From an uncultured Halomicronema sp. (lineage in GTDB: Bacteria; Cyanobacteriota; Cyanobacteriia; Phormidesmidales; Phormidesmidaceae): a stretch of 64,000 nt of DNA. The notes beneath the pieces are model-generated. The model saw nothing but the letters and a program-made list of their open reading frames with translations, had not been told where the DNA came from and did no database searches. The position numbers and the translations under genes are program-made. Shown piece by piece: positions 1-64,000 of this stretch. The stretch covers positions 1 through 64,000 of the forward strand of contig CALCCA010000193.1 in NCBI GenBank assembly GCA_937899725.1, in the 5' to 3' direction. Numbering within the stretch: position 1 is the stretch's first letter; each line of letters starts with the position of its first letter.

Positions 1-507
1 GTTCGTCCTCTCGTCGGATACTCTGGTGTCTTCTTGTGTGTTCTTTGTGGTTTTTCTTTTTTTTTTTTCGGTTGTGGGATCTTGGGTGGGATCGGGGGTT
101 TAACGGCAGATTTTCAACTTCGAGAGCGGCCTAACCAGGGGATGATGGCGGCGCGCAAAAATGTTTCCCTCGTCATGCTGTTTACCTATCCGGCTGGGGT
201 GGTGCTGTTTGTCACGGCAGCTTCTGGCGGTTGGCAAGACTTGGCCGCGGTGAGTTACTTCAATGCGGCGATCGGCGGGCTGGGCTTTGCTGGGTTGTTC
301 GGTTTCTGTTTGGGCGGTGGCATAGAGGTGGTTCAGCATGTGACGCTGCGAGCCATTCTGACCTGTACTGGCAATACGCCGTGGCACTATGCCCGCTTTC
401 TCAACTACTGTGCTGAGCGGCGTCTGCTGCAGCGGGTCGGTGGGCGCTATCGGTTTATTCACCGCGAGCTGCTCGATCATTTTGACCCCAACACGCGTCT
501 GCAATAA
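1..507 (+). CDS. C-terminal end of a large NACHT/STAND-like NTPase (partial)
   Basis: The frame is open from base 1, so the gene starts upstream of the window and only about 168 codons are visible. The visible part has hydrophobic stretches (a Phe-rich segment near the window start, then VMLFTYPAGVVLF, then a Gly-rich segment) and ends in a soluble region. That last region has the pattern LLQRVGGRYRFIHRELLDHF, a typical closing segment of cyanobacterial NACHT/AAA signalling NTPases with membrane segments. The nucleotide-binding part would lie outside the window. It converges with the CpeS-type gene, leaving 2 bases between the stop codons. The family call rests only on this tail, so it is moderate. 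Confidence 0.6.
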   Translation, partial: VRPLVGYSGVFLCVLCGFSFFFFGCGILGGIGGLTADFQLRERPNQGMMAARKNVSLVMLFTYPAGVVLFVTAASGGWQDLAAVSYFNAAIGGLGFAGLFGFCLGGGIEVVQHVTLRAILTCTGNTPWHYARFLNYCAERRLLQRVGGRYRFIHRELLDHFDPNTRLQ

Positions 508-509
508 TG

Positions 510-1067
510 TCAGGGTTGCTTTTGCTCAACGCCGAAACCCGCGAGCAGCACAGTTTCTAGCGGCGCATGATCAACGGGTGGGCGCTGGTAGTTTAAGATG
601 CGGCGGATGCGCAGATCGGGGTTCACTAGAGTAATGGAATCCACTGAGATGACTTTGGTATAGCGGGTGGTCATCAACAGTTCACGATCGCTCAACCCAT
701 AGCGAAAGTGGGAAATAATCGGTCGATCCTCTTCGTAGGCGCGATCGCGCAAATAGTCGCCTTCTAACCAGCCATCGCCATCAAGCTTGGGCACAAACAG
801 CAGCCGCAGTTCTTGGCTAACTTCTTCCCCCTTTTCCGAGACGGTATGAAAGCCAAGGCGAAAGCCGGGAAGGGTATCGATGTGATCGACGTCGCCATAT
901 TGATTGTCATCCAGCACCTTTTGTTTGAGGTCAGGGGTGATGGGGGCGACGGTGAATTCCGTGCGCGATCGCTCGATCTCTTGGTGGGATAGGTAGTGGT
1001 AAGTGCGCTCTGAGATCCACTGACCGACGCAGCAGTCAAAAAAATTGTGGAAGGTCTGTAGGTCCAT
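510..1067 (-). CDS. CpeS/CpcS-family phycobiliprotein lyase
   Basis: This 185-residue protein resembles the CpeS/CpcS bilin lyases, which attach phycocyanobilin or related bilins to conserved cysteines of phycobiliproteins in the cytoplasm. Family features seen are the N-terminal FFDCCVGQWISERTYHYL pattern, a mid-protein LRLLFVPKLDGDGWLEGDYL stretch that fits the lipocalin-like beta barrel, and a closing segment with NPDLRIRRILNYQRP and GFGVEQ. The length matches the family (about 170-200). It is one of the more divergent members, so the bilin and target subunit cannot be told from sequence. It stands alone here, with no phycobiliprotein structural gene nearby, which is common for these lyases. 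Specific symbols (cpcS, cpeS, cpcU) are withheld. Confidence 0.75.
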   Translation of the reverse strand: MDLQTFHNFFDCCVGQWISERTYHYLSHQEIERSRTEFTVAPITPDLKQKVLDDNQYGDVDHIDTLPGFRLGFHTVSEKGEEVSQELRLLFVPKLDGDGWLEGDYLRDRAYEEDRPIISHFRYGLSDRELLMTTRYTKVISVDSITLVNPDLRIRRILNYQRPPVDHAPLETVLLAGFGVEQKQP

Positions 1068-1143
1068 AGGGGCGATCTCCCGTCAGCTCACTTTCCCAGC
1101 ATGGTAAGGCATCGGTCGTTTGTTTCCCACCGGTGAGGGGCGC

Positions 1144-1785
1144 TTAGGTATTGTCTAAAGAGTTCAGCGTCCACAGGGTAAAGACCAAGCCCACAAAGTG
1201 AGCCAGCAAAATGTTGGTATTGGCCTGAATAATAAAAATATCCAGCGGCTGCACGTATTGGCTGACACTGCTGCCAGCGCCAAACACGGCAGCGCCCTGA
1301 GGTTGTGAGAGAGCCTTGGCTAATAACGCACCCACGGTCGCCTCCGCACCGATCAGGGTGAGCAGCATGCCCCCGAGGCTAATGAAGAGGCCAATCTTAA
1401 GCATGCGAATGGCGGCTTTGGGTTTGGGTCGCTTGGTGTCGTCGGCACTGCGGAGGAGCCGCCCAATGCGCGTATAACGATAGGCCCAAAAGGCTCCGAC
1501 AAACACAGCTACCTGGCCAATGGTGGTAAAAAACAGACCCGCCCCCGCGCCAGGATCAGGGCTGGCGGTGCGAGATGACACGCTGGCGATCGCAAAAATC
1601 AGGGCCAAACTGGCGATCACGCCCAACACGATCTGCGCCCAAAAGCTAATCCACCCAAACCGGCGAAATGCGCCAGAAATGCGACGGATGGCGGGGGGCA
1701 ATGAGTATTCCAGCTCGGCAGTCATGGGCTTGGGGATCACCTCTTGAGGGCGCTGATGGGAACCCGGAGCCAACGCCGCAGTCAT
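1144..1785 (-). CDS. DUF3611 membrane protein (Tic21/PIC1-like)
   Basis: This 213-residue protein has four likely membrane segments, around residues 45-65, 85-105, 130-150 and 185-208. After the N-terminal tail comes EYSLPPAIRRISGAFRRFGW, the characteristic opening of the DUF3611 family. The family includes the plant chloroplast inner-envelope protein TIC21/PIC1, discussed both as a protein-import component and as an iron permease, so the true activity is unsettled. Start choice is uncertain: ATG at 1785 gives 213 residues and an internal ATG at 1725 gives 193; neither has a well-spaced Shine-Dalgarno sequence. It is probably a monocistronic plasma-membrane or thylakoid protein, divergent from tldD. 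Confidence 0.8.
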   Translation of the reverse strand: MTAALAPGSHQRPQEVIPKPMTAELEYSLPPAIRRISGAFRRFGWISFWAQIVLGVIASLALIFAIASVSSRTASPDPGAGAGLFFTTIGQVAVFVGAFWAYRYTRIGRLLRSADDTKRPKPKAAIRMLKIGLFISLGGMLLTLIGAEATVGALLAKALSQPQGAAVFGAGSSVSQYVQPLDIFIIQANTNILLAHFVGLVFTLWTLNSLDNT

Positions 1786-1901
1786 CGACGCGGCGGCTCA
1801 GGCATTAACGCTGATCTTAGACCAGTCTCTCGCTGATCTTCCGATTTGGGAAAAGAGCGGCACAATAGTTAAAATGCGCATCGGTATGGAGGCCAGCCTG
1901 A

Positions 1902-3296
1902 ATGTCGCGCTCTTTTGACGACTACACGGATCAGATTATTGATTTGGTGGCGCGATATCGCGATCGCGTCGATTTTTTGGCCATCCGCCTCGAAGAGTCC
2001 GAAGGCACCGACATTTTGCTGCGCGGCGGCAAGGTCGAAACCCTCAGCGAAGGCATTGACTTGGGGGGGCAAGTGCGGGCCTGTCATCGCGGCGGTTGGG
2101 GCTTTGCCAGCTTTAATCACCTGGCGGGACTGGTGGAGCATATTGAAGGGGCCATTTTAGCAGCGCGGCTGGTGGGCGATGACGAAACGCTGCTAGCTCA
2201 CCTGAATCCGATTCAAACGCAGTACCGCTTTGCGATGACCGGCAGCAGTCCCCGCGAGATTTCGCTGACGCGCAAAAAAGCGCTGTGTGCCCACTATGAC
2301 GACATTTTGCAAAGCGTTGATGATCGCATTGCCACCACCTCGGTGCGCTATAACGATGCCACTCAGCATATTTTGCTCGTGACGTCAGAGGGCACTCAGA
2401 TTGAGCAAAGCTGGTCAGATATGGAAATTCGTTTAGCCGCGACTGCCCGCAATGGCGAAACGGTGCAAACGGGCCGCGAAACGAATGGCTCACGGCAGGC
2501 CTTTGAAGACCTAGAAAATTTAGATGGGCAGGTACAGAGCGCGGCGGAACGGGCGATCGCAGCCCTTGATCTGCCGCCAGTCAAAGGCAACACCTATGAG
2601 GTGGTGATCGATCCCATCCTGACCGGGTTGTTTGTGCATGAAGCCTTTGGACATCTCTCTGAGGCCGATATGGCCTATGAAAATCCGGATCTGCTGGAGG
2701 TCATGACGCTCGGCCGGCGGTTCGGTCCGCAGAATCTACAAATTTACGATGGGGCCGCTTTGGCAGGACATCGCGGCAGCTATCAGTACGATGACGAGGG
2801 CTGCCCGGCGACAACCACGCAGCTAATCGAAGATGGCGTCCTCGTGGGTCGGCTGCATTCTCGCGAGACGGCGGGCAAACTCGACGAAACGCCCACGGGA
2901 AATGCCCGCTGCCTAAGCTATCACTATCCGCCGTTGGTGCGCATGACCAATACGTGGATTGGCCGGGGCGAGACGCCCGCCGCTGATTTACTGACAGATA
3001 TTCAGGAAGGGGTCTACGCCAAAAACTGGCTGGGCGGCATGACCAATGGCGAAATGTTTACCTTTACTGCGGGCGAAGCCTGGATGATTCGCGGCGGCGA
3101 GTTGGCCGAACCGGTGCGCGACGTCACCCTCTCGGGCAATGTGTTTCGCACGCTGGCCGACATTGAGGGCATCGGCGACGACTTTTATTGGGATGAGTCG
3201 GGGGGCTGTGGCAAAGGCGGCCAGAGCGGCTTGCCGGTGGGCTGTGGCGGACCCAGTCTGCGCATTCGTAATGTGGTAGTGGGGGGGGAAGCGTAA
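1902..3296 (+). CDS. tldD: TldD/PmbA-family metalloprotease
   Basis: This 464-residue protein is a TldD homologue. With its partner TldE/PmbA it forms a heterodimeric zinc metalloprotease that degrades unfolded peptides and matures some modified peptides. The metal-binding HExxxH motif is seen as HEAFGH at about residues 246-251. The usual C-terminal cysteine ligand region is present as GGCGKGGQ...VGCGGPSL near the end, consistent with an active TldD rather than the inactive TldE partner. Length matches the family (about 450-480). The start is supported by GGAGG nine bases before the ATG. The partner gene is not in the window. The downstream nuclease gene begins 5 bases after the stop, so the two are probably co-transcribed. 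Confidence 0.92.
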   Translation: MSRSFDDYTDQIIDLVARYRDRVDFLAIRLEESEGTDILLRGGKVETLSEGIDLGGQVRACHRGGWGFASFNHLAGLVEHIEGAILAARLVGDDETLLAHLNPIQTQYRFAMTGSSPREISLTRKKALCAHYDDILQSVDDRIATTSVRYNDATQHILLVTSEGTQIEQSWSDMEIRLAATARNGETVQTGRETNGSRQAFEDLENLDGQVQSAAERAIAALDLPPVKGNTYEVVIDPILTGLFVHEAFGHLSEADMAYENPDLLEVMTLGRRFGPQNLQIYDGAALAGHRGSYQYDDEGCPATTTQLIEDGVLVGRLHSRETAGKLDETPTGNARCLSYHYPPLVRMTNTWIGRGETPAADLLTDIQEGVYAKNWLGGMTNGEMFTFTAGEAWMIRGGELAEPVRDVTLSGNVFRTLADIEGIGDDFYWDESGGCGKGGQSGLPVGCGGPSLRIRNVVVGGEA

Positions 3297-3301
3297 CCTC
3301 G

Positions 3302-4099
3302 GTGATGCGCTTATCCCAGGGGCAGCTAACCCTGTTGGAGTATTGTCCTCGGCGGTTTCAGCACTCGATTTTAGAGTCGCTGTCAGTGCCGTCGTCGCCG
3401 ACATTGCTAGCCGCGCAACAGTGGGGCGATCGCTTTCACTTGCTGATGCAGCAGCGCGAGATGGGATTGCCCATTGCCCCAGTGCTAGCCCATGATGATG
3501 AACTGCAAACCTGTGTGAGTCGCCTGCAGGCGGCAGCGCCTGACTTATTTGACTCGACGGATGAAAGCTGGCGGCAAAGCGAGCATGAGCGATCGTTTGT
3601 GCTCAACGGCTACTGGTTTACCGTGGTGTATGACTTGCTGCGGCAGTGGGGCACTGCTTCATCCCCGAGTGACCGGGCCGAAATCATTGACTGGAAAACC
3701 TACCTCAAACCCCGAACCGCCAAGTTTCTGCGGCAAGAATGGCAGACGCGCCTTTACCTCTACAGCTTGGTCGAGACGACGGACTATTGTCCTGAGCAAA
3801 TCTCAATGACTTACTGGTTCGTGCGAGTGACTGATCCGGCAGCCCCGCAACCCACGCCGCAAAAGATCTGTTTGCCCTATTCTGAGCAAGCGCATCAAGC
3901 CACCCATCGGCAGCTCACCCAGCTGACCCAGCAACTCACTGCCCTACTAGAGGTAGGAATGCCGTTCCCTCAACTGCCCATTGATAGCCCGAAATGCACA
4001 GACTGTCCCTTTGCAGTGCGCTGTCAGCGCGGCCTGGCGCACTCTGCCGAGGCGGAGGAACTGCCGGCTTGGGAAGCGATTAGTGAGATTGCTCTCTAA
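3302..4099 (+). CDS. PD-(D/E)XK nuclease-family protein (Cas4/RecB-like)
   Basis: About 265 residues. The start is GTG at 3302 or ATG at 3305, 5-8 bases after tldD, so it is very likely in the same operon. The nuclease core is suggested by EIIDWKTYLKP near residue 125, which matches the D-x-K motif of RecB/Cas4-type exonucleases, followed by an RQEWQTRLYLY helix. A cysteine in LLEYCPRRF near the N-terminus and CTDCPFAVRC near the C-terminus give the four-cysteine layout of Fe-S-cluster nucleases of the AddB/Cas4 type. No cas genes are nearby, so a CRISPR role is unlikely; DNA repair or end processing is more probable. The biological substrate is unknown. Confidence 0.8.
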   Translation: MMRLSQGQLTLLEYCPRRFQHSILESLSVPSSPTLLAAQQWGDRFHLLMQQREMGLPIAPVLAHDDELQTCVSRLQAAAPDLFDSTDESWRQSEHERSFVLNGYWFTVVYDLLRQWGTASSPSDRAEIIDWKTYLKPRTAKFLRQEWQTRLYLYSLVETTDYCPEQISMTYWFVRVTDPAAPQPTPQKICLPYSEQAHQATHRQLTQLTQQLTALLEVGMPFPQLPIDSPKCTDCPFAVRCQRGLAHSAEAEELPAWEAISEIAL

Positions 4100-4156
4100 G
4101 CACATCTGGACTAATCGTAAATCGGGCCAGGCAAGCGTCGCATCTCATGATCTGGA

Positions 4157-4384
4157 CTATTCCGGCGTCTCTTGCAGATCGGGCTGCTCTTCCGGCAAAA
4201 TAGCTCCTTCGACCGGGCAGACCTGCAGACAGATGCCGCAGTCGATACAAGTAGAAAAGTCGATCCAATACCAGTCGGTACCTTTTTTGTTTTTACCCGG
4301 CCCTTCGTGGATACAGGCGACGGGGCAGGCATCAACACAATCGGCGACGCCTTCGCACACATTGGTCACAATCGTGTGAGACAT
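4157..4384 (-). CDS. Bacterial-type two-cluster [4Fe-4S] ferredoxin
   Basis: A 75-residue soluble electron carrier. The first cysteine set (C10, C16, C20 followed by Pro, C24) lies in an NVCEGVADCVDACPV context. The second set (C46, C49, C52, C56 followed by Pro) forms a classical CIDCGICLQVCP motif. This layout is that of bacterial 7Fe/8Fe ferredoxins; the spacing of the first set resembles 7Fe types, so one cluster could be [3Fe-4S]. The protein is acidic at its C-terminus (LPEEQPDLQE). The ATG is preceded by AGGAG a few bases upstream (rc of actcct at 4387-4392). It sits alone between a nuclease gene on the other strand and hisZ. Redox partners cannot be inferred. Confidence 0.9.
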   Translation of the reverse strand: MSHTIVTNVCEGVADCVDACPVACIHEGPGKNKKGTDWYWIDFSTCIDCGICLQVCPVEGAILPEEQPDLQETPE

Positions 4385-4476
4385 AACACTCCTTTATTCG
4401 CGGCTTGAGACAGGGGTTGTAATACCACCAGCCTATTTCCTGGGAATTAATTTTCCGCAGAGAAATTACAGCTACT

Positions 4477-5694
4477 TTAGTTTACCGTTTCAATCGCGGG
4501 GGGGCTGTCCTCGGTAATCCAAGCAATGCGACTGATACGGCGATCGCGGGCGCGATCGCGAATAATGGCCGCGTCGTCCTCCGGTTCTAAATACAGCTCA
4601 ACCCGAATCAGCGCGTTGCCTTCGCGAATGGTTTGGGCGTATTGAAACGCGGCGAGGGCAGCCTGGGGCGTTTTGGGGACGACGAGCCAGTCGCTCGCCG
4701 GGGTCGCGTCGGGCAAATGCCCGGTGCCTAAGAGGGCCTGATGGAGACTTTCCACATTAAACATAAAGCCGATGCCGGGATAGCTGCGGCCCTTCGGGTC
4801 GAACACTCCCAGCAGATTGTCGTAGCGCCCCCCCTTGCCGACCACCTGGCGGCCCTGGGGCATATTGGCCACGACCTCAAATACCATACCGGTGTAATAG
4901 TCAAAGGATTGGATCAGGCTGAGATCCAGGATGAAGGGTTGATCTGGATCAGCACTTTGCAGCAGTTCGACTAAGGACTTTAGTTCATGGACGATCGCCT
5001 GTTGGTCTGACGTCAGATCGAACTGGCTCACAGCTTGCAGCACGTCCTGCGGGCGGCCCCTAAGATCGAGCATCTGCAGGGCGCGCTGCCGCAGCTCATC
5101 CGCGACATCCAGGTTTTCTAGCGTGATGCGGTCTAAATGGGCAATCGCCTCCCGCACAGCTTTCCGCAGCGGTTGCGGAAAGGCTTCCAGCAGTGAACGC
5201 GTCAGGCCCGCATTGCCTAAGATCAGCTGCCAGTCGGTGAGTTGCAGCGTGTTCACGCAGCTCAGCAGCAGTCGAATCGTTTCCGCATCAGACAACAGCC
5301 CCCGCGTACCCAGCAGCTCAACCCCGGCCTGATAGTATTCTTGCTGACCCGCTTGGGTGCCGGTTTTGGCGCGGCTAAAAACGTTGGCCGTGTAGTAAAG
5401 GCGTTGAGGATAGGTAACTTGCGCCATGCGAGTCACCGCAGCTCTGGCGATCGAGGCGGTGAGTTCTGGCCGCAGGCCCAGCCGCTCTTGCCCGTCTCCC
5501 TGCAGCTGAATCACTGACGATTGGGCGATCGCCCCGCCTGCCATTAACGTATCTAGGCTTTCGACCGTCGAGGTAATAATGCGGTGATAGCCCCACCGCT
5601 GAAACATCTGCTCTAGTCGACCTTCAATCCAATACTTTTGGGCTACATCAAGCGGCAGCAAATCGCGGGTGCCCGATGGCGGTTGATAACTCAT
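4477..5694 (-). CDS. hisZ: ATP phosphoribosyltransferase regulatory subunit HisZ
   Basis: A 405-residue HisRS-like paralogue. HisZ binds and regulates the short form of HisG at the first step of histidine synthesis. It begins MSYQPPSGTRDLLPLDVAQK, the usual opening of HisZ and HisRS catalytic cores, and retains class II synthetase-like motifs such as RLYYTANVF and the GGRYDNLLGVFD region. Length fits HisZ (about 390-420), and no separate C-terminal anticodon-binding domain is evident. The start codon directly abuts the stop codon of the DnaJ-TPR gene (0 bases between), so the two are almost certainly co-transcribed with dnaJ-TPR first. hisG is not in the window. Confidence 0.92.
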   Translation of the reverse strand: MSYQPPSGTRDLLPLDVAQKYWIEGRLEQMFQRWGYHRIITSTVESLDTLMAGGAIAQSSVIQLQGDGQERLGLRPELTASIARAAVTRMAQVTYPQRLYYTANVFSRAKTGTQAGQQEYYQAGVELLGTRGLLSDAETIRLLLSCVNTLQLTDWQLILGNAGLTRSLLEAFPQPLRKAVREAIAHLDRITLENLDVADELRQRALQMLDLRGRPQDVLQAVSQFDLTSDQQAIVHELKSLVELLQSADPDQPFILDLSLIQSFDYYTGMVFEVVANMPQGRQVVGKGGRYDNLLGVFDPKGRSYPGIGFMFNVESLHQALLGTGHLPDATPASDWLVVPKTPQAALAAFQYAQTIREGNALIRVELYLEPEDDAAIIRDRARDRRISRIAWITEDSPPAIETVN

Positions 5695-6669
5695 TTACTT
5701 TTGCTTGCCCCCAAACAGCCCAAACAGCCCACCCTTTGACTTTGAGGACTTGGACTGGGATGCCTTAGGTTTGGCTTGGGATGTTGACGCCGCTTTCGCA
5801 GCATCGGTCGAACCGGCTGACTCTGACGTGACGTTGAGCTTCGCATCTAACTGTTGGGCTAAGGCATTGCTCGGGTCGATCGCAATTGCCCGCTTCAGGT
5901 GAATCTTGGCCATCTTGGCCTGGCCTGCCGCCAGATAATATTCCGCTAAATGGCTATGGCAACGCACATTGGTGGGGTGAGATTTGACCGCCTCTCGCAT
6001 TTCCATAATGGCTCGAGAATATTCCTTGCGGCGGACAAACTCGTTGGCACGATTGAGGTAGCTGTCGATAATCGATTCTCGCTGCCGTTTTGGAGAGAGG
6101 GGAACGGTGTTTTTTTTCTGGGTGGCGGCTGAGGCGTCTCCGGTTGCCGCGCCAGTGCTCTTGTTCGCCGAAGTGACAGTCGGCGATGCGCCGTTGGCGC
6201 TACCCGCAGTGCTGACCAGATAAGCTAAATTCAGCTCGCTGATCTGTCCTGTCACCGCCAACATCTGATCCAAAGATTCATACTGAGTCTCCGCCAGTTG
6301 TTTCAAACTGCTGGTGTATAAGGAGGTCGCATTTTGACTGCCCACCAAGGCTTTTGCCGGTTCAGAGGTTAAGTTAACCGATGACTGCCCGCTCAGCTGT
6401 TTGCCCCGTAGTCGCAGCACCACCAAATGCTCCGTCATGGTTTTTTCTTGCGTGAGCGTTTCGTAGGCGGGGTTGACCAGCTTCGACAGCAGTTCGTTAG
6501 CCTGCTGCTTTTCGGCATCGGTGCTGGTGCGCAAGCTATCGGGGTGTAGTTTGCGGGCAATCTTGAGATATCGTTTCCGAATCTGTTTGGCATCAGCGTC
6601 GATTGAGACACCCAAAATCGCATGGTAGTCAGTCAAGTCAAATTGAAACAAGCCCTGTTCAATATTCAT
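5695..6669 (-). CDS. DnaJ-domain protein with TPR region
   Basis: A 324-residue protein. The N-terminal J domain covers about residues 12-75, with DYHAILGVSIDADAKQIRKR and an HPD motif at about residues 42-44, so it should stimulate an Hsp70 (DnaK) ATPase. A Ser/Thr/Ala-rich linker follows. Tetratricopeptide-type helices lie around residues 205-280 (YLNRANEFVRRKEYSRAIME, then VRCHSHLAEYYLAAGQAKMA). The tail is low-complexity and lysine/serine rich, ending in GGLFGLFGGKQK. It lacks the Gly/Phe and zinc-finger regions of a full DnaJ, so it is a specialised co-chaperone. It is tightly coupled to hisZ downstream; the reason for that pairing is unknown. Confidence 0.88.
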   Translation of the reverse strand: MNIEQGLFQFDLTDYHAILGVSIDADAKQIRKRYLKIARKLHPDSLRTSTDAEKQQANELLSKLVNPAYETLTQEKTMTEHLVVLRLRGKQLSGQSSVNLTSEPAKALVGSQNATSLYTSSLKQLAETQYESLDQMLAVTGQISELNLAYLVSTAGSANGASPTVTSANKSTGAATGDASAATQKKNTVPLSPKRQRESIIDSYLNRANEFVRRKEYSRAIMEMREAVKSHPTNVRCHSHLAEYYLAAGQAKMAKIHLKRAIAIDPSNALAQQLDAKLNVTSESAGSTDAAKAASTSQAKPKASQSKSSKSKGGLFGLFGGKQK

Positions 6670-6825
6670 AGCTGGTTGGTGTCTCCCCCGCCTAATGAGG
6701 CATTGGCTGGCTGTCTACAGGCGATGCATCATCCAAGTCTTCAGCAATTGGCTGGAAATTGGCTAGCAACTTTACTGTTAAAGATCTTATCGATAGTTGT
6801 CTCAATAACGGTCAAAAAATTTTCC

Positions 6826-7671
6826 CTATTCAGCGATCGCGATCGGGTGGAAATGCTCTAAAGGCTTTATTTGTTCTAACACTTGGCTAAGGATAGTGTG
6901 GATGCGACCATTTGTGGCCAAAATTCTGCCTGACTGCAAATCAAAGGCGGTTTCGTCATAGGCGGTCACGCACCCGCCGGCCTCTTCAACCAGCACGACA
7001 CCGGCGGCCAAATCCCACGGTGAGAGTCCTCGCTCCCAATAGCCATCAAGGCGACCACAGGCCACGTAGGCGAGGTCGATTGAGGCCGCGCCGCCGCGCC
7101 GCACACCCTGAGTCAAATGGGTTAAGTGGCAGAACTCGGCGTAGTTATTGTCGACTCGCTCATGGCGATCATAGGCGAATCCGGTGACGAGTAGACTGTC
7201 AGCCAATTTGGGGGTGTTTGAGACGCGAATAGAGCGTCGATTCAACATCGCCCCCTGCCCTTTGGCCGCCCGAAACAAATCCTTGCGAAAGGGGTCAAAG
7301 ATTGCCCCCACGGCAGGGTAGCCGTCAATCAACAGGCCAATTGACACAGCCGAAAAAGGATATTGGTGAGTATAGTTCGTCGTGCCATCAAGCGGATCAA
7401 TGGCCCACAAAAAGGGGCTATCTGCGGTAGTTCCAATCGCGCCAGACTCTTCCGCCAAGATGGGATGATCGGGCAAGTGACGGTGCAGCACGTCCAAAAC
7501 CACAGCTTCGGCAGCTTTATCGGCCTCAGTGACGAGGTCGCCGGGTCGGCCTTTTTGCTCAATGTGCTCTAGCTTGCCCCAGTAATTTTGCAGCACTGCC
7601 CCCCCAGCCAGCGCCGCCTCAGTGGCGACTTCCAGGTAGCGGCTCAGATCCTGCTTACTCACATCAGTCAT
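6826..7671 (-). CDS. Inositol monophosphatase family protein
   Basis: About 281 residues from the ATG at 7671, which is preceded by AAGG at suitable spacing; an upstream start at 7692 would add seven residues. The metal- and substrate-binding motifs of the Mg-dependent inositol monophosphatase superfamily are present: EES after HPILA, then AIDPLDGTTNYTH, then SPWDLAAGVVLVEEAGG. Family members hydrolyse inositol-1-phosphate, fructose-1,6-bisphosphate, histidinol phosphate or PAP; the exact substrate cannot be told here. The length fits SuhB-like enzymes. A short tandem repeat separates it from the SNase-like gene upstream on the same strand. Confidence 0.9.
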   Translation of the reverse strand: MTDVSKQDLSRYLEVATEAALAGGAVLQNYWGKLEHIEQKGRPGDLVTEADKAAEAVVLDVLHRHLPDHPILAEESGAIGTTADSPFLWAIDPLDGTTNYTHQYPFSAVSIGLLIDGYPAVGAIFDPFRKDLFRAAKGQGAMLNRRSIRVSNTPKLADSLLVTGFAYDRHERVDNNYAEFCHLTHLTQGVRRGGAASIDLAYVACGRLDGYWERGLSPWDLAAGVVLVEEAGGCVTAYDETAFDLQSGRILATNGRIHTILSQVLEQIKPLEHFHPIAIAE

Positions 7672-7700
7672 GGCAGCCTTTTCGTGCAGCATAGTGTCTA

Positions 7701-7748
7701 GTTTAAGGGGCGGGCGATCGCTGTAGTTTAAGGGGCGGGCGATCGCTG
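7701..7748. repeat. Tandem direct repeat at the 3' end of the SNase-like gene
   Basis: The 23-base block gtttaaggggcgggcgatcg + ctg occurs at 7701-7723 and again at 7726-7748 (25-base period). The second copy contains the stop codon and last codons of the SNase-like gene, so the repeat looks like a short 3'-end duplication that includes a HIP1 site. Confidence 0.85.
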
Positions 7749-8303
7749 GCGAAAAGCCTCAGGCGTTTCTCGCAACGGATTGCCTGGATTCCAGATGCCT
7801 CGCCCCAAGAGCCGGGCCGATTCCTGAGCGTAAAGTAAGTCGAGCCCATGCTGCAGGTGGGGCAACTCGGCGGCGTCTAAATAAACACAGCCCTGCTCTA
7901 AAGTCGCCGCATTGATCAATTCGCGTCCCTGCCAGCCATAAGCCCACAGCCGATTGTAAACATCAGGTGTCCAGTCGTCAGTTTCCAGGCGAATAACCTG
8001 GTCTCTGAGGTCAGTCAAACAGTCACGGGCCGCTTCGCCCCAGGGTTCCTGGTCAAGATCAGGGGCCTGAATGCCAGTCAGGCGAACGGTGGTGATGGGC
8101 AGCTCGGGACTCAACTCGGTCAGAAGTTCTAAAGTATTACCGCTCTTGGCATAGTCAACAGTGGCTGTCAGGGTTACATCGGCCCCATGACCGCTACTCA
8201 TGAGCCCTAACATGAGCAGCCCGATCGTGCCTACCATTGCCCAGCGCAGATGTAATAAACGGTGCCAGATTTGCCGACAGATGTGCTGAATCATCCCCAA
8301 CAT
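7728..8303 (-). CDS. Thermonuclease (SNase)-like exported or anchored protein
   Basis: 191 residues. Residues 20-40 (LRWAMVGTIGLLMLGLMSSG) form a signal peptide or anchor, so the protein acts outside the cytoplasm. The rest follows the staphylococcal-nuclease fold pattern: VRLTGIQAPDLDQEPWGEAA, then VYNRLWAYGWQGRELINAA, then YAQESARLLGRGIWNP. In active SNase the first motif has R35, D40 and E43. Here the arginine is kept, the Ca-binding Asp is Gln and the Glu is Asp; the R87 equivalent is present (YNRLWAY). Activity is therefore doubtful, and a binding role is possible. It lies on the same strand as the FdC2-like gene upstream. Confidence 0.8.
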   Translation of the reverse strand: MLGMIQHICRQIWHRLLHLRWAMVGTIGLLMLGLMSSGHGADVTLTATVDYAKSGNTLELLTELSPELPITTVRLTGIQAPDLDQEPWGEAARDCLTDLRDQVIRLETDDWTPDVYNRLWAYGWQGRELINAATLEQGCVYLDAAELPHLQHGLDLLYAQESARLLGRGIWNPGNPLRETPEAFRQRSPAP

Positions 8304-8483
8304 GCGGCTGTCTCCCGATGCAATGTCTGCGGAGGGTGGCCTGGAACCTGAGACCAGCGCGATCTCTCAATGCTTACCCGTGTGTCTGGATCACCCGAAC
8401 CAGCCGGATAGACATTGCCTCATGCCTCAAACCCCTGGGTCAGCCCCCAACCCGATTCAGTATTCCCCATTTGCAGTCAGGGC

Positions 8484-8897
8484 TTAATCGTCTTCAATGG
8501 GCAGTCCAAAGCGGACTTTACCCTTGCCAAAGTAGCGCCCAAACTGCAGTTCATAGACTTCGTCTTCGTCTTGAGTCTCGACTTCTAAATCGGTGCGAGG
8601 ATAACTCACACACAACAGCGCATACCCCTGCGATCGCAAGTCAGGCGAGAGCCCAACCGCTTCTGGTTGCTCTACTTCACCCGAGAGAATCCGCACTGCA
8701 CAGGTAGTGCAAGCGCCGTTGCGGCAGGCAAACGGCAGCTTAGCGCCTTGATTTTCAGCAGTCTGCAAGATATAGCGATCTTCTGGCACCTCAGCGGTGT
8801 AGTCAGTGTCATGCTGCCGATGATGAATCGTGATGCGATGGGAGCAAGTCATGCCTAGAGGAAACTCGATAACAACGGTGGGGATGCGTGAGGCCAT
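8484..8897 (-). CDS. [2Fe-2S] ferredoxin with C-terminal extension (FdC2-like)
   Basis: 137 residues. The plant-type cluster motif is clear: CRNGACTTC, with the fourth cysteine in GYALLCVSYP about 29 residues later. The first 30 residues form an extra N-terminal strand. The C-terminal tail, QDEDEVYELQFGRYFGKG, matches the extension I recall in plant and cyanobacterial FdC2, an alternative ferredoxin with a shifted redox potential reported to affect chlorophyll synthesis and leaf greening in plants. It is therefore probably not the main photosynthetic electron carrier. The FdC2 assignment comes from memory of the tail motif, not alignment. Confidence 0.85.
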   Translation of the reverse strand: MASRIPTVVIEFPLGMTCSHRITIHHRQHDTDYTAEVPEDRYILQTAENQGAKLPFACRNGACTTCAVRILSGEVEQPEAVGLSPDLRSQGYALLCVSYPRTDLEVETQDEDEVYELQFGRYFGKGKVRFGLPIEDD

Positions 8898-9078
8898 CCC
8901 GCTACCTATCTATGCTCTCATAGGAGTTTGAGTTTGAGCGGGGTTGCCCATATCCAGACGTCCCCATTCTGCCCCACGCCTTCCGGGCAAATTTCCAGGG
9001 CGGTCGCTCTGCCGCCGCTTCAATTGTTTGATACTATATTCATCTACGATTCGTTCTTTAATGGACGATCGAGACCTT

Positions 9079-9165
9079 GGAGAGATGGCCGAGTGGTTGA
9101 AGGCGCAGCACTGGAAATGCTGTTTAGAGGCAACTTTAACGAGGGTTCGAATCCCTCTCTCTCCG
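9079..9165 (+). tRNA. tRNA-Ser (anticodon GGA)
   Basis: An 87-base cloverleaf. The acceptor stem ggagaga (9079-9085) pairs with tctctcc (9158-9164), with discriminator g at 9165. The anticodon stem cagca/tgctg flanks the loop ctGGAaa, so the anticodon is GGA and it reads UCC/UCU. There is a long variable arm, as expected for serine, and the T arm is gaggg-ttcgaat-ccctc (9141-9157). CCA is not encoded. Confidence 0.97.
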
Positions 9166-9515
9166 TTTTGATCATTAGCAGCAGATTAGTCTCAATCCGT
9201 CCAGCTTTCTGCCTGCTCTGGACGTTGATTTGAGCTGAGTCATCGTAGCGCTTGATTTGGGGCCGTCGTCTCACCCGGCGCTGCTTTCCTGGCTGTTCTT
9301 CATGATTGTAGAAAATAGGGCCTTGAGCTTTGCCACACGCTTGGCGATCGCTCAGCGGCTTGCCCACGGCTAAATCTGAGCCTGTTATTAAGCTGATGCG
9401 AGTTGAGCGATCGAGCATCAAGCCAATCAAAAAGCCGCTGCTGAGTTGAATGAATCACTCAGCAGCGGCTTGGGCTAATCATCGGCTCTCAGCTCTCGCC
9501 CAGAGACTCCGAAAC
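9166..9515. other. Gene-free stretch between tRNA-Ser and ndk
   Basis: About 350 bases between convergent features. No convincing reading frame is present. It holds the ndk terminator (9432-9471) near its right end; nothing else was recognised. Confidence 0.6.
9427..9471 (-). terminator. Rho-independent terminator downstream of ndk
   Basis: A perfect 15-base-pair stem: aagccgctgctgagt at 9432-9446 pairs with actcagcagcggctt at 9457-9471, with a 10-base loop. Read on the minus strand it is followed by a run of T residues (TTTTTGATT), which fits termination of ndk 45 bases after its stop. Confidence 0.88.
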
Positions 9516-9965
9516 TTATTCGTACAGCCAGCCCTTAGTGCTCGATTCCCAACTAGTCAATTCGTCTTCTTTGAACCACAGCGCAATCTCTTGCTGGGCA
9601 GTCTCAATGGCATCAGAACCGTGAATCAAGTTGCGACCAATTGTGATGCCAAAGTCGCCTCTGATGGTGCCAGGGGCTGACGAAATTGGGTTGGTTGCCC
9701 CAATGAGGGTACGGCCTGAGGTCACTACGCTGTCGCCTTCCCACACCATGGCCACTACGGGACTAGAGATAATAAATTCGACCAGACCCGCAAAGAAGGG
9801 TTTGTCTTTGTGAACGCCATAGTGCTTTTCGGCTAATTCTCGAGAAACCGCCATGAGCTTCATGCCGACTAAAGTGAAACCCTTGCGCTCAAAGCGGCTA
9901 ATCACTTCGCCCACCAGCCCTCGCTGAACTCCGTCGGGCTTGATCATAATAAACGTGCGTTCCAC
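9516..9965 (-). CDS. ndk: Nucleoside diphosphate kinase
   Basis: 149 residues from a GTG start at 9965, giving [18 protein letters not shown], the near-universal Ndk N-terminus; a TTG one codon upstream (9968) is less likely. AGGAG lies nine bases before the GTG. Ndk transfers the gamma phosphate between nucleoside triphosphates and diphosphates. The active-site histidine lies in NLIHGSD, with the conserved NP-loop around GATNP and [10 protein letters not shown]. Length matches the family (about 140-155). It is monocistronic, ending in a clear terminator. Confidence 0.96.
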
Positions 9966-10376
9966 CAATATCAGCTCCTAACATGCGGATAACCTTATCT
10001 ATGCTGTGGAACAAGGTGACGTTTGTAAAGGTTCGGCGGTAACAAATCATGGCTGACGGTGCCGCTTCAGCGACATCTTTGCGATCTCAACAACAGTCCG
10101 GCTGCTGCAAATCACCGGCCTGCCAAGAGATCTGCCGAAGTATGGTGATTTCGTTCTTCTTGGCAGCTCCGGGCTTTGAGAATGCCAAGGTCGTCCCGCA
10201 GAGCCCCCCCTAGATTAAGTCGGCGGCAATCTGCTGGGTGCCACGAAACTGTGATGCCTGAAGCAATTCTGCTGCAGAGGTGAAGGAACTCACCTTGTTC
10301 CAGAGTGACGTCGATGTTACAACTCCTAAGGGATAGGAGGATTTTCACAAAATCTCTGACTCCGTGCTATCTGTAA
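9966..10376. other. Gene-free stretch upstream of ndk
   Basis: About 410 bases between divergently transcribed ndk and the 154-residue protein gene. It must carry both promoters. A 78-codon minus-strand frame (10112-10348) has no recognisable family. AGGAGG at 10336-10341 is too far from either start to act as a ribosome binding site. Confidence 0.5.
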
Positions 10377-10841
10377 ATGACCGTTTGTGTAGAGAAATTT
10401 GGTGAAATTATGGATCTAATGGGCATGGTGGGTCAGGCGATCGAGCGCTCTGACACAGAAGCGAGCAACGGCTTGATGGGGTCAGTGTTGGGCGCCTTGA
10501 ACCAGGCCCCGGTAGACAACAACAAAATTGGTGATGTCGCAAGTGGCCTGCAAAAGGAGCTACAGCAAAAAGGCGATGCCAGTTCTTTGATGGGCATGCT
10601 GCAGACGGTGGCGGCAACTGGGGCAGTAGAACAGCTGCTCGGTTCTGAGCAGGTGAGTGCGATCGCCCAGCGGGTAGGTGCCGATCCCGCCATGGTCAAA
10701 AGCGTCACGCCGCTCATTGCTCAGTTCTTAGTCAAAGGCTCAAATTCTCAGGGCGAAGGCCTGTTACAAAAAGTCCTCTCGGGAGAGGTTGATTTAGGTC
10801 AAATGGCTGGCCTCATCGGTATGGCCAACAAGTTCTTGTAA
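10377..10841 (+). CDS. Small alpha-helical conserved protein (DUF937-like?)
   Basis: 154 residues if the ATG at 10377 is used; an ATG at 10410 (MDLMGMVGQAIERSD) gives 143 and better matches the helical start. The protein has no Cys-rich or catalytic motifs. It is rich in Ala, Gly, Leu, Met and Gln and shows helices separated by short turns: GLMGSVLGALNQ, LMGMLQTVAATGAVEQLLG, AIAQRVGADPAMVKSVTPLIAQFL, then LLQKVLSGEVDLGQMAGLIG. The IAQRVG...V..L.P.I...L pattern is reminiscent of DUF937/YidB-type proteins of unknown function. It faces clpP, with a hairpin between them. Confidence 0.7.
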   Translation: MTVCVEKFGEIMDLMGMVGQAIERSDTEASNGLMGSVLGALNQAPVDNNKIGDVASGLQKELQQKGDASSLMGMLQTVAATGAVEQLLGSEQVSAIAQRVGADPAMVKSVTPLIAQFLVKGSNSQGEGLLQKVLSGEVDLGQMAGLIGMANKFL

Positions 10842-10984
10842 TAGTGCTTGGGCCGGGTCAATAGGCACCAGTTATGCCCGGCGCTTCGCCAGGCTCAAGG
10901 GATGGACTGTGGTGAGGTGAACGTCCCAGCGGGCACGTTTCACGAGCATCCATTTAAAAATGGGGCGTTCGACGATTTAAACGG

Positions 10985-11038
10985 CAAAATCCTGGGTAAC
11001 GAACTGACTGGCACAGCAGTTTGTTATCCAGGATTTTG
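10985..11038. terminator. Long hairpin between convergent genes (probable terminator)
   Basis: A 22-base stem: the left arm (10985-11006, starting caaaatcctggg) pairs with the right arm (11017-11038, ending ccaggattttg). The only two irregular positions are G-T pairs, so RNA from the plus strand would pair fully; the loop is 10 bases. It lies between the convergent 154-residue gene and clpP and probably ends transcription. There is no long T run, so the efficiency is uncertain. Confidence 0.6.
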
Positions 11039-11063
11039 ACCCAGTTAATGGATGAGCTTCGCT

Positions 11064-11669
11064 TTAGGCGACCGGCGTAGGACGGCTACCGACTGAGTGG
11101 CGATCGATGACTTGGTCGATTAGGCCATATTCCATCGCTTCATGGGGCGACATAAAGAAGTCGCGCTCAGTATCTGCCGCGATTTTGTCCAAAGGCTGAC
11201 CGGTATTCTCAGCTAGAGCCTTGTTGAGTAGATCCTTCAAGTAAAGAATCTCTTTTGCCTGAATTTCAATATCAGTTGCCTGACCTTGGGCTCCACCCAA
11301 AGGCTGGTGAATCATTACCCGCGAGTTCGGCAGGCTCATCCGTTTGCCCTTTTTACCCGCAGTTAGTAAGAACGCGCCCATGCTCGCGGCCAGCCCGACG
11401 CAAATCGTACACACATCAGGGCGGATATGATTCATTGTGTCAAAAATGCCGAGCCCCGCTGACACAGAACCACCTGGGGAATTGATGTAGAGATAAATAT
11501 CTTTTTCCGGATCTTCAGCTTCGAGGAAGAGCATTTGAGCCACGATCAAATTGGCCGAGTCAGCGGTGACTTCTTGCCCCAGAAAAACAATGCGCTCTCG
11601 CAACAGACGAGAATAAATGTCAAAGGCGCGTTCACCACGGCCAGACTGTTCAATAACGGTTGGGATCAT
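11064..11669 (-). CDS. clpP: ATP-dependent Clp protease proteolytic subunit ClpP
   Basis: 201 residues. This serine protease forms a tetradecameric chamber that degrades proteins unfolded by ClpC/ClpX. The catalytic triad is visible: Ser at about 96 in GLAASMGAF, His at about 121 in [11 protein letters not shown], and Asp at about 170 in TERDFFMS. The YINSPGGSV oxyanion loop is present. Cyanobacteria carry several clpP paralogues plus clpR; with a complete triad this is a true ClpP, but the paralogue number cannot be assigned. No clpX or clpR is next to it here. Confidence 0.96.
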
Positions 11670-11824
11670 CGACGTTTATTCCATCAAAATGCTTTCTATG
11701 ATTCTACCGATTTGCCGGGCCGGTCAAAGGTTAGATTACCGACCTTCTATTAGATCATGGTCAAAAGCCTAGGCAACGAACGGAGTGTCGCGCATCTCCT
11801 GAGGTATGACGGTGCCACCGAGGC

Positions 11825-12022
11825 TTACAACAAGGCTGTCACCGTGGCGATCGCATCGCCGAGGTGGCTAGCCGCTTGACTACGCGTCAAAAACTCGCTG
11901 TAGTCAGCCACGGTGTCTAAGCCCATCAGGCCCAACATCAGCTCTGATGACAGCCAAAATGTCCCCTTAACTAAAAACTTACGCCAGCGAACAGAAGGCT
12001 TTGTCGTTTCTTTTTCGGCCAT
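11825..12022 (-). CDS. Small conserved cyanobacterial protein
   Basis: 65 residues: a charged N-terminus (MAEKETTKPSVRWRKFLVKG), one hydrophobic stretch (TFWLSSELMLGLMGLD), then a DYSEFL motif. The layout resembles small cyanobacterial proteins of unknown function with a W(L)(S/A)-E---G-D--ADY-EF pattern; this is recall, not a search. It is on the same strand as clpP, which lies 155 bases downstream. The single hydrophobic stretch may be a membrane anchor. No function is proposed. Confidence 0.55.
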   Translation of the reverse strand: MAEKETTKPSVRWRKFLVKGTFWLSSELMLGLMGLDTVADYSEFLTRSQAASHLGDAIATVTALL

Positions 12023-12255
12023 TGTTCTTAACTACTGATAGCACTGTTAAGAACTGTAAATGTCAGCCATCGATGAAACAATCCGGTTTTTACGCACCCA
12101 AGGTACGGGTTTACACCGCTGAATCTCTATGCCCATTGATCAGACTCCGAAGGCAATTTGGGCAATGCAGGGGAGCCAAGGTGCGGGGGAGCCAGACTTA
12201 GGCCTGCACCGCAGCCTCATTGGGTGCTCGGGTGAGGGCTTTCACCCTTTGGGGA

Positions 12256-13644
12256 TTAGACATCCAAAACTTTGCCTCTCAATCCTTTTGGGGTTTCTAC
12301 CTGATAGCGAGACAGCATCGTTGGCAAGATGTCATATAGCTGCGCCCCTTCGAGTACCTGGCCCTGTTTGGGCGATCGCGGGTCATGGAAGATCATGAGG
12401 CCAAAGGGGGCATGGTTGGCATCATCAGGGCCGGTGTCATTCTCGACGGTGTAGAGGTCACCGATGCCAACGCTGCCAACAGAGCGCCACGCCAAGTCGT
12501 CAAAATAGACAATGAGGTCAGGAGCGCGACCGCGCACCTTTTGATAAATCTGCTGAGGTCTAAAGACTTTAATGTTTAGCGGAGCCCCCGTAGGCGTCGT
12601 GAGTTGCGCAAGCTTCTCAGCCAGTTCATGTCGCAGGGGTTCATAGTCCGTCATGCTCACGGTGCCCTCAGGTTCACGCCCCTTAACGTTGAGGAAGATG
12701 CGGGCGTAGTAGCCACCGGCTCCCCACACGCGAGTTTGCCCCCAATCAACGTCAACTTTGTCGAGCGATAGCGGTTCTATGGGCTCCGCTTTAAGGGTGA
12801 GATAGCCGTTTTTGATCAGCCATTCGTTAATGCAAATGCCCCCCATCAGGGGTTGAGCGCCGTGGTCAGACACGACTAAAACTGCCGTGTCGTCATCGCA
12901 AACGTTCAACAGCTCGCCGACCCGCTGATCAACGTGAACGTAATAGTCGTGGATCGCATTTTGAAACGGGGAATTGGGTTCATATTGGGGATGCTTGGGA
13001 TCCATCGGTTTCCAGAAGGCATGGTGGATGCGATCGACCCCCATATCCACCAGCATGAGAAAGTCGGGCTGATCCTGAATGATGAGTTTTTCTGCCAGCG
13101 TAAATCGCTGATCGCAAAGCTGAAACAAGTTGCTCAAGATGCGGTCTTTTTCATCGGAGCGGAAGTTCGGCACATCCATCATGAAGTCGGGCATCCAAGC
13201 GCGAATGGTCTCGGCGAGTTCTGGCGGATGGGTAAATGCGACATCCGTGCCGGGGGTTAGAAAGCAGGAAACCAAACTGCCGTTAACCGCATAGGGCGGT
13301 GAAGTGCCGGGCACGCTCAGGGCGGCTACTTGCCAACCGGCCTCGCCCAAAATGTCCCACAGACGGGGAAATTTCACGGCAGTGCCATTGGAGATGCCCA
13401 TGCTGTGATAGCCGCGATCGCGCCGGTTGCGAAAGCCGTAGATACCCAACTCACCCGGATCGCGCCCGGTCATCATGCAGCTCCACGCCGGTACCGTAAT
13501 CGCTGGAATGCTGCTCTCTAATCGACCATAGCTGCCCTGTGCCATCAACCGACTGAGATTCGGCAAGTCTGAGCGCCACTGGTCAAACACCAGCGATGGC
13601 TCCATGCAGTCCAAACCGATGATCAATAAACGGGGCGTTGGCAT
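12256..13644 (-). CDS. Alkaline phosphatase superfamily phosphodiesterase/pyrophosphatase-like protein
   Basis: 462 residues with no signal peptide. Superfamily metal-binding residues are visible: Asp in LLIIGLDCMEP (about residue 12), the likely Thr nucleophile in ITVPAWSCMMTGRDPG (about 50), Asp and His in DMGVDRIHHAFW, and Asp-His in LVVSDHGAQPL. This matches the type I phosphodiesterase/nucleotide pyrophosphatase branch. Substrates in this branch include nucleotides, phospholipids and glycans and cannot be assigned here. The gene precedes nothing closely on its strand and is separated from the gas vesicle cluster by about 280 bases without a gene. Confidence 0.85.
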   Translation of the reverse strand: MPTPRLLIIGLDCMEPSLVFDQWRSDLPNLSRLMAQGSYGRLESSIPAITVPAWSCMMTGRDPGELGIYGFRNRRDRGYHSMGISNGTAVKFPRLWDILGEAGWQVAALSVPGTSPPYAVNGSLVSCFLTPGTDVAFTHPPELAETIRAWMPDFMMDVPNFRSDEKDRILSNLFQLCDQRFTLAEKLIIQDQPDFLMLVDMGVDRIHHAFWKPMDPKHPQYEPNSPFQNAIHDYYVHVDQRVGELLNVCDDDTAVLVVSDHGAQPLMGGICINEWLIKNGYLTLKAEPIEPLSLDKVDVDWGQTRVWGAGGYYARIFLNVKGREPEGTVSMTDYEPLRHELAEKLAQLTTPTGAPLNIKVFRPQQIYQKVRGRAPDLIVYFDDLAWRSVGSVGIGDLYTVENDTGPDDANHAPFGLMIFHDPRSPKQGQVLEGAQLYDILPTMLSRYQVETPKGLRGKVLDV

Positions 13645-13926
13645 GGCTCACACTCTCTACGAAGCTGTGCCTATTCTAGAGAGATCACGCCCGAGGCGAC
13701 CCAGCAAACTAACCGATTGTCGGCAAATTCTCATCGAGTTGAGGCCGATTCTGAACATCACCGCGACAAATTTTGCCCCCGGCACGTAGCCGCGCTAGCG
13801 TGTCTGAACTGACAGTCTCGTCCCGCGCACCAGAACGGACACCGATAACGGATAAGAGCTGGTGCATTCAGAGCGGCGGGAACGTCTGCCGGCATATAGA
13901 GCATGGGGTCGAACAGATGAGCTTGG

Positions 13927-14289
13927 CTAACTAGCCGTGTCTTCAACTTCAGCCGCTTTGAGGGCTTTGAGTTCTGTTTCTAAACTTTCGAGGCGGGCCT
14001 GTAACTGTTCGTTGGCTTCGAGCAGCTCTTGCGATCGCGCGCTTAAATAGGGATCGTTTTCCCACCAGTTGATGCCCATTTCTCGAGCTTTATCAACGGA
14101 GGCTACCAGCAGCCGAATCCGAATCGTGAGCAGTTCGGTTGACCCCACTGACACAGAGATATCGCCAGCAATGACAATACCTTTATCTAAAACCCGTTCT
14201 AACACGTCCACTAGGGTAGATCCCTGGGTCGCCGTTGCCATTGGTCGATTGTGGGTACTCGACGCACGTGAAAAAGACTGGCCACTCAT
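13927..14289 (-). CDS. gvpJ: Gas vesicle minor shell protein GvpJ
   Basis: 120 residues from the ATG at 14289, supported by AGAGGGG just upstream; an internal ATG at 14241 (MATATQGSTL) lacks a ribosome binding site. The core (about residues 24-85) is a GvpA-like domain: LVDVLERVLDKGIVIAGDIS and ELLTIRIRLLVASVDKA. It is followed by the GvpJ-specific MGINWWENDPYLS, then an acidic coiled coil (LLEANEQLQARLESLETEL) ending in VEDTAS. GvpJ is an essential minor component thought to nucleate or cap the gas vesicle shell. It is the last gene of the visible cluster, 79 bases after gvpN. Confidence 0.93.
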   Translation of the reverse strand: MSGQSFSRASSTHNRPMATATQGSTLVDVLERVLDKGIVIAGDISVSVGSTELLTIRIRLLVASVDKAREMGINWWENDPYLSARSQELLEANEQLQARLESLETELKALKAAEVEDTAS

Positions 14290-14368
14290 GGTGCCCCTCT
14301 GATGATGATTGCGGTGCAGGTGCGAACGCCGTGGGTCGCTATCGGCAAACCTTCACAGAGAAGATCCG

Positions 14369-15631
14369 CTAGTCCGCGCTAAGGCGATAGATGGTCGGCT
14401 TACCAGGCTTATTATGCTTCTGCACGTAGCCAAGTTCAACTAGCGATCGCAACGCATCGACAGCCTTAAACCGGCTCAACGATAATTCAGACTCAATTTT
14501 TGATAACGGGGCCACCTTTTGTTGCGTCAAGAACGCGAGAACCTGGGCGTCGACTTCATTCAATGTGGCCTCGGCAACCGGGGCCGCTTCAGGCTGAGGC
14601 TGAGTTTTTGTAGAATCGACGATCGCCGAAGTGGCCGGCTGATGTCCGCCTTTGCCCTTCGCTTTAGCCACGGGCTGTTGATTTTCATCAGGGATTGGCG
14701 TTTTGGGTGCCTTCGGCTCAAGACCGTTAGTTTCCGATCGCACCACGCCGACCGTCAGCCCATTAAAGAGATCCCAGAGGGTTCGAGTTGCCGTCAATAA
14801 AGCCTCGGTGACTCGAGACAGCAGCACATCACTGCAGACATCGCGAAAGTCAGCATCCTCGGCCATGACGGGCACACCATGCTCATGGCAAATGGTGGCA
14901 ATCATGAGGCAAGGGCGCAGACTTGTGGTGCCGTTGCTGGCCATCTGAGATTGAAAAGCTTTGACCAAACGAACGATTAGCAGCGCATCAGCGGGTTCGA
15001 TGCCAACTTTCTGAATTAAGATCTGCTGCTGGGTCAGTTCATCGGGCTCTGGCATGTGGATAGTAATCAGGCGGTCTAGCAAAGCATCCTGGGTACCGTG
15101 CACGCCAGCGTATTCTTCAGGGTTGGAGGTAAAAATGGCGCGAAAATGCGGATCTACCCGCAGATATTCCGGTCGATTGCCGCTCGGGGGCAACACCAAT
15201 AACTTCTCTTCTAACGCTGACAGCAAGACGTTGTTGACTTCCGGTCGAGAGCGATTAAATTCGTCATAAACCAGCGTGAAGCCTTCGCGACAAGCCAAGG
15301 TCAAACGTGAGTCAACCCAGTTGTGACGCACCTCATCTTCGACCTTAACGACGCTGTGGATGTAATTGTCCACCACCTTTTTGCGGGTGTAGCCAGACTG
15401 GTTACCGATGAGGTCGGAAGTTTTAAACTCATCGTCACCAAACACCATCATGATGGGCCGACTCAACAAGTCAGCGAGGTGCAAGGCGAGGGTGGTTTTA
15501 CCCGTGCCGGCGGGGCCTCGAAGATGAACTGAATAGCCTGACTGAAGATATCGTAAGGCGCGACGAGCCACGCGCTCGACGGCAGGGGTACTGACAAAAT
15601 TGCGGGGGCGGGCTTGGAGAACAGTACTCAC
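14369..15631 (-). CDS. gvpN: Gas vesicle AAA+ ATPase GvpN with C-terminal winged-helix-like domain
   Basis: 420 residues. The AAA+ (MoxR-like) module covers about residues 15-290: Walker [10 protein letters not shown] at 39-47, Walker [11 protein letters not shown] at about 119-126, and a sensor-like [11 protein letters not shown]. GvpN promotes growth of the gas vesicle shell. A low-complexity linker (about 300-355, rich in Lys, Pro and Ala) leads to a C-terminal 60 residues with [20 protein letters not shown] and a basic hairpin, like a winged helix. A related domain ends the neighbouring GvpC. The start codon overlaps the gvpC stop by 4 bases, indicating translational coupling. Many GvpN proteins are shorter (about 300-350), so the tail is an extra. 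Confidence 0.94.
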
Positions 15632-16605
15632 AGAACGGCTTCCTCTCGAATACGGTAGATTCTATCTTTTTGAACGATGAGCTCTTTTTGAATCAGCGAT
15701 CGCAGGGCATCGACGGCCTGGAAACGATTAATGCCCAACGTGGATTCAATTTCAGTCAGACGAGTCCCTTGGGGATGGCTTTGCAGGTAATCAAACACGG
15801 CTTCTTCGGTTGATACCGCTGGTTGACTCGAGGTTGACGTGGGCACAGCCACTTGTTTAACAGCCGATGGCTGACTCATTTTGGCAGCGGCTGCCGGTTT
15901 AGCCTTGGCACGCGGTCTGCGCGTATCTGGCTGGCGGATTGCCGCCGCAGATTTAGGGCGATTGGGTGGCAGGGCGGCACGGCGCGGCGCGGATGTACCC
16001 CAAATTGATTGTCGGAGACCTTCGCAAAAAGCCTGTCGCTCTGGCTTGTGGGCAGCAAGGTCTGCCAACTTGACTTGCACATCACGGCTCAAAGCTTCGC
16101 GATCGCTGCGTCGTTTTGCCTGAGCCACCTTTGACTCTGCCTCACGATTGGCCGTTACGGTGGTCAAATAATCAGCCACGAAGGCTTCTAGCTCAGCAAT
16201 GTACTCGACCAACTTCTTTTGCTGTTGCTGCGCCATGATCATGCGATCTTGCTGATGCTGGGTCAAGGACGCTTGCGTTGTCTGCTGCAGCTCAGCTAAA
16301 TAGGCTTGGTAATCTTGGCGCTTGGCAGCGACAGCTTTTTTTAGCTCCATGTCAAACTCTCGCAACTCAGCTGCCGTCAGTTTTGCCTGAGCGGCTCGTT
16401 GCTGTTGAACTTGAGTCAGGTACAAGTCAGTTTCAGCCTGAACTGCAGCGTAATTTTCCGTCAGCGTCTTGCGGGTCGTGACTGCGTTTTGTGCACGCAC
16501 TTGCTGATAGGCACTCAACTCTGACTGCACATCCTCTTGCCGCTGGGCGATCGCTTGCTGACGCTTGACTCGCGCTGCGTACCATTCATCTTGGAGAGCC
16601 GCCAT
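15628..16605 (-). CDS. gvpC: Gas vesicle stiffening protein GvpC with C-terminal winged-helix-like domain
   Basis: 325 residues from the ATG at 16605, chosen because AGGAGG lies eight bases upstream; a longer frame reaches 16635. Residues 1-195 are one long helical region rich in Gln, Ala and Glu with GvpC-type repeats, for example [19 protein letters not shown] followed by [17 protein letters not shown]. GvpC binds the outside of the vesicle and strengthens it against pressure. Next comes a basic, Pro/Ala-rich linker (about 200-265), then a C-terminal domain with [20 protein letters not shown] that resembles the GvpN tail. Classical Anabaena GvpC is about 190 residues, so the linker and domain are unusual additions. 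The repeats are degenerate. Confidence 0.88.
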
Positions 16606-16613
16606 GGTCGCCA

Positions 16614-16619
16614 CCTCCT
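16614..16619 (-). promoter_or_regulatory. Strong Shine-Dalgarno site that fixes the gvpC start
   Basis: AGGAGG on the minus strand (cctcct on the plus strand), eight bases before the ATG at 16605. It favours this start over the in-frame upstream start at 16635, which would place the site inside the coding region. Confidence 0.8.
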
Positions 16620-16775
16620 GTCTAAAACTCGACAATTTTCAAAGTAAAAGTCTACTGGTTGCTATCGAAACTCAGTTATTTATCACCCAGTCATTGCAGG
16701 GGTGACGGCTCTAATAACGAGAGACAACTTCTTACGAACGGCAAGCTCAGTAGGTGAGATCGGAAAGGGAAATAC

Positions 16776-16816
16776 GTTGGTCGGTGAACAGCCGAAAAGA
16801 CCGGACATCGACCAAC
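16776..16816 (-). other. Inverted repeat between gvpA and gvpC
   Basis: gttggtcg at 16776-16783 pairs with cgaccaac at 16809-16816 around a 25-base loop, 30 bases after the gvpA stop. In other cyanobacteria most gvpA transcript stops before gvpC, and a structure here could attenuate read-through. There is no T run, so the role is a guess. Confidence 0.35.
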
Positions 16817-16845
16817 AACTGGTTAGAAGGTACCGCTAGGTGACA

Positions 16846-17064
16846 CTAGGAAGCGGGTACAGCAGCTTGCGTGGTGAGACCCACAGCTTCTGCATACTTC
16901 AGGTAAGTTTCAACAGAAGCAATGACAACTCGTGCTTCAACGGCAAGCAGTTCAATCCCGACGAGAGAAACGCGAACCCAAGCGTCAATCACAATGCCCT
17001 TGTCGAGGATGCGATCGACCACTTCGGCCAAGCTAGATGAAGAGTTTACTTTTTCGACAGCCAT
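16846..17064 (-). CDS. gvpA: Gas vesicle major shell protein GvpA
   Basis: 72 residues from the ATG at 17064 ([20 protein letters not shown]), the standard GvpA start and length; the longer open frame upstream is not coding. GAGG lies nine bases before the ATG. Signature segments are [20 protein letters not shown] and [20 protein letters not shown]. GvpA polymerises into the ribbed, gas-permeable, water-excluding wall that gives buoyancy. Only one copy is present, whereas several cyanobacteria carry tandem copies. It is the first gene of the gvpA-gvpC-gvpN-gvpJ set, preceded by a long A+T-richer leader. Confidence 0.97.
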
Positions 17065-17683
17065 GGTATTAAGCCTCAAATCTGATTGGTTCAAGAATTT
17101 CGAGATGCATGCGTCAGTACAAACACGATTGATTTGTGTCAACAGCAGGGCATTTCGCTTTTTCTACAGTTCTATACTGCCCACCCGTTCACTCGATTCA
17201 ACACAAACAATGTATCGAGACTTTTGAACGAAAATTTTTAATCACCAATGCTGTTGTGCCAGCTGATTAAGGGCTGATTGCAGGAATAAAGTCACCCTTG
17301 CAACCTTTTCTATCTCAGTGCAAACACGCCTTTTCCTGACATTTCTGAGTCATTTTGACAGCTTTACTGTAGAACTACTGATGAGTAAAACTGTCTGATT
17401 GATCTGATTAAAACTTGCCGCTTACTGGGTATTTTGATGTTTTTTTAACAAGTGGATCAGATCGATGCGTATCAATTATTTCTTCAGGAATCAGTATTAT
17501 TTCGGGCCATCTGTCATTGATTACCGGCCTGATCGGCTCACCGCTCAAAGGTTACTTCATGATGGCAAAGACTGTGTCCCGCACTCGTTTGCCAGCAGAG
17601 CCCAGCTTGAAGTTGACAGCTTTAGGATGCTGCCATTACTTCAAAGGTCGACCAAACGGACTCCTGCCACCCGCTCAAAGACT
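17065..17683. other. Gene-free leader region upstream of gvpA
   Basis: About 620 bases, visibly richer in A and T than the flanking genes, between the divergent side of gvpA and the 3' end of glgA. No coding frame was accepted. It should carry the gvpA promoter and regulatory sites, with gvpA expected to be strongly and conditionally transcribed. Confidence 0.6.
17171..17201 (-). promoter_or_regulatory. Possible gvpA promoter
   Basis: On the minus strand, TTGAAT (17196-17201) and TATAGA (17171-17176) are separated by 19 bases, about 105 bases before the gvpA start. The spacing is longer than ideal. This is a visual match only. Confidence 0.3.
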
Positions 17684-19123
17684 CTAAAAGGCTGACGTCG
17701 TTGACGCCTGGATGCCTGGTTTGGGGGTGATATCGAGTTGAGTGGTGTAATCGATATCGAGGACTTCGGCATAGAGGCGAACATATTCCACCGCCGATTT
17801 GTCCCAGCTGAAATTTTGTTCCATACCTCTTTTTTGGAGGTCATGCCAGGCATCTTTGTAGCGAAAACCCTCCCACGCTCTCACCATGCAGGTGTAAAGA
17901 TCTAAGGGTTCATAGCGATCGAAGCAATACCCAGTACCGGCTTCATTGACCGGATCGTGATGAGTGACAGTGTCAACGAGGCCACCGGTACGCCGCACAA
18001 TGGGCACGCAGCCATAGCGCATGGCAATCATTTGACTGATGCCGCAGGGCTCAAAGCGAGATGGCATGAGAAAGGCATCAGCGCCTGAGTAGATTTGACG
18101 ACCAATACCATCGCTATACATGAGATAGACGGCCATACGACCTCGATAGCGAGAGGCCATTTCCCAAAGCTGGTTTTCGTAGTAGCGATCGCCAGTCCCG
18201 AGCAACACAAACTGAGCATCGGTGTAAGCCAAAAATCGATCCATAGTTTGTAGCACCAGATCGAGCCCCTTTTGTTCGACCAGTCGACTGATCAGGCCCA
18301 CTAGCATGGCTTTGGAGTTAACTTCCAAGCCCATTTCTTCTTGGACTTTGATTTTGTTGGTGCGTCGCTGCTCAATGGTCTCAGCGGTGAAGGGTTGGGC
18401 GAGCTGCTTGTCGGTGCTGGGGTCAAACAAATCTAGGTCAATGCCATTCAAAATGCCGCTGAGCTTACCGCTCACAAACGACAGCAGCCCTTCTAGCTCT
18501 TCGCCATATTCTTTAGTTTGAATCTGCTGAGCATAGGTGGGAGACACGGTATTAACGCGGTCAGCAAACTGTACGGCGGCAGCCATCGTGTTGTGACCTT
18601 GCATGTACCACGGACACCAAGTCATCTGCTCCAGTTTCCAGCGCCAAGGGCCTTGGTACGCCAGGTTGTGAATCGTAAATACCGTGCCAATATCAGACGT
18701 TTGGCTCATCCACACTGGAATCATGCCGGTGTGCCAGTCGTGGCAGTGCATGATCTGGGGTTTCCAGTAGTTCCAGGCAAATTCAGCGGCACCGTTGGCA
18801 AAAAACGTAAACCGCCAGTCTTCGTCACTGCCGCCATAAACATTGCGGCCATCAAATGCCGGGTGGCCAAACAAATAAAGGGGCACATCAGTGCCGGGCA
18901 GCACGGTTTCATAAACTGCGAAGTCGTTAAACATCGCATAGCCTTGCCAGACAGGAGCTTTAGGAATCTCAATCTTGTCAGGCATAAAGCCGTAGTAGGG
19001 CATAAAAATGCGCACGTCATGGCCCATTTTACGGAGCACCTTAGGCAGGGAACCGACGACATCGCCCATGCCCCCGACCTTCGCCAACGGTGCCGCTTCC
19101 GCCGCCACAAACAGAATCCGCAT
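17684..19123 (-). CDS. glgA: Glycogen synthase (ADP-glucose type)
   Basis: 479 residues. GlgA is a family 5 glycosyltransferase that extends alpha-1,4-glucan from ADP-glucose in the cytoplasm. It begins [20 protein letters not shown], containing the KVGG ADP-glucose-binding motif at about 15-18. Other family marks are [20 protein letters not shown], the catalytic-domain [14 protein letters not shown], and [13 protein letters not shown], with the Glu of the EPCG motif, followed by [10 protein letters not shown]. Length matches bacterial GlgA (about 470-490). Cyanobacteria often have two isoforms; this one cannot be numbered from sequence alone. It appears to be monocistronic. Confidence 0.95.
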
Positions 19124-19339
19124 GTTGCCGCCCTTTTGAGAAAGTTCTTGATGCCTTCATCAGTCTACGGGCGCACGGGCGCTCTGCATAGTAGGCGAAA
19201 ATGCATTGGTGGAGCGCGCTCGCTTGCAGTTCGTGCTAAGGCGCAACTAGGCTAAAGAGATTGCCCGATCTGGTGAATACGACTCGAATTTGACCAGCTC
19301 GAATTTGACGAGGGTGAACGGTTCGAGCTTGCGGGCCAC

Positions 19340-20068
19340 CTATTCTAAGACGGGCTGGTTGAGTTTGATGACCGGGCGTTGAGAGCTGGACTCTTCTGAG
19401 CTTTTTCCCAGCAGCCGCTCTTGAGGAATTGACTCAGCCAGGTTAGGTCCGACGATGCCGCCAGATAACAGAATCTTAAAGGCATCTTCGATCGAAATTG
19501 AGAGATTGATGACGTCTGATTCTGGCACGACAGCATACCAACCACTCGTCGGATTGGGAGTGGTGGGAATAAAGACGCTCAGCATCGAAGAGCCGACCGT
19601 CTCTTGCGCCGTGACCACTGTCCCTGTGACAAACGCTACTGCCCAGAGGCCCCGGCGCGGATATTCCACCAAAATCACCCGACGAAAACGACTCTTAGAG
19701 TCTTGAAAGACGGTCTGTAAAAGCTGCTGTAGCGTTTTATAGACTGAACCCGCTAAGGGGATTGACTGAACAACCCGCTCGCCAAAATCAAGCAGCCACC
19801 GGCCAGCGATGTTGCGCGCCATTAAACCGATGAGCAAAATGCCGAGCAGTGGCACGGTCAACCCGACCGCTAAGTTGATGACGTCACCCAAAAGCGGGGG
19901 CAGCCCGGTAAAAGGATTGAGTTGTTTGGGAAACCGCGTCAGAAATCGCGCCACCCAAAACGCCATCGTAATCGTCAGCCAGATGGTCGTTGCGAGGGGG
20001 ATCACCACTAGCAAGCCAGCGATGAGATCGTTTTTTAAGTCCTGTCGGAATTTCTGAAGCACAGTCAA
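19340..20068 (-). CDS. DUF502 family membrane protein
   Basis: 242 residues. Two membrane segments are clear: LIAGLLVVIPLATTIWLTIT near residue 20 and VINLAVGLTVPLLGILLIGL near residue 65. The family pattern IPLAGSVYKTLQQLLQTVF is followed by a soluble beta-rich region with FIPTTPNPTSGWYAVVPESD, then IEDAFKILLSGGIVGP and a polar tail. The DUF502 family is widespread in bacteria and plants (the plant COV proteins involved in vascular patterning), with no established bacterial activity. No operon partner is visible; glgA lies downstream on the same strand after 216 bases. Confidence 0.9.
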   Translation of the reverse strand: MTVLQKFRQDLKNDLIAGLLVVIPLATTIWLTITMAFWVARFLTRFPKQLNPFTGLPPLLGDVINLAVGLTVPLLGILLIGLMARNIAGRWLLDFGERVVQSIPLAGSVYKTLQQLLQTVFQDSKSRFRRVILVEYPRRGLWAVAFVTGTVVTAQETVGSSMLSVFIPTTPNPTSGWYAVVPESDVINLSISIEDAFKILLSGGIVGPNLAESIPQERLLGKSSEESSSQRPVIKLNQPVLE

Positions 20069-20363
20069 CCCGATTCGTGTCCAAGATGGATTTTAACAAT
20101 CATAAGAGCTGAACTTACCAAACCGCCATGGGCTTGAGGCAGGGTTCCACCGCAATATTGTAAACACCCGTGTTTAATCCTTCCCGCTCAAGCAGTCCGG
20201 ATATGAGCCAGCCAAGGCATCAACCACACCGTTGGCCTCAGACTGCGTTCTTGTATTGTACTTAACATTCTTAGTTGATTGGGGATCGGGGATCACCGCC
20301 GCTTTTGCTGGCCGTTTCCATATTGAGACTTTGGCACGATCGCTGGGATCGCGACGTTACCGG

Positions 20364-21794
20364 CTATCCCAACTTCAAGATATATCGCGCCAAATTGAGG
20401 TAGATGAGAACGCCCAAAACATCCACAACAGTTGTAATAAAGGGAGCGGACATCAGGGCCGGGTCAAACCCAATGGCGTTGAAGAGAAACGGTAAGGCGG
20501 CCCCAGCCGTCGAGGCCAGGATGGCGATCGCCACTAAACTGATGCCCACAATGATGGAGACGGGCAAGCTCCCCTGGAGTAAAAAGGCCCAGCCGGTTAC
20601 CACGATTCCCAACATGATGCCTAAAAAGGCGCCGGCGATCGCCTCACGTCGAATCACCGTGAGCGCACTTTTATTATCGACCTCCTGAGTATTGATGCCG
20701 CGAATCACCACGGTGGACGATTGCGCCCCGACGTTCCCCCCGGTGCCAATTAAGAGCGGGATGAAAGCGGCAAGAACCACTACCTGCTCTAACACCGCCT
20801 CCTGACTGCGAATCACCCAGGTGGTTACCGTGTTGGTGAGAAGCAAAACTGACAGCCACACGACGCGCTTGCGGGCAACGGTTAATAGGTTGGTTTGAAA
20901 GTAGTTGTCACCGCCTGACTGTACGCCCCCCAGCGTGTAAATATCCTCTGTGGCTTCCTCTTCTAAAATGTCGAGCACGTCGTCTACGGTGACGATACCG
21001 ACTAATCGCTGCTCCGTATCGACGACCGGAACCGCTAAAAAGTCATATCGCTGGATGAGTTGAGCCACTTCTTCTTGATCGGTGTCGGTCTGGACAGAGA
21101 CCGCCTCGCGAGTCATGATGTCGCCGATCGTTTGTTCGGGTTGCCCCATCACCAAGTGCCGCAGAGACAGCGTACCGGTGAGTTGCCGAGCCGCATCAGT
21201 GACGTATAGGTAGTAGATGGTTTCGCTGATATCGGCCTGATTGCGGATATGTTCGAGCGCTCTCGAAATGCTCCAGGTTTCTTTCAGAGCAATGTACTCA
21301 GGCGTCATGATGCGCCCGGCCGTATCGGCTTCATAGCCCAGCAGCAGAGCCGTGGCCTGTCTTTCTTGAGAACTCATTTGGCTCAGTAGTCGCCGCACAA
21401 TTTTGGCAGGCAGCTCGTCAAATAGGCGGGCGCGATCATCGGGCGACATCTGATCGACGATGTCGAGCACATCCTGACGTTTGAAATCTTCGACGAGGGC
21501 TTGCTGAATACTGGAATCAAGATTTTCGTAGACCTCGATCGCTTCATTTTTAGAGAGCAGGCGAAAGACGATGGCCTGCATTGTCTCCGGTAAACCTTCG
21601 ATGGCTTCGGCAATATCAACGGGCTGCACTGGCACCAGCAAAGCTTTGGCACCCTGAAAGTTGTCTTGTTCTAAGAGCATTTGCAGCTGCGATCGCACCA
21701 GTTCTCGCAGCTCTTGCCGCGAGATGGTCGAAGCGGTGGAGGCTGGCTGCACGACTTGCTCAGTCAAAGACTTACTCTGAATGTCCTTATGCAT
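20364..21794 (-). CDS. mgtE: Magnesium transporter MgtE
   Basis: 476 residues. The N-terminal superhelical MgtE-N domain spans about residues 45-150 (VDIAEAIEGLPETMQAIVF and DQMSPDDRARLFDELPAKIV). Two CBS domains follow at about 155-280, including MTPEYIALKE and IMTREAVSVQTDTDQEEVAQ. The C-terminal five-helix membrane domain carries IGTGGNVGAQSSTVVIRG, the conserved loop lining the Mg2+ pore. The cytosolic domains sense Mg2+ and close the channel. Length is standard (about 450-480). No Mg-responsive riboswitch could be recognised in the 130 bases upstream. Confidence 0.94.
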   Translation of the reverse strand: MHKDIQSKSLTEQVVQPASTASTISRQELRELVRSQLQMLLEQDNFQGAKALLVPVQPVDIAEAIEGLPETMQAIVFRLLSKNEAIEVYENLDSSIQQALVEDFKRQDVLDIVDQMSPDDRARLFDELPAKIVRRLLSQMSSQERQATALLLGYEADTAGRIMTPEYIALKETWSISRALEHIRNQADISETIYYLYVTDAARQLTGTLSLRHLVMGQPEQTIGDIMTREAVSVQTDTDQEEVAQLIQRYDFLAVPVVDTEQRLVGIVTVDDVLDILEEEATEDIYTLGGVQSGGDNYFQTNLLTVARKRVVWLSVLLLTNTVTTWVIRSQEAVLEQVVVLAAFIPLLIGTGGNVGAQSSTVVIRGINTQEVDNKSALTVIRREAIAGAFLGIMLGIVVTGWAFLLQGSLPVSIIVGISLVAIAILASTAGAALPFLFNAIGFDPALMSAPFITTVVDVLGVLIYLNLARYILKLG

Positions 21795-21924
21795 TGTAAT
21801 CGCTGGCGTCGATTCAGCAGTTTACCCGTCCAGCTTTCAGGCCCTCAACCGGGCTGAGTACCGGTCATTTTTTCCGCTCTGAGCCGTTACGATTGACGTT
21901 TTGCCTGGAGTCTGCGGCAGCACC

Positions 21925-22448
21925 ATGGATGAAGTGGTCATTACCGAGTACACTCCCCGCTGGCCAAGCCTGTTTGCCCAAGAATCGGCTCGTCTGCGGA
22001 CAATGTTGCATCCTCATCTGATCACGCGCATGAGCATTTTGGCAGTACAGCAGTGCCCCAGTTAGCGGCAAAACCCATTATCGACCTGTTGGTTGGGGTG
22101 CGCTCATTGGCGATGGCTCAACAAGTCACGGTGACACCGCTAGCCCAGTTGGGCTATGCCTACTGGCAGGAAAACCCCGACCCTCGCCGCCTGTTTTTTG
22201 TCAAAGGGTTGCCGCCCAACGGCCCTCGCACGCACCATGTGCACATGGTTGAACCCCACAGTCCGCTGTGGGAACGTTTGCGGTTTCGAGACTACCTTTG
22301 TCAGCATGCCGATGAAGCGGCCCGCTATGCCCAGTTGAAGTATCGTCTCGCTCAGGACTTGGCAGGCGATCGCGAAGCCTACACCAGGGCTAAGGCTGAT
22401 TATATTGAGTCGGTGATGCAAAAAGTGCGACAACAGTGCGTCCGATAG
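21925..22448 (+). pseudogene. GrpB-family (UPF0157) gene broken by a one-base frameshift
   Basis: An ATG at 21925 starts MDEVVITEYTPRWPSLFAQE and continues to LHPHLITRM, then runs into TAG at 22063. The expected continuation EHFGSTAVPQLAAKPIIDLL is in another frame, from gag at 22032 to the stop at 22446-22448. A single missing base between 22031 and 22032 (at-gag where att-gag would give Ile-Glu) restores one frame of about 175 codons, the normal size of a GrpB domain. GrpB-family proteins are nucleotidyltransferase-like; some act on CoA precursors or other small molecules. The site is not a homopolymer, so a real mutation is plausible, but a sequencing error cannot be excluded. Confidence 0.85.
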
Positions 22449-22532
22449 CCGCTTGCAGGCCAAGATGGGGCGCGCCCTGTGTAGAACTTTCAGGATGGCT
22501 GAGCACCGTCCTGACAATCATGACTTGGCAAC

Positions 22533-23192
22533 TTAGGGATCAGGCCGATCAGGCCGATCGTGCAGCGGTGACTGCTGCCGGTGTTGCTGGCGATAGAGCA
22601 GTTCTAACTGGCCGCCCGCTTCTTGAATAAAGGCGCGCTGCCGACGATAAAGCCCCTGAAAGAAGTTGGCAAAAATCAAAGTCAGGATGGCGATCGCTAA
22701 GCCGATCGCGGTCGTGATTAAGGCCTCGCCGATGCCAGAGACGACGTTGAGGGCGCGATCGCTGTCGCCGGTACCCAAATCAAGTGAGGCCAGTGCCTGC
22801 ATCAGGCCGAGAATGGTACCGAGCAGTCCCAACAGGGGCGCGATGCCAACAATGGTATTAAAAGCAGTTGAAAATCTTTTTAGCAGTGGCAGTTCTCCCT
22901 GCGCCGTGCTTTCTAAGGCCAGGCGAAATTCTTCGGGGGTGGCTTCGGGGAGGGTGACGGCAGCGAGGAAGATACGGGCAATCGGTAAGTCGGTGTGCTT
23001 TTTGAGTCGGGCGATCGCCGCTTGGGGCTGTTGGGCATAGGATTCCAGCACGGCCCGAACGAGTTTTTGCTGGCGTTTAGAAATGCGATTCCAAAACCAA
23101 AGGCGCTCGCAGGTTAGGGTTGTGGCCATTAGTGAGGCCAACAACAGCGGCAACGCCACCACACTTTGGCTCAGACTCTCGAATGCCCCCAT
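22533..23192 (-). CDS. MotA/TolQ/ExbB proton-channel family protein
   Basis: 219 residues with three membrane segments: about residues 8-30 (VVALPLLLASLMATTLTCERL), about 112-135 (FNTIVGIAPLLGLLGTILGL) and about 155-180 (GIGEALITTAIGLAIAILTL). The APLLGLLGTILGL and IGEALITTAIGLAIAI stretches are the core motifs of ExbB/TolQ proton channels, which use the proton-motive force to energise outer-membrane processes with ExbD/TolR and TonB/TolA. No exbD-like gene is adjacent, which is unusual. The C-terminus is a short repeat-like tail (DRPDRPDP). The exact system served is unknown. Confidence 0.88.
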   Translation of the reverse strand: MGAFESLSQSVVALPLLLASLMATTLTCERLWFWNRISKRQQKLVRAVLESYAQQPQAAIARLKKHTDLPIARIFLAAVTLPEATPEEFRLALESTAQGELPLLKRFSTAFNTIVGIAPLLGLLGTILGLMQALASLDLGTGDSDRALNVVSGIGEALITTAIGLAIAILTLIFANFFQGLYRRQRAFIQEAGGQLELLYRQQHRQQSPLHDRPDRPDP

Positions 23193-23309
23193 ACTCGGCC
23201 CTTGGTAGATCGCCCCTCATCATAGCGGCATCTCTACCGCTTATTTCCCCAACTTGTGGGCTAGAGAAGAGCCAGACCGGTGTCGTGATGCGATCACCGT
23301 GCGTCACCA

Positions 23310-24116
23310 TCAGGCAGCGGTCTGGGCGGGCGTTGCGGCGGCTGGGTGAGGCAACAAATTCAACGCCTGAAAGCATTGAGCCAAATCAACATCCCGCTCA
23401 ATGAGGCAGGCATGACCACTCTCGGGCAGGGGATAAATTGCGGCATTGGGTAAATGCCGCTGAAGGAGTGCCGCTTCTTGCGGAGAAGGCAACAGGTGGT
23501 CGCGACCGCTCGCCAACAGCGTCGTTGGGGTGGAGAGTTGCTGCAACCGTTCCGTAGCGACTTCAAACTGATGCAACATCTCTAATCGCCACATAACACA
23601 GGCTTGAGAAATGGGGCGAACGGTTTTGATAAACAGCTCTTGTTGAGTTTTCTCAATACGATCGAAGTTGGCGATCACCGATAGCGCAAATGCGCCCGAC
23701 ACGTTGAACAACCACTCAGGAACGAAGGCTGCCGTTTGGGCCATCCCGCGTAGCCAGAAATGCCGCCGCAACGCCGAAGCCGGATTAATCATGACCAGCT
23801 GACTGAGCAATTCCGGTGCCGTCAAGGCCACTTGCAAGGCTAAGCATCCCCCAAACGATTCGCCACAGAGATAGGTGGGGCGATCGCCCTGCGCGTGATA
23901 AATCAATTCGACGACTGAGCCCGCCAAGCTTTCCCATCCCTGTCGATTGCTTTCAGGAATTTTGAGGCAGCGAATATCAAAATAGGGGGATAGCACTTGT
24001 ACCTGTTCGCCAAACAGCTTGCCCGTACCATCCAAACCCGGTAGAAGCACAATCAGCGGCTTCTCCGGTTGAGGGAAAATCGGGGCAAACAGGACAGGCG
24101 ATGACGATGCTGACAT
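23310..24116 (-). CDS. Alpha/beta hydrolase (esterase/lipase), PES-like partner
   Basis: 268 residues from the ATG at 24116 (MSASSSPVLF), which leaves 26 bases after the acyltransferase stop; a longer frame from 24176 would overlap that gene. The alpha/beta-hydrolase triad is visible: Ser about 87 in CGESFGGC, Asp in LASGRDHLLP and His in ESGHACLIE. The oxyanion region is VLLPGLDGTG. The same strand carries an LPLAT-like acyltransferase directly upstream. In plants these two domains are fused in phytyl ester synthase-type proteins, which transfer fatty acids to phytol in plastids. A role in acyl-ester or galactolipid turnover is therefore inferred; a simple esterase is the alternative. Confidence 0.85.
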   Translation of the reverse strand: MSASSSPVLFAPIFPQPEKPLIVLLPGLDGTGKLFGEQVQVLSPYFDIRCLKIPESNRQGWESLAGSVVELIYHAQGDRPTYLCGESFGGCLALQVALTAPELLSQLVMINPASALRRHFWLRGMAQTAAFVPEWLFNVSGAFALSVIANFDRIEKTQQELFIKTVRPISQACVMWRLEMLHQFEVATERLQQLSTPTTLLASGRDHLLPSPQEAALLQRHLPNAAIYPLPESGHACLIERDVDLAQCFQALNLLPHPAAATPAQTAA

Positions 24117-24142
24117 AGCGATAGGGCTCTCAGAAGATCCGA

Positions 24143-24886
24143 TTATTTCTGTAACAAGGCACTGACAGCACCCCAACAGTCATCCGCGAGCTGCTGAGCA
24201 CAGTCGGCAGCGTGACGACCTTGATAGCGTTCGCGATCAGCCGGCATGACCCAGATCGGCTCACCGATTTTGACTTCCACCTCGCGGTAAAACACCACAG
24301 GATGACCGCCCCCCTGCTGAAACAACGGTTCACTGGGATCGAACCACCCCAACAAGCTCAGCGGCACCAGAGACTCGAAACCGACCTCGTCGGAAGCAAT
24401 CGCCACGGGGAGTAGCGCTAGTGGCCCCACGGGGACACGCAGCGCCAAATGCGCAAAGCCGCGCTGAAAGGGGTTAACCAAACGGGGCGATTGAAGTTGC
24501 ACCATGGGTTGTGCGCCTTCGGGAAAGATGCCGATCGCCTCACCGCGCCGTAAGCGCTGACACCCCTGACGAAACAACCGACGGGGTGACTCTAAAGGAA
24601 ACGCCCCAAACTGATGGACGACATCTTTTAAAAGGGGCACATGCTCCATGTACTGGTGGCAGACAAAGGCCACGGTGCGATCAAGCCCGGCCATGAGCAC
24701 GGGGGCATCTAGGGGACTGCGGTGATTGCTGATGACTAACAGGGGGACATTCGCCGGGATCCGGTTGCGCCCCGAGACGCGCAACTTAATGCCCATCAAC
24801 TGCAGAGCGCTCCGGGAAAGTTCGAGGGGGTCGGCATCTTCAAAAAAGGGAATCGGCAGAGGCGGCAAGGCTGTCATCAAGGGCAA
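24143..24886 (-). CDS. LPLAT-family acyltransferase (PlsC-like; Slr2103-like?)
   Basis: 247 residues. The acyltransferase motifs are NHRSPLD (the H-x4-D block, His 55 and Asp 60) and FPEG (about residues 121-124), with the PRRLFRQGC...LRRGEAIGIFPEG arrangement of the LPLAT family. There is no clear membrane segment. Plant phytyl ester synthases and the Synechocystis protein Slr2103 (reported to make acyl plastoquinol and neutral lipid) carry this kind of domain, and the downstream hydrolase gene strengthens that comparison. An ordinary 1-acyl-glycerol-3-phosphate acyltransferase is the alternative. The two genes very likely form an operon. Confidence 0.85.
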   Translation of the reverse strand: MPLMTALPPLPIPFFEDADPLELSRSALQLMGIKLRVSGRNRIPANVPLLVISNHRSPLDAPVLMAGLDRTVAFVCHQYMEHVPLLKDVVHQFGAFPLESPRRLFRQGCQRLRRGEAIGIFPEGAQPMVQLQSPRLVNPFQRGFAHLALRVPVGPLALLPVAIASDEVGFESLVPLSLLGWFDPSEPLFQQGGGHPVVFYREVEVKIGEPIWVMPADRERYQGRHAADCAQQLADDCWGAVSALLQK

Positions 24887-25252
24887 TCAATCTGAATGGT
24901 CTTTACATTCCTTAATGTACCAAGTTTGGCGTTGATCTTTCCATATCGGAGAACAGATCCGCTCCGCCTCGCCATCGTTCATGCCCCCACCAGTGAGCTG
25001 GAATAGAGGGGAGGGGCAGCCCAGATGTTTCGTCTGAGGAAATCGGCCAGGACTATGAGCGATCGGCGGGAACCAAAAGATGTTTGGACTCAGCATTTTT
25101 ATAGTCTGGCGCTGGACTGCGATCGCCGCAAAATTTCGCCAACCCCAATACCCTCTGAATCGCTGCACAGCAATCCAGACCAGCTTTGTGATTAAGCCGC
25201 TGCGGTATTATTGACAGAATCATTCAGATCGTTTTCTCAACTCAAGTGATTT
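24887..25252. other. Intergenic region between the acyltransferase and metG
   Basis: About 365 bases between divergent genes. A minus-strand frame of 93 codons within it has no recognisable family. It should hold both promoters. No T-box or other leader was recognised for metG. Confidence 0.5.
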
Positions 25253-26854
25253 ATGGATTCTGCTGGTAATCCGGTCAAGACGTTTGCCGTCACAACGCCG
25301 CTCTATTATGTCAACGCCTTGCCCCACATTGGCAGCGCCTACACGACGATCGCCGCCGATGCGCTGGCGCGCTTTCATCGGCTTTTGGGGCAGCCTGTTT
25401 TGATGATCACCGGCACCGATGAGCACGGCCAAAAAATTCAGCGCACAGCTGCAGCGCGAGGCCTGGAACCGCAAGCCCACTGCGATGAGATTGTGGCTGG
25501 GTTTTATACGCTGTGGGAGCGCTTAAACATTGCCTACGATCGCTTCAGCCGCACCACCGCACCGCGCCATGCCGCGATCGTGCAGGAGTTTTATCAGCGC
25601 GTTTGGCAAAGCGGCGATATCTACGAAGGGCGACAGCAAGGCTGGTATTGCGTGGCCTGTGAAGAATTCAAAGAAGAACGCGAGCTGTTAGCCGATAAAC
25701 GCTGTCCCATTCACACGAATAAATCGGTGGAATGGCGAGACGAACACAACTATTTTTTCAAGCTGTCTAACTACCAAGAAAAGCTCTCGGCGCTCTACGC
25801 TGAACAGCCTGAGTTTATTCAACCTGTCACGCGCCGTAACGAAGTGCTGAACTTTGTCGACAGCGGTCTACAAGATTTTTCGATCTCTCGCATCAATTTG
25901 GACTGGGGATTTCCGGTGCCGACGGCGCCAGAACAAACTCTGTATGTCTGGTTTGACGCCCTGTTGGGCTACGTCACGGCGCTGCTGGATGACGCCGATG
26001 ACCCAACCCTAGAGAATGCTTTGCGCCAGTGGTGGCCGATTAATATTCATCTAATCGGCAAGGATATTTTGCGGTTCCATGCCGTTTATTGGCCCGCCAT
26101 GCTGATGTCGGCCGGATTGCCGCTGCCCGATCGCGTTTTTGGCCACGGTTTTTTAACGAAAGATGGCCAAAAAATGGGCAAAAGCCTAGGCAACACGCTT
26201 GATCCGCTCGCCCTCGTCAATCAATATGGCGCCGATGCGGTGCGATTCTATTTCTTAAAAGAAATTGAATTTGGTCGAGATGGTGATTTCAGCGAAACCC
26301 GGTTTGTAAACGTTCTCAACGCAGACTTGGCGAATGATTTAGGGAATCTGCTAAATCGCACACTTAAAATGGCAAGCCGCTATTGTGGAGGCAAGATTCC
26401 TAAAATCTCGATGGACGCGTTTACCGATCATCATCCTTTAGCAGAGAGAGGAGCAAACCTGGCCGGACAGGTGCAGCAAGCCTATGAAAATTTAGCCTTT
26501 AGCGAAGCTTGTGAAGCCGTTTTAAGTCTGGTGCGCGCGAGCAACAAGTATCTAGATGAAACGGCCCCTTGGACCCTGTTTAAACAGGGTCAGCAAGCAA
26601 AAACTGAAATGGTTCTCTACGCAGTCTTAGAATCGGTGCGACTATCGGGGTATCTGCTGGCACCGATTGTCCCTGGGTTGGCCACTGCGATTTATACGCA
26701 GCTTGGCTTTGCCGTCGATTTTGATCAACGCGACATTGGTCAGCAACTCCCCTTTGAACAGCATAGCGTCTGGGGCACGCTCCCTGGGGATCAGTCGTTA
26801 GGCAAAGCCAGTCCGATTTTTCAACGCATCGAGATCCCAGCTGAAGTCCCCTAG
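25253..26854 (+). CDS. metG: Methionyl-tRNA synthetase
   Basis: 533 residues. This class I aminoacyl-tRNA synthetase charges tRNA-Met. The HIGH-type motif is HIGS at 25-28 within ALPHIGSAYTTIAADALAR. The KMSKS loop is KMGKSLGNTLDP at about 308. The CP domain retains cysteines (YCVACEEF and RCPIHTN), consistent with a zinc knuckle. The Rossmann signature LIGKDILRFHAVYWPAMLM is present. There is no C-terminal tRNA-binding (Trbp111-like) domain, as is usual for the shorter bacterial form of about 510-550 residues. Start ATG at 25253. Confidence 0.97.
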   Translation: MDSAGNPVKTFAVTTPLYYVNALPHIGSAYTTIAADALARFHRLLGQPVLMITGTDEHGQKIQRTAAARGLEPQAHCDEIVAGFYTLWERLNIAYDRFSRTTAPRHAAIVQEFYQRVWQSGDIYEGRQQGWYCVACEEFKEERELLADKRCPIHTNKSVEWRDEHNYFFKLSNYQEKLSALYAEQPEFIQPVTRRNEVLNFVDSGLQDFSISRINLDWGFPVPTAPEQTLYVWFDALLGYVTALLDDADDPTLENALRQWWPINIHLIGKDILRFHAVYWPAMLMSAGLPLPDRVFGHGFLTKDGQKMGKSLGNTLDPLALVNQYGADAVRFYFLKEIEFGRDGDFSETRFVNVLNADLANDLGNLLNRTLKMASRYCGGKIPKISMDAFTDHHPLAERGANLAGQVQQAYENLAFSEACEAVLSLVRASNKYLDETAPWTLFKQGQQAKTEMVLYAVLESVRLSGYLLAPIVPGLATAIYTQLGFAVDFDQRDIGQQLPFEQHSVWGTLPGDQSLGKASPIFQRIEIPAEVP

Positions 26855-26958
26855 GCTGCGGCCATTGGGTGGGGCGATCGATCAAACGCGGCTTCAACAC
26901 GCAACGATTCATCCATCTCTAGATTCATCGCTTTATAACAAAACGGAATTACATCACC

Positions 26959-27579
26959 ATGCTTAACAACCACGACATGCTGAGTGAAGATCCGATCTTC
27001 ACGCCTGAACAAGTACTAGAAAACCGAGGCCGGGTGGCCATCTTTATTGATGGGTCTAACCTGTTTTATGCCGCCCTTCAGCTGGGCATCGAGATTGATT
27101 ACACGAAACTGCTGTGTCGGTTGACCGGTGGCTCTCGGCTGTTTCGCTCTTTCTTCTATACGGGCGTTGATCGCACTAATGAAAAGCAGCAGGGGTTTTT
27201 GCTGTGGATGCGCCGCAACGGCTACCGCGTCATTGCAAAAGACCTCGTGCAGCTCCCCGACGGCTCTAAAAAAGCGAACCTCGATGTTGAAATTGCGGTC
27301 GATATGATGGCACTAGTCGACTTTTACGACACAGCGGTGTTGGTGAGTGGTGATGGCGACTTGGCCTATGCCGTCGATGCGGCCAGCTATCGAGGCGCGC
27401 GGGTTGAGGTGGTGAGCCTGCGCTCGATGACCAGTGATAGCCTCATCAACGTGTCTGACCGCTATATTGACCTTGAGCAGATTAAAGATGAGGTCAAGAA
27501 GCTGCCGCGCCAGGGCGCCTATACTTACCGCCCGCTGGCCGTTCCGGAAGAAGAAGTGAACACTCAGGCTTCGTCTTAA
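26959..27579 (+). CDS. NYN-domain protein of the LabA family
   Basis: 206 residues. The N-terminal block VAIFIDGSNLFYAALQLGI and the later SGDGDLAYAVDAASYRGARV are the conserved acidic clusters of the NYN/PIN-like nuclease fold; ANLDVEIAVDMMAL gives the third acidic cluster. In Synechococcus the LabA protein affects circadian gene expression through the KaiC output pathway, and family members are proposed RNases. The specific LabA orthology is likely but not proven. The ATG at 26959 is used; a second ATG six codons later is possible. lptC starts 33 bases downstream, so they may be co-transcribed. Confidence 0.85.
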   Translation: MLNNHDMLSEDPIFTPEQVLENRGRVAIFIDGSNLFYAALQLGIEIDYTKLLCRLTGGSRLFRSFFYTGVDRTNEKQQGFLLWMRRNGYRVIAKDLVQLPDGSKKANLDVEIAVDMMALVDFYDTAVLVSGDGDLAYAVDAASYRGARVEVVSLRSMTSDSLINVSDRYIDLEQIKDEVKKLPRQGAYTYRPLAVPEEEVNTQASS

Positions 27580-27612
27580 TCGCCTACTGTCTAGTTCCTT
27601 ATCGGCTTCAAC

Positions 27613-28767
27613 ATGAAACGTCCCTATTGGTGGCTGGCGGGCGCAGTGGCACTGTTTTTGGCGATCGCAACGGGGTTACGCACTTGTCGCGATCCCGGTG
27701 TTCGCGTCGAAGATTCGTCGGGTGAAACTGCGGACATCGTGCCGGGTCTTACCTTGAGAGACGTCACCCTAGAACAGCAAGACGATGATGGTGGCCTGCT
27801 GTGGAAGGTCGATGCCGAAGAGGTGACCTACAGTTCTGATCAAGAGGTGGCCGATTTAGTTAGGCCGGAAGGGGAGCTTTATCAGGATGGTCAGCTGCTT
27901 TATCGCGTCAAAGCGGATACCGGCACCATTCGCGAAAATGGCCAGGTCATCTTTTTGGAAGGTAATATTGTCGCGACCGGGGAGCAAAATCAGATGGTCA
28001 TTTATGGCCAAAATCTGGAATGGCGGCCCGAAGCGGACGTCATGATTGTGCGCAATGGTCTGACGGGCAATCATCCCCAAATCCGCGCCCAAGCGAACGA
28101 AGCTCGCATCTACGACGTCGAAAGTCGCATGGAACTTGAAGGGGAAGTGGTCGCCACCACTGTGGTCGCCGATCCCCAGGTTGATCCCTGGCTCAAACTG
28201 CAGGGCGAAACGGTGCTATGGCAGTGGGATCAAGAAACCTTGGCAAGCGATCGCCCTCTGCGCATCGAACAGTTTGAAAATGCCAAAGTGACCCAGGTAT
28301 TTGCCGGACAACGCGGTCTGGTAGAACTTTCAGAAGACCGTGTCACCCTCGAAGAATCGGTTCAGGCGCAGCTGCTCGACGTGCCGATGGAACTGACCAC
28401 TGATAAAGCGATTTGGGATGTCGAAGCGGAGCGGGTGCAAGCGGTATCGTCGGTGCGGGTCGTGGAGCCGGAACAGCAGCTGACCATCACCTCCCAGCAG
28501 GGAGAGTTTGACCTGGCTGAGCAAATTGCCTATTTCTCTCGTGATGTTTTAGCGCTCGCCGCCAAAAACAATGGCCGCCTCACCTCTGATCGTCTGCGCT
28601 GGAATCTCGAAGAGCAAACGGTGTTTGCTGAAGGTGCAGTTAATTATCAGCAGACTGACCCACAACTCAACGTTCGCGGCCCTCAAGCACGAGGCCGGAT
28701 TGAATCGCAAACAGTGCTCATGGATGGGGGGCGGGTCACCACCGAAATCATCCCGGATAACAATTAG
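27613..28767 (+). CDS. lptC: LPS-assembly-type periplasmic protein LptC
   Basis: 384 residues. It has an N-terminal anchor (residues 5-24, WWLAGAVALFLAIATGLRTC) whose cysteine could be lipidated, though the residues before it do not form a strong lipobox. After that it consists of repeated beta strands of the OstA/LptC type: VPGLTLRDVTLEQQDDDGG, GTIRENGQVIFLEGNIVATG, QTVFAEGAVNYQQTDPQLNV. LptC links the inner-membrane LptBFG exporter to the periplasmic bridge that carries lipopolysaccharide outward. Cyanobacterial LptC proteins are larger than the about 190 residues of E. coli LptC, as here. The other lpt genes are not in the window. Confidence 0.82.
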   Translation: MKRPYWWLAGAVALFLAIATGLRTCRDPGVRVEDSSGETADIVPGLTLRDVTLEQQDDDGGLLWKVDAEEVTYSSDQEVADLVRPEGELYQDGQLLYRVKADTGTIRENGQVIFLEGNIVATGEQNQMVIYGQNLEWRPEADVMIVRNGLTGNHPQIRAQANEARIYDVESRMELEGEVVATTVVADPQVDPWLKLQGETVLWQWDQETLASDRPLRIEQFENAKVTQVFAGQRGLVELSEDRVTLEESVQAQLLDVPMELTTDKAIWDVEAERVQAVSSVRVVEPEQQLTITSQQGEFDLAEQIAYFSRDVLALAAKNNGRLTSDRLRWNLEEQTVFAEGAVNYQQTDPQLNVRGPQARGRIESQTVLMDGGRVTTEIIPDNN

Positions 28768-28811
28768 CCACTCATGACTGCAGAGGCGTGACGTCAGCAT
28801 GACTGGTCGCG

Positions 28812-29318
28812 TTATCGGAGCGCCTGTCGCCAGTGATGTTTCATCAATCGCAGGTGTTTGAGCCACAGCTCGGCGGGTTTGCCATAAAAGGCAAAGATAT
28901 CGCCAAAGGCTCGGTTGGCATAACGATGATGAATTAAATGTCGCTCTGGAGTCGTGATGCCCAGAATTTTGCAAATCGTGCTGAGCCACCGAGGCGTGCA
29001 ATAGCGAGGGGAAAACTGGTGTCTCCAGATGACATGCAGTTCAGCTAAAATCAGGCCCACAGCAACCCCCCCCGGGGAAACTCGCCAGAGCAGGGGAATG
29101 AAGACGAAATAGGGAAAGGCACTGAAAAACCCATCGATTAAGGCGATGGGCTGACGATTTTTGATGGCATAGCGAATGAAGCTACGCTTTGGGCTATGGT
29201 GAACAATACTGTGAAACTTGCCAAACACATGTTCCGGAACGTGGTAACAAAACGTTGCTACAAAATCACCCAGCAGCAGCAGTAGACTAGCTGTCGCGAG
29301 CAGCCGAATCAGGCCCAT
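28812..29318 (-). CDS. Fatty acid hydroxylase/sterol desaturase superfamily protein
   Basis: 168 residues. A hydrophobic N-terminal helix is followed by HSIVHHSPKRSF, ELHVIWRHQF and ERHLIHHRYANRAFGDIF, whose clustered histidines match the di-iron centre of the fatty acid hydroxylase/desaturase superfamily. In total there are two or three membrane segments, including AFPYFVFIPLLWRV. The protein is short compared with typical members (about 200-300 residues), but the histidine boxes are complete. The substrate is unknown; a lipid or carotenoid is possible. It converges with lptC, with 44 bases between the stop codons. Confidence 0.8.
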   Translation of the reverse strand: MGLIRLLATASLLLLLGDFVATFCYHVPEHVFGKFHSIVHHSPKRSFIRYAIKNRQPIALIDGFFSAFPYFVFIPLLWRVSPGGVAVGLILAELHVIWRHQFSPRYCTPRWLSTICKILGITTPERHLIHHRYANRAFGDIFAFYGKPAELWLKHLRLMKHHWRQALR

Positions 29319-29643
29319 GATTTTCTCCCCACTTTCACTCAGTCTTGAGGAACGGTATCAGGCAAATGTTAACGGGCACTTAACACCCGATTTAGAGGCG
29401 GTTTAAGTCACGTTGCTGATCGGGAAAGGCGGTTTTCATCAGGTCCAAGGGAAGGGTTTGGCAGGTTCTGACCATCAGGGTAACGGGCAAAACCAAGTCG
29501 ATTGAGGCCGTTTGAGCTAGGAGCGGCTGAATACCGAACTTTCGCGCGGTCGGTCGGTCACAAGTTTGACTTGTGTTAAGGAGTACGCCCTAATCACACG
29601 GCCGTAGCCCTTCTTTTGCTACAACCATCTAGCAAGGAATTCG
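29319..29643. other. Intergenic region with small hairpin
   Basis: 325 bases between divergent genes. Nothing coding was seen. A small perfect hairpin cacaag-tttga-cttgtg lies about 70 bases before the 553-residue gene; its meaning is unknown. Confidence 0.5.
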
Positions 29644-31305
29644 ATGACAACCCCCATGTACACCCTCAGTCCGTTTACTTGCGCTCGTTTGCAGCGTCTG
29701 CCCAAACAGCCGGTCGTTTGGGAAGGCGATCGCCGACCGATTTCCGAGGGCATGCTCGACGCGTTTGGCTATGACAGTAGCGCTCCCGATGAAGAGGACG
29801 AGGCCAGCGACTGTATTCTTTGGGTTGACGGTACGGAAGGGGCGTTGCGAGCGGTGACGATTATTCCGGCAGATACGGGGCATGAGGCCGTTGCCCGCAC
29901 CTTGTTACACGCGATGGAGCATCCCCAAGGGGCGATCGCCCCAGCGCGACCTCACAAAATTGTGGTGTGCGATCGCGAGATTCATTTTTTTCTGCGCGGC
30001 GCGCTGCAAGACCTGGATGTCACCGTTGACTACGCCGAGACGCTGCCCGTCATTGATGAAATTTTTGACAGTCTGCAGCAGCAAGACGATTCGCTTGAAT
30101 CGGAACTCCCCGAAGCGTTTCAGCAGGCGCTCAATCATCAGGCTCATCGCCTTTGGGAAAATGCGCCGTGGAACAATCTGGCCGACGACCAAATTATTAA
30201 AGTTGAACTGAACCAGTGGAACCTCGGCACCCTCTATATTTCAGTGTTGGGCATGGCGGGCCTCGAATATGGCTTGCTGCTGTATCGCTCGTTGGAATCG
30301 CTGACTCAATTTCGGCAAACGGCGACGCTGGGCACCCTCAGTACGCGGCAGATGCAGCAGGCTTTTTTGTCACAGGACTGCCTATTTCTCAACTTTGAGC
30401 TAATTCGGGAAGCCGACTCTGGTCCGCTGTTGCCCCTCCCTTGGATGCAATCAGCTCCATCTGAGGCGCGGCCAGAGTTTGGCAGTTTGCATCCCCTAGA
30501 AGGGTTAAGAACGGCCCTAGAACTGGAAGAAGCGGCCGCGTTGAGAATTTGTTTAGAAGGGTTGAATCGCTTTCTCGAAGATCACGAAGAGGTGCTCAAT
30601 AGTGCCGATTTTCCCGATTTATCCAGCCACTATACCCTGACCAATTCCCTGGATCAGACGCCTCTAGCGGTCACCCTAGCTAATTGCCCCAAGATTACCG
30701 CGCAGTTGGCCGTGGCCGAGAGCTTCGGCTCTGCTGACAGCCAGTTACCCTCGTTTGAGCTGCCCCGATTTCGGGATGACTATGTGCCTGAGGGCGCCAT
30801 GGTGTTGCTGACGCGATTACCGCAATCAACCGTGCAAACCATTCGTCAGGGCAAGCACTATCAGGCGATCGCCCAATTACCCTCAGAGGCTGACATGATG
30901 CCGATGGTGGCAATTCAAACCTCGCGACCCAAAGCGCAAAAACTCGCTTCTCAACTGCGAGCCGCCAAGGGCATTGAGGCCGTGTGTTTTAATCCAGGCG
31001 GTGATCCGATGACCGGTGACACGTTGCAACTCGGACTGCTCCACACGGGCGACGGTGACTTTCATCTCTTTATCGAGTTCCTCGCCAACGATGCTCACGA
31101 CAGTAAGCTGCTAGAGCAATGGCGACAGTGGTGTCAAGACTCTAACGGCGTTTGTGGGGTCATGGTCGCGTCGGGAATTACCGGCGCGGCGCGAGGCAAA
31201 CCCGGTGCTCGCGAAAATGTCGCCTTTTTTGAAACCTATTGCAAAACGCCCGCAGACCTTGATCTGCCCCCCCTACAAATGAGCTATGCCCTGGATTGGG
31301 AGTAG
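29644..31305 (+). CDS. Conserved cyanobacterial protein of unknown function (DUF6930-like)
   Basis: 553 residues, soluble, no signal peptide and no Cys- or His-based catalytic motif. The N-terminal half contains VWEGDRRPIS, DCILWVDGTEGALRAVTIIP, VARTLLHAMEHPQG and HKIVVCDREIHFFLRGALQ; the last resembles a cyanobacterial domain I recall as DUF6930, although the name is from memory. The second half has a helical section (LEGLRTALELEEAAALRICL) and ends in DLPPLQMSYALDW. It is acidic overall. It is preceded by 325 bases of non-coding sequence and followed by a repeat-rich spacer, so it is probably monocistronic. Confidence 0.8.
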   Translation: MTTPMYTLSPFTCARLQRLPKQPVVWEGDRRPISEGMLDAFGYDSSAPDEEDEASDCILWVDGTEGALRAVTIIPADTGHEAVARTLLHAMEHPQGAIAPARPHKIVVCDREIHFFLRGALQDLDVTVDYAETLPVIDEIFDSLQQQDDSLESELPEAFQQALNHQAHRLWENAPWNNLADDQIIKVELNQWNLGTLYISVLGMAGLEYGLLLYRSLESLTQFRQTATLGTLSTRQMQQAFLSQDCLFLNFELIREADSGPLLPLPWMQSAPSEARPEFGSLHPLEGLRTALELEEAAALRICLEGLNRFLEDHEEVLNSADFPDLSSHYTLTNSLDQTPLAVTLANCPKITAQLAVAESFGSADSQLPSFELPRFRDDYVPEGAMVLLTRLPQSTVQTIRQGKHYQAIAQLPSEADMMPMVAIQTSRPKAQKLASQLRAAKGIEAVCFNPGGDPMTGDTLQLGLLHTGDGDFHLFIEFLANDAHDSKLLEQWRQWCQDSNGVCGVMVASGITGAARGKPGARENVAFFETYCKTPADLDLPPLQMSYALDWE

Positions 31306-31951
31306 GGATGGCGGGTTTTAGAATTCGGAGTTCGGAGTTTGGAGTTCGGGCTGAGGGAGTTGCTGAAAAATAGCCGCCCCGATCGCAGGCTATCCATTAA
31401 GCGAAAGTCGATCAAAGCCATGCCAGTAATAGGTTTTAGATGACGCTTGCGCGGGCAAACCTCACCGCCTGCGGCACCTCTCCTTGAGAAGGAGAGGTTT
31501 ATCCAAGGTTTGTTCGAAAAATCCCCCCAACTGGGACAGGTGTTCCGGCTCCTCTCCTTGAGAAGAAGAAATGATACCAATTCTCTGAAACTGGGCTATG
31601 GATCTTCCTTACGACTCCGCTCAAGGAATATAGGCTGAGCGGAGTCGTAAGCCCGACGGACAGGCCAGGCCAACACGCAGTGTCTCCTACTGGGAGAAAG
31701 CCGACTTGTCTGTGTAGCTGTAATTCGTAGAACTGGTATTAGGAAAGGTTCCATAGTTCGTAAGACTGCCGTGGCTAATCGGTCAAACCTTTCACTAATC
31801 AGCGATATAGCAACTTGTGTATGAGGGATTAGGAGCGCAGGGGTTGGGCACGGCCAATCTCTCATCGAGAATTGTCCATTCTGGAGACATTATTTAAGCG
31901 TAGCTCCCTGAGAAAGTCGGAATGTGCAGTTTTAGAACGGTTCTGAACTTT
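31306..31951. repeat. Repeat-rich non-coding spacer
   Basis: 646 bases with no accepted gene. Seen here: a short tandem repeat of the type ttcggag near 31320-31350; the palindromic block cctctccttgagaaggagag near 31478, partly repeated near 31550; and the perfect inverted repeat listed at 31608-31651. The composition suggests a pile-up of small dispersed cyanobacterial intergenic repeats rather than a gene remnant. Confidence 0.6.
31608..31651. repeat. Perfect inverted repeat in spacer
   Basis: cttacgactccgctca at 31608-31623 pairs exactly with tgagcggagtcgtaag at 31636-31651 around a 12-base loop. This is a perfect 16-base-pair stem. It has no flanking T run, so it is not an obvious terminator. 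It could be the core of a small mobile repeat or an RNA processing site. Confidence 0.85.
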
Positions 31952-31996
31952 GGCACCGCACTGCGAACGATGGTGCATTGTTCGCAGTGCGGTGCC
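31952..31996 (+). terminator. Strong hairpin about 74 bases before crtQ (terminator or attenuator)
   Basis: A perfect 17-base-pair stem (31952-31968 with 31980-31996) with an 11-base loop, followed on the plus strand by tttctgtcatctt. It lies inside the longer upstream open frame of crtQ, which argues that translation begins at 32070 and not at the earlier start. It could stop upstream transcripts or attenuate crtQ itself. Confidence 0.65.
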
Positions 31997-32069
31997 TTTC
32001 TGTCATCTTGCCCCGATGACTATTAAAATACGTAAATCTAACCACTTCTCAGAGGACACATCACGGCGC

Positions 32070-33506
32070 ATGCGAGTTGCGATTGTTGGAGCGGGGCTGG
32101 CGGGCTTATCTACCGCAGTTGAATTGGCAGATGCCGGCCATGAGGTCGAGATTTTTGAAAATCGTCCCTTTGTCGGGGGCAAGGTGGGCAGCTGGATTGA
32201 TAAAGACGGCAACCACCTAGAGATGGGGCTGCACGTATTCTTCGGCTGCTACTACAACTTGTTCGAGCTGATGAAAAAGGTCGATGCTTTCCAGCATCTG
32301 CGGCTCAAGCAGCATACCCACACCTTTGTGAATCGCGGTGGCATCACCGGAGAACTCGACTTTCGCTTCATTACGGGAGCGCCCTTTAACGGACTCAAGG
32401 CATTTTTCACTACCTCTCAGCTTTCTGTCGCTGACAAAGCGATGAATGCGATCGCCCTGGGTACCAGCCCCATCGTGCGCGGCTTGGTGGATTTTGAAGG
32501 GGCCATGCGGGTCATTCGCCAGCTCGACAGCGTTAGCTTTGCTGACTGGTTTCGCCAGCATGGCGGCTCCAACGGTAGCCTTAAGCGCCTGTGGAATCCG
32601 ATCGCCTATGCCCTGGGCTTTATCGATACCGAAAATATTTCCGCCCGCTGCATGTTGACCATTTTTATGTTCTTTGCAGCCAAAAGTGAAGCCTCGGTGC
32701 TGCGCATGCTGGAGGGCTCACCCAACGAATTTTTGCACCAGCCCATTTTGAAATATCTGACTGCCCGGGGCGCTCAGATCCATACCCGTCGCGGGGTGCG
32801 CGAGGTTTTGTTTGAAAACAAGGGCAATGCCACCCACGTGACCGGACTGGCGATCGCCCAGGGGGATGAGGTTGAAACCGTGACCGCCGATGTGTACGTC
32901 GCCGCCTGTGACGTCCCAGGGATCAAGCGTTTGCTCCCCGCACCGTGGCGGCGGTGGCCCGAGTTTGACAACATTTATAAGCTAGACGCGGTGCCGGTCA
33001 CGACGGTGCAGCTGCGGTTTGATGGCTGGGTGACCGAACTGCAAGATGCGGCAGCAGCAAAGCAGTTAGACCGGCCAACCGGGCTGGATAATCTGCTGTA
33101 TACGCCCGACGCCGATTTTTCTTGCTTCGCGGATATGGCGCTCACCAGCCCCAGTGATTACTACCGTGAGGGCGAAGGGTCACTGCTGCAATGTGTGCTG
33201 ACGCCGGGTGATCCGTTCATTAAAGAGAACAATGAAGCGATCGCTCAACATGTGCTGAAACAAGTCCATGATTTGTTTCCTTCATCGCGGGAGCTGACCA
33301 TGACCTGGCATAGCGTCGTGAAGCTGGCTCAGTCGCTTTATCGAGAAGCGCCGGGGATGGACCCCTTTCGCCCCAAGCAGGTAACCCCAGTCGATAATTT
33401 CTTTTTGGCGGGTAGCTACACTCAGCAAGACTACATCGATAGTATGGAGGGGGCCACCCTGTCAGGGAAGCAAGCGGCTCACGCAATTTTGGAGCGGATG
33501 AGATAA
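32070..33506 (+). CDS. crtQ: Zeta-carotene desaturase CrtQ
   Basis: 478 residues from the ATG at 32070 ([20 protein letters not shown]), the start normal for this family; earlier in-frame starts run through the hairpin. The FAD-binding GAGLAGLS motif opens the protein, followed by [14 protein letters not shown]. CrtQ signatures are [20 protein letters not shown] and [19 protein letters not shown], and it ends in [20 protein letters not shown]. The enzyme converts zeta-carotene to lycopene through neurosporene in membranes, using plastoquinone as electron acceptor. The SRPBCC gene begins 3 bases after the stop, so this is the first gene of a tight operon. Confidence 0.95.
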
Positions 33507-33509
33507 GCC

Positions 33510-33965
33510 ATGGCCGACTGGCTAGAACACAGCGTATTAGTTGAAGTCGATGCCCCGATTGATTTGGTGTGGGCCTTGTGGTCTGACCTAGAGCAAATGC
33601 CGCGCTGGATGAAATGGATTGAGTCAGTCAACATCTTGGAAGAAGATCCTGACCTGTCGCGGTGGAAACTCGCGTCGGGCAGCTTTGAGTTCACTTGGCT
33701 GTCGCAGATCACTAAACTCGTCGACCATCAGCTGATTCAGTGGGAATCAGTGGATGGCTTGCCGAATCGGGGCGGCATTCGCTTTTATGATCACAAAGAT
33801 AAGAGTGCTGTCAAGCTGACGGTGGCATACTCCATTCCCAGCTTTCTTGGCAAGCTGATGGATGGCCTGTTTTTGGGCAAAGTGGTTGAATCCACTTTGC
33901 AGGCTGATCTGCAGCGATTTCAAGACCACGTGAGCCAGATTCAGCAGCAGTCAGCAATCGATTAA
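33510..33965 (+). CDS. SRPBCC/START-like (cyclase/dehydrase) protein
   Basis: 151 residues. It has the helix-grip pattern of the SRPBCC superfamily: HSVLVEVDAPIDLVWALWSD near the start, then WMKWIESVNILEEDP, the strand WLSQITKLVDHQLIQWES, and a final long helix LQADLQRFQDHVSQIQ. Superfamily members bind hydrophobic ligands. A gene of this type follows crtQ in Synechocystis as well (slr0941 after slr0940, from memory), so a carotenoid-related role is inferred; no chemistry is shown. It lies 3 bases after crtQ and 4 bases before the next gene. Confidence 0.85.
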   Translation: MADWLEHSVLVEVDAPIDLVWALWSDLEQMPRWMKWIESVNILEEDPDLSRWKLASGSFEFTWLSQITKLVDHQLIQWESVDGLPNRGGIRFYDHKDKSAVKLTVAYSIPSFLGKLMDGLFLGKVVESTLQADLQRFQDHVSQIQQQSAID

Positions 33966-33969
33966 AGGC

Positions 33970-35820
33970 ATGGATGTCGCCTGTCGCCCTCTGGCTCAAG
34001 CGTTAGCTGACCATCATCGCGGGTTTGTGGAAGCGCTAGTCGGGCTCTCTCAAACTACCGAGCGCCGCTGGTTTGCCCATGTGCTTCTAGGTCGCTTGCT
34101 GCTGATTTACGATTTGCAAGTGGCTGGTTTTTTGGGCGCGGGCGATCGCTGGTATTTGCACAGTCACCTCAGCCAACAGGCTGCGACTCAAACTGAGGTC
34201 ACCTTTTTTAAGGGATTTCTGCAGCCGCTTTGTCATCAAGGGTTAGGGCTGCCGGAAGTGGAACGGCCGCGATCGCTCACCGCCACCATTGGCAACGTGC
34301 CTTATTTGGGCAGTCAACCGTTTGGGGTGCATCCTCTCGAACAGCGCTACCCGCAGTTAGACCTGCCGGATGAACCGATTGAGCGATTTTTGGGCTGGCT
34401 GGCTGAACAACCGATCGCCCACAACCTGCTGAGTGGTCGAGCCCAGGGGATTGATCGGGAACTGCTCGCCGGCGCCTACGAATATTTAATGACGGCCCAG
34501 ACCGATAAGGCGGCTATGTCGACTGCTGACACCCTGCAGAAGATTGGTCGCCACACCCTCGACGCTCACATTCTCAAAGCCCTCCCTTCGGTTATCGCGT
34601 TAGATGCCATCACCGCTGTCACCGCTGTAGACGCGCTGTTGGCGGCGTTAGATACCGAGACCTGTCGGCGGTTACTCACCACGGTGTTGCCCACTCTCTC
34701 GGTACTTGATCCCGCCTGTGGGTCAGGGCGATATTTGCTCATGATTTTCGAGCGGCTGCAAGCCATTTATCGGGCCTGTTGGCGCTGTGCTCACGCTTCT
34801 ACTGATGCCGAACTCCAAGCTTGGGGGCGATCGCTAGGCCTGACTCAAACCGCTGCTGAGTGGCGCTTGGCCGAGCAGATTTTGACTCAAAACCTCTACG
34901 GCGTTGACCTGCAGCCAGAGGCGGTGCATATCACGCAACTACAGCTCTGGCTTAGACTGCTCTCTACCGCAACCCAAGTGGAGGATTTGCAGCCACTGCC
35001 AGACCTCGATTTCAACATCACCGCTGGCAATGCGCTGATGGGATTTATCCGGGTCGATACGGCCAGTTTTGACAAAATTGTGCCGAAACGATCGCGCCCA
35101 GCTGATTCGCAAGGTCCGGCGCTGCAAGGCAATCTGTTGCAGCCCTTAACGGCGGCGAGCTATCGCGATACGCTGACAGAGCAAAAGATTCGGGTGGAGC
35201 ACTATCAGGCGCAGACGCGGGCAATGGGGTCAGAAGGGGGCCTGCCGGAATATGTGCAAACGGCGTTTTTGCGTGATCGCATTGATGAGGTTAACCGGGC
35301 CGTTCAGCCCAAGCTCAATCGACTGCTATGGGAAACCTTGAGTTATAAACTTGGTATCTGGGCGAAAGAAGTGCTCCCCTCAGGCAAGACTCGTAAACGC
35401 CTGCTGCAGCTCGCTGATGTTGAAGCGCTTAGCCCATTTCACTGGGGCTTTTTTTTTAATGCGGTGATTCAGCAACGGGGTGGATTCGATATCGTTTTGA
35501 CCGCGGCCCCAACGGGAACGCTGCGGCCCCAGGTCAACGCGTTTTATCACCAGCATCAAGCGCTATTTGAGCAACACCACATCGCTCTAGCAGAATTTCG
35601 GCGATCGCGCCGCCAGCTTTTACGGCAGCATGCCGATTTGGCTGAGCATTGGCGAGCTTATACCAGAGGAATCGCTTGTCTAAGAGACTTTGTTCGGCGC
35701 AGCGATAGTTATCAGTTGCCCGCTGCTTCAACGCAACGCTCGGTTGCACTCAAACTGCTGTTTGCCCAGCGTTGTCTAGCGCTCACCAAGCCTGATGGCA
35801 TTCCTCCCTATATCCAGTGA
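33970..35820 (+). CDS. Eco57I-type DNA methyltransferase-like protein with degenerate catalytic motif
   Basis: 616 residues. The fold of type IIG/Eco57I methyltransferases is recognisable: an N-terminal helical region (RRWFAHVLLGRLLLIYDLQV), the AdoMet site SVLDPACGSGRYLLM (about residue 255), LYGVDLQPEAVHITQLQLWL, and NITAGNALMGFI. Where the catalytic N-P-P-Y motif should stand (FDIVxxNPPY) the sequence is GGFDIVLTAAPTGTL, so the motif is lost. The helix leading into the AdoMet domain also lacks the usual GAYYT block. The C-terminus stops at LTKPDGIPPYIQ, before the target-recognition region. It is therefore unlikely to methylate DNA and may be an AdoMet-binding relic or an adapted protein. 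It is translationally close to the crtQ operon. Confidence 0.85.
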   Translation: MDVACRPLAQALADHHRGFVEALVGLSQTTERRWFAHVLLGRLLLIYDLQVAGFLGAGDRWYLHSHLSQQAATQTEVTFFKGFLQPLCHQGLGLPEVERPRSLTATIGNVPYLGSQPFGVHPLEQRYPQLDLPDEPIERFLGWLAEQPIAHNLLSGRAQGIDRELLAGAYEYLMTAQTDKAAMSTADTLQKIGRHTLDAHILKALPSVIALDAITAVTAVDALLAALDTETCRRLLTTVLPTLSVLDPACGSGRYLLMIFERLQAIYRACWRCAHASTDAELQAWGRSLGLTQTAAEWRLAEQILTQNLYGVDLQPEAVHITQLQLWLRLLSTATQVEDLQPLPDLDFNITAGNALMGFIRVDTASFDKIVPKRSRPADSQGPALQGNLLQPLTAASYRDTLTEQKIRVEHYQAQTRAMGSEGGLPEYVQTAFLRDRIDEVNRAVQPKLNRLLWETLSYKLGIWAKEVLPSGKTRKRLLQLADVEALSPFHWGFFFNAVIQQRGGFDIVLTAAPTGTLRPQVNAFYHQHQALFEQHHIALAEFRRSRRQLLRQHADLAEHWRAYTRGIACLRDFVRRSDSYQLPAASTQRSVALKLLFAQRCLALTKPDGIPPYIQ

Positions 35821-36093
35821 TGACGACAGACTGCCTTTGTACCGATGCGCTGAAGCTGTTCAGCCCTGACCAGAGTATCCTGACGTGCTACTGGCGATCG
35901 CCCTAACCGCTAACGTATTCACAACCTGGATTCATTAGACCAGACGAGTAGTTTTTGCTGGAATGGGGCTTTGCGTCGCCTTAAATATTGATTGATCCCG
36001 TTAGTATGAGAAACCCGGTTTCTCGTGTCAGTCAATGAGGCAATTAGTCCCTTTCAACCCCAGAAACCGGTTTTTGTAACGGTGTTTTAATCA
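35821..36093. repeat. Intergenic region with gaaacccggtttc-type repeats
   Basis: The near-perfect palindrome gagaaacccggtttctc occurs at 36008-36024, and a related agaaaccggttttt at 36062-36075. These resemble short dispersed cyanobacterial repeats. The region separates the methyltransferase-like gene from the 3' end of dnaE (convergent). Confidence 0.65.
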
Positions 36094-39000
36094 CTAGGCG
36101 CTAATCAATGGACTCATATGGGCCTTAAAGTCGGCCCGTGCCAGGGCATTGATGGCGGCCTCCGGATCCTTCACTCGGAATTGGGCCCCTAGCCGGACTA
36201 ACTGCCTTTGGTTCGCTTTGCCAATAATGGCGATTACCGGAACATTGGCATGATCCTGACTGTCGCCTTGGTGGCTCTGAATAATATTTTTCAGGCGGAG
36301 ACGTTGTTGAATATCGTCAGCGATTTGAGGGTCTAACTCAACCATCACCATACGCACCTCTTCAATGGGCTCAGCATCATCAACAATGAACTGAATTTGG
36401 TCGTCTCGGCGATCGTATTTACCCCAAACCATGAGCCGAGCATCGGGTTGAATGTAATGACCGATGCGCTCATACGACCGAGGGAAAACGACGCCGTCGA
36501 CACTACCCGTCAAGTCTTCAAGAACGATGATGGCCATCCGATCGCCCTTTTTGGTGATCACCGGTTTCACATGGGCCAGCATGACGATCGCGCTGAGTTT
36601 TCGATTGTCGGGATATCTTTCCAGTTCGCCAAGATTTACCGGCGCTAAAATCCGGGCGGATTTTTGCACCTCTTTAAGTGGGTGATCAGAGATATAGAAC
36701 CCCAGCAGTTCCTTTTCTTGCCTGAGTTTTTCCTGCGGCTCAAAATCAGCCACAAGCGGCGCTTTGGGTGCACTTTCAAAACCGCCACCGACTACCGCAC
36801 CGGCACTATCGCCGTCATCACCGCCGCCTAACAACATGTCGAGCAGATTCCCCTGACCGATTTCTCGATCTTTGGCCCGGCTTTGCGCCCAGTCCAGCAC
36901 AAATTCTAAGTCGTGCATGAGTTGGTTGCGATTGGGGTCGATGGGGTCAAAGGCCCCGCACAGCACCAAGGCTTCCAACGCGCGACGGTTGACGGCATGC
37001 AGATCAACGCGATCGCACAACTCTGGCAATGATTTGAATCCGCCCTCCTCATCGCGGCTCGCCAAAATGCACTCGATCGCCCCTTGACCCACATTGCGCA
37101 CTGCCGATAGTCCAAACAAGATTTTGTTGCCCTTGGGCGTAAACACAATCCGTGACTCATTGATGTTGGGCGGCAGCACCTCAATGCCCATGTTGATGCA
37201 GTTGGCAATGTGCATCTGTACTTTGTCCTGATCACCGCTGTTAGAGGTCAGCAACGCTGCCATGTACTCAACGGGATAGTTCGCTTTCAGGTACGCCGTC
37301 TGAAACGTGACAAATCCGTAGGCAGTGGAGTGCGACTTGTTGAAGCAGTACTCGGCGAACTTCACCATCTGATCCCAAAGGGCTTCGACCACCTTTTTCG
37401 GGACACCCTTTGCCATCGAGCCTTCGATAAACTGGCCCTTATGCTTCTCCATCTCCGACACTTTTTTCTTACCCATAGCGCGGCGCAGGAGGTCGGCTTG
37501 CCCCAACGAATAGCCCGCCATGTCCTGGGCAATTTTCATAATCTGCTCTTGGTAGACCATGATCCCGTAGGTTTCACTGAGAATCGGCTCTAGGATTTTG
37601 TCCGCAAAGTCAATCTTTTCGCGCCCGTGCTTACGACCGATAAACTTGGGGATCAGTCCCGCATCCAGCGGACCGGGTCGGTATAGCGCGAGAACTGACG
37701 AAATATCTTCCAGACCCGATGGCTTCAGGTCGCGCACAATCTGCCGCATGCCGGAAGACTCCAGCTGAAACACGCCGCCTAAATCGCCCTTTTCCAGGAG
37801 CTTGAAGGTTGCCGGATCATCCATCGGCAGATCATCCATGTCGAGTAGCGTGCCCTTACCCGATTCAATCAGCTCTACGGCCCGCTGAATCATCGTCAGG
37901 TTGCGGAGCCCCAGGAAGTCCATCTTCAGGAGGCCCAGCGCTTCGACATCTTCCATGTAGTACTGAGTGATGACCTGCCCATCGTTGTTACGCTGCAGCG
38001 GCACGATCTCGTCCAGCGGGTCTTTGGAAATCACAACGCCAGCGGCATGCACCCCAAACGTCTTGTTCATGCCCTCGATCCGCATGGCCATGTCGAGCCA
38101 GCGCTGCACCTGAGGATCTTTGTCATACCGCTCTTTGAACTCAGGCGCAGGCGTTTCGTCAGACACCATCACTTTGAGCTTAGTCGGCTTGCCCCGCGAA
38201 ACGGGAATCAGCTTCGCCATGCGATCGGACTCAGCATAGGGAATGTCAAGTACACGGGCGACGTCTTTCAAAACTGCCTTCGAGGTCATCCGGTTGAAGG
38301 TAATGATCTGCGCGACCCGTTCCTTGCTGTACTTCTCCGTCACATAATCAATCACTTCGTCTCGCCGTTCGATACAGAAATCCGTATCAATATCAGGCAT
38401 TGACTTACGTTCTGGGTTCAAGAAGCGCTCGAAGAGCAGGCCGTGATGCACCGGATCAATGTTGGTAATGCCCATGGCATAGGCCACCAAAGACCCCGCC
38501 GCTGAGCCCCGGCCTGGCCCCACAGGGATATTGTTCTCTCGGGCAAAGCGAATGTAGTCCCACACCACTAAAAAGTAAGTGGGGAACCCCATCTGGATCA
38601 TCATTTCGATTTCGTATTCCAGGCGATCGCGATACTCCTGAGTAATCGCCTCATAGCTCGCGGTCTTCATGCGCTTGACGAGCCCATCCCGCGCCACAAA
38701 GGCCATATAGTCCTCGGCACCGTCAAATTCTGCCGGAATCGGAAAGTCAGGAATTCGCGGCTGCCCCAAAATCCCCTCATAGGGTTCGATCTTTTCCGCG
38801 ATTTCCAAGGTGGTCTGAATAGATTCTTCGATCACGCCATCTGACAAATGATCTCGAAATAACACGCGCATCTCATCGGCTGACTTGAGATATTCCGTGC
38901 CGCTGTAGCGTAGCCGTTTATCCTCAGTGACTAATTTTCCTGTCTGAATGCAGAGCAGGGCATCATGAGCCTCGACATCTAGACAAGAAATAAAGTGAGA

Positions 39001-39639
39001 ATCGTTGGTGCAGATAATCTTGATGTCTAGCTCGCGGGCAATTTTGACGATCTCGACATTCACGATGCGGTCTTCTGGCGACCCATGATCCTGAATTTCC
39101 AGATAGTAGTCGTCGCCAAAAATGTCCTTATACCACTGAGCCACTCGCCGCGCGATTTCGGGACGTTTTTGCAAAATGGCTTGGGGCACCTCGCCACCCA
39201 GGCAAGCGCTCGTGACGATGAGCCCTTCCCTATACTTCTCTAATAAGTCCTTATTGATACAGGGTCGCGTAAAAATTCCAGACCCCTGCATGCCCTCGAG
39301 GTGGGAGAGGGTCGTCAACTTGACCAGGTTTTTATAGCCCTGAGTGTTCTTAGCCAGCACCACCTGGTGATAGCGAGGCAGCTTAATTTTTTTCCCGAGG
39401 GCGTTGTACTGCTGCTGAATGTCGCCATTCACCAAATACATCTCGTTGCCAATGATGGGCTTGATGTCAGCTTTCTGACAAACCTTGATCAGTTCGATCG
39501 CGCCATACATGACGCCGTGATCAGTGAGGGCGATCGCCGGCATACCCAACGCCTTAGCCTGCGCCACCAGGTCCGGCAACTGGCTCGCACCGTCAAGCAA
39601 ACTATAGTCACTGTGAATGTGCAGACCCACAAAAGACAT
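36094..39639 (-). CDS. dnaE: DNA polymerase III alpha subunit, intein-free
   Basis: 1181 residues, the replicative polymerase catalytic subunit. The PHP domain begins [17 protein letters not shown]. The catalytic aspartates lie in [15 protein letters not shown] at about residue 415, and [15 protein letters not shown] precedes them. The tail carries an OB-fold-like region ([20 protein letters not shown]). In many cyanobacteria dnaE is split in two genes by a split intein at the Tyr-Cys junction before FNKSHS. Here that site reads [12 protein letters not shown] without interruption (junction between 37347 and 37348 on the plus strand), so a single intact gene is used. Start ATG at 39639; monocistronic. 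Confidence 0.97.
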
Positions 39640-40168
39640 AAAATCCCACCCAAGCCTAGTACAAACTTACCTTCAAAAAGCCTGCCTTGCCCGGTTTTGG
39701 CACCAACAGACACAAGCTGCCCATAGGTTATCGGATCATTGGCACTTTTGGCGCTACATATAGGCGAACTTCAACTTTCTCGCCGGCCAATGCCCTAAAT
39801 GTAGTAAAACGATGCTGCGCGGCAGCCGCAGTCATCAACCGCGCTCTGCGATCGCGGTTGATGAGGACTCGGTCAACCCCAGTGGATGTAGTTGACCAGA
39901 GGCGGGGCGCATATCGGGCACCCACCACCCCTTCGAGCATGCGGTCTGAGGCGGAGCCGAAGGCGACAGTCAGGCAACGCGGAAAGACTCGTCAGCGCCT
40001 GCATCTCTGACCCTTGATGGCCGCCATGAGGATGAGATGGCTGAGGGTCGGAACGCGGGGTAGGCAGTTGCCAGGAGTGGCTGGGGCCTGCCGCCATAAC
40101 CGGCAATCGCCCGCTATTCTAGATGAGGTGTGGTAGTCGCCCCGATGGGCGCGCGATCGGAGAGCACG
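39640..40168. other. Non-coding region between dnaE and mrdA with nested hairpins
   Basis: About 530 bases between divergent genes. A perfect 12-base-pair hairpin (39832-39843 with 39853-39864) and, just after it, ggtcaac (39871-39877) pairing with gttgacc (39891-39897) suggest a structured RNA or attenuator. No known RNA family was recognised. The small frames here are not convincing. Confidence 0.5.
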
Positions 40169-41959
40169 ATGACGCTAGAGCTCCCTTCTCGGTTTCAATT
40201 CAGACTTAAAAAAGATAGCGATCGCACAGTCGGCAAGCATTTTCAGGCGGTGGTGGCGATGCTCTTGGTCTCCGGCGTCTTATTTGGCGCGGTGGGCACG
40301 CGACTGGCCCAGCTGCAGCTGGTAGAGGGGCCGCGTAATCGTCAGCGGGCCGAAACGAATCGCATTCGCCTCGTGCCCAAGCGACCGGCGCGGGGGGCGC
40401 TGCTCGATCGCAACGGCAAGATTTTGGCCAGTAGCCGCCTCTCCCATGCCGTCTCCATCTGGCCGATTGCGCTACCGCGATCGGAGTGGCCCTTAGTCGT
40501 CGATCGCCTGTCTAGCATTTTGAACGTCGAGCCCGACAGCATTCGACAGCGACTAGAACAGGCCGGGTATGAGTCGATTGAGGCGATCACCATTGCTCGC
40601 GGCATCAGTCCGGCTCAGGCGACGGCGATCGCCGAGTTTGGTGACGAACTGCCCGGCGTGCGCCTCGAAGCCGAAGCCGTACGCAACTATCCCAACGGTG
40701 ATTTAGCGGCCCACGCGCTGGGCTACACGGGCGAAATCACCCAGGCAGAACTCGACGACCCCACCTATGAAACCTATCGGATGGGCGACATTATCGGGCA
40801 GATGGGGGCCGAAGCCGCCTTTGAGTCGCAGCTACAGGGAGAATGGGGCGGACAGCAGGTCGAAGTTGACAGCTCCGGGCGAGTGATTAGCGTTTTAGGC
40901 AACAAGCCGGCGATCTCGGGCAACGACGTGCAGCTGACGCTCGACCTCGAGCTGCAAAAGCTGGCGGAGCAAGCGCTGGGCAATACCCGAGGGGCGATCG
41001 TGGCGCTAGATCCACAGTCGGGCGGGATCTTAGCGATGGCCAGTCGCCCCACCTTTGACCCCAATATTTTTACAACCAACATTACCGATGCTCAATGGGC
41101 GCAGCTACAAGGGGCCGAGCATCCCTTCTTAAATCGCTCACTGCAGGGCTTTGCCCCCGCCAGCACCTTCAAAATTGTCACCACCGCCGCTGGCATTGAA
41201 TCTGGCGAATATTCCCCTAGTGCCGTGCTACCGACGTTTCCGTTTTTGCGCATCGGCGGCATTCAGTTTTGGGATTGGAACAACGCAGGCTTTGGCCCCC
41301 TGGGCTGGCGCGGGGCGATGGCGATGAGCAGTGACACCTTCTTTTATCAGGTCGGCAGAAAAGTCGGTGGTGAAACGCTGATTGACTGGACTCGCCGCTT
41401 TGGCTTTGGCACCAAAACGGGGATTGAGCTGGCGTCAGAAGAGAGTCCTGGGCTCGTGCCAGATGATGCCTGGAAGCAAGAAAATATGGGCTACGGCTGG
41501 TATGTCGGCGATACGATCAACATGTCGATTGGCCAAGGGTTCTTGCAGACATCTCCCCTACAGGTTGCGGTCATGTTTGCGGTTCCGGCCAATGGTGGCT
41601 ATCTAGTGACGCCCCACCTGCTCAAAGACAGCCGCACCGAAGACGACTGGCGAGAATCCGTCGGTCTGCAGCCGGTCACCATCGAGGTCTTGCAGGATGG
41701 CTTGCGCCAGGTGATTTCTAGCGGTACGGCCCGCTCGCTCAACCTGCCAAATATCCCTCCCATCGCGGGCAAAACCGGCACTGCCGAAGCGCCCCCCTTT
41801 GAAAACCACGCCTGGTTTGGAGCCTACGCCCCGGCGGAGAATCCCGAAGTCTTGATCGTGGCCTTTGCCGAGCATTCCGGTGGCGGCGGCGGTTCAGTGG
41901 CAGCACCGATGGTGAAGCAAATGTTGGAAGCCTATTACAAAGACTGGCAAAAGCCGTAG
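40169..41959 (+). CDS. mrdA: Penicillin-binding protein 2 (transpeptidase)
   Basis: About 596 residues from the ATG at 40169, supported by GGAGAG a few bases upstream; earlier starts exist at 40130 and 40145. A single N-terminal anchor spans about residues 25-45 (VVAMLLVSGVLFGAVGT). The dimerisation domain (RNRQRAETNRIRLVPKRPAR) precedes the transpeptidase domain. Active-site motifs: SxxK as STFK (about residue 332) in GFAPASTFKIVT, SSD in AMSSDTFFYQ as the SxN equivalent, and KTG at about residue 535 in IAGKTGTAEAP. PBP2 cross-links septal or lateral wall peptidoglycan with a RodA-type partner, which is not nearby. Confidence 0.94.
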   Translation: MTLELPSRFQFRLKKDSDRTVGKHFQAVVAMLLVSGVLFGAVGTRLAQLQLVEGPRNRQRAETNRIRLVPKRPARGALLDRNGKILASSRLSHAVSIWPIALPRSEWPLVVDRLSSILNVEPDSIRQRLEQAGYESIEAITIARGISPAQATAIAEFGDELPGVRLEAEAVRNYPNGDLAAHALGYTGEITQAELDDPTYETYRMGDIIGQMGAEAAFESQLQGEWGGQQVEVDSSGRVISVLGNKPAISGNDVQLTLDLELQKLAEQALGNTRGAIVALDPQSGGILAMASRPTFDPNIFTTNITDAQWAQLQGAEHPFLNRSLQGFAPASTFKIVTTAAGIESGEYSPSAVLPTFPFLRIGGIQFWDWNNAGFGPLGWRGAMAMSSDTFFYQVGRKVGGETLIDWTRRFGFGTKTGIELASEESPGLVPDDAWKQENMGYGWYVGDTINMSIGQGFLQTSPLQVAVMFAVPANGGYLVTPHLLKDSRTEDDWRESVGLQPVTIEVLQDGLRQVISSGTARSLNLPNIPPIAGKTGTAEAPPFENHAWFGAYAPAENPEVLIVAFAEHSGGGGGSVAAPMVKQMLEAYYKDWQKP

Positions 41960-42059
41960 GGCGCGGCGCGGCAATAACATCCCCAAAATAGGCCATCGTC
42001 CATTAACGGTGGGAGTGCCCCCCGACGATCGCCATAGTTGCTAAGCCCCTCTTAAGCGA

Positions 42060-45000
42060 TCAGGCAGGGCCATAAATTTGCTGAAATAAACCAGGCGTGT
42101 CACCAGTCCCGACGATCAGACCACGCATGATCTCATAGGCCCAACCGTAGAGCGGCGCAGTCGTCTGGGCGGCGATGCGACTCACCTGGCTGATTTGGTC
42201 AAGGTAAGCGGCAACGGCCTCCGGGTCAGCTTGGCACCAGCGACTCATCGGATGTTCCCACTGCTCAAAAAAGTCAGCCATCAGCATCTGATCGGCTTGA
42301 CTGAGCGGTGGCTGGGCGCTGGTGGCATCGTACAGCTGGTCATCAGTGGGGCGAGTTGCGCGGGCTAGGGCCGTCGATTTCAGAGAAGACCATTGAGCGG
42401 CCAGCAGCGGCGGGGCGATCGCCAGGGGATATTGCCGACCGGCGGCGAGTTTGAGGCCACCGATGGCGGCGGCGCCTTGACTCAGCACAAAGTGGTGCAA
42501 ATCTTCTAGCCAAGGCTGCACGACTTCGCGCTCGACGACCAGGCCCAGCCGCTTACCGGCGGCGCTGTAGTCAGCGTTGGCCCCGTCATCCCCCTCAGCG
42601 AACAGCAGCGCCACCTGTTTATAGGCCGCGTACAGGTCTTTTTGGCTATCGGTTTGCAAACAAAACCAAATTTTGTCCCCCACCTCAGAGCGCACCGTTC
42701 GCTTAATGGCTTTGGGATCCAGCGTGACCACCGGCCGAGTCATCTCTTGCTGCAGGGTCTCAATATGGGCCGTTTGGCTTTGCACCACTGTTTCCTGCGC
42801 TTCGACTGCGGCCTGCAGGTGCTGAAACTGCTGCTTTTGCATTGACGAGAGCGGACTGCTCTGAGCCTGCAAAAACTCAATTTGCCGCATCAACGTTTCG
42901 ATATGCTGGTCTTTATCAGCCAACAGCTCGTCTTTTTCCAGCAGCAGGTGCGTTTTTTGGCGAATTTCGAGGGCATCCAGTCCAGCTCGAATCAGGTTGA
43001 AATAGTGGGCTTCGGTGATATCGATGGGCTGCGGCGACTGCCCCGGCAAGTACAGATAGCCCTGTTTTTCTGGCAGCAGTATGGCTAAAACCTGCCCTTC
43101 CGGATTGTGTACCTGAAGTTCTCGCGAAGCCCCCTTCTTGAGCGTGCAGGCCCGATAGCGTCGTTGCGCATAAAAGAAATCGACCTGATCGATGGCAGGG
43201 GTGGTCGAAAACTGAGCGGTGGGGGATGACGGCGGCCGATCGTAGTTACTAGGCGCTTCGGCCATTTCCGCCCGGGGACTGGGGGACGCAGCGGTGGGGG
43301 CGGTGGATGGTGGCGCGATCGCCTCAGGGCTGTCATCAACAGCGCCGGCTTCAAAGGGCAGTTTTAGCGTGACCGCAGCCGCACTTTGGGTGACGCTGGC
43401 CGGTTGGGCCGGAGTCGGCAGCGGAGCCCCCGTCGCGGTCGCGGGGCGCACACCGATCAGCTCTAGCTGCAGCGTGATCTTGCCCTGCCATTCATTCAGC
43501 TTCAACTTATAGGCAATATCAACCCGATTTGGCAGCGGACAGTAGCTGCCCCAGCGCCAGGCGATCGCCGCCAGAGTCTCGCCGGTTTCTTCGGCAACAG
43601 CGAGCTTGAGATGCGCTTTGGTCTGACCAATCGGTCGCTGCTCGGTGATACGGACATTCGGCGTCCAAAACACGGGGTCAGGGTTCTCAATCCCGCAGGG
43701 ATGCAGCGTCTGCATCTGGTCGTACAGCGAGTGCGTGAGCTGATCCAGCGTGGCCCGCACGTCAATCGTCACCAGTGGTTTCAACTGCTCGGGCTGCAGC
43801 GTTTGATTGGCAAAGTTGACCAGTCGCGATTTGATCGGGCGCAGATGCTTCGCCGCAAACGAAAAGCCACCCGCCGCTCGGTGCCCGCCAAATTTGGCCA
43901 TCAGGTCGTGGCAGCTTTGCAGGGCATCAAAGACGTTGAACTCGGGAATGCTGCGGGCGGAGCCGCGAATCTCTTGATGCTCCTTGTCCTCATAGGTGCA
44001 GATAAACACCGGCACGCCATAGCGCTCGACCAGGCGTGAGGCGACAATGCCAATAACGCCGTGGTGCCAATCGGGCTGCACAATCAGGAGCACGCGATCG
44101 CGCAGCAAATCGACTTCGCCCTCGGCCATTTGGGTCTCTACCCAGGCGATCGCCTCTTCTTCAATGCGATCGCACATCTCACGCCGCTGTTGATTCGCCT
44201 GCTCGCACTGCAACGCCCGCTCCAGCGCCACATCCACATCATCGGTGATCAGCATTTCAATCACCACCTGCGGATCGCCAATCCGCCCCACCGCGTTGAT
44301 GCGCGGCCCCAGACGAAAGCCGATGTCTTCGGGCTTGAGCGTGTCGTTTTCGTTGCCTAACCCCGCGACTTGAATCAATGCCTGCACGCCAATTAGCCGT
44401 GACTTAGGCAACAGCCGCAGCCCGCGCCGCACCCAGCGTCGATTCACGCCCGTGAGGGGAGCCAGATCGGCGATCGTTCCCAGCGTGAACAATTCGAGCA
44501 GCGGGGCCGTCAGGTCTTGAATGCGACCCATGGCTTGAGCCAAACACACCGCCAAAATATAGGCTACGCCGACCCCCGCCACGCCGCGATAGGGTGAGGC
44601 TGCGGCAATTAGTTTCGGGTTCAGAATGGCATGAGCCGGGGGAATCTCCGGCGGGACGTCGTGGTGGTCAGTCACGATGACGGTGAGTCCGAGTTCGCGG
44701 GCATAGGCGATCGGTTCTACCGCCGCGATGCCGTTATCCACCGTGAGAATGATACTGACCCCATCCGTAAAGAAATCTTCCACAATGCGGCTGTTGATGC
44801 CATAGCCCTCTTGCAGGCGGCTGGGAATGGCGTAGTCCACATCTGCCCCTAAGAACCGCAGGGCGCGGATCAGCAGCGCTGTGCTGGTCATGCCGTCGGC
44901 ATCGTAGTCACCGCAAATGGCAATCTTTTCTTGCAGCTCGATCGCCTGCAGCAAAATCTCAATACTGGCTTCCAAATCGGGAAACTCGTCTAGGGGCGAC

Positions 45001-45251
45001 GGCAGCAGCAACGCCTCAGGATTCAGAAACTCTTGGGCCGCTTCGGGGGTTTGAATATCGCGGTTGAGCAAGACTTGGGCCAGCAGCGGCGACAGGCCAA
45101 CTTGGGGCGACAGCCATTGGGCTTCCCCTTTAAGCGCTGGGTGAATAAACCACCGCTGTTGGGGCATGGCCGATCGCGCCGCCGCTGGCTCAGTCGCCTC
45201 TGCAGCGGGGCGTGGGGGCGCGCCCTTCGGTTTTGCCGGATTCCTTGCCAA
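42060..45251 (-). CDS. recJ: Single-stranded DNA exonuclease RecJ with long C-terminal extension
   Basis: 1063 residues. RecJ digests single-stranded DNA 5' to 3' in recombination and mismatch repair. The DHH core is clear: ICGDYDADGMTSTALLIRAL (about residue 115), ILTVDNGIAAVEPIAYA, and VTDHHDVPPEIPPAH. DHHA1 and OB-like parts follow, with GGHRAAGGFSFAAKHL. A linker rich in Pro, Ala and Ser (about 610-680) leads to a beta-rich segment, a coiled coil (around EKDELLADKDQHIETLMRQ) and a final folded-looking region ending IVGTGDTPGLFQQIYG. Typical RecJ is about 550-800 residues, so about 400 residues are additional. Monocistronic. Confidence 0.93.
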   Translation of the reverse strand: MARNPAKPKGAPPRPAAEATEPAAARSAMPQQRWFIHPALKGEAQWLSPQVGLSPLLAQVLLNRDIQTPEAAQEFLNPEALLLPSPLDEFPDLEASIEILLQAIELQEKIAICGDYDADGMTSTALLIRALRFLGADVDYAIPSRLQEGYGINSRIVEDFFTDGVSIILTVDNGIAAVEPIAYARELGLTVIVTDHHDVPPEIPPAHAILNPKLIAAASPYRGVAGVGVAYILAVCLAQAMGRIQDLTAPLLELFTLGTIADLAPLTGVNRRWVRRGLRLLPKSRLIGVQALIQVAGLGNENDTLKPEDIGFRLGPRINAVGRIGDPQVVIEMLITDDVDVALERALQCEQANQQRREMCDRIEEEAIAWVETQMAEGEVDLLRDRVLLIVQPDWHHGVIGIVASRLVERYGVPVFICTYEDKEHQEIRGSARSIPEFNVFDALQSCHDLMAKFGGHRAAGGFSFAAKHLRPIKSRLVNFANQTLQPEQLKPLVTIDVRATLDQLTHSLYDQMQTLHPCGIENPDPVFWTPNVRITEQRPIGQTKAHLKLAVAEETGETLAAIAWRWGSYCPLPNRVDIAYKLKLNEWQGKITLQLELIGVRPATATGAPLPTPAQPASVTQSAAAVTLKLPFEAGAVDDSPEAIAPPSTAPTAASPSPRAEMAEAPSNYDRPPSSPTAQFSTTPAIDQVDFFYAQRRYRACTLKKGASRELQVHNPEGQVLAILLPEKQGYLYLPGQSPQPIDITEAHYFNLIRAGLDALEIRQKTHLLLEKDELLADKDQHIETLMRQIEFLQAQSSPLSSMQKQQFQHLQAAVEAQETVVQSQTAHIETLQQEMTRPVVTLDPKAIKRTVRSEVGDKIWFCLQTDSQKDLYAAYKQVALLFAEGDDGANADYSAAGKRLGLVVEREVVQPWLEDLHHFVLSQGAAAIGGLKLAAGRQYPLAIAPPLLAAQWSSLKSTALARATRPTDDQLYDATSAQPPLSQADQMLMADFFEQWEHPMSRWCQADPEAVAAYLDQISQVSRIAAQTTAPLYGWAYEIMRGLIVGTGDTPGLFQQIYGPA

Positions 45252-45822
45252 CGACCTTATCCAATCCTTGCTAAGCTAGATCGCTTGCACTAATATATCG
45301 CTTCTCTCGGAATTCGATCAGGCGAGCGCCGAGGCTGTCAAGGGCTGGGCCTTAGGTTTCCCATGCACTGAAGCAACGAAGGTTGAGTGCTTTGATCGGC
45401 AGCGGTCCTTCAGATTCTACTGATCTTAATGAATATCGCCAGGCTCGAGGCGGTAGATGGCAGCGACACCTCACCTCAGCGGCAGAATCAGCCTCAAGAG
45501 CCTTCAGGATGACCGGACTCGGCGCTCACTCCGCCACCCTCATCACCATCAAGCGAGGAGGGTGGCATGACCGTCTCGGCAAGGGCGGTTCGAGAATTGT
45601 CCTCCGGACAGACGTGCCAGCGCTGAGAGTCTGCTCCACTAATGCTAAAGGACGTGTGCCGAGCCAACGGGTGTTCCCGGCAGCCAAGGCACAGCAGGGC
45701 CAGGCTGTCAGCGATTCATCCCAGATTCTCTTGTCTATGGCGTTGCCTTTTGGCCTTCAGGTCGCTCAGGATTGGGCTAGGGTGGAGCATGTTGGGCTGT
45801 TTACATCACTGTGCTCAAATCT
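45252..45822. other. Non-coding region between recJ and the metallophosphoesterase
   Basis: About 570 bases. A 179-codon plus-strand frame (45383-45922) overlaps the next gene's start in another frame and has no recognisable family, so it was not called. gccaccctc (45533-45541) pairs with gagggtggc (45558-45566). No known RNA was recognised. Confidence 0.45.
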
Positions 45823-46944
45823 ATGCCTCGTCCCTTTCGGTTTGCTGTCATCAGCGATTTGCATATCGCGTTACCCGAGACGATTCACCCCACGGCTAAG
45901 CGCTTTCACTTGGTCGAAGTGAGCATTCCCGCCCTCGAACAAGTGTTGCAGCGCCTAGAGACCGAGCCCCTCGATTTTTTACTGTTGCCGGGTGATTTAA
46001 CCCAGCATGGCGAACGCCAAAACCATGACTGGCTGGTGCGTCGTCTGCAGGCGTTGCCGTTTCCCACCTATGTGGTGCCTGGCAACCATGACATCGTGAC
46101 CCAGGCAGGCTGCGATCGCACCCTGAGCCTGCAAGAATTTCCCCAGGTCTACCAGGACTTCGGTTACGACGGCCCACGACCCTACTATCACCGAGAAATC
46201 TTGCCGGGCATCCACCTCATTGGCCTCAATTCCATTGCGTTTGATCAGGACGGCGAACAGCTGTTTGCCGGCTGGGTAGACGATGCCCAGCTAGCCTGGT
46301 TGTCTACCCAGCTAGAGGCGCTCAAAGATGAATGGGTCATGGTGACCATTCACCATAACGTGCTGGAACATTTGCCCGGCCAGGCCAAACACCCGATGGG
46401 CCGCCGCTACATCGTGCAAAACCGCGATCGCCTCATCCGGCAGCTTCAGGCTGGCAACGTGAATCTGGTTTTCACCGGGCATTTGCATGTGCAAGACGTG
46501 ATTCAGTCCCATGACCTGTGGGAAATTACCACCGGCTCCCTGGTGAGCTACCCCCATCCCTATCGGCTGGTAACGGTGACGCCGCAGTCCGACGGCCACA
46601 TGCAGGTGCAGGTCGAGAGCGATCGCGTCCGCGCCGTTGAGACCCATCCTGACCTACAGACTTTCTCGCAAGACTGGATGCGGGCTCATGCCGTGCCGTT
46701 TATGACCAAATTTCTCACCTGTCCGCCCTTTGGATTAGCCGCAGACAAAGCCGCTTTTTATGCGGCGGATCTGACGGACTTTTGGGCTAGCATCTCAGCC
46801 GGTGACCACGAATTTGACTACGCCCATTTTCCCGACGACCTGAATCAGCGGCTCAAAACCTTCGGTGCAGTCAACGCGTCCGGCAGTTATGAACCGATTG
46901 ATAATCACGTCACCCTCAATTTGCCGGTGCGATCGCGTCTCTGA
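45823..46944 (+). CDS. Calcineurin-like metallophosphoesterase
   Basis: 373 residues from the ATG at 45823 (MPRPFRFAVISDLHI); an earlier in-frame start at 45811 is possible. The dinuclear metal-binding motifs appear in order: SDLHIA, PGDLTQHGE, VPGNHDI, TIHHNV and FTGHLHVQD. This layout matches cAMP phosphodiesterase (CpdA)-like and related cytoplasmic phosphoesterases; the exact substrate is unknown. The C-terminal 120 residues (after RAVETHPDLQTF) are not part of the core domain. It converges with the transglutaminase gene, separated by a short tandem repeat. Confidence 0.9.
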   Translation: MPRPFRFAVISDLHIALPETIHPTAKRFHLVEVSIPALEQVLQRLETEPLDFLLLPGDLTQHGERQNHDWLVRRLQALPFPTYVVPGNHDIVTQAGCDRTLSLQEFPQVYQDFGYDGPRPYYHREILPGIHLIGLNSIAFDQDGEQLFAGWVDDAQLAWLSTQLEALKDEWVMVTIHHNVLEHLPGQAKHPMGRRYIVQNRDRLIRQLQAGNVNLVFTGHLHVQDVIQSHDLWEITTGSLVSYPHPYRLVTVTPQSDGHMQVQVESDRVRAVETHPDLQTFSQDWMRAHAVPFMTKFLTCPPFGLAADKAAFYAADLTDFWASISAGDHEFDYAHFPDDLNQRLKTFGAVNASGSYEPIDNHVTLNLPVRSRL

Positions 46945-46961
46945 TATCCATTGCTCGCTAA

Positions 46962-46993
46962 CTCCCCGGCTCCCTAGCTCCCCGGCTCCCTAG
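46962..46993. repeat. Two tandem copies of a 16-base repeat
   Basis: ctccccggctccctag is repeated exactly at 46962-46977 and 46978-46993, between the convergent stop codons of the metallophosphoesterase and transglutaminase genes. A third, partial copy (gctcgcc) follows. Confidence 0.85.
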
Positions 46994-47010
46994 CTCGCCA
47001 CCCTCTATCC

Positions 47011-47883
47011 TCAACTCTCCGACGCCTGCGCTCGCGAAATTCGAATTTCATACTCCAGCGTCGAAGCTCCAGCAAATCCTGGCTTGAGATGGCCTGATAC
47101 CGGGGCGGCATTCGCGGGTTGAGCCGACGCTACCAGGGGAATGTGGCGATCGCTCACGGCCAGCCCATGGGTGGGGTCAAAGCCGCGCCAGCCGCCGCCG
47201 GGAAGGTAGACCTCAGGCCAGGCGTGCAGTTCGCGACTATCTTGATGTTCGTCGCCCTCTTGATAGCCGCTGACAAACCGGGCGGCGAGTCCGACCGCCT
47301 GACAGGCCGCCATGAACAGCACGGCAAAATCACGACAGGACCCGACCTTTTGGGCGATCGTGACGCCGGCCAACTGCGGCTCCCCGACAGGACGATTCAA
47401 GTACTGAAAGTCTTCGTAGATGATTTGAGTCAGACGCGAGAGAAACTGCCCCACCTGGCCAGCCACCTCATTTAGCAGTCCTTGAGCAAACTCCACCACG
47501 GCGGGACTCATCGCCACTGATGGCACTGGCTGCAGATAGGGCTGCAGGTGCGCCGCGACCGAGCTGGGATAATCGATCGGGGCCGAAATCGCCCAGGGTT
47601 CGCTGAGATAGTTGAAAGGATTGGTGCAAAACGTGGCGACCTGGGCCTCGGTGCGAATTTTGAGGGCCGTCGTGGGCACATCCGGAAACCACAGCCGCAA
47701 ACAGGCGTTGCCTTCCACATCTAAAATTTCTGAGATCTGAGTCGGCTGGGGCTCAATCGTGATCGCAAAGTGCCGGAGCTGCTGATGGCCATCGCTACGG
47801 GGGCGCAGGCGAATGGTGTGAACGCCCAGCTGCACCGGCTGGTGATAACGATAAAGCGTCTGGTGAGTGAGGTGATACTGCAC
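47011..47883 (-). CDS. Transglutaminase-like cysteine protease
   Basis: 290 residues. The N-terminal beta-rich transglut_N domain (MQYHLTHQTLYRYHQPVQLG) precedes the catalytic domain, whose Cys at about residue 183 lies in QKVGSCRDFAVLF and whose His-Asp pair lies in ELHAWPEVYLPGGGWRGFDP. This is the bacterial transglutaminase-like protease family. Here it is the last gene of a set with a Cp type 2 ATP-grasp and an alpha-E protein, with an Anbu gene upstream, an association I know from comparative genomics of peptide-bond-forming systems. It is expected to cleave or remodel a peptide or amide product. The alpha-E gene lies 101 bases upstream. Confidence 0.93.
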   Translation of the reverse strand: MQYHLTHQTLYRYHQPVQLGVHTIRLRPRSDGHQQLRHFAITIEPQPTQISEILDVEGNACLRLWFPDVPTTALKIRTEAQVATFCTNPFNYLSEPWAISAPIDYPSSVAAHLQPYLQPVPSVAMSPAVVEFAQGLLNEVAGQVGQFLSRLTQIIYEDFQYLNRPVGEPQLAGVTIAQKVGSCRDFAVLFMAACQAVGLAARFVSGYQEGDEHQDSRELHAWPEVYLPGGGWRGFDPTHGLAVSDRHIPLVASAQPANAAPVSGHLKPGFAGASTLEYEIRISRAQASES

Positions 47884-47983
47884 GGCGATCCGGAAAGGTT
47901 AGGAGATTTCTGACAAATCCTGCGGTGCGTCGCGCTGCGCTGACAGCACCCTACCAGCGATAGATGCTTTTCTGAAGATCCCC

Positions 47984-48940
47984 TCAAGAGGCTAAGGGCA
48001 CAGCCATGAAGTCTTCGTAAATGTGCTCACCGACGGTGTTGAGCTGCGTCTGCAACTTGTCGAGAAACTCGTGCAGCCCTGACTCAAACACTTCGTCCAT
48101 CGTCGTATATTCCAACTCCGATCGCAGCCGCCCCAACGTGCGCTCACTGTCATGAGACCAGCTGCCCAGCGTGGTGCCGGTGATGCGATGGAGCGATCGC
48201 TCCGCCTGCAGCAGAGAAAACTGAATGGAGCGGGGAAACTCCGGATCGAGCAGCAAAAATTGGGCGATGCTGCGAGGAGTGACCCGGCGCTGGCGTTTGC
48301 GATACATCTCGTAGGCGCTGGCTGATTTCAACAGCGCGATCCACTGTAGATCGTCCAGCGGGGTGCCAATATCGGTGACTGCCGGCAGCAAGATGTAGTA
48401 CTTCACGTCTAAAATGCGCGCGGTTTTATCGGCCCGCTCTAGCAAGCGCCCCAGCTGACCAAAGTGCCAGCCTTCGTTATGGGCCATCGTGGCATCCATC
48501 ACTCCAGCAAAGAGGTGGCTCGCCATCTTCACCTCGGGGTAAAAACGATAGAGGTGCTCCTCGGTGGTTCCAGCCTGGGCCGCTTCCTGCACCCAAAGAT
48601 AAAACGTATTGACCTGCTCCCACATTTCTGACGAGATGGTTTCGCGCACGGCGCGGGCGTTTTCACGGGCTGACTTGACACACGACAAAATCGAGTTCGG
48701 ATATTCCTGGTCAAAGGTCAAGAACTGCAGCACGTTTTGGGCGCTGGCCTCGTCATAGCGCTCTTGAAACAGGGTCTTGTCGCCGGTGGTCATCATCACC
48801 GGTTCCCACTGCTCGGTAAAGCCAGTCACCGGCGTATCCAGCAGCAAATTGAGGTTAACATCGACAAAGCGGGCGACGTTTTCGGCCCGCTCAACGTAGC
48901 GGTTGAGCCAGTAAATCGAATCAGCAACGCGGCTTAACAT
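47984..48940 (-). CDS. Alpha-E domain protein
   Basis: 318 residues, almost entirely alpha-helical, acidic, and without a signal peptide. It opens [20 protein letters not shown], the signature of alpha-E (DUF403) proteins, which are nearly always encoded beside circularly permuted ATP-grasp and transglutaminase genes. They are thought to be partners or substrates of the ligase; no enzymatic activity is established. Its start codon overlaps the end of the ATP-grasp gene by 7 bases, indicating translational coupling. Confidence 0.95.
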
Positions 48941-50379
48941 GAGCTCTCCTTCACCACCCAGGTATCTTTGCTGCCGCCCCCTTGGGACGAATTGACCACT
49001 AACGAACCGCGCCGCAGCGCCACTCGGGTTAAGCCCCCCGGATTCACGTAGATATCTTGGCCATTGAGAATGAAGGGTCGCAAATCGACGTGGCAGCCCT
49101 CAAATTGACCATCAATCAAGGTGGGCACTCGCGACAGACTGAGGGTGGGCTGGGCGATGTAATTGCGCGGCTTGGCCTTAATCTTTTCAGCAAAAGCGGC
49201 CCGTTCGGGCTCGGTGGCGTGCAGGCCCATCAACATGCCATAGCCCCCCGAGGCGTCAGTCGCTTTCACCACCAGCTCATCTAAGTGCGCCAGCACATAC
49301 TCGCGCTGCTTGTCGTCTGCACACAGATAGGTCGGCACGTTGGGCAATAGCTGCTCTTCATTCAGATAGTAGCGAATCATCTGGGGCACATAGGCGTAGA
49401 TCATCTTATCGTCGGCCACGCCTGTGCCAGGGGCATTGGCGATCGCCACCCGGCCCTGGCGATAGACCTCCATCAGCCCCGACACGCCGAGCATGGAATC
49501 GGCTCGAAAGGCCATCGGATCGATAAAGTCATCGTCAATGCGGCGGTAAATCACATCCACCTGCCGCAGGCCCTTCGTCGTGCGCATTTGCAGATACCCA
49601 TCGGTGACCACCAAGTCACGCCCTTCTACCAGTTGAGCCCCCATCTGCTGGGCGAGAAAGGAATGTTCAAAGTAAGCCGAATTGTGAATGCCTGGCGTCA
49701 ACACCACTACACAGGGGTCGCTCAAGTTAGATGGGGCGAGGTTTAGCAGCGTATCTAACAGCTTGCTGGCATAGTCATCGACGGGTTGAATATCCAGCGC
49801 ATCAAAAAAGCGCGGAAACGAGCTTTTCATCACCCGGCGGTTTTCGAGCACATAGGAAACCCCCGACGGGCAGCGCAGGTTGTCTTCCAAGACATACCAG
49901 CTGCCATCACGATCTTTGATCAAGTCAGTGCCGGTGATGTGACACCAAATCTTTTGGGGTGGCTGCAACCCCATACAGGGCTCCAAAAAACCGGTCGCCG
50001 ATTCGATCATCTCGCGAGGAATGACTTTATCGTTGAGAATCTTTTGGTCGTTGTAAATATCGTGAATAAAACAGTTCAGCGCCTCAATCCGCTGTTTTAG
50101 GCCCCGCTCTAACAGCTCCCATTCTTGATAGGGCACAAAGCGTGGAATCACGTCAAAAGGAAAAATCCGCTCAGTGCCCTGGTTGTCGCTGTAGACATTG
50201 AACGTCACCCCCAGCTTAAACAGCATATTCTGCGCGGCCTGCTGCCGTCGCTGCAGTTCTTCGATCGATAAAGACTCGATTCGCTTGACCAGTTCAGCCG
50301 CTGCCGGGCGTGGGGTGCCCGCCGCCATAAACAGCTCATCAAAGAAATCGCCAGGATCATAACCATCCAAGCAGGGCAT
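48934..50379 (-). CDS. Circularly permuted type 2 ATP-grasp protein
   Basis: 481 residues from the ATG at 50379, chosen because GGAGG lies six bases upstream; the open frame extends to 50397. Family features seen are the opening [13 protein letters not shown], the [17 protein letters not shown] block, and a nucleotide-binding region rebuilt in permuted order ([55 protein letters not shown]). ATP-grasp ligases of this class are predicted to form amide or peptide bonds; their products are unknown. It is encoded with alpha-E, transglutaminase and, upstream, Anbu. Confidence 0.94.
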
Positions 50380-50631
50380 GCATAACCTCCAAGCCAATCG
50401 AACCAGTCATACTTGTTTCTCGGGTCGGCAAACCGTAACACTCTATACGCTTAATTCGCCTAGAGGCGTTGGCAAGACACGAAAACAGGGGCCGCGATCG
50501 CCCCTTCCCGGCTAGTGCCAGGGCTCAAGCCGGCAGCGGCTGGGAAGCGTTTCCAGGCATCTCGTCCTCCACATGCCACCGTCACGAGCAGCCGTGAATG
50601 TCGGTCTCCCCAGGCAGAATGATGGTGGCCT

Positions 50632-51408
50632 CTACGGTTCAGAAATATCCGTCAAGTCTGGCCCGTCCGGCACCGCCGTCGAATTCCACTCAATCGTGGG
50701 CATGTTCGCCGCCGCCTCTCGCAGCGCCACCTCCCAATGCTTGCGCATCTTGATCAGGTAAGGATCACCGGCATAAAATCGGGCCTTGTTGACGATTTCA
50801 AAGCTGTCCGTTTCATACATGATGAGGTTGATGGGCGGCCCCACCGATAGGTTAGAGCGCATGGTGGAGTCGATCGACAGCAGCGCATATTTGGCCACAT
50901 CTTCGATCGCCGATTCATAGGTCAAAGTGCGATCCAAAATCGGCTTGCCGTATTTGGTTTCGCCAATTTGCAAAAAGGGCGTCTCTGGCGTGCTTTTGAT
51001 GCAGTTGCCCTGGCTATAAATCATGTGCAGACCGGGCGCTTCCCCTTTTACCTGCCCGCCCAGCAAAAAGCTGCACTGAAAGTCGATTTTGTCTTTTTGC
51101 AACCAGGGGCGATCGATTTCTTGAAGCTTGCGAATGCAGTTGCCAATGTAGCGAGCAATGTCGTATAGCGTCGGCAGGGTATGTAGGTTAGCCTCGGCGT
51201 TGACAATCAGGTCACGCTCTAGGGCGTGCAGTACCGCCTGCGTGATCGACAGGTTGCCCGAGGTGCAGAGAATGAGCGCCCGCTCTTGAGGCACTGAAAA
51301 GTCAAACAGCTTGCGGTAGGAGGAAATGTAATCAACGCCAGCATTGGTGCGGGAGTCGGTGGCGAGCAAAATACCCTGACGGACGTGAATGCCTAAACAG
51401 TAAGTCAC
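50632..51408 (-). CDS. Anbu-type proteasome-related peptidase
   Basis: 258 residues. It begins MTYCLGIHVRQGILLATDSRT, with the Thr directly after Met that acts as catalytic Thr1 in Anbu, followed by Asp in DSRTNAG and the Lys in SSYRKLF (about residue 33), the usual proteasome-fold active-site trio. Anbu (ancestral beta subunit) forms open spiral or ring assemblies in the cytosol and is often encoded with ATP-grasp, alpha-E and transglutaminase genes, as here. The ATP-grasp gene starts about 250 bases downstream, leaving room for an independent promoter. Its substrate is unknown. Confidence 0.94.
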   Translation of the reverse strand: MTYCLGIHVRQGILLATDSRTNAGVDYISSYRKLFDFSVPQERALILCTSGNLSITQAVLHALERDLIVNAEANLHTLPTLYDIARYIGNCIRKLQEIDRPWLQKDKIDFQCSFLLGGQVKGEAPGLHMIYSQGNCIKSTPETPFLQIGETKYGKPILDRTLTYESAIEDVAKYALLSIDSTMRSNLSVGPPINLIMYETDSFEIVNKARFYAGDPYLIKMRKHWEVALREAAANMPTIEWNSTAVPDGPDLTDISEP

Positions 51409-51745
51409 GGGGTGAGAAGTGATGAAACAACCTGTGTAGCGCCCTCAAAGACAGCCCCATGTTGGCTGTATCAATGATTACTCACGAGTCTAGCGGAATT
51501 GTGAATAGGGCAACCCTTCTGTTTCGCGATGTCAACTCAATGATTTGAGCCCATCGCTACTGCCCGCGACTTGGCCCCGGTGGAATCGCCTGTCACCAGA
51601 AAATTGCTCGATGCAGCTCATCACTGCCATGCGCTACTCAGAACACCGACCGCTGCCATGAGAGAAAGCCTTTAGCCGCCGTTTGAGCCACATCAAACGG
51701 CGGCTCATCAGTGAGTGCAGCCAAGGCTCTTGCCGCAGAGTGTCG
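51409..51745. other. Non-coding region with a GC-rich hairpin
   Basis: 337 bases. A perfect 13-base-pair hairpin, agccgccgtttga (51674-51686) with tcaaacggcggct (51693-51705), lies 41 bases after the YkgJ-type gene stop on the minus strand. It lacks a T run, so it is only a possible terminator. Confidence 0.5.
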
Positions 51746-52111
51746 CTAGGCCGAATCGTCGGCTGCTTCGACGGCGGCGACAAAGCGGGTCAGTTCGTCG
51801 CTTTGATTGCCGTAAACTCCTTCGATTTGCTGTTCACAGCAGTCGATCGCGAAGTCGTTCAGCTCATCGGGGGTGATGCCAAACATGCGGCCAAAGGTGT
51901 CAGGATGCACCCGACAAAAGTCAGGCCGGGTGTCATAAATTTGGCAGCGGCGGCTGGCCTGGTCGTAATTGATGCACCAACCATCTTCGCCCACCAAGCT
52001 GAGATAGTGCTCTAGCTCTGGAGCGGTGAGATATTGATCTAGATCGGGGCGATCGCTCGGATCTAGATGACAGCAGGCACCACAGCCTTGAATACATTGC
52101 CAATTCGCCAT
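51746..52111 (-). CDS. YkgJ-family cysteine cluster protein
   Basis: 121 residues. The conserved cysteines appear as CIQGCGACCHLDPSDRPD near the N-terminus, GWCINYDQASRRCQIYDTRP in the middle with FCRVHP, and CCEQQ later, giving the CxxC...C pattern of the YkgJ zinc- or iron-chelating family. The function of the family is not established; some members are linked to metal binding or flagellar proteins. It is a single gene divergent from psb30 and ends in an acidic tail. Confidence 0.85.
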   Translation of the reverse strand: MANWQCIQGCGACCHLDPSDRPDLDQYLTAPELEHYLSLVGEDGWCINYDQASRRCQIYDTRPDFCRVHPDTFGRMFGITPDELNDFAIDCCEQQIEGVYGNQSDELTRFVAAVEAADDSA

Positions 52112-52159
52112 AGCGCTTAAGGATTGAGTTCCCTTAGAATTTTGTAACGTTAGTTAAAC

Positions 52160-52184
52160 ATGGGTTCCCAACTGCGGATAAAAT
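52160..52184 (+). promoter_or_regulatory. Possible psb30 promoter -10 region
   Basis: taaaat at 52179-52184, about 48 bases before the psb30 start, with weak -35-like sequence upstream near ttaaac. A visual match only. Confidence 0.35.
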
Positions 52185-52231
52185 AGCGCAGATAGCCTTT
52201 GTGCAAGGCCACTTGTTGTCTGGGAGGATCC

Positions 52232-52363
52232 ATGGAGTTTATTTCTAATTTAGTCGGTGGCATCAGTTTTGAGCTGATTGCTCAGCTTACGATGCTAGCC
52301 ATGATTGTCATTGCCGGACCTGTGATTGTCTTTTTGCTGGCTGCACGAGGGGGCGATCTCTAA
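52232..52363 (+). CDS. psb30: Photosystem II protein Psb30 (Ycf12)
   Basis: 43 residues, below the usual size cut-off for gene callers. The ATG at 52232 follows a good ribosome binding site (GGGAGG, ending five bases before the start). The sequence is a single membrane span, LIAQLTMLAMIVIAGPVIVF, followed by LLAARGGDL, closely matching the Psb30/Ycf12 C-terminus (LLA-RGGNL type). Psb30 is a small subunit at the periphery of photosystem II near cytochrome b559. It appears monocistronic, with a strong terminator about 200 bases downstream. Confidence 0.9.
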   Translation: MEFISNLVGGISFELIAQLTMLAMIVIAGPVIVFLLAARGGDL

Positions 52364-52735
52364 AGGCCGTCATCATCTAGATGGCATCTGTCTTGCAGCG
52401 CCTCGTTGCCAGCCCCTTGCTGTGGGCGTTGGTACGGGCGCGGTCAGGTCTAACCGCAAAGGTTTTAGCCGTCGCGATTGAGTAGCGCGCTCTAAAACTT
52501 CATCCCGATTTTGGGTGAAACCTTGGTCGCCTCGACGTTTCACTCAATATCATAAGCAATTGGGCACCGATGCTAATAGTTAGCACCGGTGCCCGATTTT
52601 TATGGGCCGCGACGCGAGTGGCCATCGCAGAATATCCTGCAAGAAGGGCAAGGCCCGACAGACTGCAAAGGTTGGCATGATGCCGATCACCCTTGCCGCA
52701 ATTCTGAGCAACTTGACCAAAGTAAAGTTCGACCA
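52364..52735. other. Non-coding region downstream of psb30
   Basis: About 370 bases between the ends of psb30 and purN. It contains the terminator at 52562-52594 and a smaller gtgaaac/gtttcac inverted repeat just before it. A 78-codon minus-strand frame (52500-52736) abutting purN was judged spurious. Confidence 0.55.
52562..52600 (+). terminator. Rho-independent terminator downstream of psb30
   Basis: A 15-base-pair stem, gggcaccgatgctaa (52562-52576) with ttagcaccggtgccc (52580-52594), one mismatch and a 3-base loop, followed by gattttta. The T run is on the plus strand, so it ends plus-strand transcripts, probably psb30. Confidence 0.85.
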
Positions 52736-53392
52736 CTAAGTATGCAAATTAATTGCCGTTGATTTGCCCGCTAGCTGAGCGGCGATCGCGATCGCGGCGG
52801 GATAGATACGGTATTCTTGCTGCTGGATTCTCGCCTGCAGGCTAGCAGCCGTATCGTCGGCCAAAACAGGGACGGCCGCCTGCGCAATAATTGGGCCGCT
52901 ATCAATCTCAAGTTCGACATAGTGAACGGTGCAGCCGGTGATTTTGACGCCCGCTGCCAGCGCCTGATCGACAGCTCGAATGCCCGGAAAGCTGGGTAAC
53001 AGACTGGGGTGAATATTCAGAATTCGTTGCGGAAAAGCTTGAATTAATACAGCAGTCACCCGCCGCATCCAGCCGGCCATAATCACCCAGTCAGCCCCCG
53101 CGTCTTGGCTCGTTTGCACAATGGCCTCATCCAAAGCTGCTCGACTGGCAAAGGTGCGGTGGTTGAGCAGCACGGCAGGCAGCTGTCGCTGGGCGGCTCG
53201 CTCAGCCACTTTAGCCGCGGGATTGTTGTAAATCACAACCTGAATGGTGGCGTTAAGGTCACCATTCTCAATGGCCGCCGCGATCGCGGCCAGGTTGCTG
53301 CCGTTACCCGAGGCTAATACCGCTAACCGTAGTGGCTCTGCGAGTTGCGGCGACAACTCAGAAAGGGCAGGAGAAATCAGTGCAGCGGTCAC
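52736..53392 (-). CDS. purN: Phosphoribosylglycinamide formyltransferase PurN
   Basis: 218 residues. PurN transfers a formyl group from 10-formyltetrahydrofolate to GAR, the third step of purine synthesis. It shows LAVLASGNGSNLAAIAAAIE at the N-terminus, the catalytic block NIHPSLLPSFPG (Asn and His), GCTVHYVELEIDSGPIIAQA, with the conserved Asp, and a C-terminal helix IYPAAIAIAAQL. Its length is standard (about 210-220). A longer N-terminus of about 20 residues (MTAALISPALSELSPQLAEP) precedes the core. It diverges from the membrane-protein gene. Confidence 0.95.
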   Translation of the reverse strand: MTAALISPALSELSPQLAEPLRLAVLASGNGSNLAAIAAAIENGDLNATIQVVIYNNPAAKVAERAAQRQLPAVLLNHRTFASRAALDEAIVQTSQDAGADWVIMAGWMRRVTAVLIQAFPQRILNIHPSLLPSFPGIRAVDQALAAGVKITGCTVHYVELEIDSGPIIAQAAVPVLADDTAASLQARIQQQEYRIYPAAIAIAAQLAGKSTAINLHT

Positions 53393-53516
53393 GACGGGGC
53401 ACGCCCAAAAACAATCTGCATCAGCTTACCTTACCGACCAAATCGGACGATTGCCGACGGCGGTTTATCCTTCGCGACGGGCAAGATGAGGCCAACAGAT
53501 GGAGTAGTAAACCCTG

Positions 53517-54173
53517 ATGACAGCACCCAAGTTTCTGCGGCGCGGGCTGATCGTATTGATCAGCTTTGAGTTTGGCCTGGCACTCGCCTACATGGCGCTA
53601 ATTGTCAGACGCGGCGAGGCAATTTCTCTGCTCGATTTCAATGGTCTGCGATCACTGCCGTCTTTGTTGCAGGCGGCTCATCTCTTTGCCATTGGCGGAC
53701 TTTGTGGACTTTTACTCGTGGTGCGGCAGCACCGGCAACAGTCCTATTCATGGTTTTTGCCCGCAGCGCTGATGCTTCTCTGTCTTTTTGGCGGCATTGA
53801 CGAGCTGACCAAACTGCACCTGGCTCTCAATCAAGTGAACTGGCAGGTGGTTTACCTCAGCCTGATGGCAGCGATTCTGTTCTTCAGCTGGGGCGATTTT
53901 ATTTGGCTCTGGCGTCACCACCGGCCCACGCTGCTCTGGGTTTTGGCGGGCATCAGCCTATTTCTGCTGGGGAGCTTTGGCGGCGAGCTGCTCAAAGACC
54001 CCATCACCAACGCTCTGAATACCCACAGTCCGCCGCGAATCGCTTTTCTGTTGGAGCATGTCCGAATTTTGGTGGAGGAATTTTCCGAGTTAATGGGCGA
54101 AACCCTAATTCTCTATGCGTTTGCCAAGTTTACTTTGGGCATGTGGTCGCAGCCTAAAACGGCGATGAGCTAA
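53517..54173 (+). CDS. Multi-pass membrane protein of unknown function
   Basis: 218 residues with about six hydrophobic segments: residues about 10-32, 48-68, 80-98, 112-132, 140-158 and 180-205. Polar signatures between segments include GGIDELTKLH and, near the end, EEFSELMGETLILYAF. The acidic DELTK and EEFSE patterns at membrane edges look conserved, but I do not recognise a family. It diverges from purN, about 125 bases apart, and stands alone on its strand. No function is proposed. Confidence 0.75.
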   Translation: MTAPKFLRRGLIVLISFEFGLALAYMALIVRRGEAISLLDFNGLRSLPSLLQAAHLFAIGGLCGLLLVVRQHRQQSYSWFLPAALMLLCLFGGIDELTKLHLALNQVNWQVVYLSLMAAILFFSWGDFIWLWRHHRPTLLWVLAGISLFLLGSFGGELLKDPITNALNTHSPPRIAFLLEHVRILVEEFSELMGETLILYAFAKFTLGMWSQPKTAMS

Positions 54174-54505
54174 TAGCGTACGGCGTCAATACCAGGCTGG
54201 GATTTAAGGTTCATGGTTCGGGTTAGGAGGGGGCAAGGTGGGGAACCGCCCCAGGACAGGGAAGCTTTTGCCGGGTAGTCCTCGGCGCTGTAGGGCTTGA
54301 GGCGATCGCGCGGCCCCATACGGGTTCAGGGACTGGTCAAAAGGCTAACTAAAAGACTGGGCAGCGGTTGGTAAGCTCGCGTAGACGCATCCACCCTTAC
54401 CGCCATCGACTCCCCTCGTCATCGGTTGACCATCGCCCTGGTGCTAAACTCCAATCACCCCGGCGCTGGTCAGCGACCCCGGTATTTTCCTATCATTCGC
54501 CAGTC
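54174..54505. other. Non-coding spacer
   Basis: About 330 bases with no accepted gene, G+C-rich. The open frame of the small protein gene runs into it (54368-54505), but that part has no protein-like character. Confidence 0.5.
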
Positions 54506-54718
54506 ATGATTATTGATCCCCACTATCCTCACATCGTGTTGGCGTTCTCATATCGCGAGACGACCATTGCGATCGAGCAGGCCGCGATCGATGACCGCAC
54601 CATTTACACCGCCTGGGTTGACTATGCCACCGGGTCGGCGGTAGCAGTGCCCAAAGCTTGGACCCGCACCGATGCCATACAAAGGGCAAAGCGGTGGGTC
54701 GATCGCAAGCTTTATTGA
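54506..54718 (+). CDS. Small hypothetical protein
   Basis: 70 residues from the ATG at 54506 (MIIDPHYPHIVLAFSYRETT); the frame continues upstream to 54368 but that segment looks non-coding. The protein has balanced composition: a beta-like start, an acidic middle (IDDRTIYTAWVDYATGSAVA) and a basic amphipathic end (RTDAIQRAKRWVDRKLY). No family is recognised. It converges with mnmE, 98 bases apart. It may be real given this protein-like pattern, but no independent evidence supports it. Confidence 0.45.
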   Translation: MIIDPHYPHIVLAFSYRETTIAIEQAAIDDRTIYTAWVDYATGSAVAVPKAWTRTDAIQRAKRWVDRKLY

Positions 54719-54816
54719 CTTTGACTCCAAAACTAACCACCCGTGATGGAAATAGTCGAGATTACTCCAAATTGCACATCGTCTTCAGATAACTAGCTGA
54801 GCGCCTCTTCAGTCGC

Positions 54817-56202
54817 TTATTTACCAATACAAAATCGACTAAAAATTTCATCTAGCATCGACTCCGTCAGCTCTTCGCCCGTGACCTCGCCCAGCGCGCG
54901 AATCGCCATGCGCAGGTCAATCGTCCAAAAATCGAGGGGCAGCTGATTGGAGATCGTCGTGCGCACCTGTTCCAACGCGGTGCGGGCACGGGTGAGAGCG
55001 GCGGCTTGGCGCTGGTTGATCGTGACTGCCACATCGCTGGCCGTCAGCTGTTCCGCGTGGATCGTTTTCAAAATCGTTTGTTCTAGCTGGTCAATGCCCT
55101 GACTCAGCGCCGCTGCTGTCGAGACGATGGGCACCGGCAGCTTAACCAACGACTCGGGCACTCGGTCAGCCACGAGATCCGTTTTGTTCACCACTAAAAT
55201 CAGGGGACGATGGCTGATCAAGCCATAGAGTTGCTCATCTGCCGCCGTCCAGCCTTGCTGCGCATCGATGGTCAGGAGCACCAAATCAGCCGACTGAGTC
55301 GCTGCTCGCGATCGCTCAATGCCGATCTGCTCTACCTGATTGTCTGCTTCGCGAATGCCCGCCGTATCGAGCACCTGAATCGGAATGCCGCCCACCACCA
55401 GCTGCGACTCCACCACATCGCGGGTGGTGCCCGGTAGCTCGGTCACGATGGCGCGATCGCTGCGGCTCCAGGCATTTAACAGGCTCGATTTACCCACATT
55501 GGGGCGGCCCACAATCGCCACCTTAAGGCCAGAGCGCAGCAGTTCCCCCTGATAGGCCGTGTCTAAAATCGCGCTGACCGCCTGCAACACCTGGCTCAAC
55601 TGCTCAGCCACAGCGGGTTCATCCAGCGGCGGCAAATCATCGGCAAAATCGATCCGCGCTTCCACCGCCGCCAAAATATCGAGACAGGCCGATCGCAGCT
55701 CGCGAATCGGGGTAGTGAGTTTGCCCCGCATACCCGCTAGCGCCGTTTGGGCCGCCTGGGGCGACTGGGCGCCCACCAGGTCTGCGATGCTCTCGGCCTG
55801 GGTCAGATCGAGCCGCCCATTCAAAAAAGCCCGCAGGGTAAACTCCCCCGGCTCGGCCAGACGCGCCCCTTGAGCCACACACAGCTGTAGCACCTGTTGC
55901 ACGGCCATAATGCCGCCGTGACAGTGAAATTCCACCACATTTTCGCGAGTGTAGGAGCGGGGCGATCGCATCAGCAATAGCAACGCTTCGTCCACCGTCT
56001 GCTGCGTCTGGGGATCGTGAACATAGCCATACAAAATGCGATGACTTTCCCACGGTTGCTGCCCCGGCGCTTTAAACAGCGTGCGGGCGATCGCTTCCGC
56101 GTCGGCTCCCGATAGGCGCACGATGCCGACGCTGCCCTGCTGGGGCACGATGGCGGTGGCAATGGCGGCGATCGTCTCACCTTGAATAATCGTTTGACCC
56201 AT
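54817..56202 (-). CDS. mnmE: tRNA modification GTPase MnmE
   Basis: 461 residues from the ATG at 56202 ([20 protein letters not shown]); an upstream open stretch to 56274 is not coding-like. With MnmG, MnmE makes the 5-carboxymethylaminomethyl modification of uridine 34 in some tRNAs. Features in order: the N-terminal folate-binding domain ([34 protein letters not shown]), the G domain with [28 protein letters not shown] and NKTD, and the C-terminal helical domain ending in FCIGK, whose cysteine is the conserved C-x-x-K tail. Monocistronic. Confidence 0.96.
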
Positions 56203-56415
56203 ACAACTCAAAAAGTGTGGATAAAAAACCCGATACGCCTCTTTGGGGAGGCAGGCGCGATCGCCGCAAAGCAATTTTATCGAGTGTGATTAGGCCATCA
56301 CTATAGCCTTGTGATCCCGAGAGCGATCTCAGCAACTCTACGGAGGATGCCCCATTTGCGCAGTCGGCATAAAGCCGCTGAACGATCCTCCAACTAATCC
56401 ATCTGGCCAACCCTC

Positions 56416-58929
56416 TCAAGCTGCCGTTGGCGCTTCCCCCCGCAGGCGGGCCAGCCCCCCAAAGCCATAGAGCCAGGCCACCACCGTCAGCCAATGTACC
56501 AAGGTGACCGCAAACAGCGACCCCGTCAGGCCATACAGAGTGGTCAGCACCAGCCCGAGCCAAAGCACCATGAGCAAAAATCGGCGATCGCGCAAAGCCA
56601 CTGCCGCCTGGGGTCTGAGCTGGCTAAAGACAACGTGGGCCAGCACATACAGGCCCAAACTGAGGGCCGCCCAAGCTAACCACGGGCCTGTCGCCACGCC
56701 TTCAGTCAAATGGGGCAGCAGACCCACGCGAAAAATCAGTTCCTCAAGCAGGGCGGGCAACAACAACAGCTTGACCAGATTGAACCCGGCTCGTACGGGG
56801 CGTTCAACCGCAATGCGAGGTTTCTCCAAATAGCCGCTTTTGCAGCCATAGACCGGGATTACGACCGCGATCAGCAGTAGAGCCAACCCGCTGTAGACCA
56901 GGAGCGGGGTAGACCACCAGGGCACAGCAAAGCTGCGGGCCGCTCGCAATGCTACCCGCGAGACCACCGGAATCAAGCCAAATAGAGCCGTCGGGGGGAT
57001 AGGAGCAATGGTGGGATCAAAGCCGCCGATTTGATTCGGGCGCAGAAACCAGAGATCCGCCCCATTTTTCAAAAAAATGTCGGCGATATCATCCTGACCC
57101 CAGCGGGGCATCATGGTGCGCCAGCTAAAAATACCCGCCACCAAACCGCTGTCGGTCGCCAGTTCATTGCCCCGCGCATTCACCCCTGCCAATTCTTCGG
57201 CATTGCTTTCCCAATCGCGACGAATCACACCGTAGGGGCTCAGAGCTTGATGCAGATTCGTGGCCAGCGTGGCGAACTGGTCGATTTTCTGCACTTCGGG
57301 GTCATCGGGATGGTCTTGAATATAGGTCTGGAGTGTGGGATCGGCTGCCGCCTGAGCACGAATCTGCTCGATCGCGATAAACATTGCCTGGCTAGAGTCT
57401 TGGACACAGGAGGTAGCAGGCGTCACTGTCGCCACGCCGGTGCCGTCGCCGGTGCGATAGCGGGCCGCAATCACCTGAGTCTGTATCAGCAATTGTTCAA
57501 AGAGAGATAGTCGAGTGGGGCCCAGCTGCAAGGGTTCGGTGAAGTAATCAAGCTTCACCACAATGTCCGAAAAGGGGCGCTGGCCCAGCCAGCCGCGCTG
57601 CATATCGCCCGCATAGGAACTCCAATCATGGGTGCCCGAGATGATGCCCCCCGAGTTGTGGGCATAAATTTGCTGGTAGTTAATTTTGAACTGCAGCTCT
57701 TGGGCGATCGGTTCTACCACCACTTGCGCCAGACCGTAGGCAAAGTGGCCAGAGACGGTGCCCGCTGGGGTCAGTTCCTGATTATCGCCGCCGATGCCGC
57801 CAAACACATGGATGACGAGAGCGTTGTCACCGGCCTGCCAGTTGGCGATCGCCGCGGCCTCGCTCTCCGCCGTCGGGCTGACCAAAACCCGCTGCACCGT
57901 ACCTTTACGGGCAGGCGTATCTTGCCAGTTATCGCGATCCAGGTAGTGACGGCCCGGCTTTTCGCCCAAGATGACCTGATCGGGCCTCAGCTGCACCAGC
58001 TGGCGCGGCTGCAATGACTGCACCGTAAAGCCGCCCGACTCATCCCGCGCGCCGTAGACATACCAGCCCGCCACGCCCGCCGGTGCATCAATCAAATCCC
58101 GAATGTTCGAAAAGAAGCGATCGCCCTGCAACTGCGGCTGCTGAGGGATCCGAATCGTCTCGGTGGAGCCAGTGAAAGCGGCAGCGGTGGCATCAAAATG
58201 CTGCACCTTGAAATATTCCGTCGGGCAAGGCAACGCACCGGGGCAAGCCGTCGGCAGCGCGACGTCTACACCGGTATCCGGCGCTAAAAGCCTGACCAGG
58301 CCGTACTCTCGGCCCGTGATCTGTACCGGCTCTAAGCCAATCTCGACCACCGACATCTCTCCCTGGGGGCGCAACGTGGGGTTGCCCACCAGCTTGACGG
58401 TGACATCATCTTGGGGCCGCGCCCCAGCTAACGACTGCAATGGCCCCACCGCCTGACGTCCGTTTAAGCGCGTGGGCACCAGGTTGCTCCCCGCCCCAAA
58501 TTTCTCCGCCTTCTCGGTGAATTGCACGTCGCGCGTCACCTCGACCACATACCGCTCAAGGGCTGGCGACTCGCGCCAGGTCACTTTCACAGTTTGGCCC
58601 AGGAGACTGGCCTCAGGGGCATGCCAGACTTCCATCCAGGCCCAATCACCGGGATCAGCGGCATAATCGGCTGCACTCGGCAAGATCAGGCGACCCAGCC
58701 AATCACCGAGAGGGCGATAGCTGGGGGCAGACGGCAGCGACGTCAGCGGATACGTAGTGACCTGGTTAAACGTCGCCGCTTGGGCCAGGTCATAGTTGGA
58801 GACCGGAATGTCGGCAGGGGCGGGCCGCATTGAGACGAGCTGGGTCGTCACTAAGCCGAGGCAGAGCAACCCCACCCACATCATTTTTTTGACTAGACGA
58901 TGGCGATCGCGGCGAGTCATTGAGTCCAT
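56416..58929 (-). CDS. Large exoplasmic-domain protein fused to a CPBP intramembrane protease
   Basis: 837 residues. An N-terminal anchor (about 14-34, KKMMWVGLLCLGLVTTQLV) is followed by about 600 residues that should lie outside the cytoplasm, with no recognised family. These contain repeated beta-like segments, a GDWAWMEVWHAPEAS stretch, and later ALFGLIPVVSRVALR before the membrane part. The last 210 residues are multi-span and carry the CPBP/CAAX-type motif LLPALLEELIFRVGL with the downstream LFAVTLVHWLTVVAW histidine. CPBP proteins act as intramembrane endopeptidases or as Abi bacteriocin-immunity proteins. Such a large N-terminal partner domain is unusual. It is divergent from the GNAT gene. 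Confidence 0.85.
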   Translation of the reverse strand: MDSMTRRDRHRLVKKMMWVGLLCLGLVTTQLVSMRPAPADIPVSNYDLAQAATFNQVTTYPLTSLPSAPSYRPLGDWLGRLILPSAADYAADPGDWAWMEVWHAPEASLLGQTVKVTWRESPALERYVVEVTRDVQFTEKAEKFGAGSNLVPTRLNGRQAVGPLQSLAGARPQDDVTVKLVGNPTLRPQGEMSVVEIGLEPVQITGREYGLVRLLAPDTGVDVALPTACPGALPCPTEYFKVQHFDATAAAFTGSTETIRIPQQPQLQGDRFFSNIRDLIDAPAGVAGWYVYGARDESGGFTVQSLQPRQLVQLRPDQVILGEKPGRHYLDRDNWQDTPARKGTVQRVLVSPTAESEAAAIANWQAGDNALVIHVFGGIGGDNQELTPAGTVSGHFAYGLAQVVVEPIAQELQFKINYQQIYAHNSGGIISGTHDWSSYAGDMQRGWLGQRPFSDIVVKLDYFTEPLQLGPTRLSLFEQLLIQTQVIAARYRTGDGTGVATVTPATSCVQDSSQAMFIAIEQIRAQAAADPTLQTYIQDHPDDPEVQKIDQFATLATNLHQALSPYGVIRRDWESNAEELAGVNARGNELATDSGLVAGIFSWRTMMPRWGQDDIADIFLKNGADLWFLRPNQIGGFDPTIAPIPPTALFGLIPVVSRVALRAARSFAVPWWSTPLLVYSGLALLLIAVVIPVYGCKSGYLEKPRIAVERPVRAGFNLVKLLLLPALLEELIFRVGLLPHLTEGVATGPWLAWAALSLGLYVLAHVVFSQLRPQAAVALRDRRFLLMVLWLGLVLTTLYGLTGSLFAVTLVHWLTVVAWLYGFGGLARLRGEAPTAA

Positions 58930-59270
58930 CCGATGTCAGCCCCGCTAAAGCTTAAAAACCAGAGATGCTCAACCATCCCTTGATGACTGTCTGATACCAC
59001 CACCATCCCACGCTGTATTTTATCGGCAACTCACCTTAAAAGAAGCTGAGTCTTTTTGATGCTAGCCTGCTGAGATCGCCTAAAAACAGTGCTTAATACC
59101 CCGACACTATCGGCTCAATCGCCATCCAAGCGCCCTGACTGCCTGACGAGAAGCTCCCTTGGGCCTTGAGTTTACCAGCCCCCTTTCTCGCTGACTGCCT
59201 CGCCGAGGAAAATGGAACAGCCACCGCAATCATGGCGACGGCTGAAAAGTTTGGAGAGCACGATAGCAAA
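58930..59270. other. Intergenic region
   Basis: About 340 bases between divergent genes, with no recognised repeat, RNA or coding frame. It overlaps the extended open frame of the GNAT gene from 59166. Confidence 0.5.
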
Positions 59271-59720
59271 ATGACAAATATTCAATACTCGCTGGCTCAA
59301 AAGCCGGATTTAAGCCTCTTGATGCAGCTTTCAGAAGAGTTTTACGAGTTAGATGGCCATCAATTTGAACCCGACAAGGCCCAGAAGGCGCTGTTAGATC
59401 TCATCGAAAATGAACGCTATGGCCGCATCTGGATGATTTTGCTAGACAGTACGGCGATTGGTTATGTCGCTCTCACGTTTGGCTACAGTTTGGAATACCA
59501 GGGACGCGATGCGATTTTAGATGAACTCTATCTGCGATCGCCGTTTCGCAGCCAAGGCATTGGTACCCAGACCTTCGCCTTTGTGGAATCAACCTGCCGT
59601 CAGCTGGGTATCAGCACCCTCCATTTAGAAGTGATGGACGACAACGAGGCGGCGCGATCGCTCTATGGGCGACTTGGTTATCAGGCTCGGGCCAGCCAGT
59701 TTATGCACAAACGGCTGTGA
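59271..59720 (+). CDS. GNAT-family N-acetyltransferase
   Basis: 149 residues from the ATG at 59271 (MTNIQYSLAQKPD); upstream in-frame starts at 59232 and 59166 lengthen it but look less like the family. The acetyl-CoA-binding motif is RSQGIGTQTF (the R-x-x-G-x-G/A pattern) after ILDELYLRSPF. The C-terminal strand HLEVMDDNEAARSLYGRLGY is typical of the fold. The acceptor is unknown. Start choice is moderately uncertain. It converges with the next gene. Confidence 0.85.
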   Translation: MTNIQYSLAQKPDLSLLMQLSEEFYELDGHQFEPDKAQKALLDLIENERYGRIWMILLDSTAIGYVALTFGYSLEYQGRDAILDELYLRSPFRSQGIGTQTFAFVESTCRQLGISTLHLEVMDDNEAARSLYGRLGYQARASQFMHKRL

Positions 59721-59784
59721 ACGTTGTCCCAGGCTTTGTTGGCAGCCCAGCGCCAGCCAGCTTCTAGCCGTTAGAGGAGGCGTC

Positions 59785-60819
59785 TTAGGGCATCCATTCC
59801 ACCAGGAAGATGACCCGACTCTCTTGGCGATCGCCCGCATTTTGAGTTTGAATGTCGGTGCCGATGCGAATATCCTCAGCAATGGCATAGCCCGCCGAAA
59901 AGGTACTCAACCCCACCTCTTGATTGGTGCCAGGGGCTACCCAACTTTGGGTAAAGCTCAGATCAGCCGCCCCGCCGCGCGAGGGCACCAGGATGATGCG
60001 GAAACCCAGATTCACCCCATCACTGTCAAAGGTCGAAGTTTCAATCGAGCGATAGCCCACCACCGGGGCGACATTGCCATACCACCCCAACGGCAACAAG
60101 TAATACTGCGCGTCGGCCCCGATCAGCTGGCGATCGCCCCGCCTGTTGATTGCATATTCGGCACTCAGGGTGAGCGGCGTCTGCCCGACAAACACATCCT
60201 GCACGCCGATGTATACGCCGCCAGTATTATCCGCCGAAGGAAATTCGGCATACCCCAGGCGCACGCGGGTGCGAAAGGCCGGGTCATGCTGAATGTCGAT
60301 CGCGATATCTGGCACCTCTTCGAGCCAACGCTGCAAAACCGGGCTGCTTTCGATGATCGCCGGATCTACGGCGACCGCTGGCTCATCTGAGGCGGGGAGA
60401 TTTTCAGCTGCAGCCAGAGGTGGGGGACTCACCGCCGTCAGCACCGGTGCCGAGACCGCTGTCGGCCCCGGTGCTGACGACGCGGTGACAGTAGGGGCCG
60501 GGGCGGAACGGGCACCCATATCAAAATCCGGCTCCGCCAAGGAAACTTCCGCAGAGAGCGGTTCGGCAAAGGGCAATGCCGCAAAAAGGGGTTCGGCAAA
60601 AAGGGGTTCGGCCACGGTCAAGGGGCGATCGCAGCTCGCTGACCAATGCTTAACCTGGGGCGGAGGCTTGGGCAGCTGACAAGCATTGGGCTTAAGGGGG
60701 GCAATCGCTTGAGCCATCGCCGCTGGAGCCGCACTCAGCGCCCCAACAGTTAACAGAAGCGACGTCACTAGCCACTGCCAACGACCCATGACTGGGGCCA
60801 GCGACCAAAAAATTATCAT
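59785..60819 (-). CDS. Exported protein with Pro/Ala linker and beta-rich C-terminal domain
   Basis: 344 residues (an internal ATG at 60789 gives 334). A signal peptide is clear: WLVTSLLLTVGALSAAPAAMAQA. Next comes a low-complexity region with a repeated AEPLFAEPLF, PFAEPLSAE pattern (about residues 68-95) and a Pro/Ala/Val-rich linker. The last 180 residues are strand-rich with alternating aromatic and polar residues (GGVYIGVQDVFVGQTPLTLS, LPLGWYGNVAPVVGYRSIET) and end in VIFLVEWMP; the layout suggests a small beta-barrel or exported beta domain in the outer membrane or periplasm. No family is recognised. Confidence 0.75.
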   Translation of the reverse strand: MIIFWSLAPVMGRWQWLVTSLLLTVGALSAAPAAMAQAIAPLKPNACQLPKPPPQVKHWSASCDRPLTVAEPLFAEPLFAALPFAEPLSAEVSLAEPDFDMGARSAPAPTVTASSAPGPTAVSAPVLTAVSPPPLAAAENLPASDEPAVAVDPAIIESSPVLQRWLEEVPDIAIDIQHDPAFRTRVRLGYAEFPSADNTGGVYIGVQDVFVGQTPLTLSAEYAINRRGDRQLIGADAQYYLLPLGWYGNVAPVVGYRSIETSTFDSDGVNLGFRIILVPSRGGAADLSFTQSWVAPGTNQEVGLSTFSAGYAIAEDIRIGTDIQTQNAGDRQESRVIFLVEWMP

Positions 60820-60929
60820 GCTGAGCGCTTTAAAGTGATCAAAAAACGAGGCCGGTTACGACTCTAGGCTCAACAGTCAAGGTTGAGGGCGATGACACCA
60901 TAGCGCGATCGCGGTGGTTTTTATACAGC

Positions 60930-60960
60930 AAAAAGCCCCAGTTTGTGACTGGGGCTTTTT
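60930..60960. terminator. Bidirectional Rho-independent terminator
   Basis: aaaaagccccagt (60930-60942) pairs perfectly with actggggcttttt (60948-60960) around ttgtg, giving a 13-base-pair stem with T runs in both directions. It lies 23 bases after acsF on the minus strand and upstream of the exported-protein gene, so it mainly ends acsF transcription. Confidence 0.93.
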
Positions 60961-60982
60961 ATTCGAGCAGTGATTCAGGAAA

Positions 60983-62059
60983 TTAGCGGACGACCGTGCG
61001 CATCTGCTCAGCGTTAATCGGCTTCATAAAGTAGAGCCGCGCCAACTGCCAGCCAATGGTAGCAACGTGGGGCAAGCGACGGAGGAACTTCAGCGGCTTG
61101 GGCTGCTGACTTTGGCCCAGAACCACCATTTCGGCATTCGCGGCAACAGCCTGATCAAGCGCCTTGAAGAACTCAGGATGATCCACATTCAGAATGACGG
61201 GAAAAACGCGAGCGGCGCTTTCATTTGTATTCCGAATGACGTCAATGTCATAGGTGCGCGCATCGAGGCCCAGCGTGGCATAAAAATCTTTTCCCTTCAA
61301 GTCGTTTAAGTACATGGTCGCAAATACCGACAGCAGGAAAAAGCGACACCATAAACGCGCTTTCCAATCATTCAACAGCTGGGGCTGAGATTTCAGAAAA
61401 GCCGAGAAGAAGTCGCCGTGGCGGTTTTCGTCCTGGCACCAGCTTTCAAAAAATTTGAAGATGGGATAAACCCGATTTTCGGGATGCGACTCAAGATGAC
61501 GATAAATCTTGATATAGCGCCAGTAGCCAATCTTTTCTGACAGGTAGGTGGCATACAGAACGAACTTAGGCTGAAAGAAGGTGTACTTCTTACTCTTGGT
61601 CAAAAAGCCCAAATCTAGCTGCAAGTTGAAGTCCGACATCGCCTTGTTCAAAAAGCCAGCGTGACGAGCTTCATCGCGCGATATCAGGGTAAAGCACTCG
61701 GCAATGAAAGGATTTTTATGCTTAAGGCGACGGCCCAGCTCTTTATAGAGCAAGAATCCTGAGAATTCTGATGTACAAGAGCGCTCTAAAAACTCGACGA
61801 GGAGTTTGCGAGTCTTGTCATCCAGATCTTCCCAGGACTGATCGAATTCTTCACCCCGAATGAAGTGATGGCGGTTGTAGTCCGCCCGCAGTTCTTCTAG
61901 GATCGCCTGCATCTCTTCTTCGTTGACGGCGATATCCATCGCGGCCATCTTGTCAAAATCAGTCGTATAAAAACGGGGGGTCAGGAGAGTATCCTTAGCG
62001 GGCGCTTTTACCCCAGGACGGGCTTCTGTTAATTCAGGCTTTTTAAGGGAATCTACCAT
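60983..62059 (-). CDS. acsF: Mg-protoporphyrin IX monomethyl ester oxidative cyclase (AcsF)
   Basis: 358 residues. AcsF forms the fifth (E) ring of chlorophyll with O2, the aerobic route. The di-iron ligand motifs are seen as SRDEARHAG and CQDENRHGD, with additional Glu in the preceding helices ([15 protein letters not shown]). The N-terminal tail ([20 protein letters not shown]) and the C-terminal [14 protein letters not shown] match cyanobacterial AcsF, of normal length (about 350-360). Cyanobacteria may have two isoforms used at different oxygen levels; which one this is cannot be told. A strong terminator follows, and about 380 bases of non-coding sequence precede it. Confidence 0.97.
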
Positions 62060-62436
62060 GAGTCCTCTGATACAAGCTCGGTGCCAAAACCGACAACAAT
62101 TTCACAGCAGTCAACCAGCATAGATAAACGCTTATGCTTTCCCCAAAGAACTGTCGGGAAAGCGTTTTCGCTAACTGACGATGACTGAAACAACTGTCGC
62201 CTAGTCTATCAACTGTAGGGCGGTAGAACCCAGTCAGAGCTTTAAGAATTGCAACATATCGCAATCTGGCGCAAGCATTATTGAGCTTTGTATCGCGATG
62301 AAATTCACAGCCCTGATTGAGGATTTTGGTCCCTTCATGCCTGAGGCTGATCGCGGCCCACAGACCGCCCAGTGATTCACGAAGGAGACGCGATCTCATC
62401 TCAAACCACGCAGCACGAACGTAAGCTGAGAGCCCG
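62060..62436. other. Leader/promoter region of acsF
   Basis: About 375 bases upstream of acsF on the minus strand. A 118-codon frame here (62043-62399) overlaps the acsF start and was not accepted. No specific regulator site was recognised. Confidence 0.5.
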
Positions 62437-63297
62437 TCAGGGCAGCCGCCCCCCGAAGTCAGCTGAGGGCGGCGACTCTGACAAAGATTCGAGGTGGCAG
62501 AGAAACTGAATCAATTCTTCTTCGGAGAGTTCGTGGCGCGATCGCTTGTCGTAAGTTTTTTCTAAATAGTCGCGGCCCGTTTCCACTGACCAGCCCAAGC
62601 GACGCAGCTCAATATCGGTCTGAGCAATCACGTCCGACAAATTGATCGGGGCGGGCAAAACAGCAAGGTCAATCGGCTCCGTAGGGGCGTCGATCAAACC
62701 GGCAGCGGCGACATCGGGGGCATTAGCCGGCGGCGACTCGGATTGAGGCATCGGTTGAGGCGCCGGCTGAGGAGAGATCGTGGCGGTGACGGCGACGGGG
62801 GCTTTCACCGTGGCGGTCGATTCTGACCCGTTCTTGGATGACGGCACGGGCGATCGCGGTTTCGCGACCGGCGGTGACGGCTTTGGGGTTGGCGCCTCTG
62901 TCGCCGGAATAGCCGAGCCGGCTGGGAGATCGGGAACGCTGGCAGCGGGCGGGAGCGGGCGGGGAGCCGCGATCATCTCAGGCTCTTCAACCGCTTCAAT
63001 GTCTTCGGGGGCCACAGTTGCGGGCGGCAGCGGGGCCACATTGGGCAACAGAGCAGTCGGTTCAGCCGTGCGAGTAGGATTGCCCTGTCCCCAGCCGAGA
63101 GCCTGCAGGGCACGGGTACGCGCCCGGTCTTCAGCAACTTCAATATCAGCATGTGAGGATAGGCCAGTTGCGCGACCTAGCTCTGGCACTTCGACGGTGA
63201 CCTGCACAACAAACTGCTCGTTGTGCACCTGCAAAACGTCACTACAAATGGATGCAGTCGGGTGGCGATCGCGAAATTCTTTGAGAGACTCAGCCAT
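62437..63297 (-). CDS. Conserved protein with Pro/Ala-rich middle and helical C-terminal motif
   Basis: 286 residues from the ATG at 63297 (MAESLKEFRDRHPTASICSD); an earlier start at 63321 is possible. The first 65 residues are mixed (FVVQVTVEVPELGRATGLSS, then ARTRALQALGW). The next 150 are a Pro/Ala/Thr-rich linker. The C-terminal 70 residues are helical: VIAQTDIELRRLGWSVETGR and RSRHELSEEELIQFLCHLES. That tail resembles one seen at the ends of several cyanobacterial proteins, suggesting an interaction module. No enzymatic motif is present. It lies downstream of the 113-residue gene on the same strand. Confidence 0.7.
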   Translation of the reverse strand: MAESLKEFRDRHPTASICSDVLQVHNEQFVVQVTVEVPELGRATGLSSHADIEVAEDRARTRALQALGWGQGNPTRTAEPTALLPNVAPLPPATVAPEDIEAVEEPEMIAAPRPLPPAASVPDLPAGSAIPATEAPTPKPSPPVAKPRSPVPSSKNGSESTATVKAPVAVTATISPQPAPQPMPQSESPPANAPDVAAAGLIDAPTEPIDLAVLPAPINLSDVIAQTDIELRRLGWSVETGRDYLEKTYDKRSRHELSEEELIQFLCHLESLSESPPSADFGGRLP

Positions 63298-63458
63298 ACC
63301 CACCTTCGAAGTCTCGACCATCGAAGTGACTCTCCGGGTAATCGACGCCCCAATTGATCATTTTAGACGTGCAAAAGCGCTTTACAGATTTTACTGCGTC
63401 CGTGAGACTTCACAACCGGCCAGCACCCAGAGAGTTGAGAGGGATTGATGCAAATGCT

Positions 63459-63478
63459 AAAAAGCTGGCCTAGCCAGC
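63459..63478 (-). terminator. Compact terminator whose loop is the stop codon
   Basis: On the minus strand GCTGGC-TAG-GCCAGC (63464-63478) is followed by TTTTT (63459-63463). The TAG loop is exactly the stop codon of the 113-residue gene. Confidence 0.75.
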
Positions 63479-63811
63479 CTGCGGATGGCGCGGATTAGTC
63501 ACCACCAGATTGAACTGCCAGCCCGGTAGAGAATTGACCTTCTCGGTCAGTCGCCGCAAATCCGCCGACCCATTCAGCGTCAGATTTTCTCGCGATCGCA
63601 CATCAGCCACCACGGTATCGGCTTCGCCTCTGGCAATCAAACCCAGGGTACAGCCCTGCAAAATCTCAGGCAGCGCCTCATCCTGTGGATAAAGCAGCAC
63701 CTCATAGCCCGCGCGATCATATTCACGAGCGAGGCGCAACAGACGCCGATGTTCTAAGGGAGTTTTAACAGGTCGACTCTTCATGACGACAGGATTGCTC
63801 TTAGTTGACAC
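63470..63811 (-). CDS. Small conserved protein (possible PD-(D/E)XK-like)
   Basis: 113 residues with a GTG start at 63811, or 104 residues from an ATG at 63784. The GTG start would overlap the end of the upstream RusA-like gene by 11 bases; the ATG leaves 16 bases. The core reads HRRLLRLAREYDRAGYEVLL, then GEADTVVADVRSRENLTLNG and RLTEKVNSLPGWQFNLVVTN. The pattern of a long helix followed by strands with acidic residues (ADTVVADVRSRENL) resembles small endonuclease-like folds, but no catalytic triad can be assigned with confidence. It is translated next to the RusA-like gene and ends in a compact terminator. Confidence 0.7.
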   Translation of the reverse strand: MSTKSNPVVMKSRPVKTPLEHRRLLRLAREYDRAGYEVLLYPQDEALPEILQGCTLGLIARGEADTVVADVRSRENLTLNGSADLRRLTEKVNSLPGWQFNLVVTNPRHPQAG

Positions 63812-64000
63812 TTTCAGGATTTCGTAGGGAATCTACCTTAACATGCAAGAACTCTTCGCCTTTGCAGAACCCTTCGGCTAGGGCAATTGACATGCCCTTG
63901 ACACGAAAGGAACCGTTGAGGTTGCGCCGACGATTATCGAGTTCAGCGATTTGATAATCGTCCTGATAAATGACCCCGTTGAGAGCGTCCAACACGGGTT
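63801..64000 (-). CDS. C-terminal end of a RusA-family Holliday junction resolvase (partial)
   Basis: The frame is open to the window edge; about 66 codons are visible, so the 5' part lies beyond 64000. VLDALNGVIYQDDYQIAELD matches the RusA family core, with the conserved acidic pair (DD) and the following Asp; the family forms crossover-junction endodeoxyribonucleases that cut Holliday junctions. RusA genes are frequent in prophages but also occur in some bacterial chromosomes. The C-terminal tail (FCKGEEFLHVKVDSLRNPES) is not part of the core domain. Confidence is limited by the truncation. Confidence 0.75.
   Translation of the reverse strand, partial: PVLDALNGVIYQDDYQIAELDNRRRNLNGSFRVKGMSIALAEGFCKGEEFLHVKVDSLRNPESVN

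Follow-up and report, generated by a model that had tools for sequence, protein, structure and literature searches.

Type IIG restriction-modification enzymes are defined in PMC4081073 by a DNA-cleavage domain within the same chain and by a specificity module that is either C-terminal or separate. Intact relatives of the protein described below, from other cyanobacteria and other phyla, match the Type IIG model of PADLOC at E values of 1e-116 to 1e-156. Within the catalytic NPPW/Y motif of DNA methyltransferases, the Asn binds the target amino group. Loss of an NPP[YW]-type motif is seen in METTL14, a pseudo-methyltransferase that acts as a non-catalytic partner.

Here we describe MTL, a gene with a retained AdoMet site and a lost catalytic tetrad, in the window (the whole 64,000-nucleotide stretch of cyanobacterial DNA that was analysed). 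The parent Type IIG family is well known. The derived, SRPBCC-linked MTL family appears to be new within the open-licence literature, where we found no paper on it or on the crtQ-adjacent SRPBCC gene.

Gene order at the locus

Three closely spaced genes of the window are considered here:

32070..33506, + strand: crtQ, zeta-carotene desaturase (TIGR02732, E 1.3e-268); neighbour in 16 of 49 f1-family loci
33510..33965, + strand: SRPBCC (Polyketide_cyc/COQ10-type) gene, 151 aa (PF03364, E 1.1e-19); constant f1-family neighbour
33970..35820, + strand: MTL, putative domesticated Type IIG-derived pseudo-methyltransferase gene, 616 aa, ATG start, TGA stop

The crtQ stop codon ends at 33506 and the SRPBCC gene starts with the ATG at 33510, leaving 3 nt; the SRPBCC stop ends at 33965 and the MTL ATG lies at 33970, leaving 4 nt. 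These are the 3-4 base gaps given in the original prediction for this DNA. For crtQ itself, the ATG at 32070 is the more likely start by alignment and profile, in preference to the mechanical TTG at 31950, since the relatives' alignment begins there and, in the long ORF, the TIGR02732 match starts only at residue 42. MTL is present as a single copy in the window's own genome, and HIP1 octamers occur in it at 2.16 per kb versus 1.42 in the window, which argues that the gene is old resident DNA.

Several features flank these genes. Upstream of crtQ lies a gene for a DUF6930/DUF7309 protein (window 29644-31305), which was also seen in 11 of the 49 loci with the SRPBCC-MTL pair and as partial copies at contig ends. 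A strong hairpin (window 31952-31996; 20 counted pairs, a loop of 3-5 nt and a T-containing tail) stands roughly 75 nt 5' of the crtQ ATG; it is absent from the upstream regions of the 11 relatives folded and is thus window-specific, so a conserved hairpin 5' of crtQ was rejected. A conserved stretch, approximately ATTAAAATACGTAAA, occupies about 32020-32069 of the window, some 30-45 nt before the crtQ ATG, and recurs at this position in 10 of the 11 relatives folded. Read by eye, it differs slightly in L049 and L039 and most in L045; it is possibly the crtQ promoter and leader. On the other side, DnaE (window 36094-39639) is continuous in the window's genome. In nine of 30 genomes searched its match is broken near residue 767, as at the known DnaE intein site, and in genome G011 the two halves lie about 1.75 Mb apart.

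A Type IIG core lacking the flanking domains

The MTL protein passes the Pfam gathering cut-offs for both MmeI_Mtase (PF20473; 33.3 bits, cut-off 27) and Eco57I (PF07669; 29.6 bits, cut-off 25.3), and each of the two models matches 24 of the 27 rows of our alignment A1 (E <= 0.01). Its best PADLOC model is Type IIG REase-MTase, with an E value of 1.4e-33. By these profiles, what the window ORF encodes is a Type IIG (Eco57I/MmeI-like) restriction-modification protein reduced to its core. A structure model based on the window protein together with 15 relatives reaches a pLDDT of 81 and a pTM of 0.85. The Type IIL enzyme MmeI is its top structural match (Z 16.2, 3.6 A over 359 residues); CamA and BrxX come next, the latter also matched by Foldseek at E 5e-6.

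Both flanks of this core are reduced. In the alignment, the window protein has nothing ahead of the helical domain, so the N-terminal DNA-cleavage domain of Type IIG enzymes is absent. Other genera of the f1 family, to which the window belongs, keep an N-terminal domain, but when considered as a nuclease it gave weak fold matches: the best has a Z of 6.0, DrdV residues 5-142 give 5.4, and Foldseek returned no match at E <= 0.001. At the other end, the 57 f1-family rows extend only 0-103 aa past the end of the window protein, while 25 of 28 non-family rows run on for 369-565 aa (L063, L207 and L208 are themselves short), in keeping with the original prediction that the protein stops before a target-recognition domain. 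Thus three defining Type IIG features, namely the catalytic tetrad treated below, the cleavage domain and a C-terminal specificity module, are missing from the window protein, and AdoMet motif I is present.

The nearest folds, MmeI, CamA and BrxX, are all DNA methyltransferases solved with DNA, which would suit a non-catalytic regulator whose core binds DNA or RNA and controls the neighbouring genes. We consider such a regulator quite improbable, given that all 57 f1-family rows have lost the recognition domain, with at most 103 aa of extension, and that Lys plus Arg in the core have fallen from 12.6 to 8.9 percent, though Asp plus Glu fell too and the net charge has hardly changed.

Loss of the catalytic Asn and retention of the AdoMet pocket

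We aligned 57 f1-family rows with 28 other rows, L187 being gapped at motif IV. Set aside from this alignment and from the quick tree described below were L047 (genome G034; Arg at the Asn site), the duplicates L072, L073 and L088 of G006, G363 and G242, and the distant rows L069 and L070. Residue conservation was counted over 40 thinned Asn-less f1-family rows, excluding the two rows of genus g6, and compared with 27 outside rows. The positions of interest are listed in window coordinates:

34150..34152, + strand: W61; in 40/40 f1-family rows and in the one g6 row with letters, variable outside
34390..34398, + strand: L141 and W143; in 40/40 Asn-less rows, F and C in g6, F/L and L (26/27) outside
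34705..34737, + strand: motif I (AdoMet), LDPACGSGRYL, residues 246-256; D247, A249, C250, G251 and G253 unchanged in 40/40 rows
34906..34908, + strand: motif II acidic residue D313; D in 37 and E in 3 of 40 rows
35014..35043, + strand: NITAGNALMG, residues 349-358; G353 in 40/40 rows, N354 in 37/40, otherwise D or E
35197..35253, + strand: E410-H411 and P426/Y428; E and P in 40/40, H and Y in 37/40, also in g6, outside mostly other residues (H411: L in 21/27)
35503..35514, + strand: degenerate motif IV, AAPT for NPPW, residues 512-515; second Pro in 40/40 rows
35515..35517, + strand: G516; Gly in 35/40 Asn-less f1 rows, Glu/Asp in 27/27 outside rows, Asn/Asp in the two g6 rows

The AdoMet site and the NITAGNALMG block named in the original prediction are therefore in place, and so is the reported loss of the catalytic motif: the window tetrad aligned with NPPW/Y is A512-A513-P514-T515. 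The loss is general. Among f1-family rows with letters at this site, the Asn is gone in 54 of 56, replaced by H in 29, R in 9, A in 7, Q in 5 and S, L, V or D in one each, so homologues of the same family do not restore an intact NPPY; the only two that retain it belong to genus g6. Outside the family it is retained in 27 of 28 relatives. The second Pro of NPPW survives in all 56 f1-family rows, and no single fixed motif has taken the place of the old one, since among the 40 thinned rows position 512 is A, H, Q, R, S or L, position 515 takes 11 different residues and position 513 also varies. Motif I is damaged in one f1 member (G003, L034), which reads LDLACGAGC.

The residues that have become fixed fall into two sets. 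W143 and G516 are new and confined to Asn-less rows; W61, E410 and P426, and nearly so H411 and Y428, are fixed in g6 as well. As new fixed residues accompany the loss of the Asn, the loss of the catalytic site went together with new constraint and not with drift.

The main rival to our reading is a retooled enzyme, in which the AdoMet site methylates a new acceptor, either a protein or some lipophilic molecule that the SRPBCC protein brings, and NPPW has become dispensable. Residues of motifs I, II and III are retained, in 35 of 40 rows the new Gly516 comes immediately behind the former catalytic tetrad, SRPBCC folds (here a PF03364 match) often bind lipophilic ligands, and class I methyltransferases with small-molecule substrates are not known to require NPPY. 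However, positions 512, 513 and 515 are far more variable than one expects of an active site under conservation, and no alternative catalytic residue was identified. We therefore regard a retooled enzyme as unlikely.

One relative from another family, L063 (G051), is short, with an open frame of 582 aa, and reads THSPN for NPPW, a second and independent loss of the Asn. No SRPBCC match was found in its 11-kb contig.

The SRPBCC gene is the constant neighbour

Of 57 f1-family MTL loci fetched, 49 hold both genes, and in all 49 the SRPBCC gene lies upstream of MTL on the same strand; the other eight begin at a 5' contig end. From the SRPBCC stop to the first possible MTL start, the distance is at most 46 nt in 46 of 49 loci, with a median of 5 nt, a count that uses the most upstream possible start codon and is thus biased to short gaps. 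The three larger gaps are 242 nt in L038, 661 nt in L068 of g6 and 1213 nt in L204, whose MTL copy looks frame-broken. In L068 (G020), a 169-aa ORF lies between the SRPBCC gene and the NPPW-bearing gene, with a gap of at least 661 nt; its best Pfam match, DUF445, is below the cut-off.

The zeta-carotene desaturase gene behaves differently. Only 16 of the 49 loci were found to have crtQ next to the SRPBCC-MTL pair (among the 33 without it, L050, L188 and L196 have less than 700 nt of upstream sequence, too little for a verdict). Outside the f1 family, crtQ lies directly upstream of the SRPBCC gene in 22 of 25 loci with 1.5-kb flanks, without MTL, so the crtQ-SRPBCC pair looks ancestral. The constant partner of MTL is the SRPBCC gene, not crtQ, and the link of MTL is thus to the SRPBCC protein first. 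A conserved neighbourhood, which the original prediction had asked to have checked, does exist, and its centre is the SRPBCC gene; the proposed tie to carotenoid synthesis as such is not supported. The SRPBCC gene itself, slr0941 in Synechocystis, was matched in 115 of 116 class-wide genomes. A COQ10/plastoquinone role is an existing idea for its product. Comparing 23 family with 20 outside SRPBCC sequences at the thresholds used, we found no f1-specific fixed residue as a sign of co-evolution, only three outside-specific positions.

Neighbours were listed for ten loci. A coaE-like kinase gene, named by eye from its N-terminal sequence, lies convergently downstream in five of them. No defence genes, BREX and DISARM included, were seen among the neighbours in these ten loci, and no recurring recognition gene was found there. 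The latter bears on the view that MTL remains active as a DNA methyltransferase whose motif IV has diverged and whose recognition subunit is encoded elsewhere. The AdoMet pocket is intact and NPPW is still present in g6; with the Asn gone in 54 of 56 rows, the aromatic residue gone in most and no candidate for the recognition subunit in the ten loci, we think an active enzyme of this kind very improbable.

Distribution and single origin

MTL matches (E <= 0.001) were obtained in 50 of 59 relatives searched, including 35 of 36 f1-family genomes. In a class-wide sample of 388 genomes, counting the best-matching copy per genome, 104 match at E <= 1e-20: 58 of 60 f1-family genomes and 46 others. 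The gene is absent from two f1-family genomes, G026 and G366, which also have no SRPBCC match at E <= 1e-20, and missing assembly is the likely explanation. Across 14 genus codes MTL has been kept, with the frame open in nearly all complete copies; one copy (G386, L204) looks frame-broken.

In a tree built without the motif IV columns, the f1-family MTL proteins form a single clade with support of 100/99 (bootstrap/SH-aLRT), within which the Asn-less rows are a subclade (100/98). A quicker tree of 70 rows, from which 7 partial and 9 near-identical rows were excluded, agrees. The rows outside the family are drawn from several families of cyanobacteria as well as from Bacteroidota, Chloroflexota, Acidobacteriota and Fibrobacterota. 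The DnaE tree of 29 genomes, which omits G013 (short), gives the same three main groups as MTL, namely g6; g2, g3, g5 and g13; and g10 with the rest. It does not settle in which order g6 and the two other f1 groups branched, which leaves either one or two losses of the Asn inside the family. The MTL gene tree needs two Asn changes, counting the loss in L063. In genus g6, NPPW is present and the C-terminal domain has already gone, with 86 and 103 aa past the end of the window protein.

Searches of mobile elements gave six phage records, with single-domain matches covering at most 21 percent, and 65 plasmid records, five of which cover at least 80 percent at 23-33 percent identity, four of these five being cyanobacterial. 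The plasmid-borne matches look like the ancestral kind and not the f1 MTL family itself. With the phage matches partial and the plasmid matches apparently of the ancestral kind, the idea that the present locus had a mobile or defence-island origin was rejected.

Codon evolution and the question of decay

In six MTL pairs, dN/dS (Nei-Gojobori) was 0.21 (window/G002, dS 0.22), 0.16, 0.15, 0.10, 0.11 and 0.09, the values being rough for some pairs with dS near or above 0.8. The codons are thus under purifying selection. For comparison, two pairs of intact Type IIG genes gave 0.20 and 0.23. Within the window/G002 genome pair, MTL at 0.21 evolves faster than its neighbours, with 0.085 for the SRPBCC gene and 0.04 for crtQ, and DnaE stands at 0.014.

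The duller possibility raised originally was a decaying restriction gene trapped behind crtQ in the operon. Motif IV is gone, whole domains are gone and the gene evolves faster than its neighbours, as decay would have it. Against this, the frame is open in nearly all complete copies of a gene of single origin kept over the 14 genus codes, dN/dS at 0.09-0.21 is not above that of the two intact Type IIG pairs, and the AdoMet pocket and the new residues are fixed. Tested against dN/dS, distribution, open frames and the conservation of motifs, decay was thus rejected, and we consider it extremely unlikely.

A predicted AdoMet-binding partner of the SRPBCC protein

In our reading, held with moderate confidence, MTL is probably a domesticated, non-methylating, AdoMet-binding partner of the SRPBCC protein. 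One clade, groups that match those of DnaE, same-strand linkage to the SRPBCC gene, purifying selection, a lost catalytic site, a kept AdoMet pocket and family-only residues are all shown by comparison of sequences. The gene pair is conserved, the catalytic site is lost and the ligand site is kept, as one would look for in a pseudoenzyme partner, and a pseudoenzyme that has given up the target-base pocket and DNA recognition is the simplest account. None of the three outcomes that the original prediction named as refuting it, an intact NPPY in homologues, an unconserved neighbourhood or neutral codon evolution, was what the comparisons gave. The original prediction had suggested that a conserved, non-methylating member in a fixed position would have a new role: the conservation, the motif loss and the SRPBCC linkage stand in the comparisons, and the new role itself we infer.

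The following course of events would account for these findings. A Type IIG gene would have been acquired once, behind an ancient crtQ-SRPBCC pair, in the ancestor of one filamentous cyanobacterial family (Leptolyngbya PCC 7375/Nodosilinea-type). The target-recognition domain would have been lost first, and the catalytic Asn and Trp of NPPW then, after or around the split of g6. Its coupling to the SRPBCC gene would have become tight, and the window's genus would have gone on to lose the N-terminal domain too. The present protein would be made together with an SRPBCC protein of lipid-binding type and should bind AdoMet or a similar nucleotide, which would serve it for structure or for sensing, with no methylation of DNA adenine. 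AdoMet-bound MTL may tune delivery by the SRPBCC protein, perhaps to zeta-carotene desaturation, to which the SRPBCC gene is linked in most other cyanobacteria sampled, and might in this way affect carotenoid or quinone supply. The case for a carotenoid role of MTL is weak, because crtQ is not adjacent in most f1-family loci.

A wider proposal, which we offer tentatively and with some doubt, is that a restriction-modification enzyme became an AdoMet-dependent part of a lipophilic-cofactor pathway, either as an AdoMet sensor gating the SRPBCC protein and thereby, in lineages where crtQ stays in place, the quinone/carotene supply of zeta-carotene desaturation, or as a methyltransferase with a new small-molecule acceptor delivered by the SRPBCC protein. 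If true, either version would be a defence gene recruited into photosynthetic metabolism. Restriction genes are usually gained and lost fast, whereas MTL appears to have been gained once and then inherited vertically in a fixed gene pair. With its NPPW, g6 would be a living intermediate, giving a dated series from a defence enzyme to a housekeeping-type pseudoenzyme. MTL would also offer a handle on an SRPBCC gene that adjoins crtQ in most cyanobacteria sampled.

Comparison with known systems

Two candidates for a characterised relative were dropped: the Type I subunits slr6095/96, as the relevant passages in PMC6560206 deal with another gene, and the pSYSX match, which is a separate DNA methyltransferase gene.

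With Type IIG and the MmeI family (Type IIL), MTL shares the fold over 359 residues, the AdoMet motifs and the best PADLOC model. It differs from Type IIG in lacking the NPPW Asn, the recognition domain and, in the window's genus, the N-terminal domain, and in its fixed chromosomal place with the SRPBCC gene, where it is vertically inherited. BREX PglX/BrxX and DISARM DrmMI have a core fold like that of MTL, but their profile matches are weaker, and MTL stays far below the NCBIfam cut-off for BREX PglX (46.2 versus 900 bits); membership of BREX or DISARM was rejected on these scores. METTL14-like pseudo-methyltransferases have likewise lost an NPP[YW]-type motif and been kept as non-catalytic partners, as we propose for MTL. 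They differ in two respects. METTL14 partners an active methyltransferase and RNA, whereas the constant neighbour of MTL encodes an SRPBCC protein; and METTL14 has lost the AdoMet motif, which MTL has kept.
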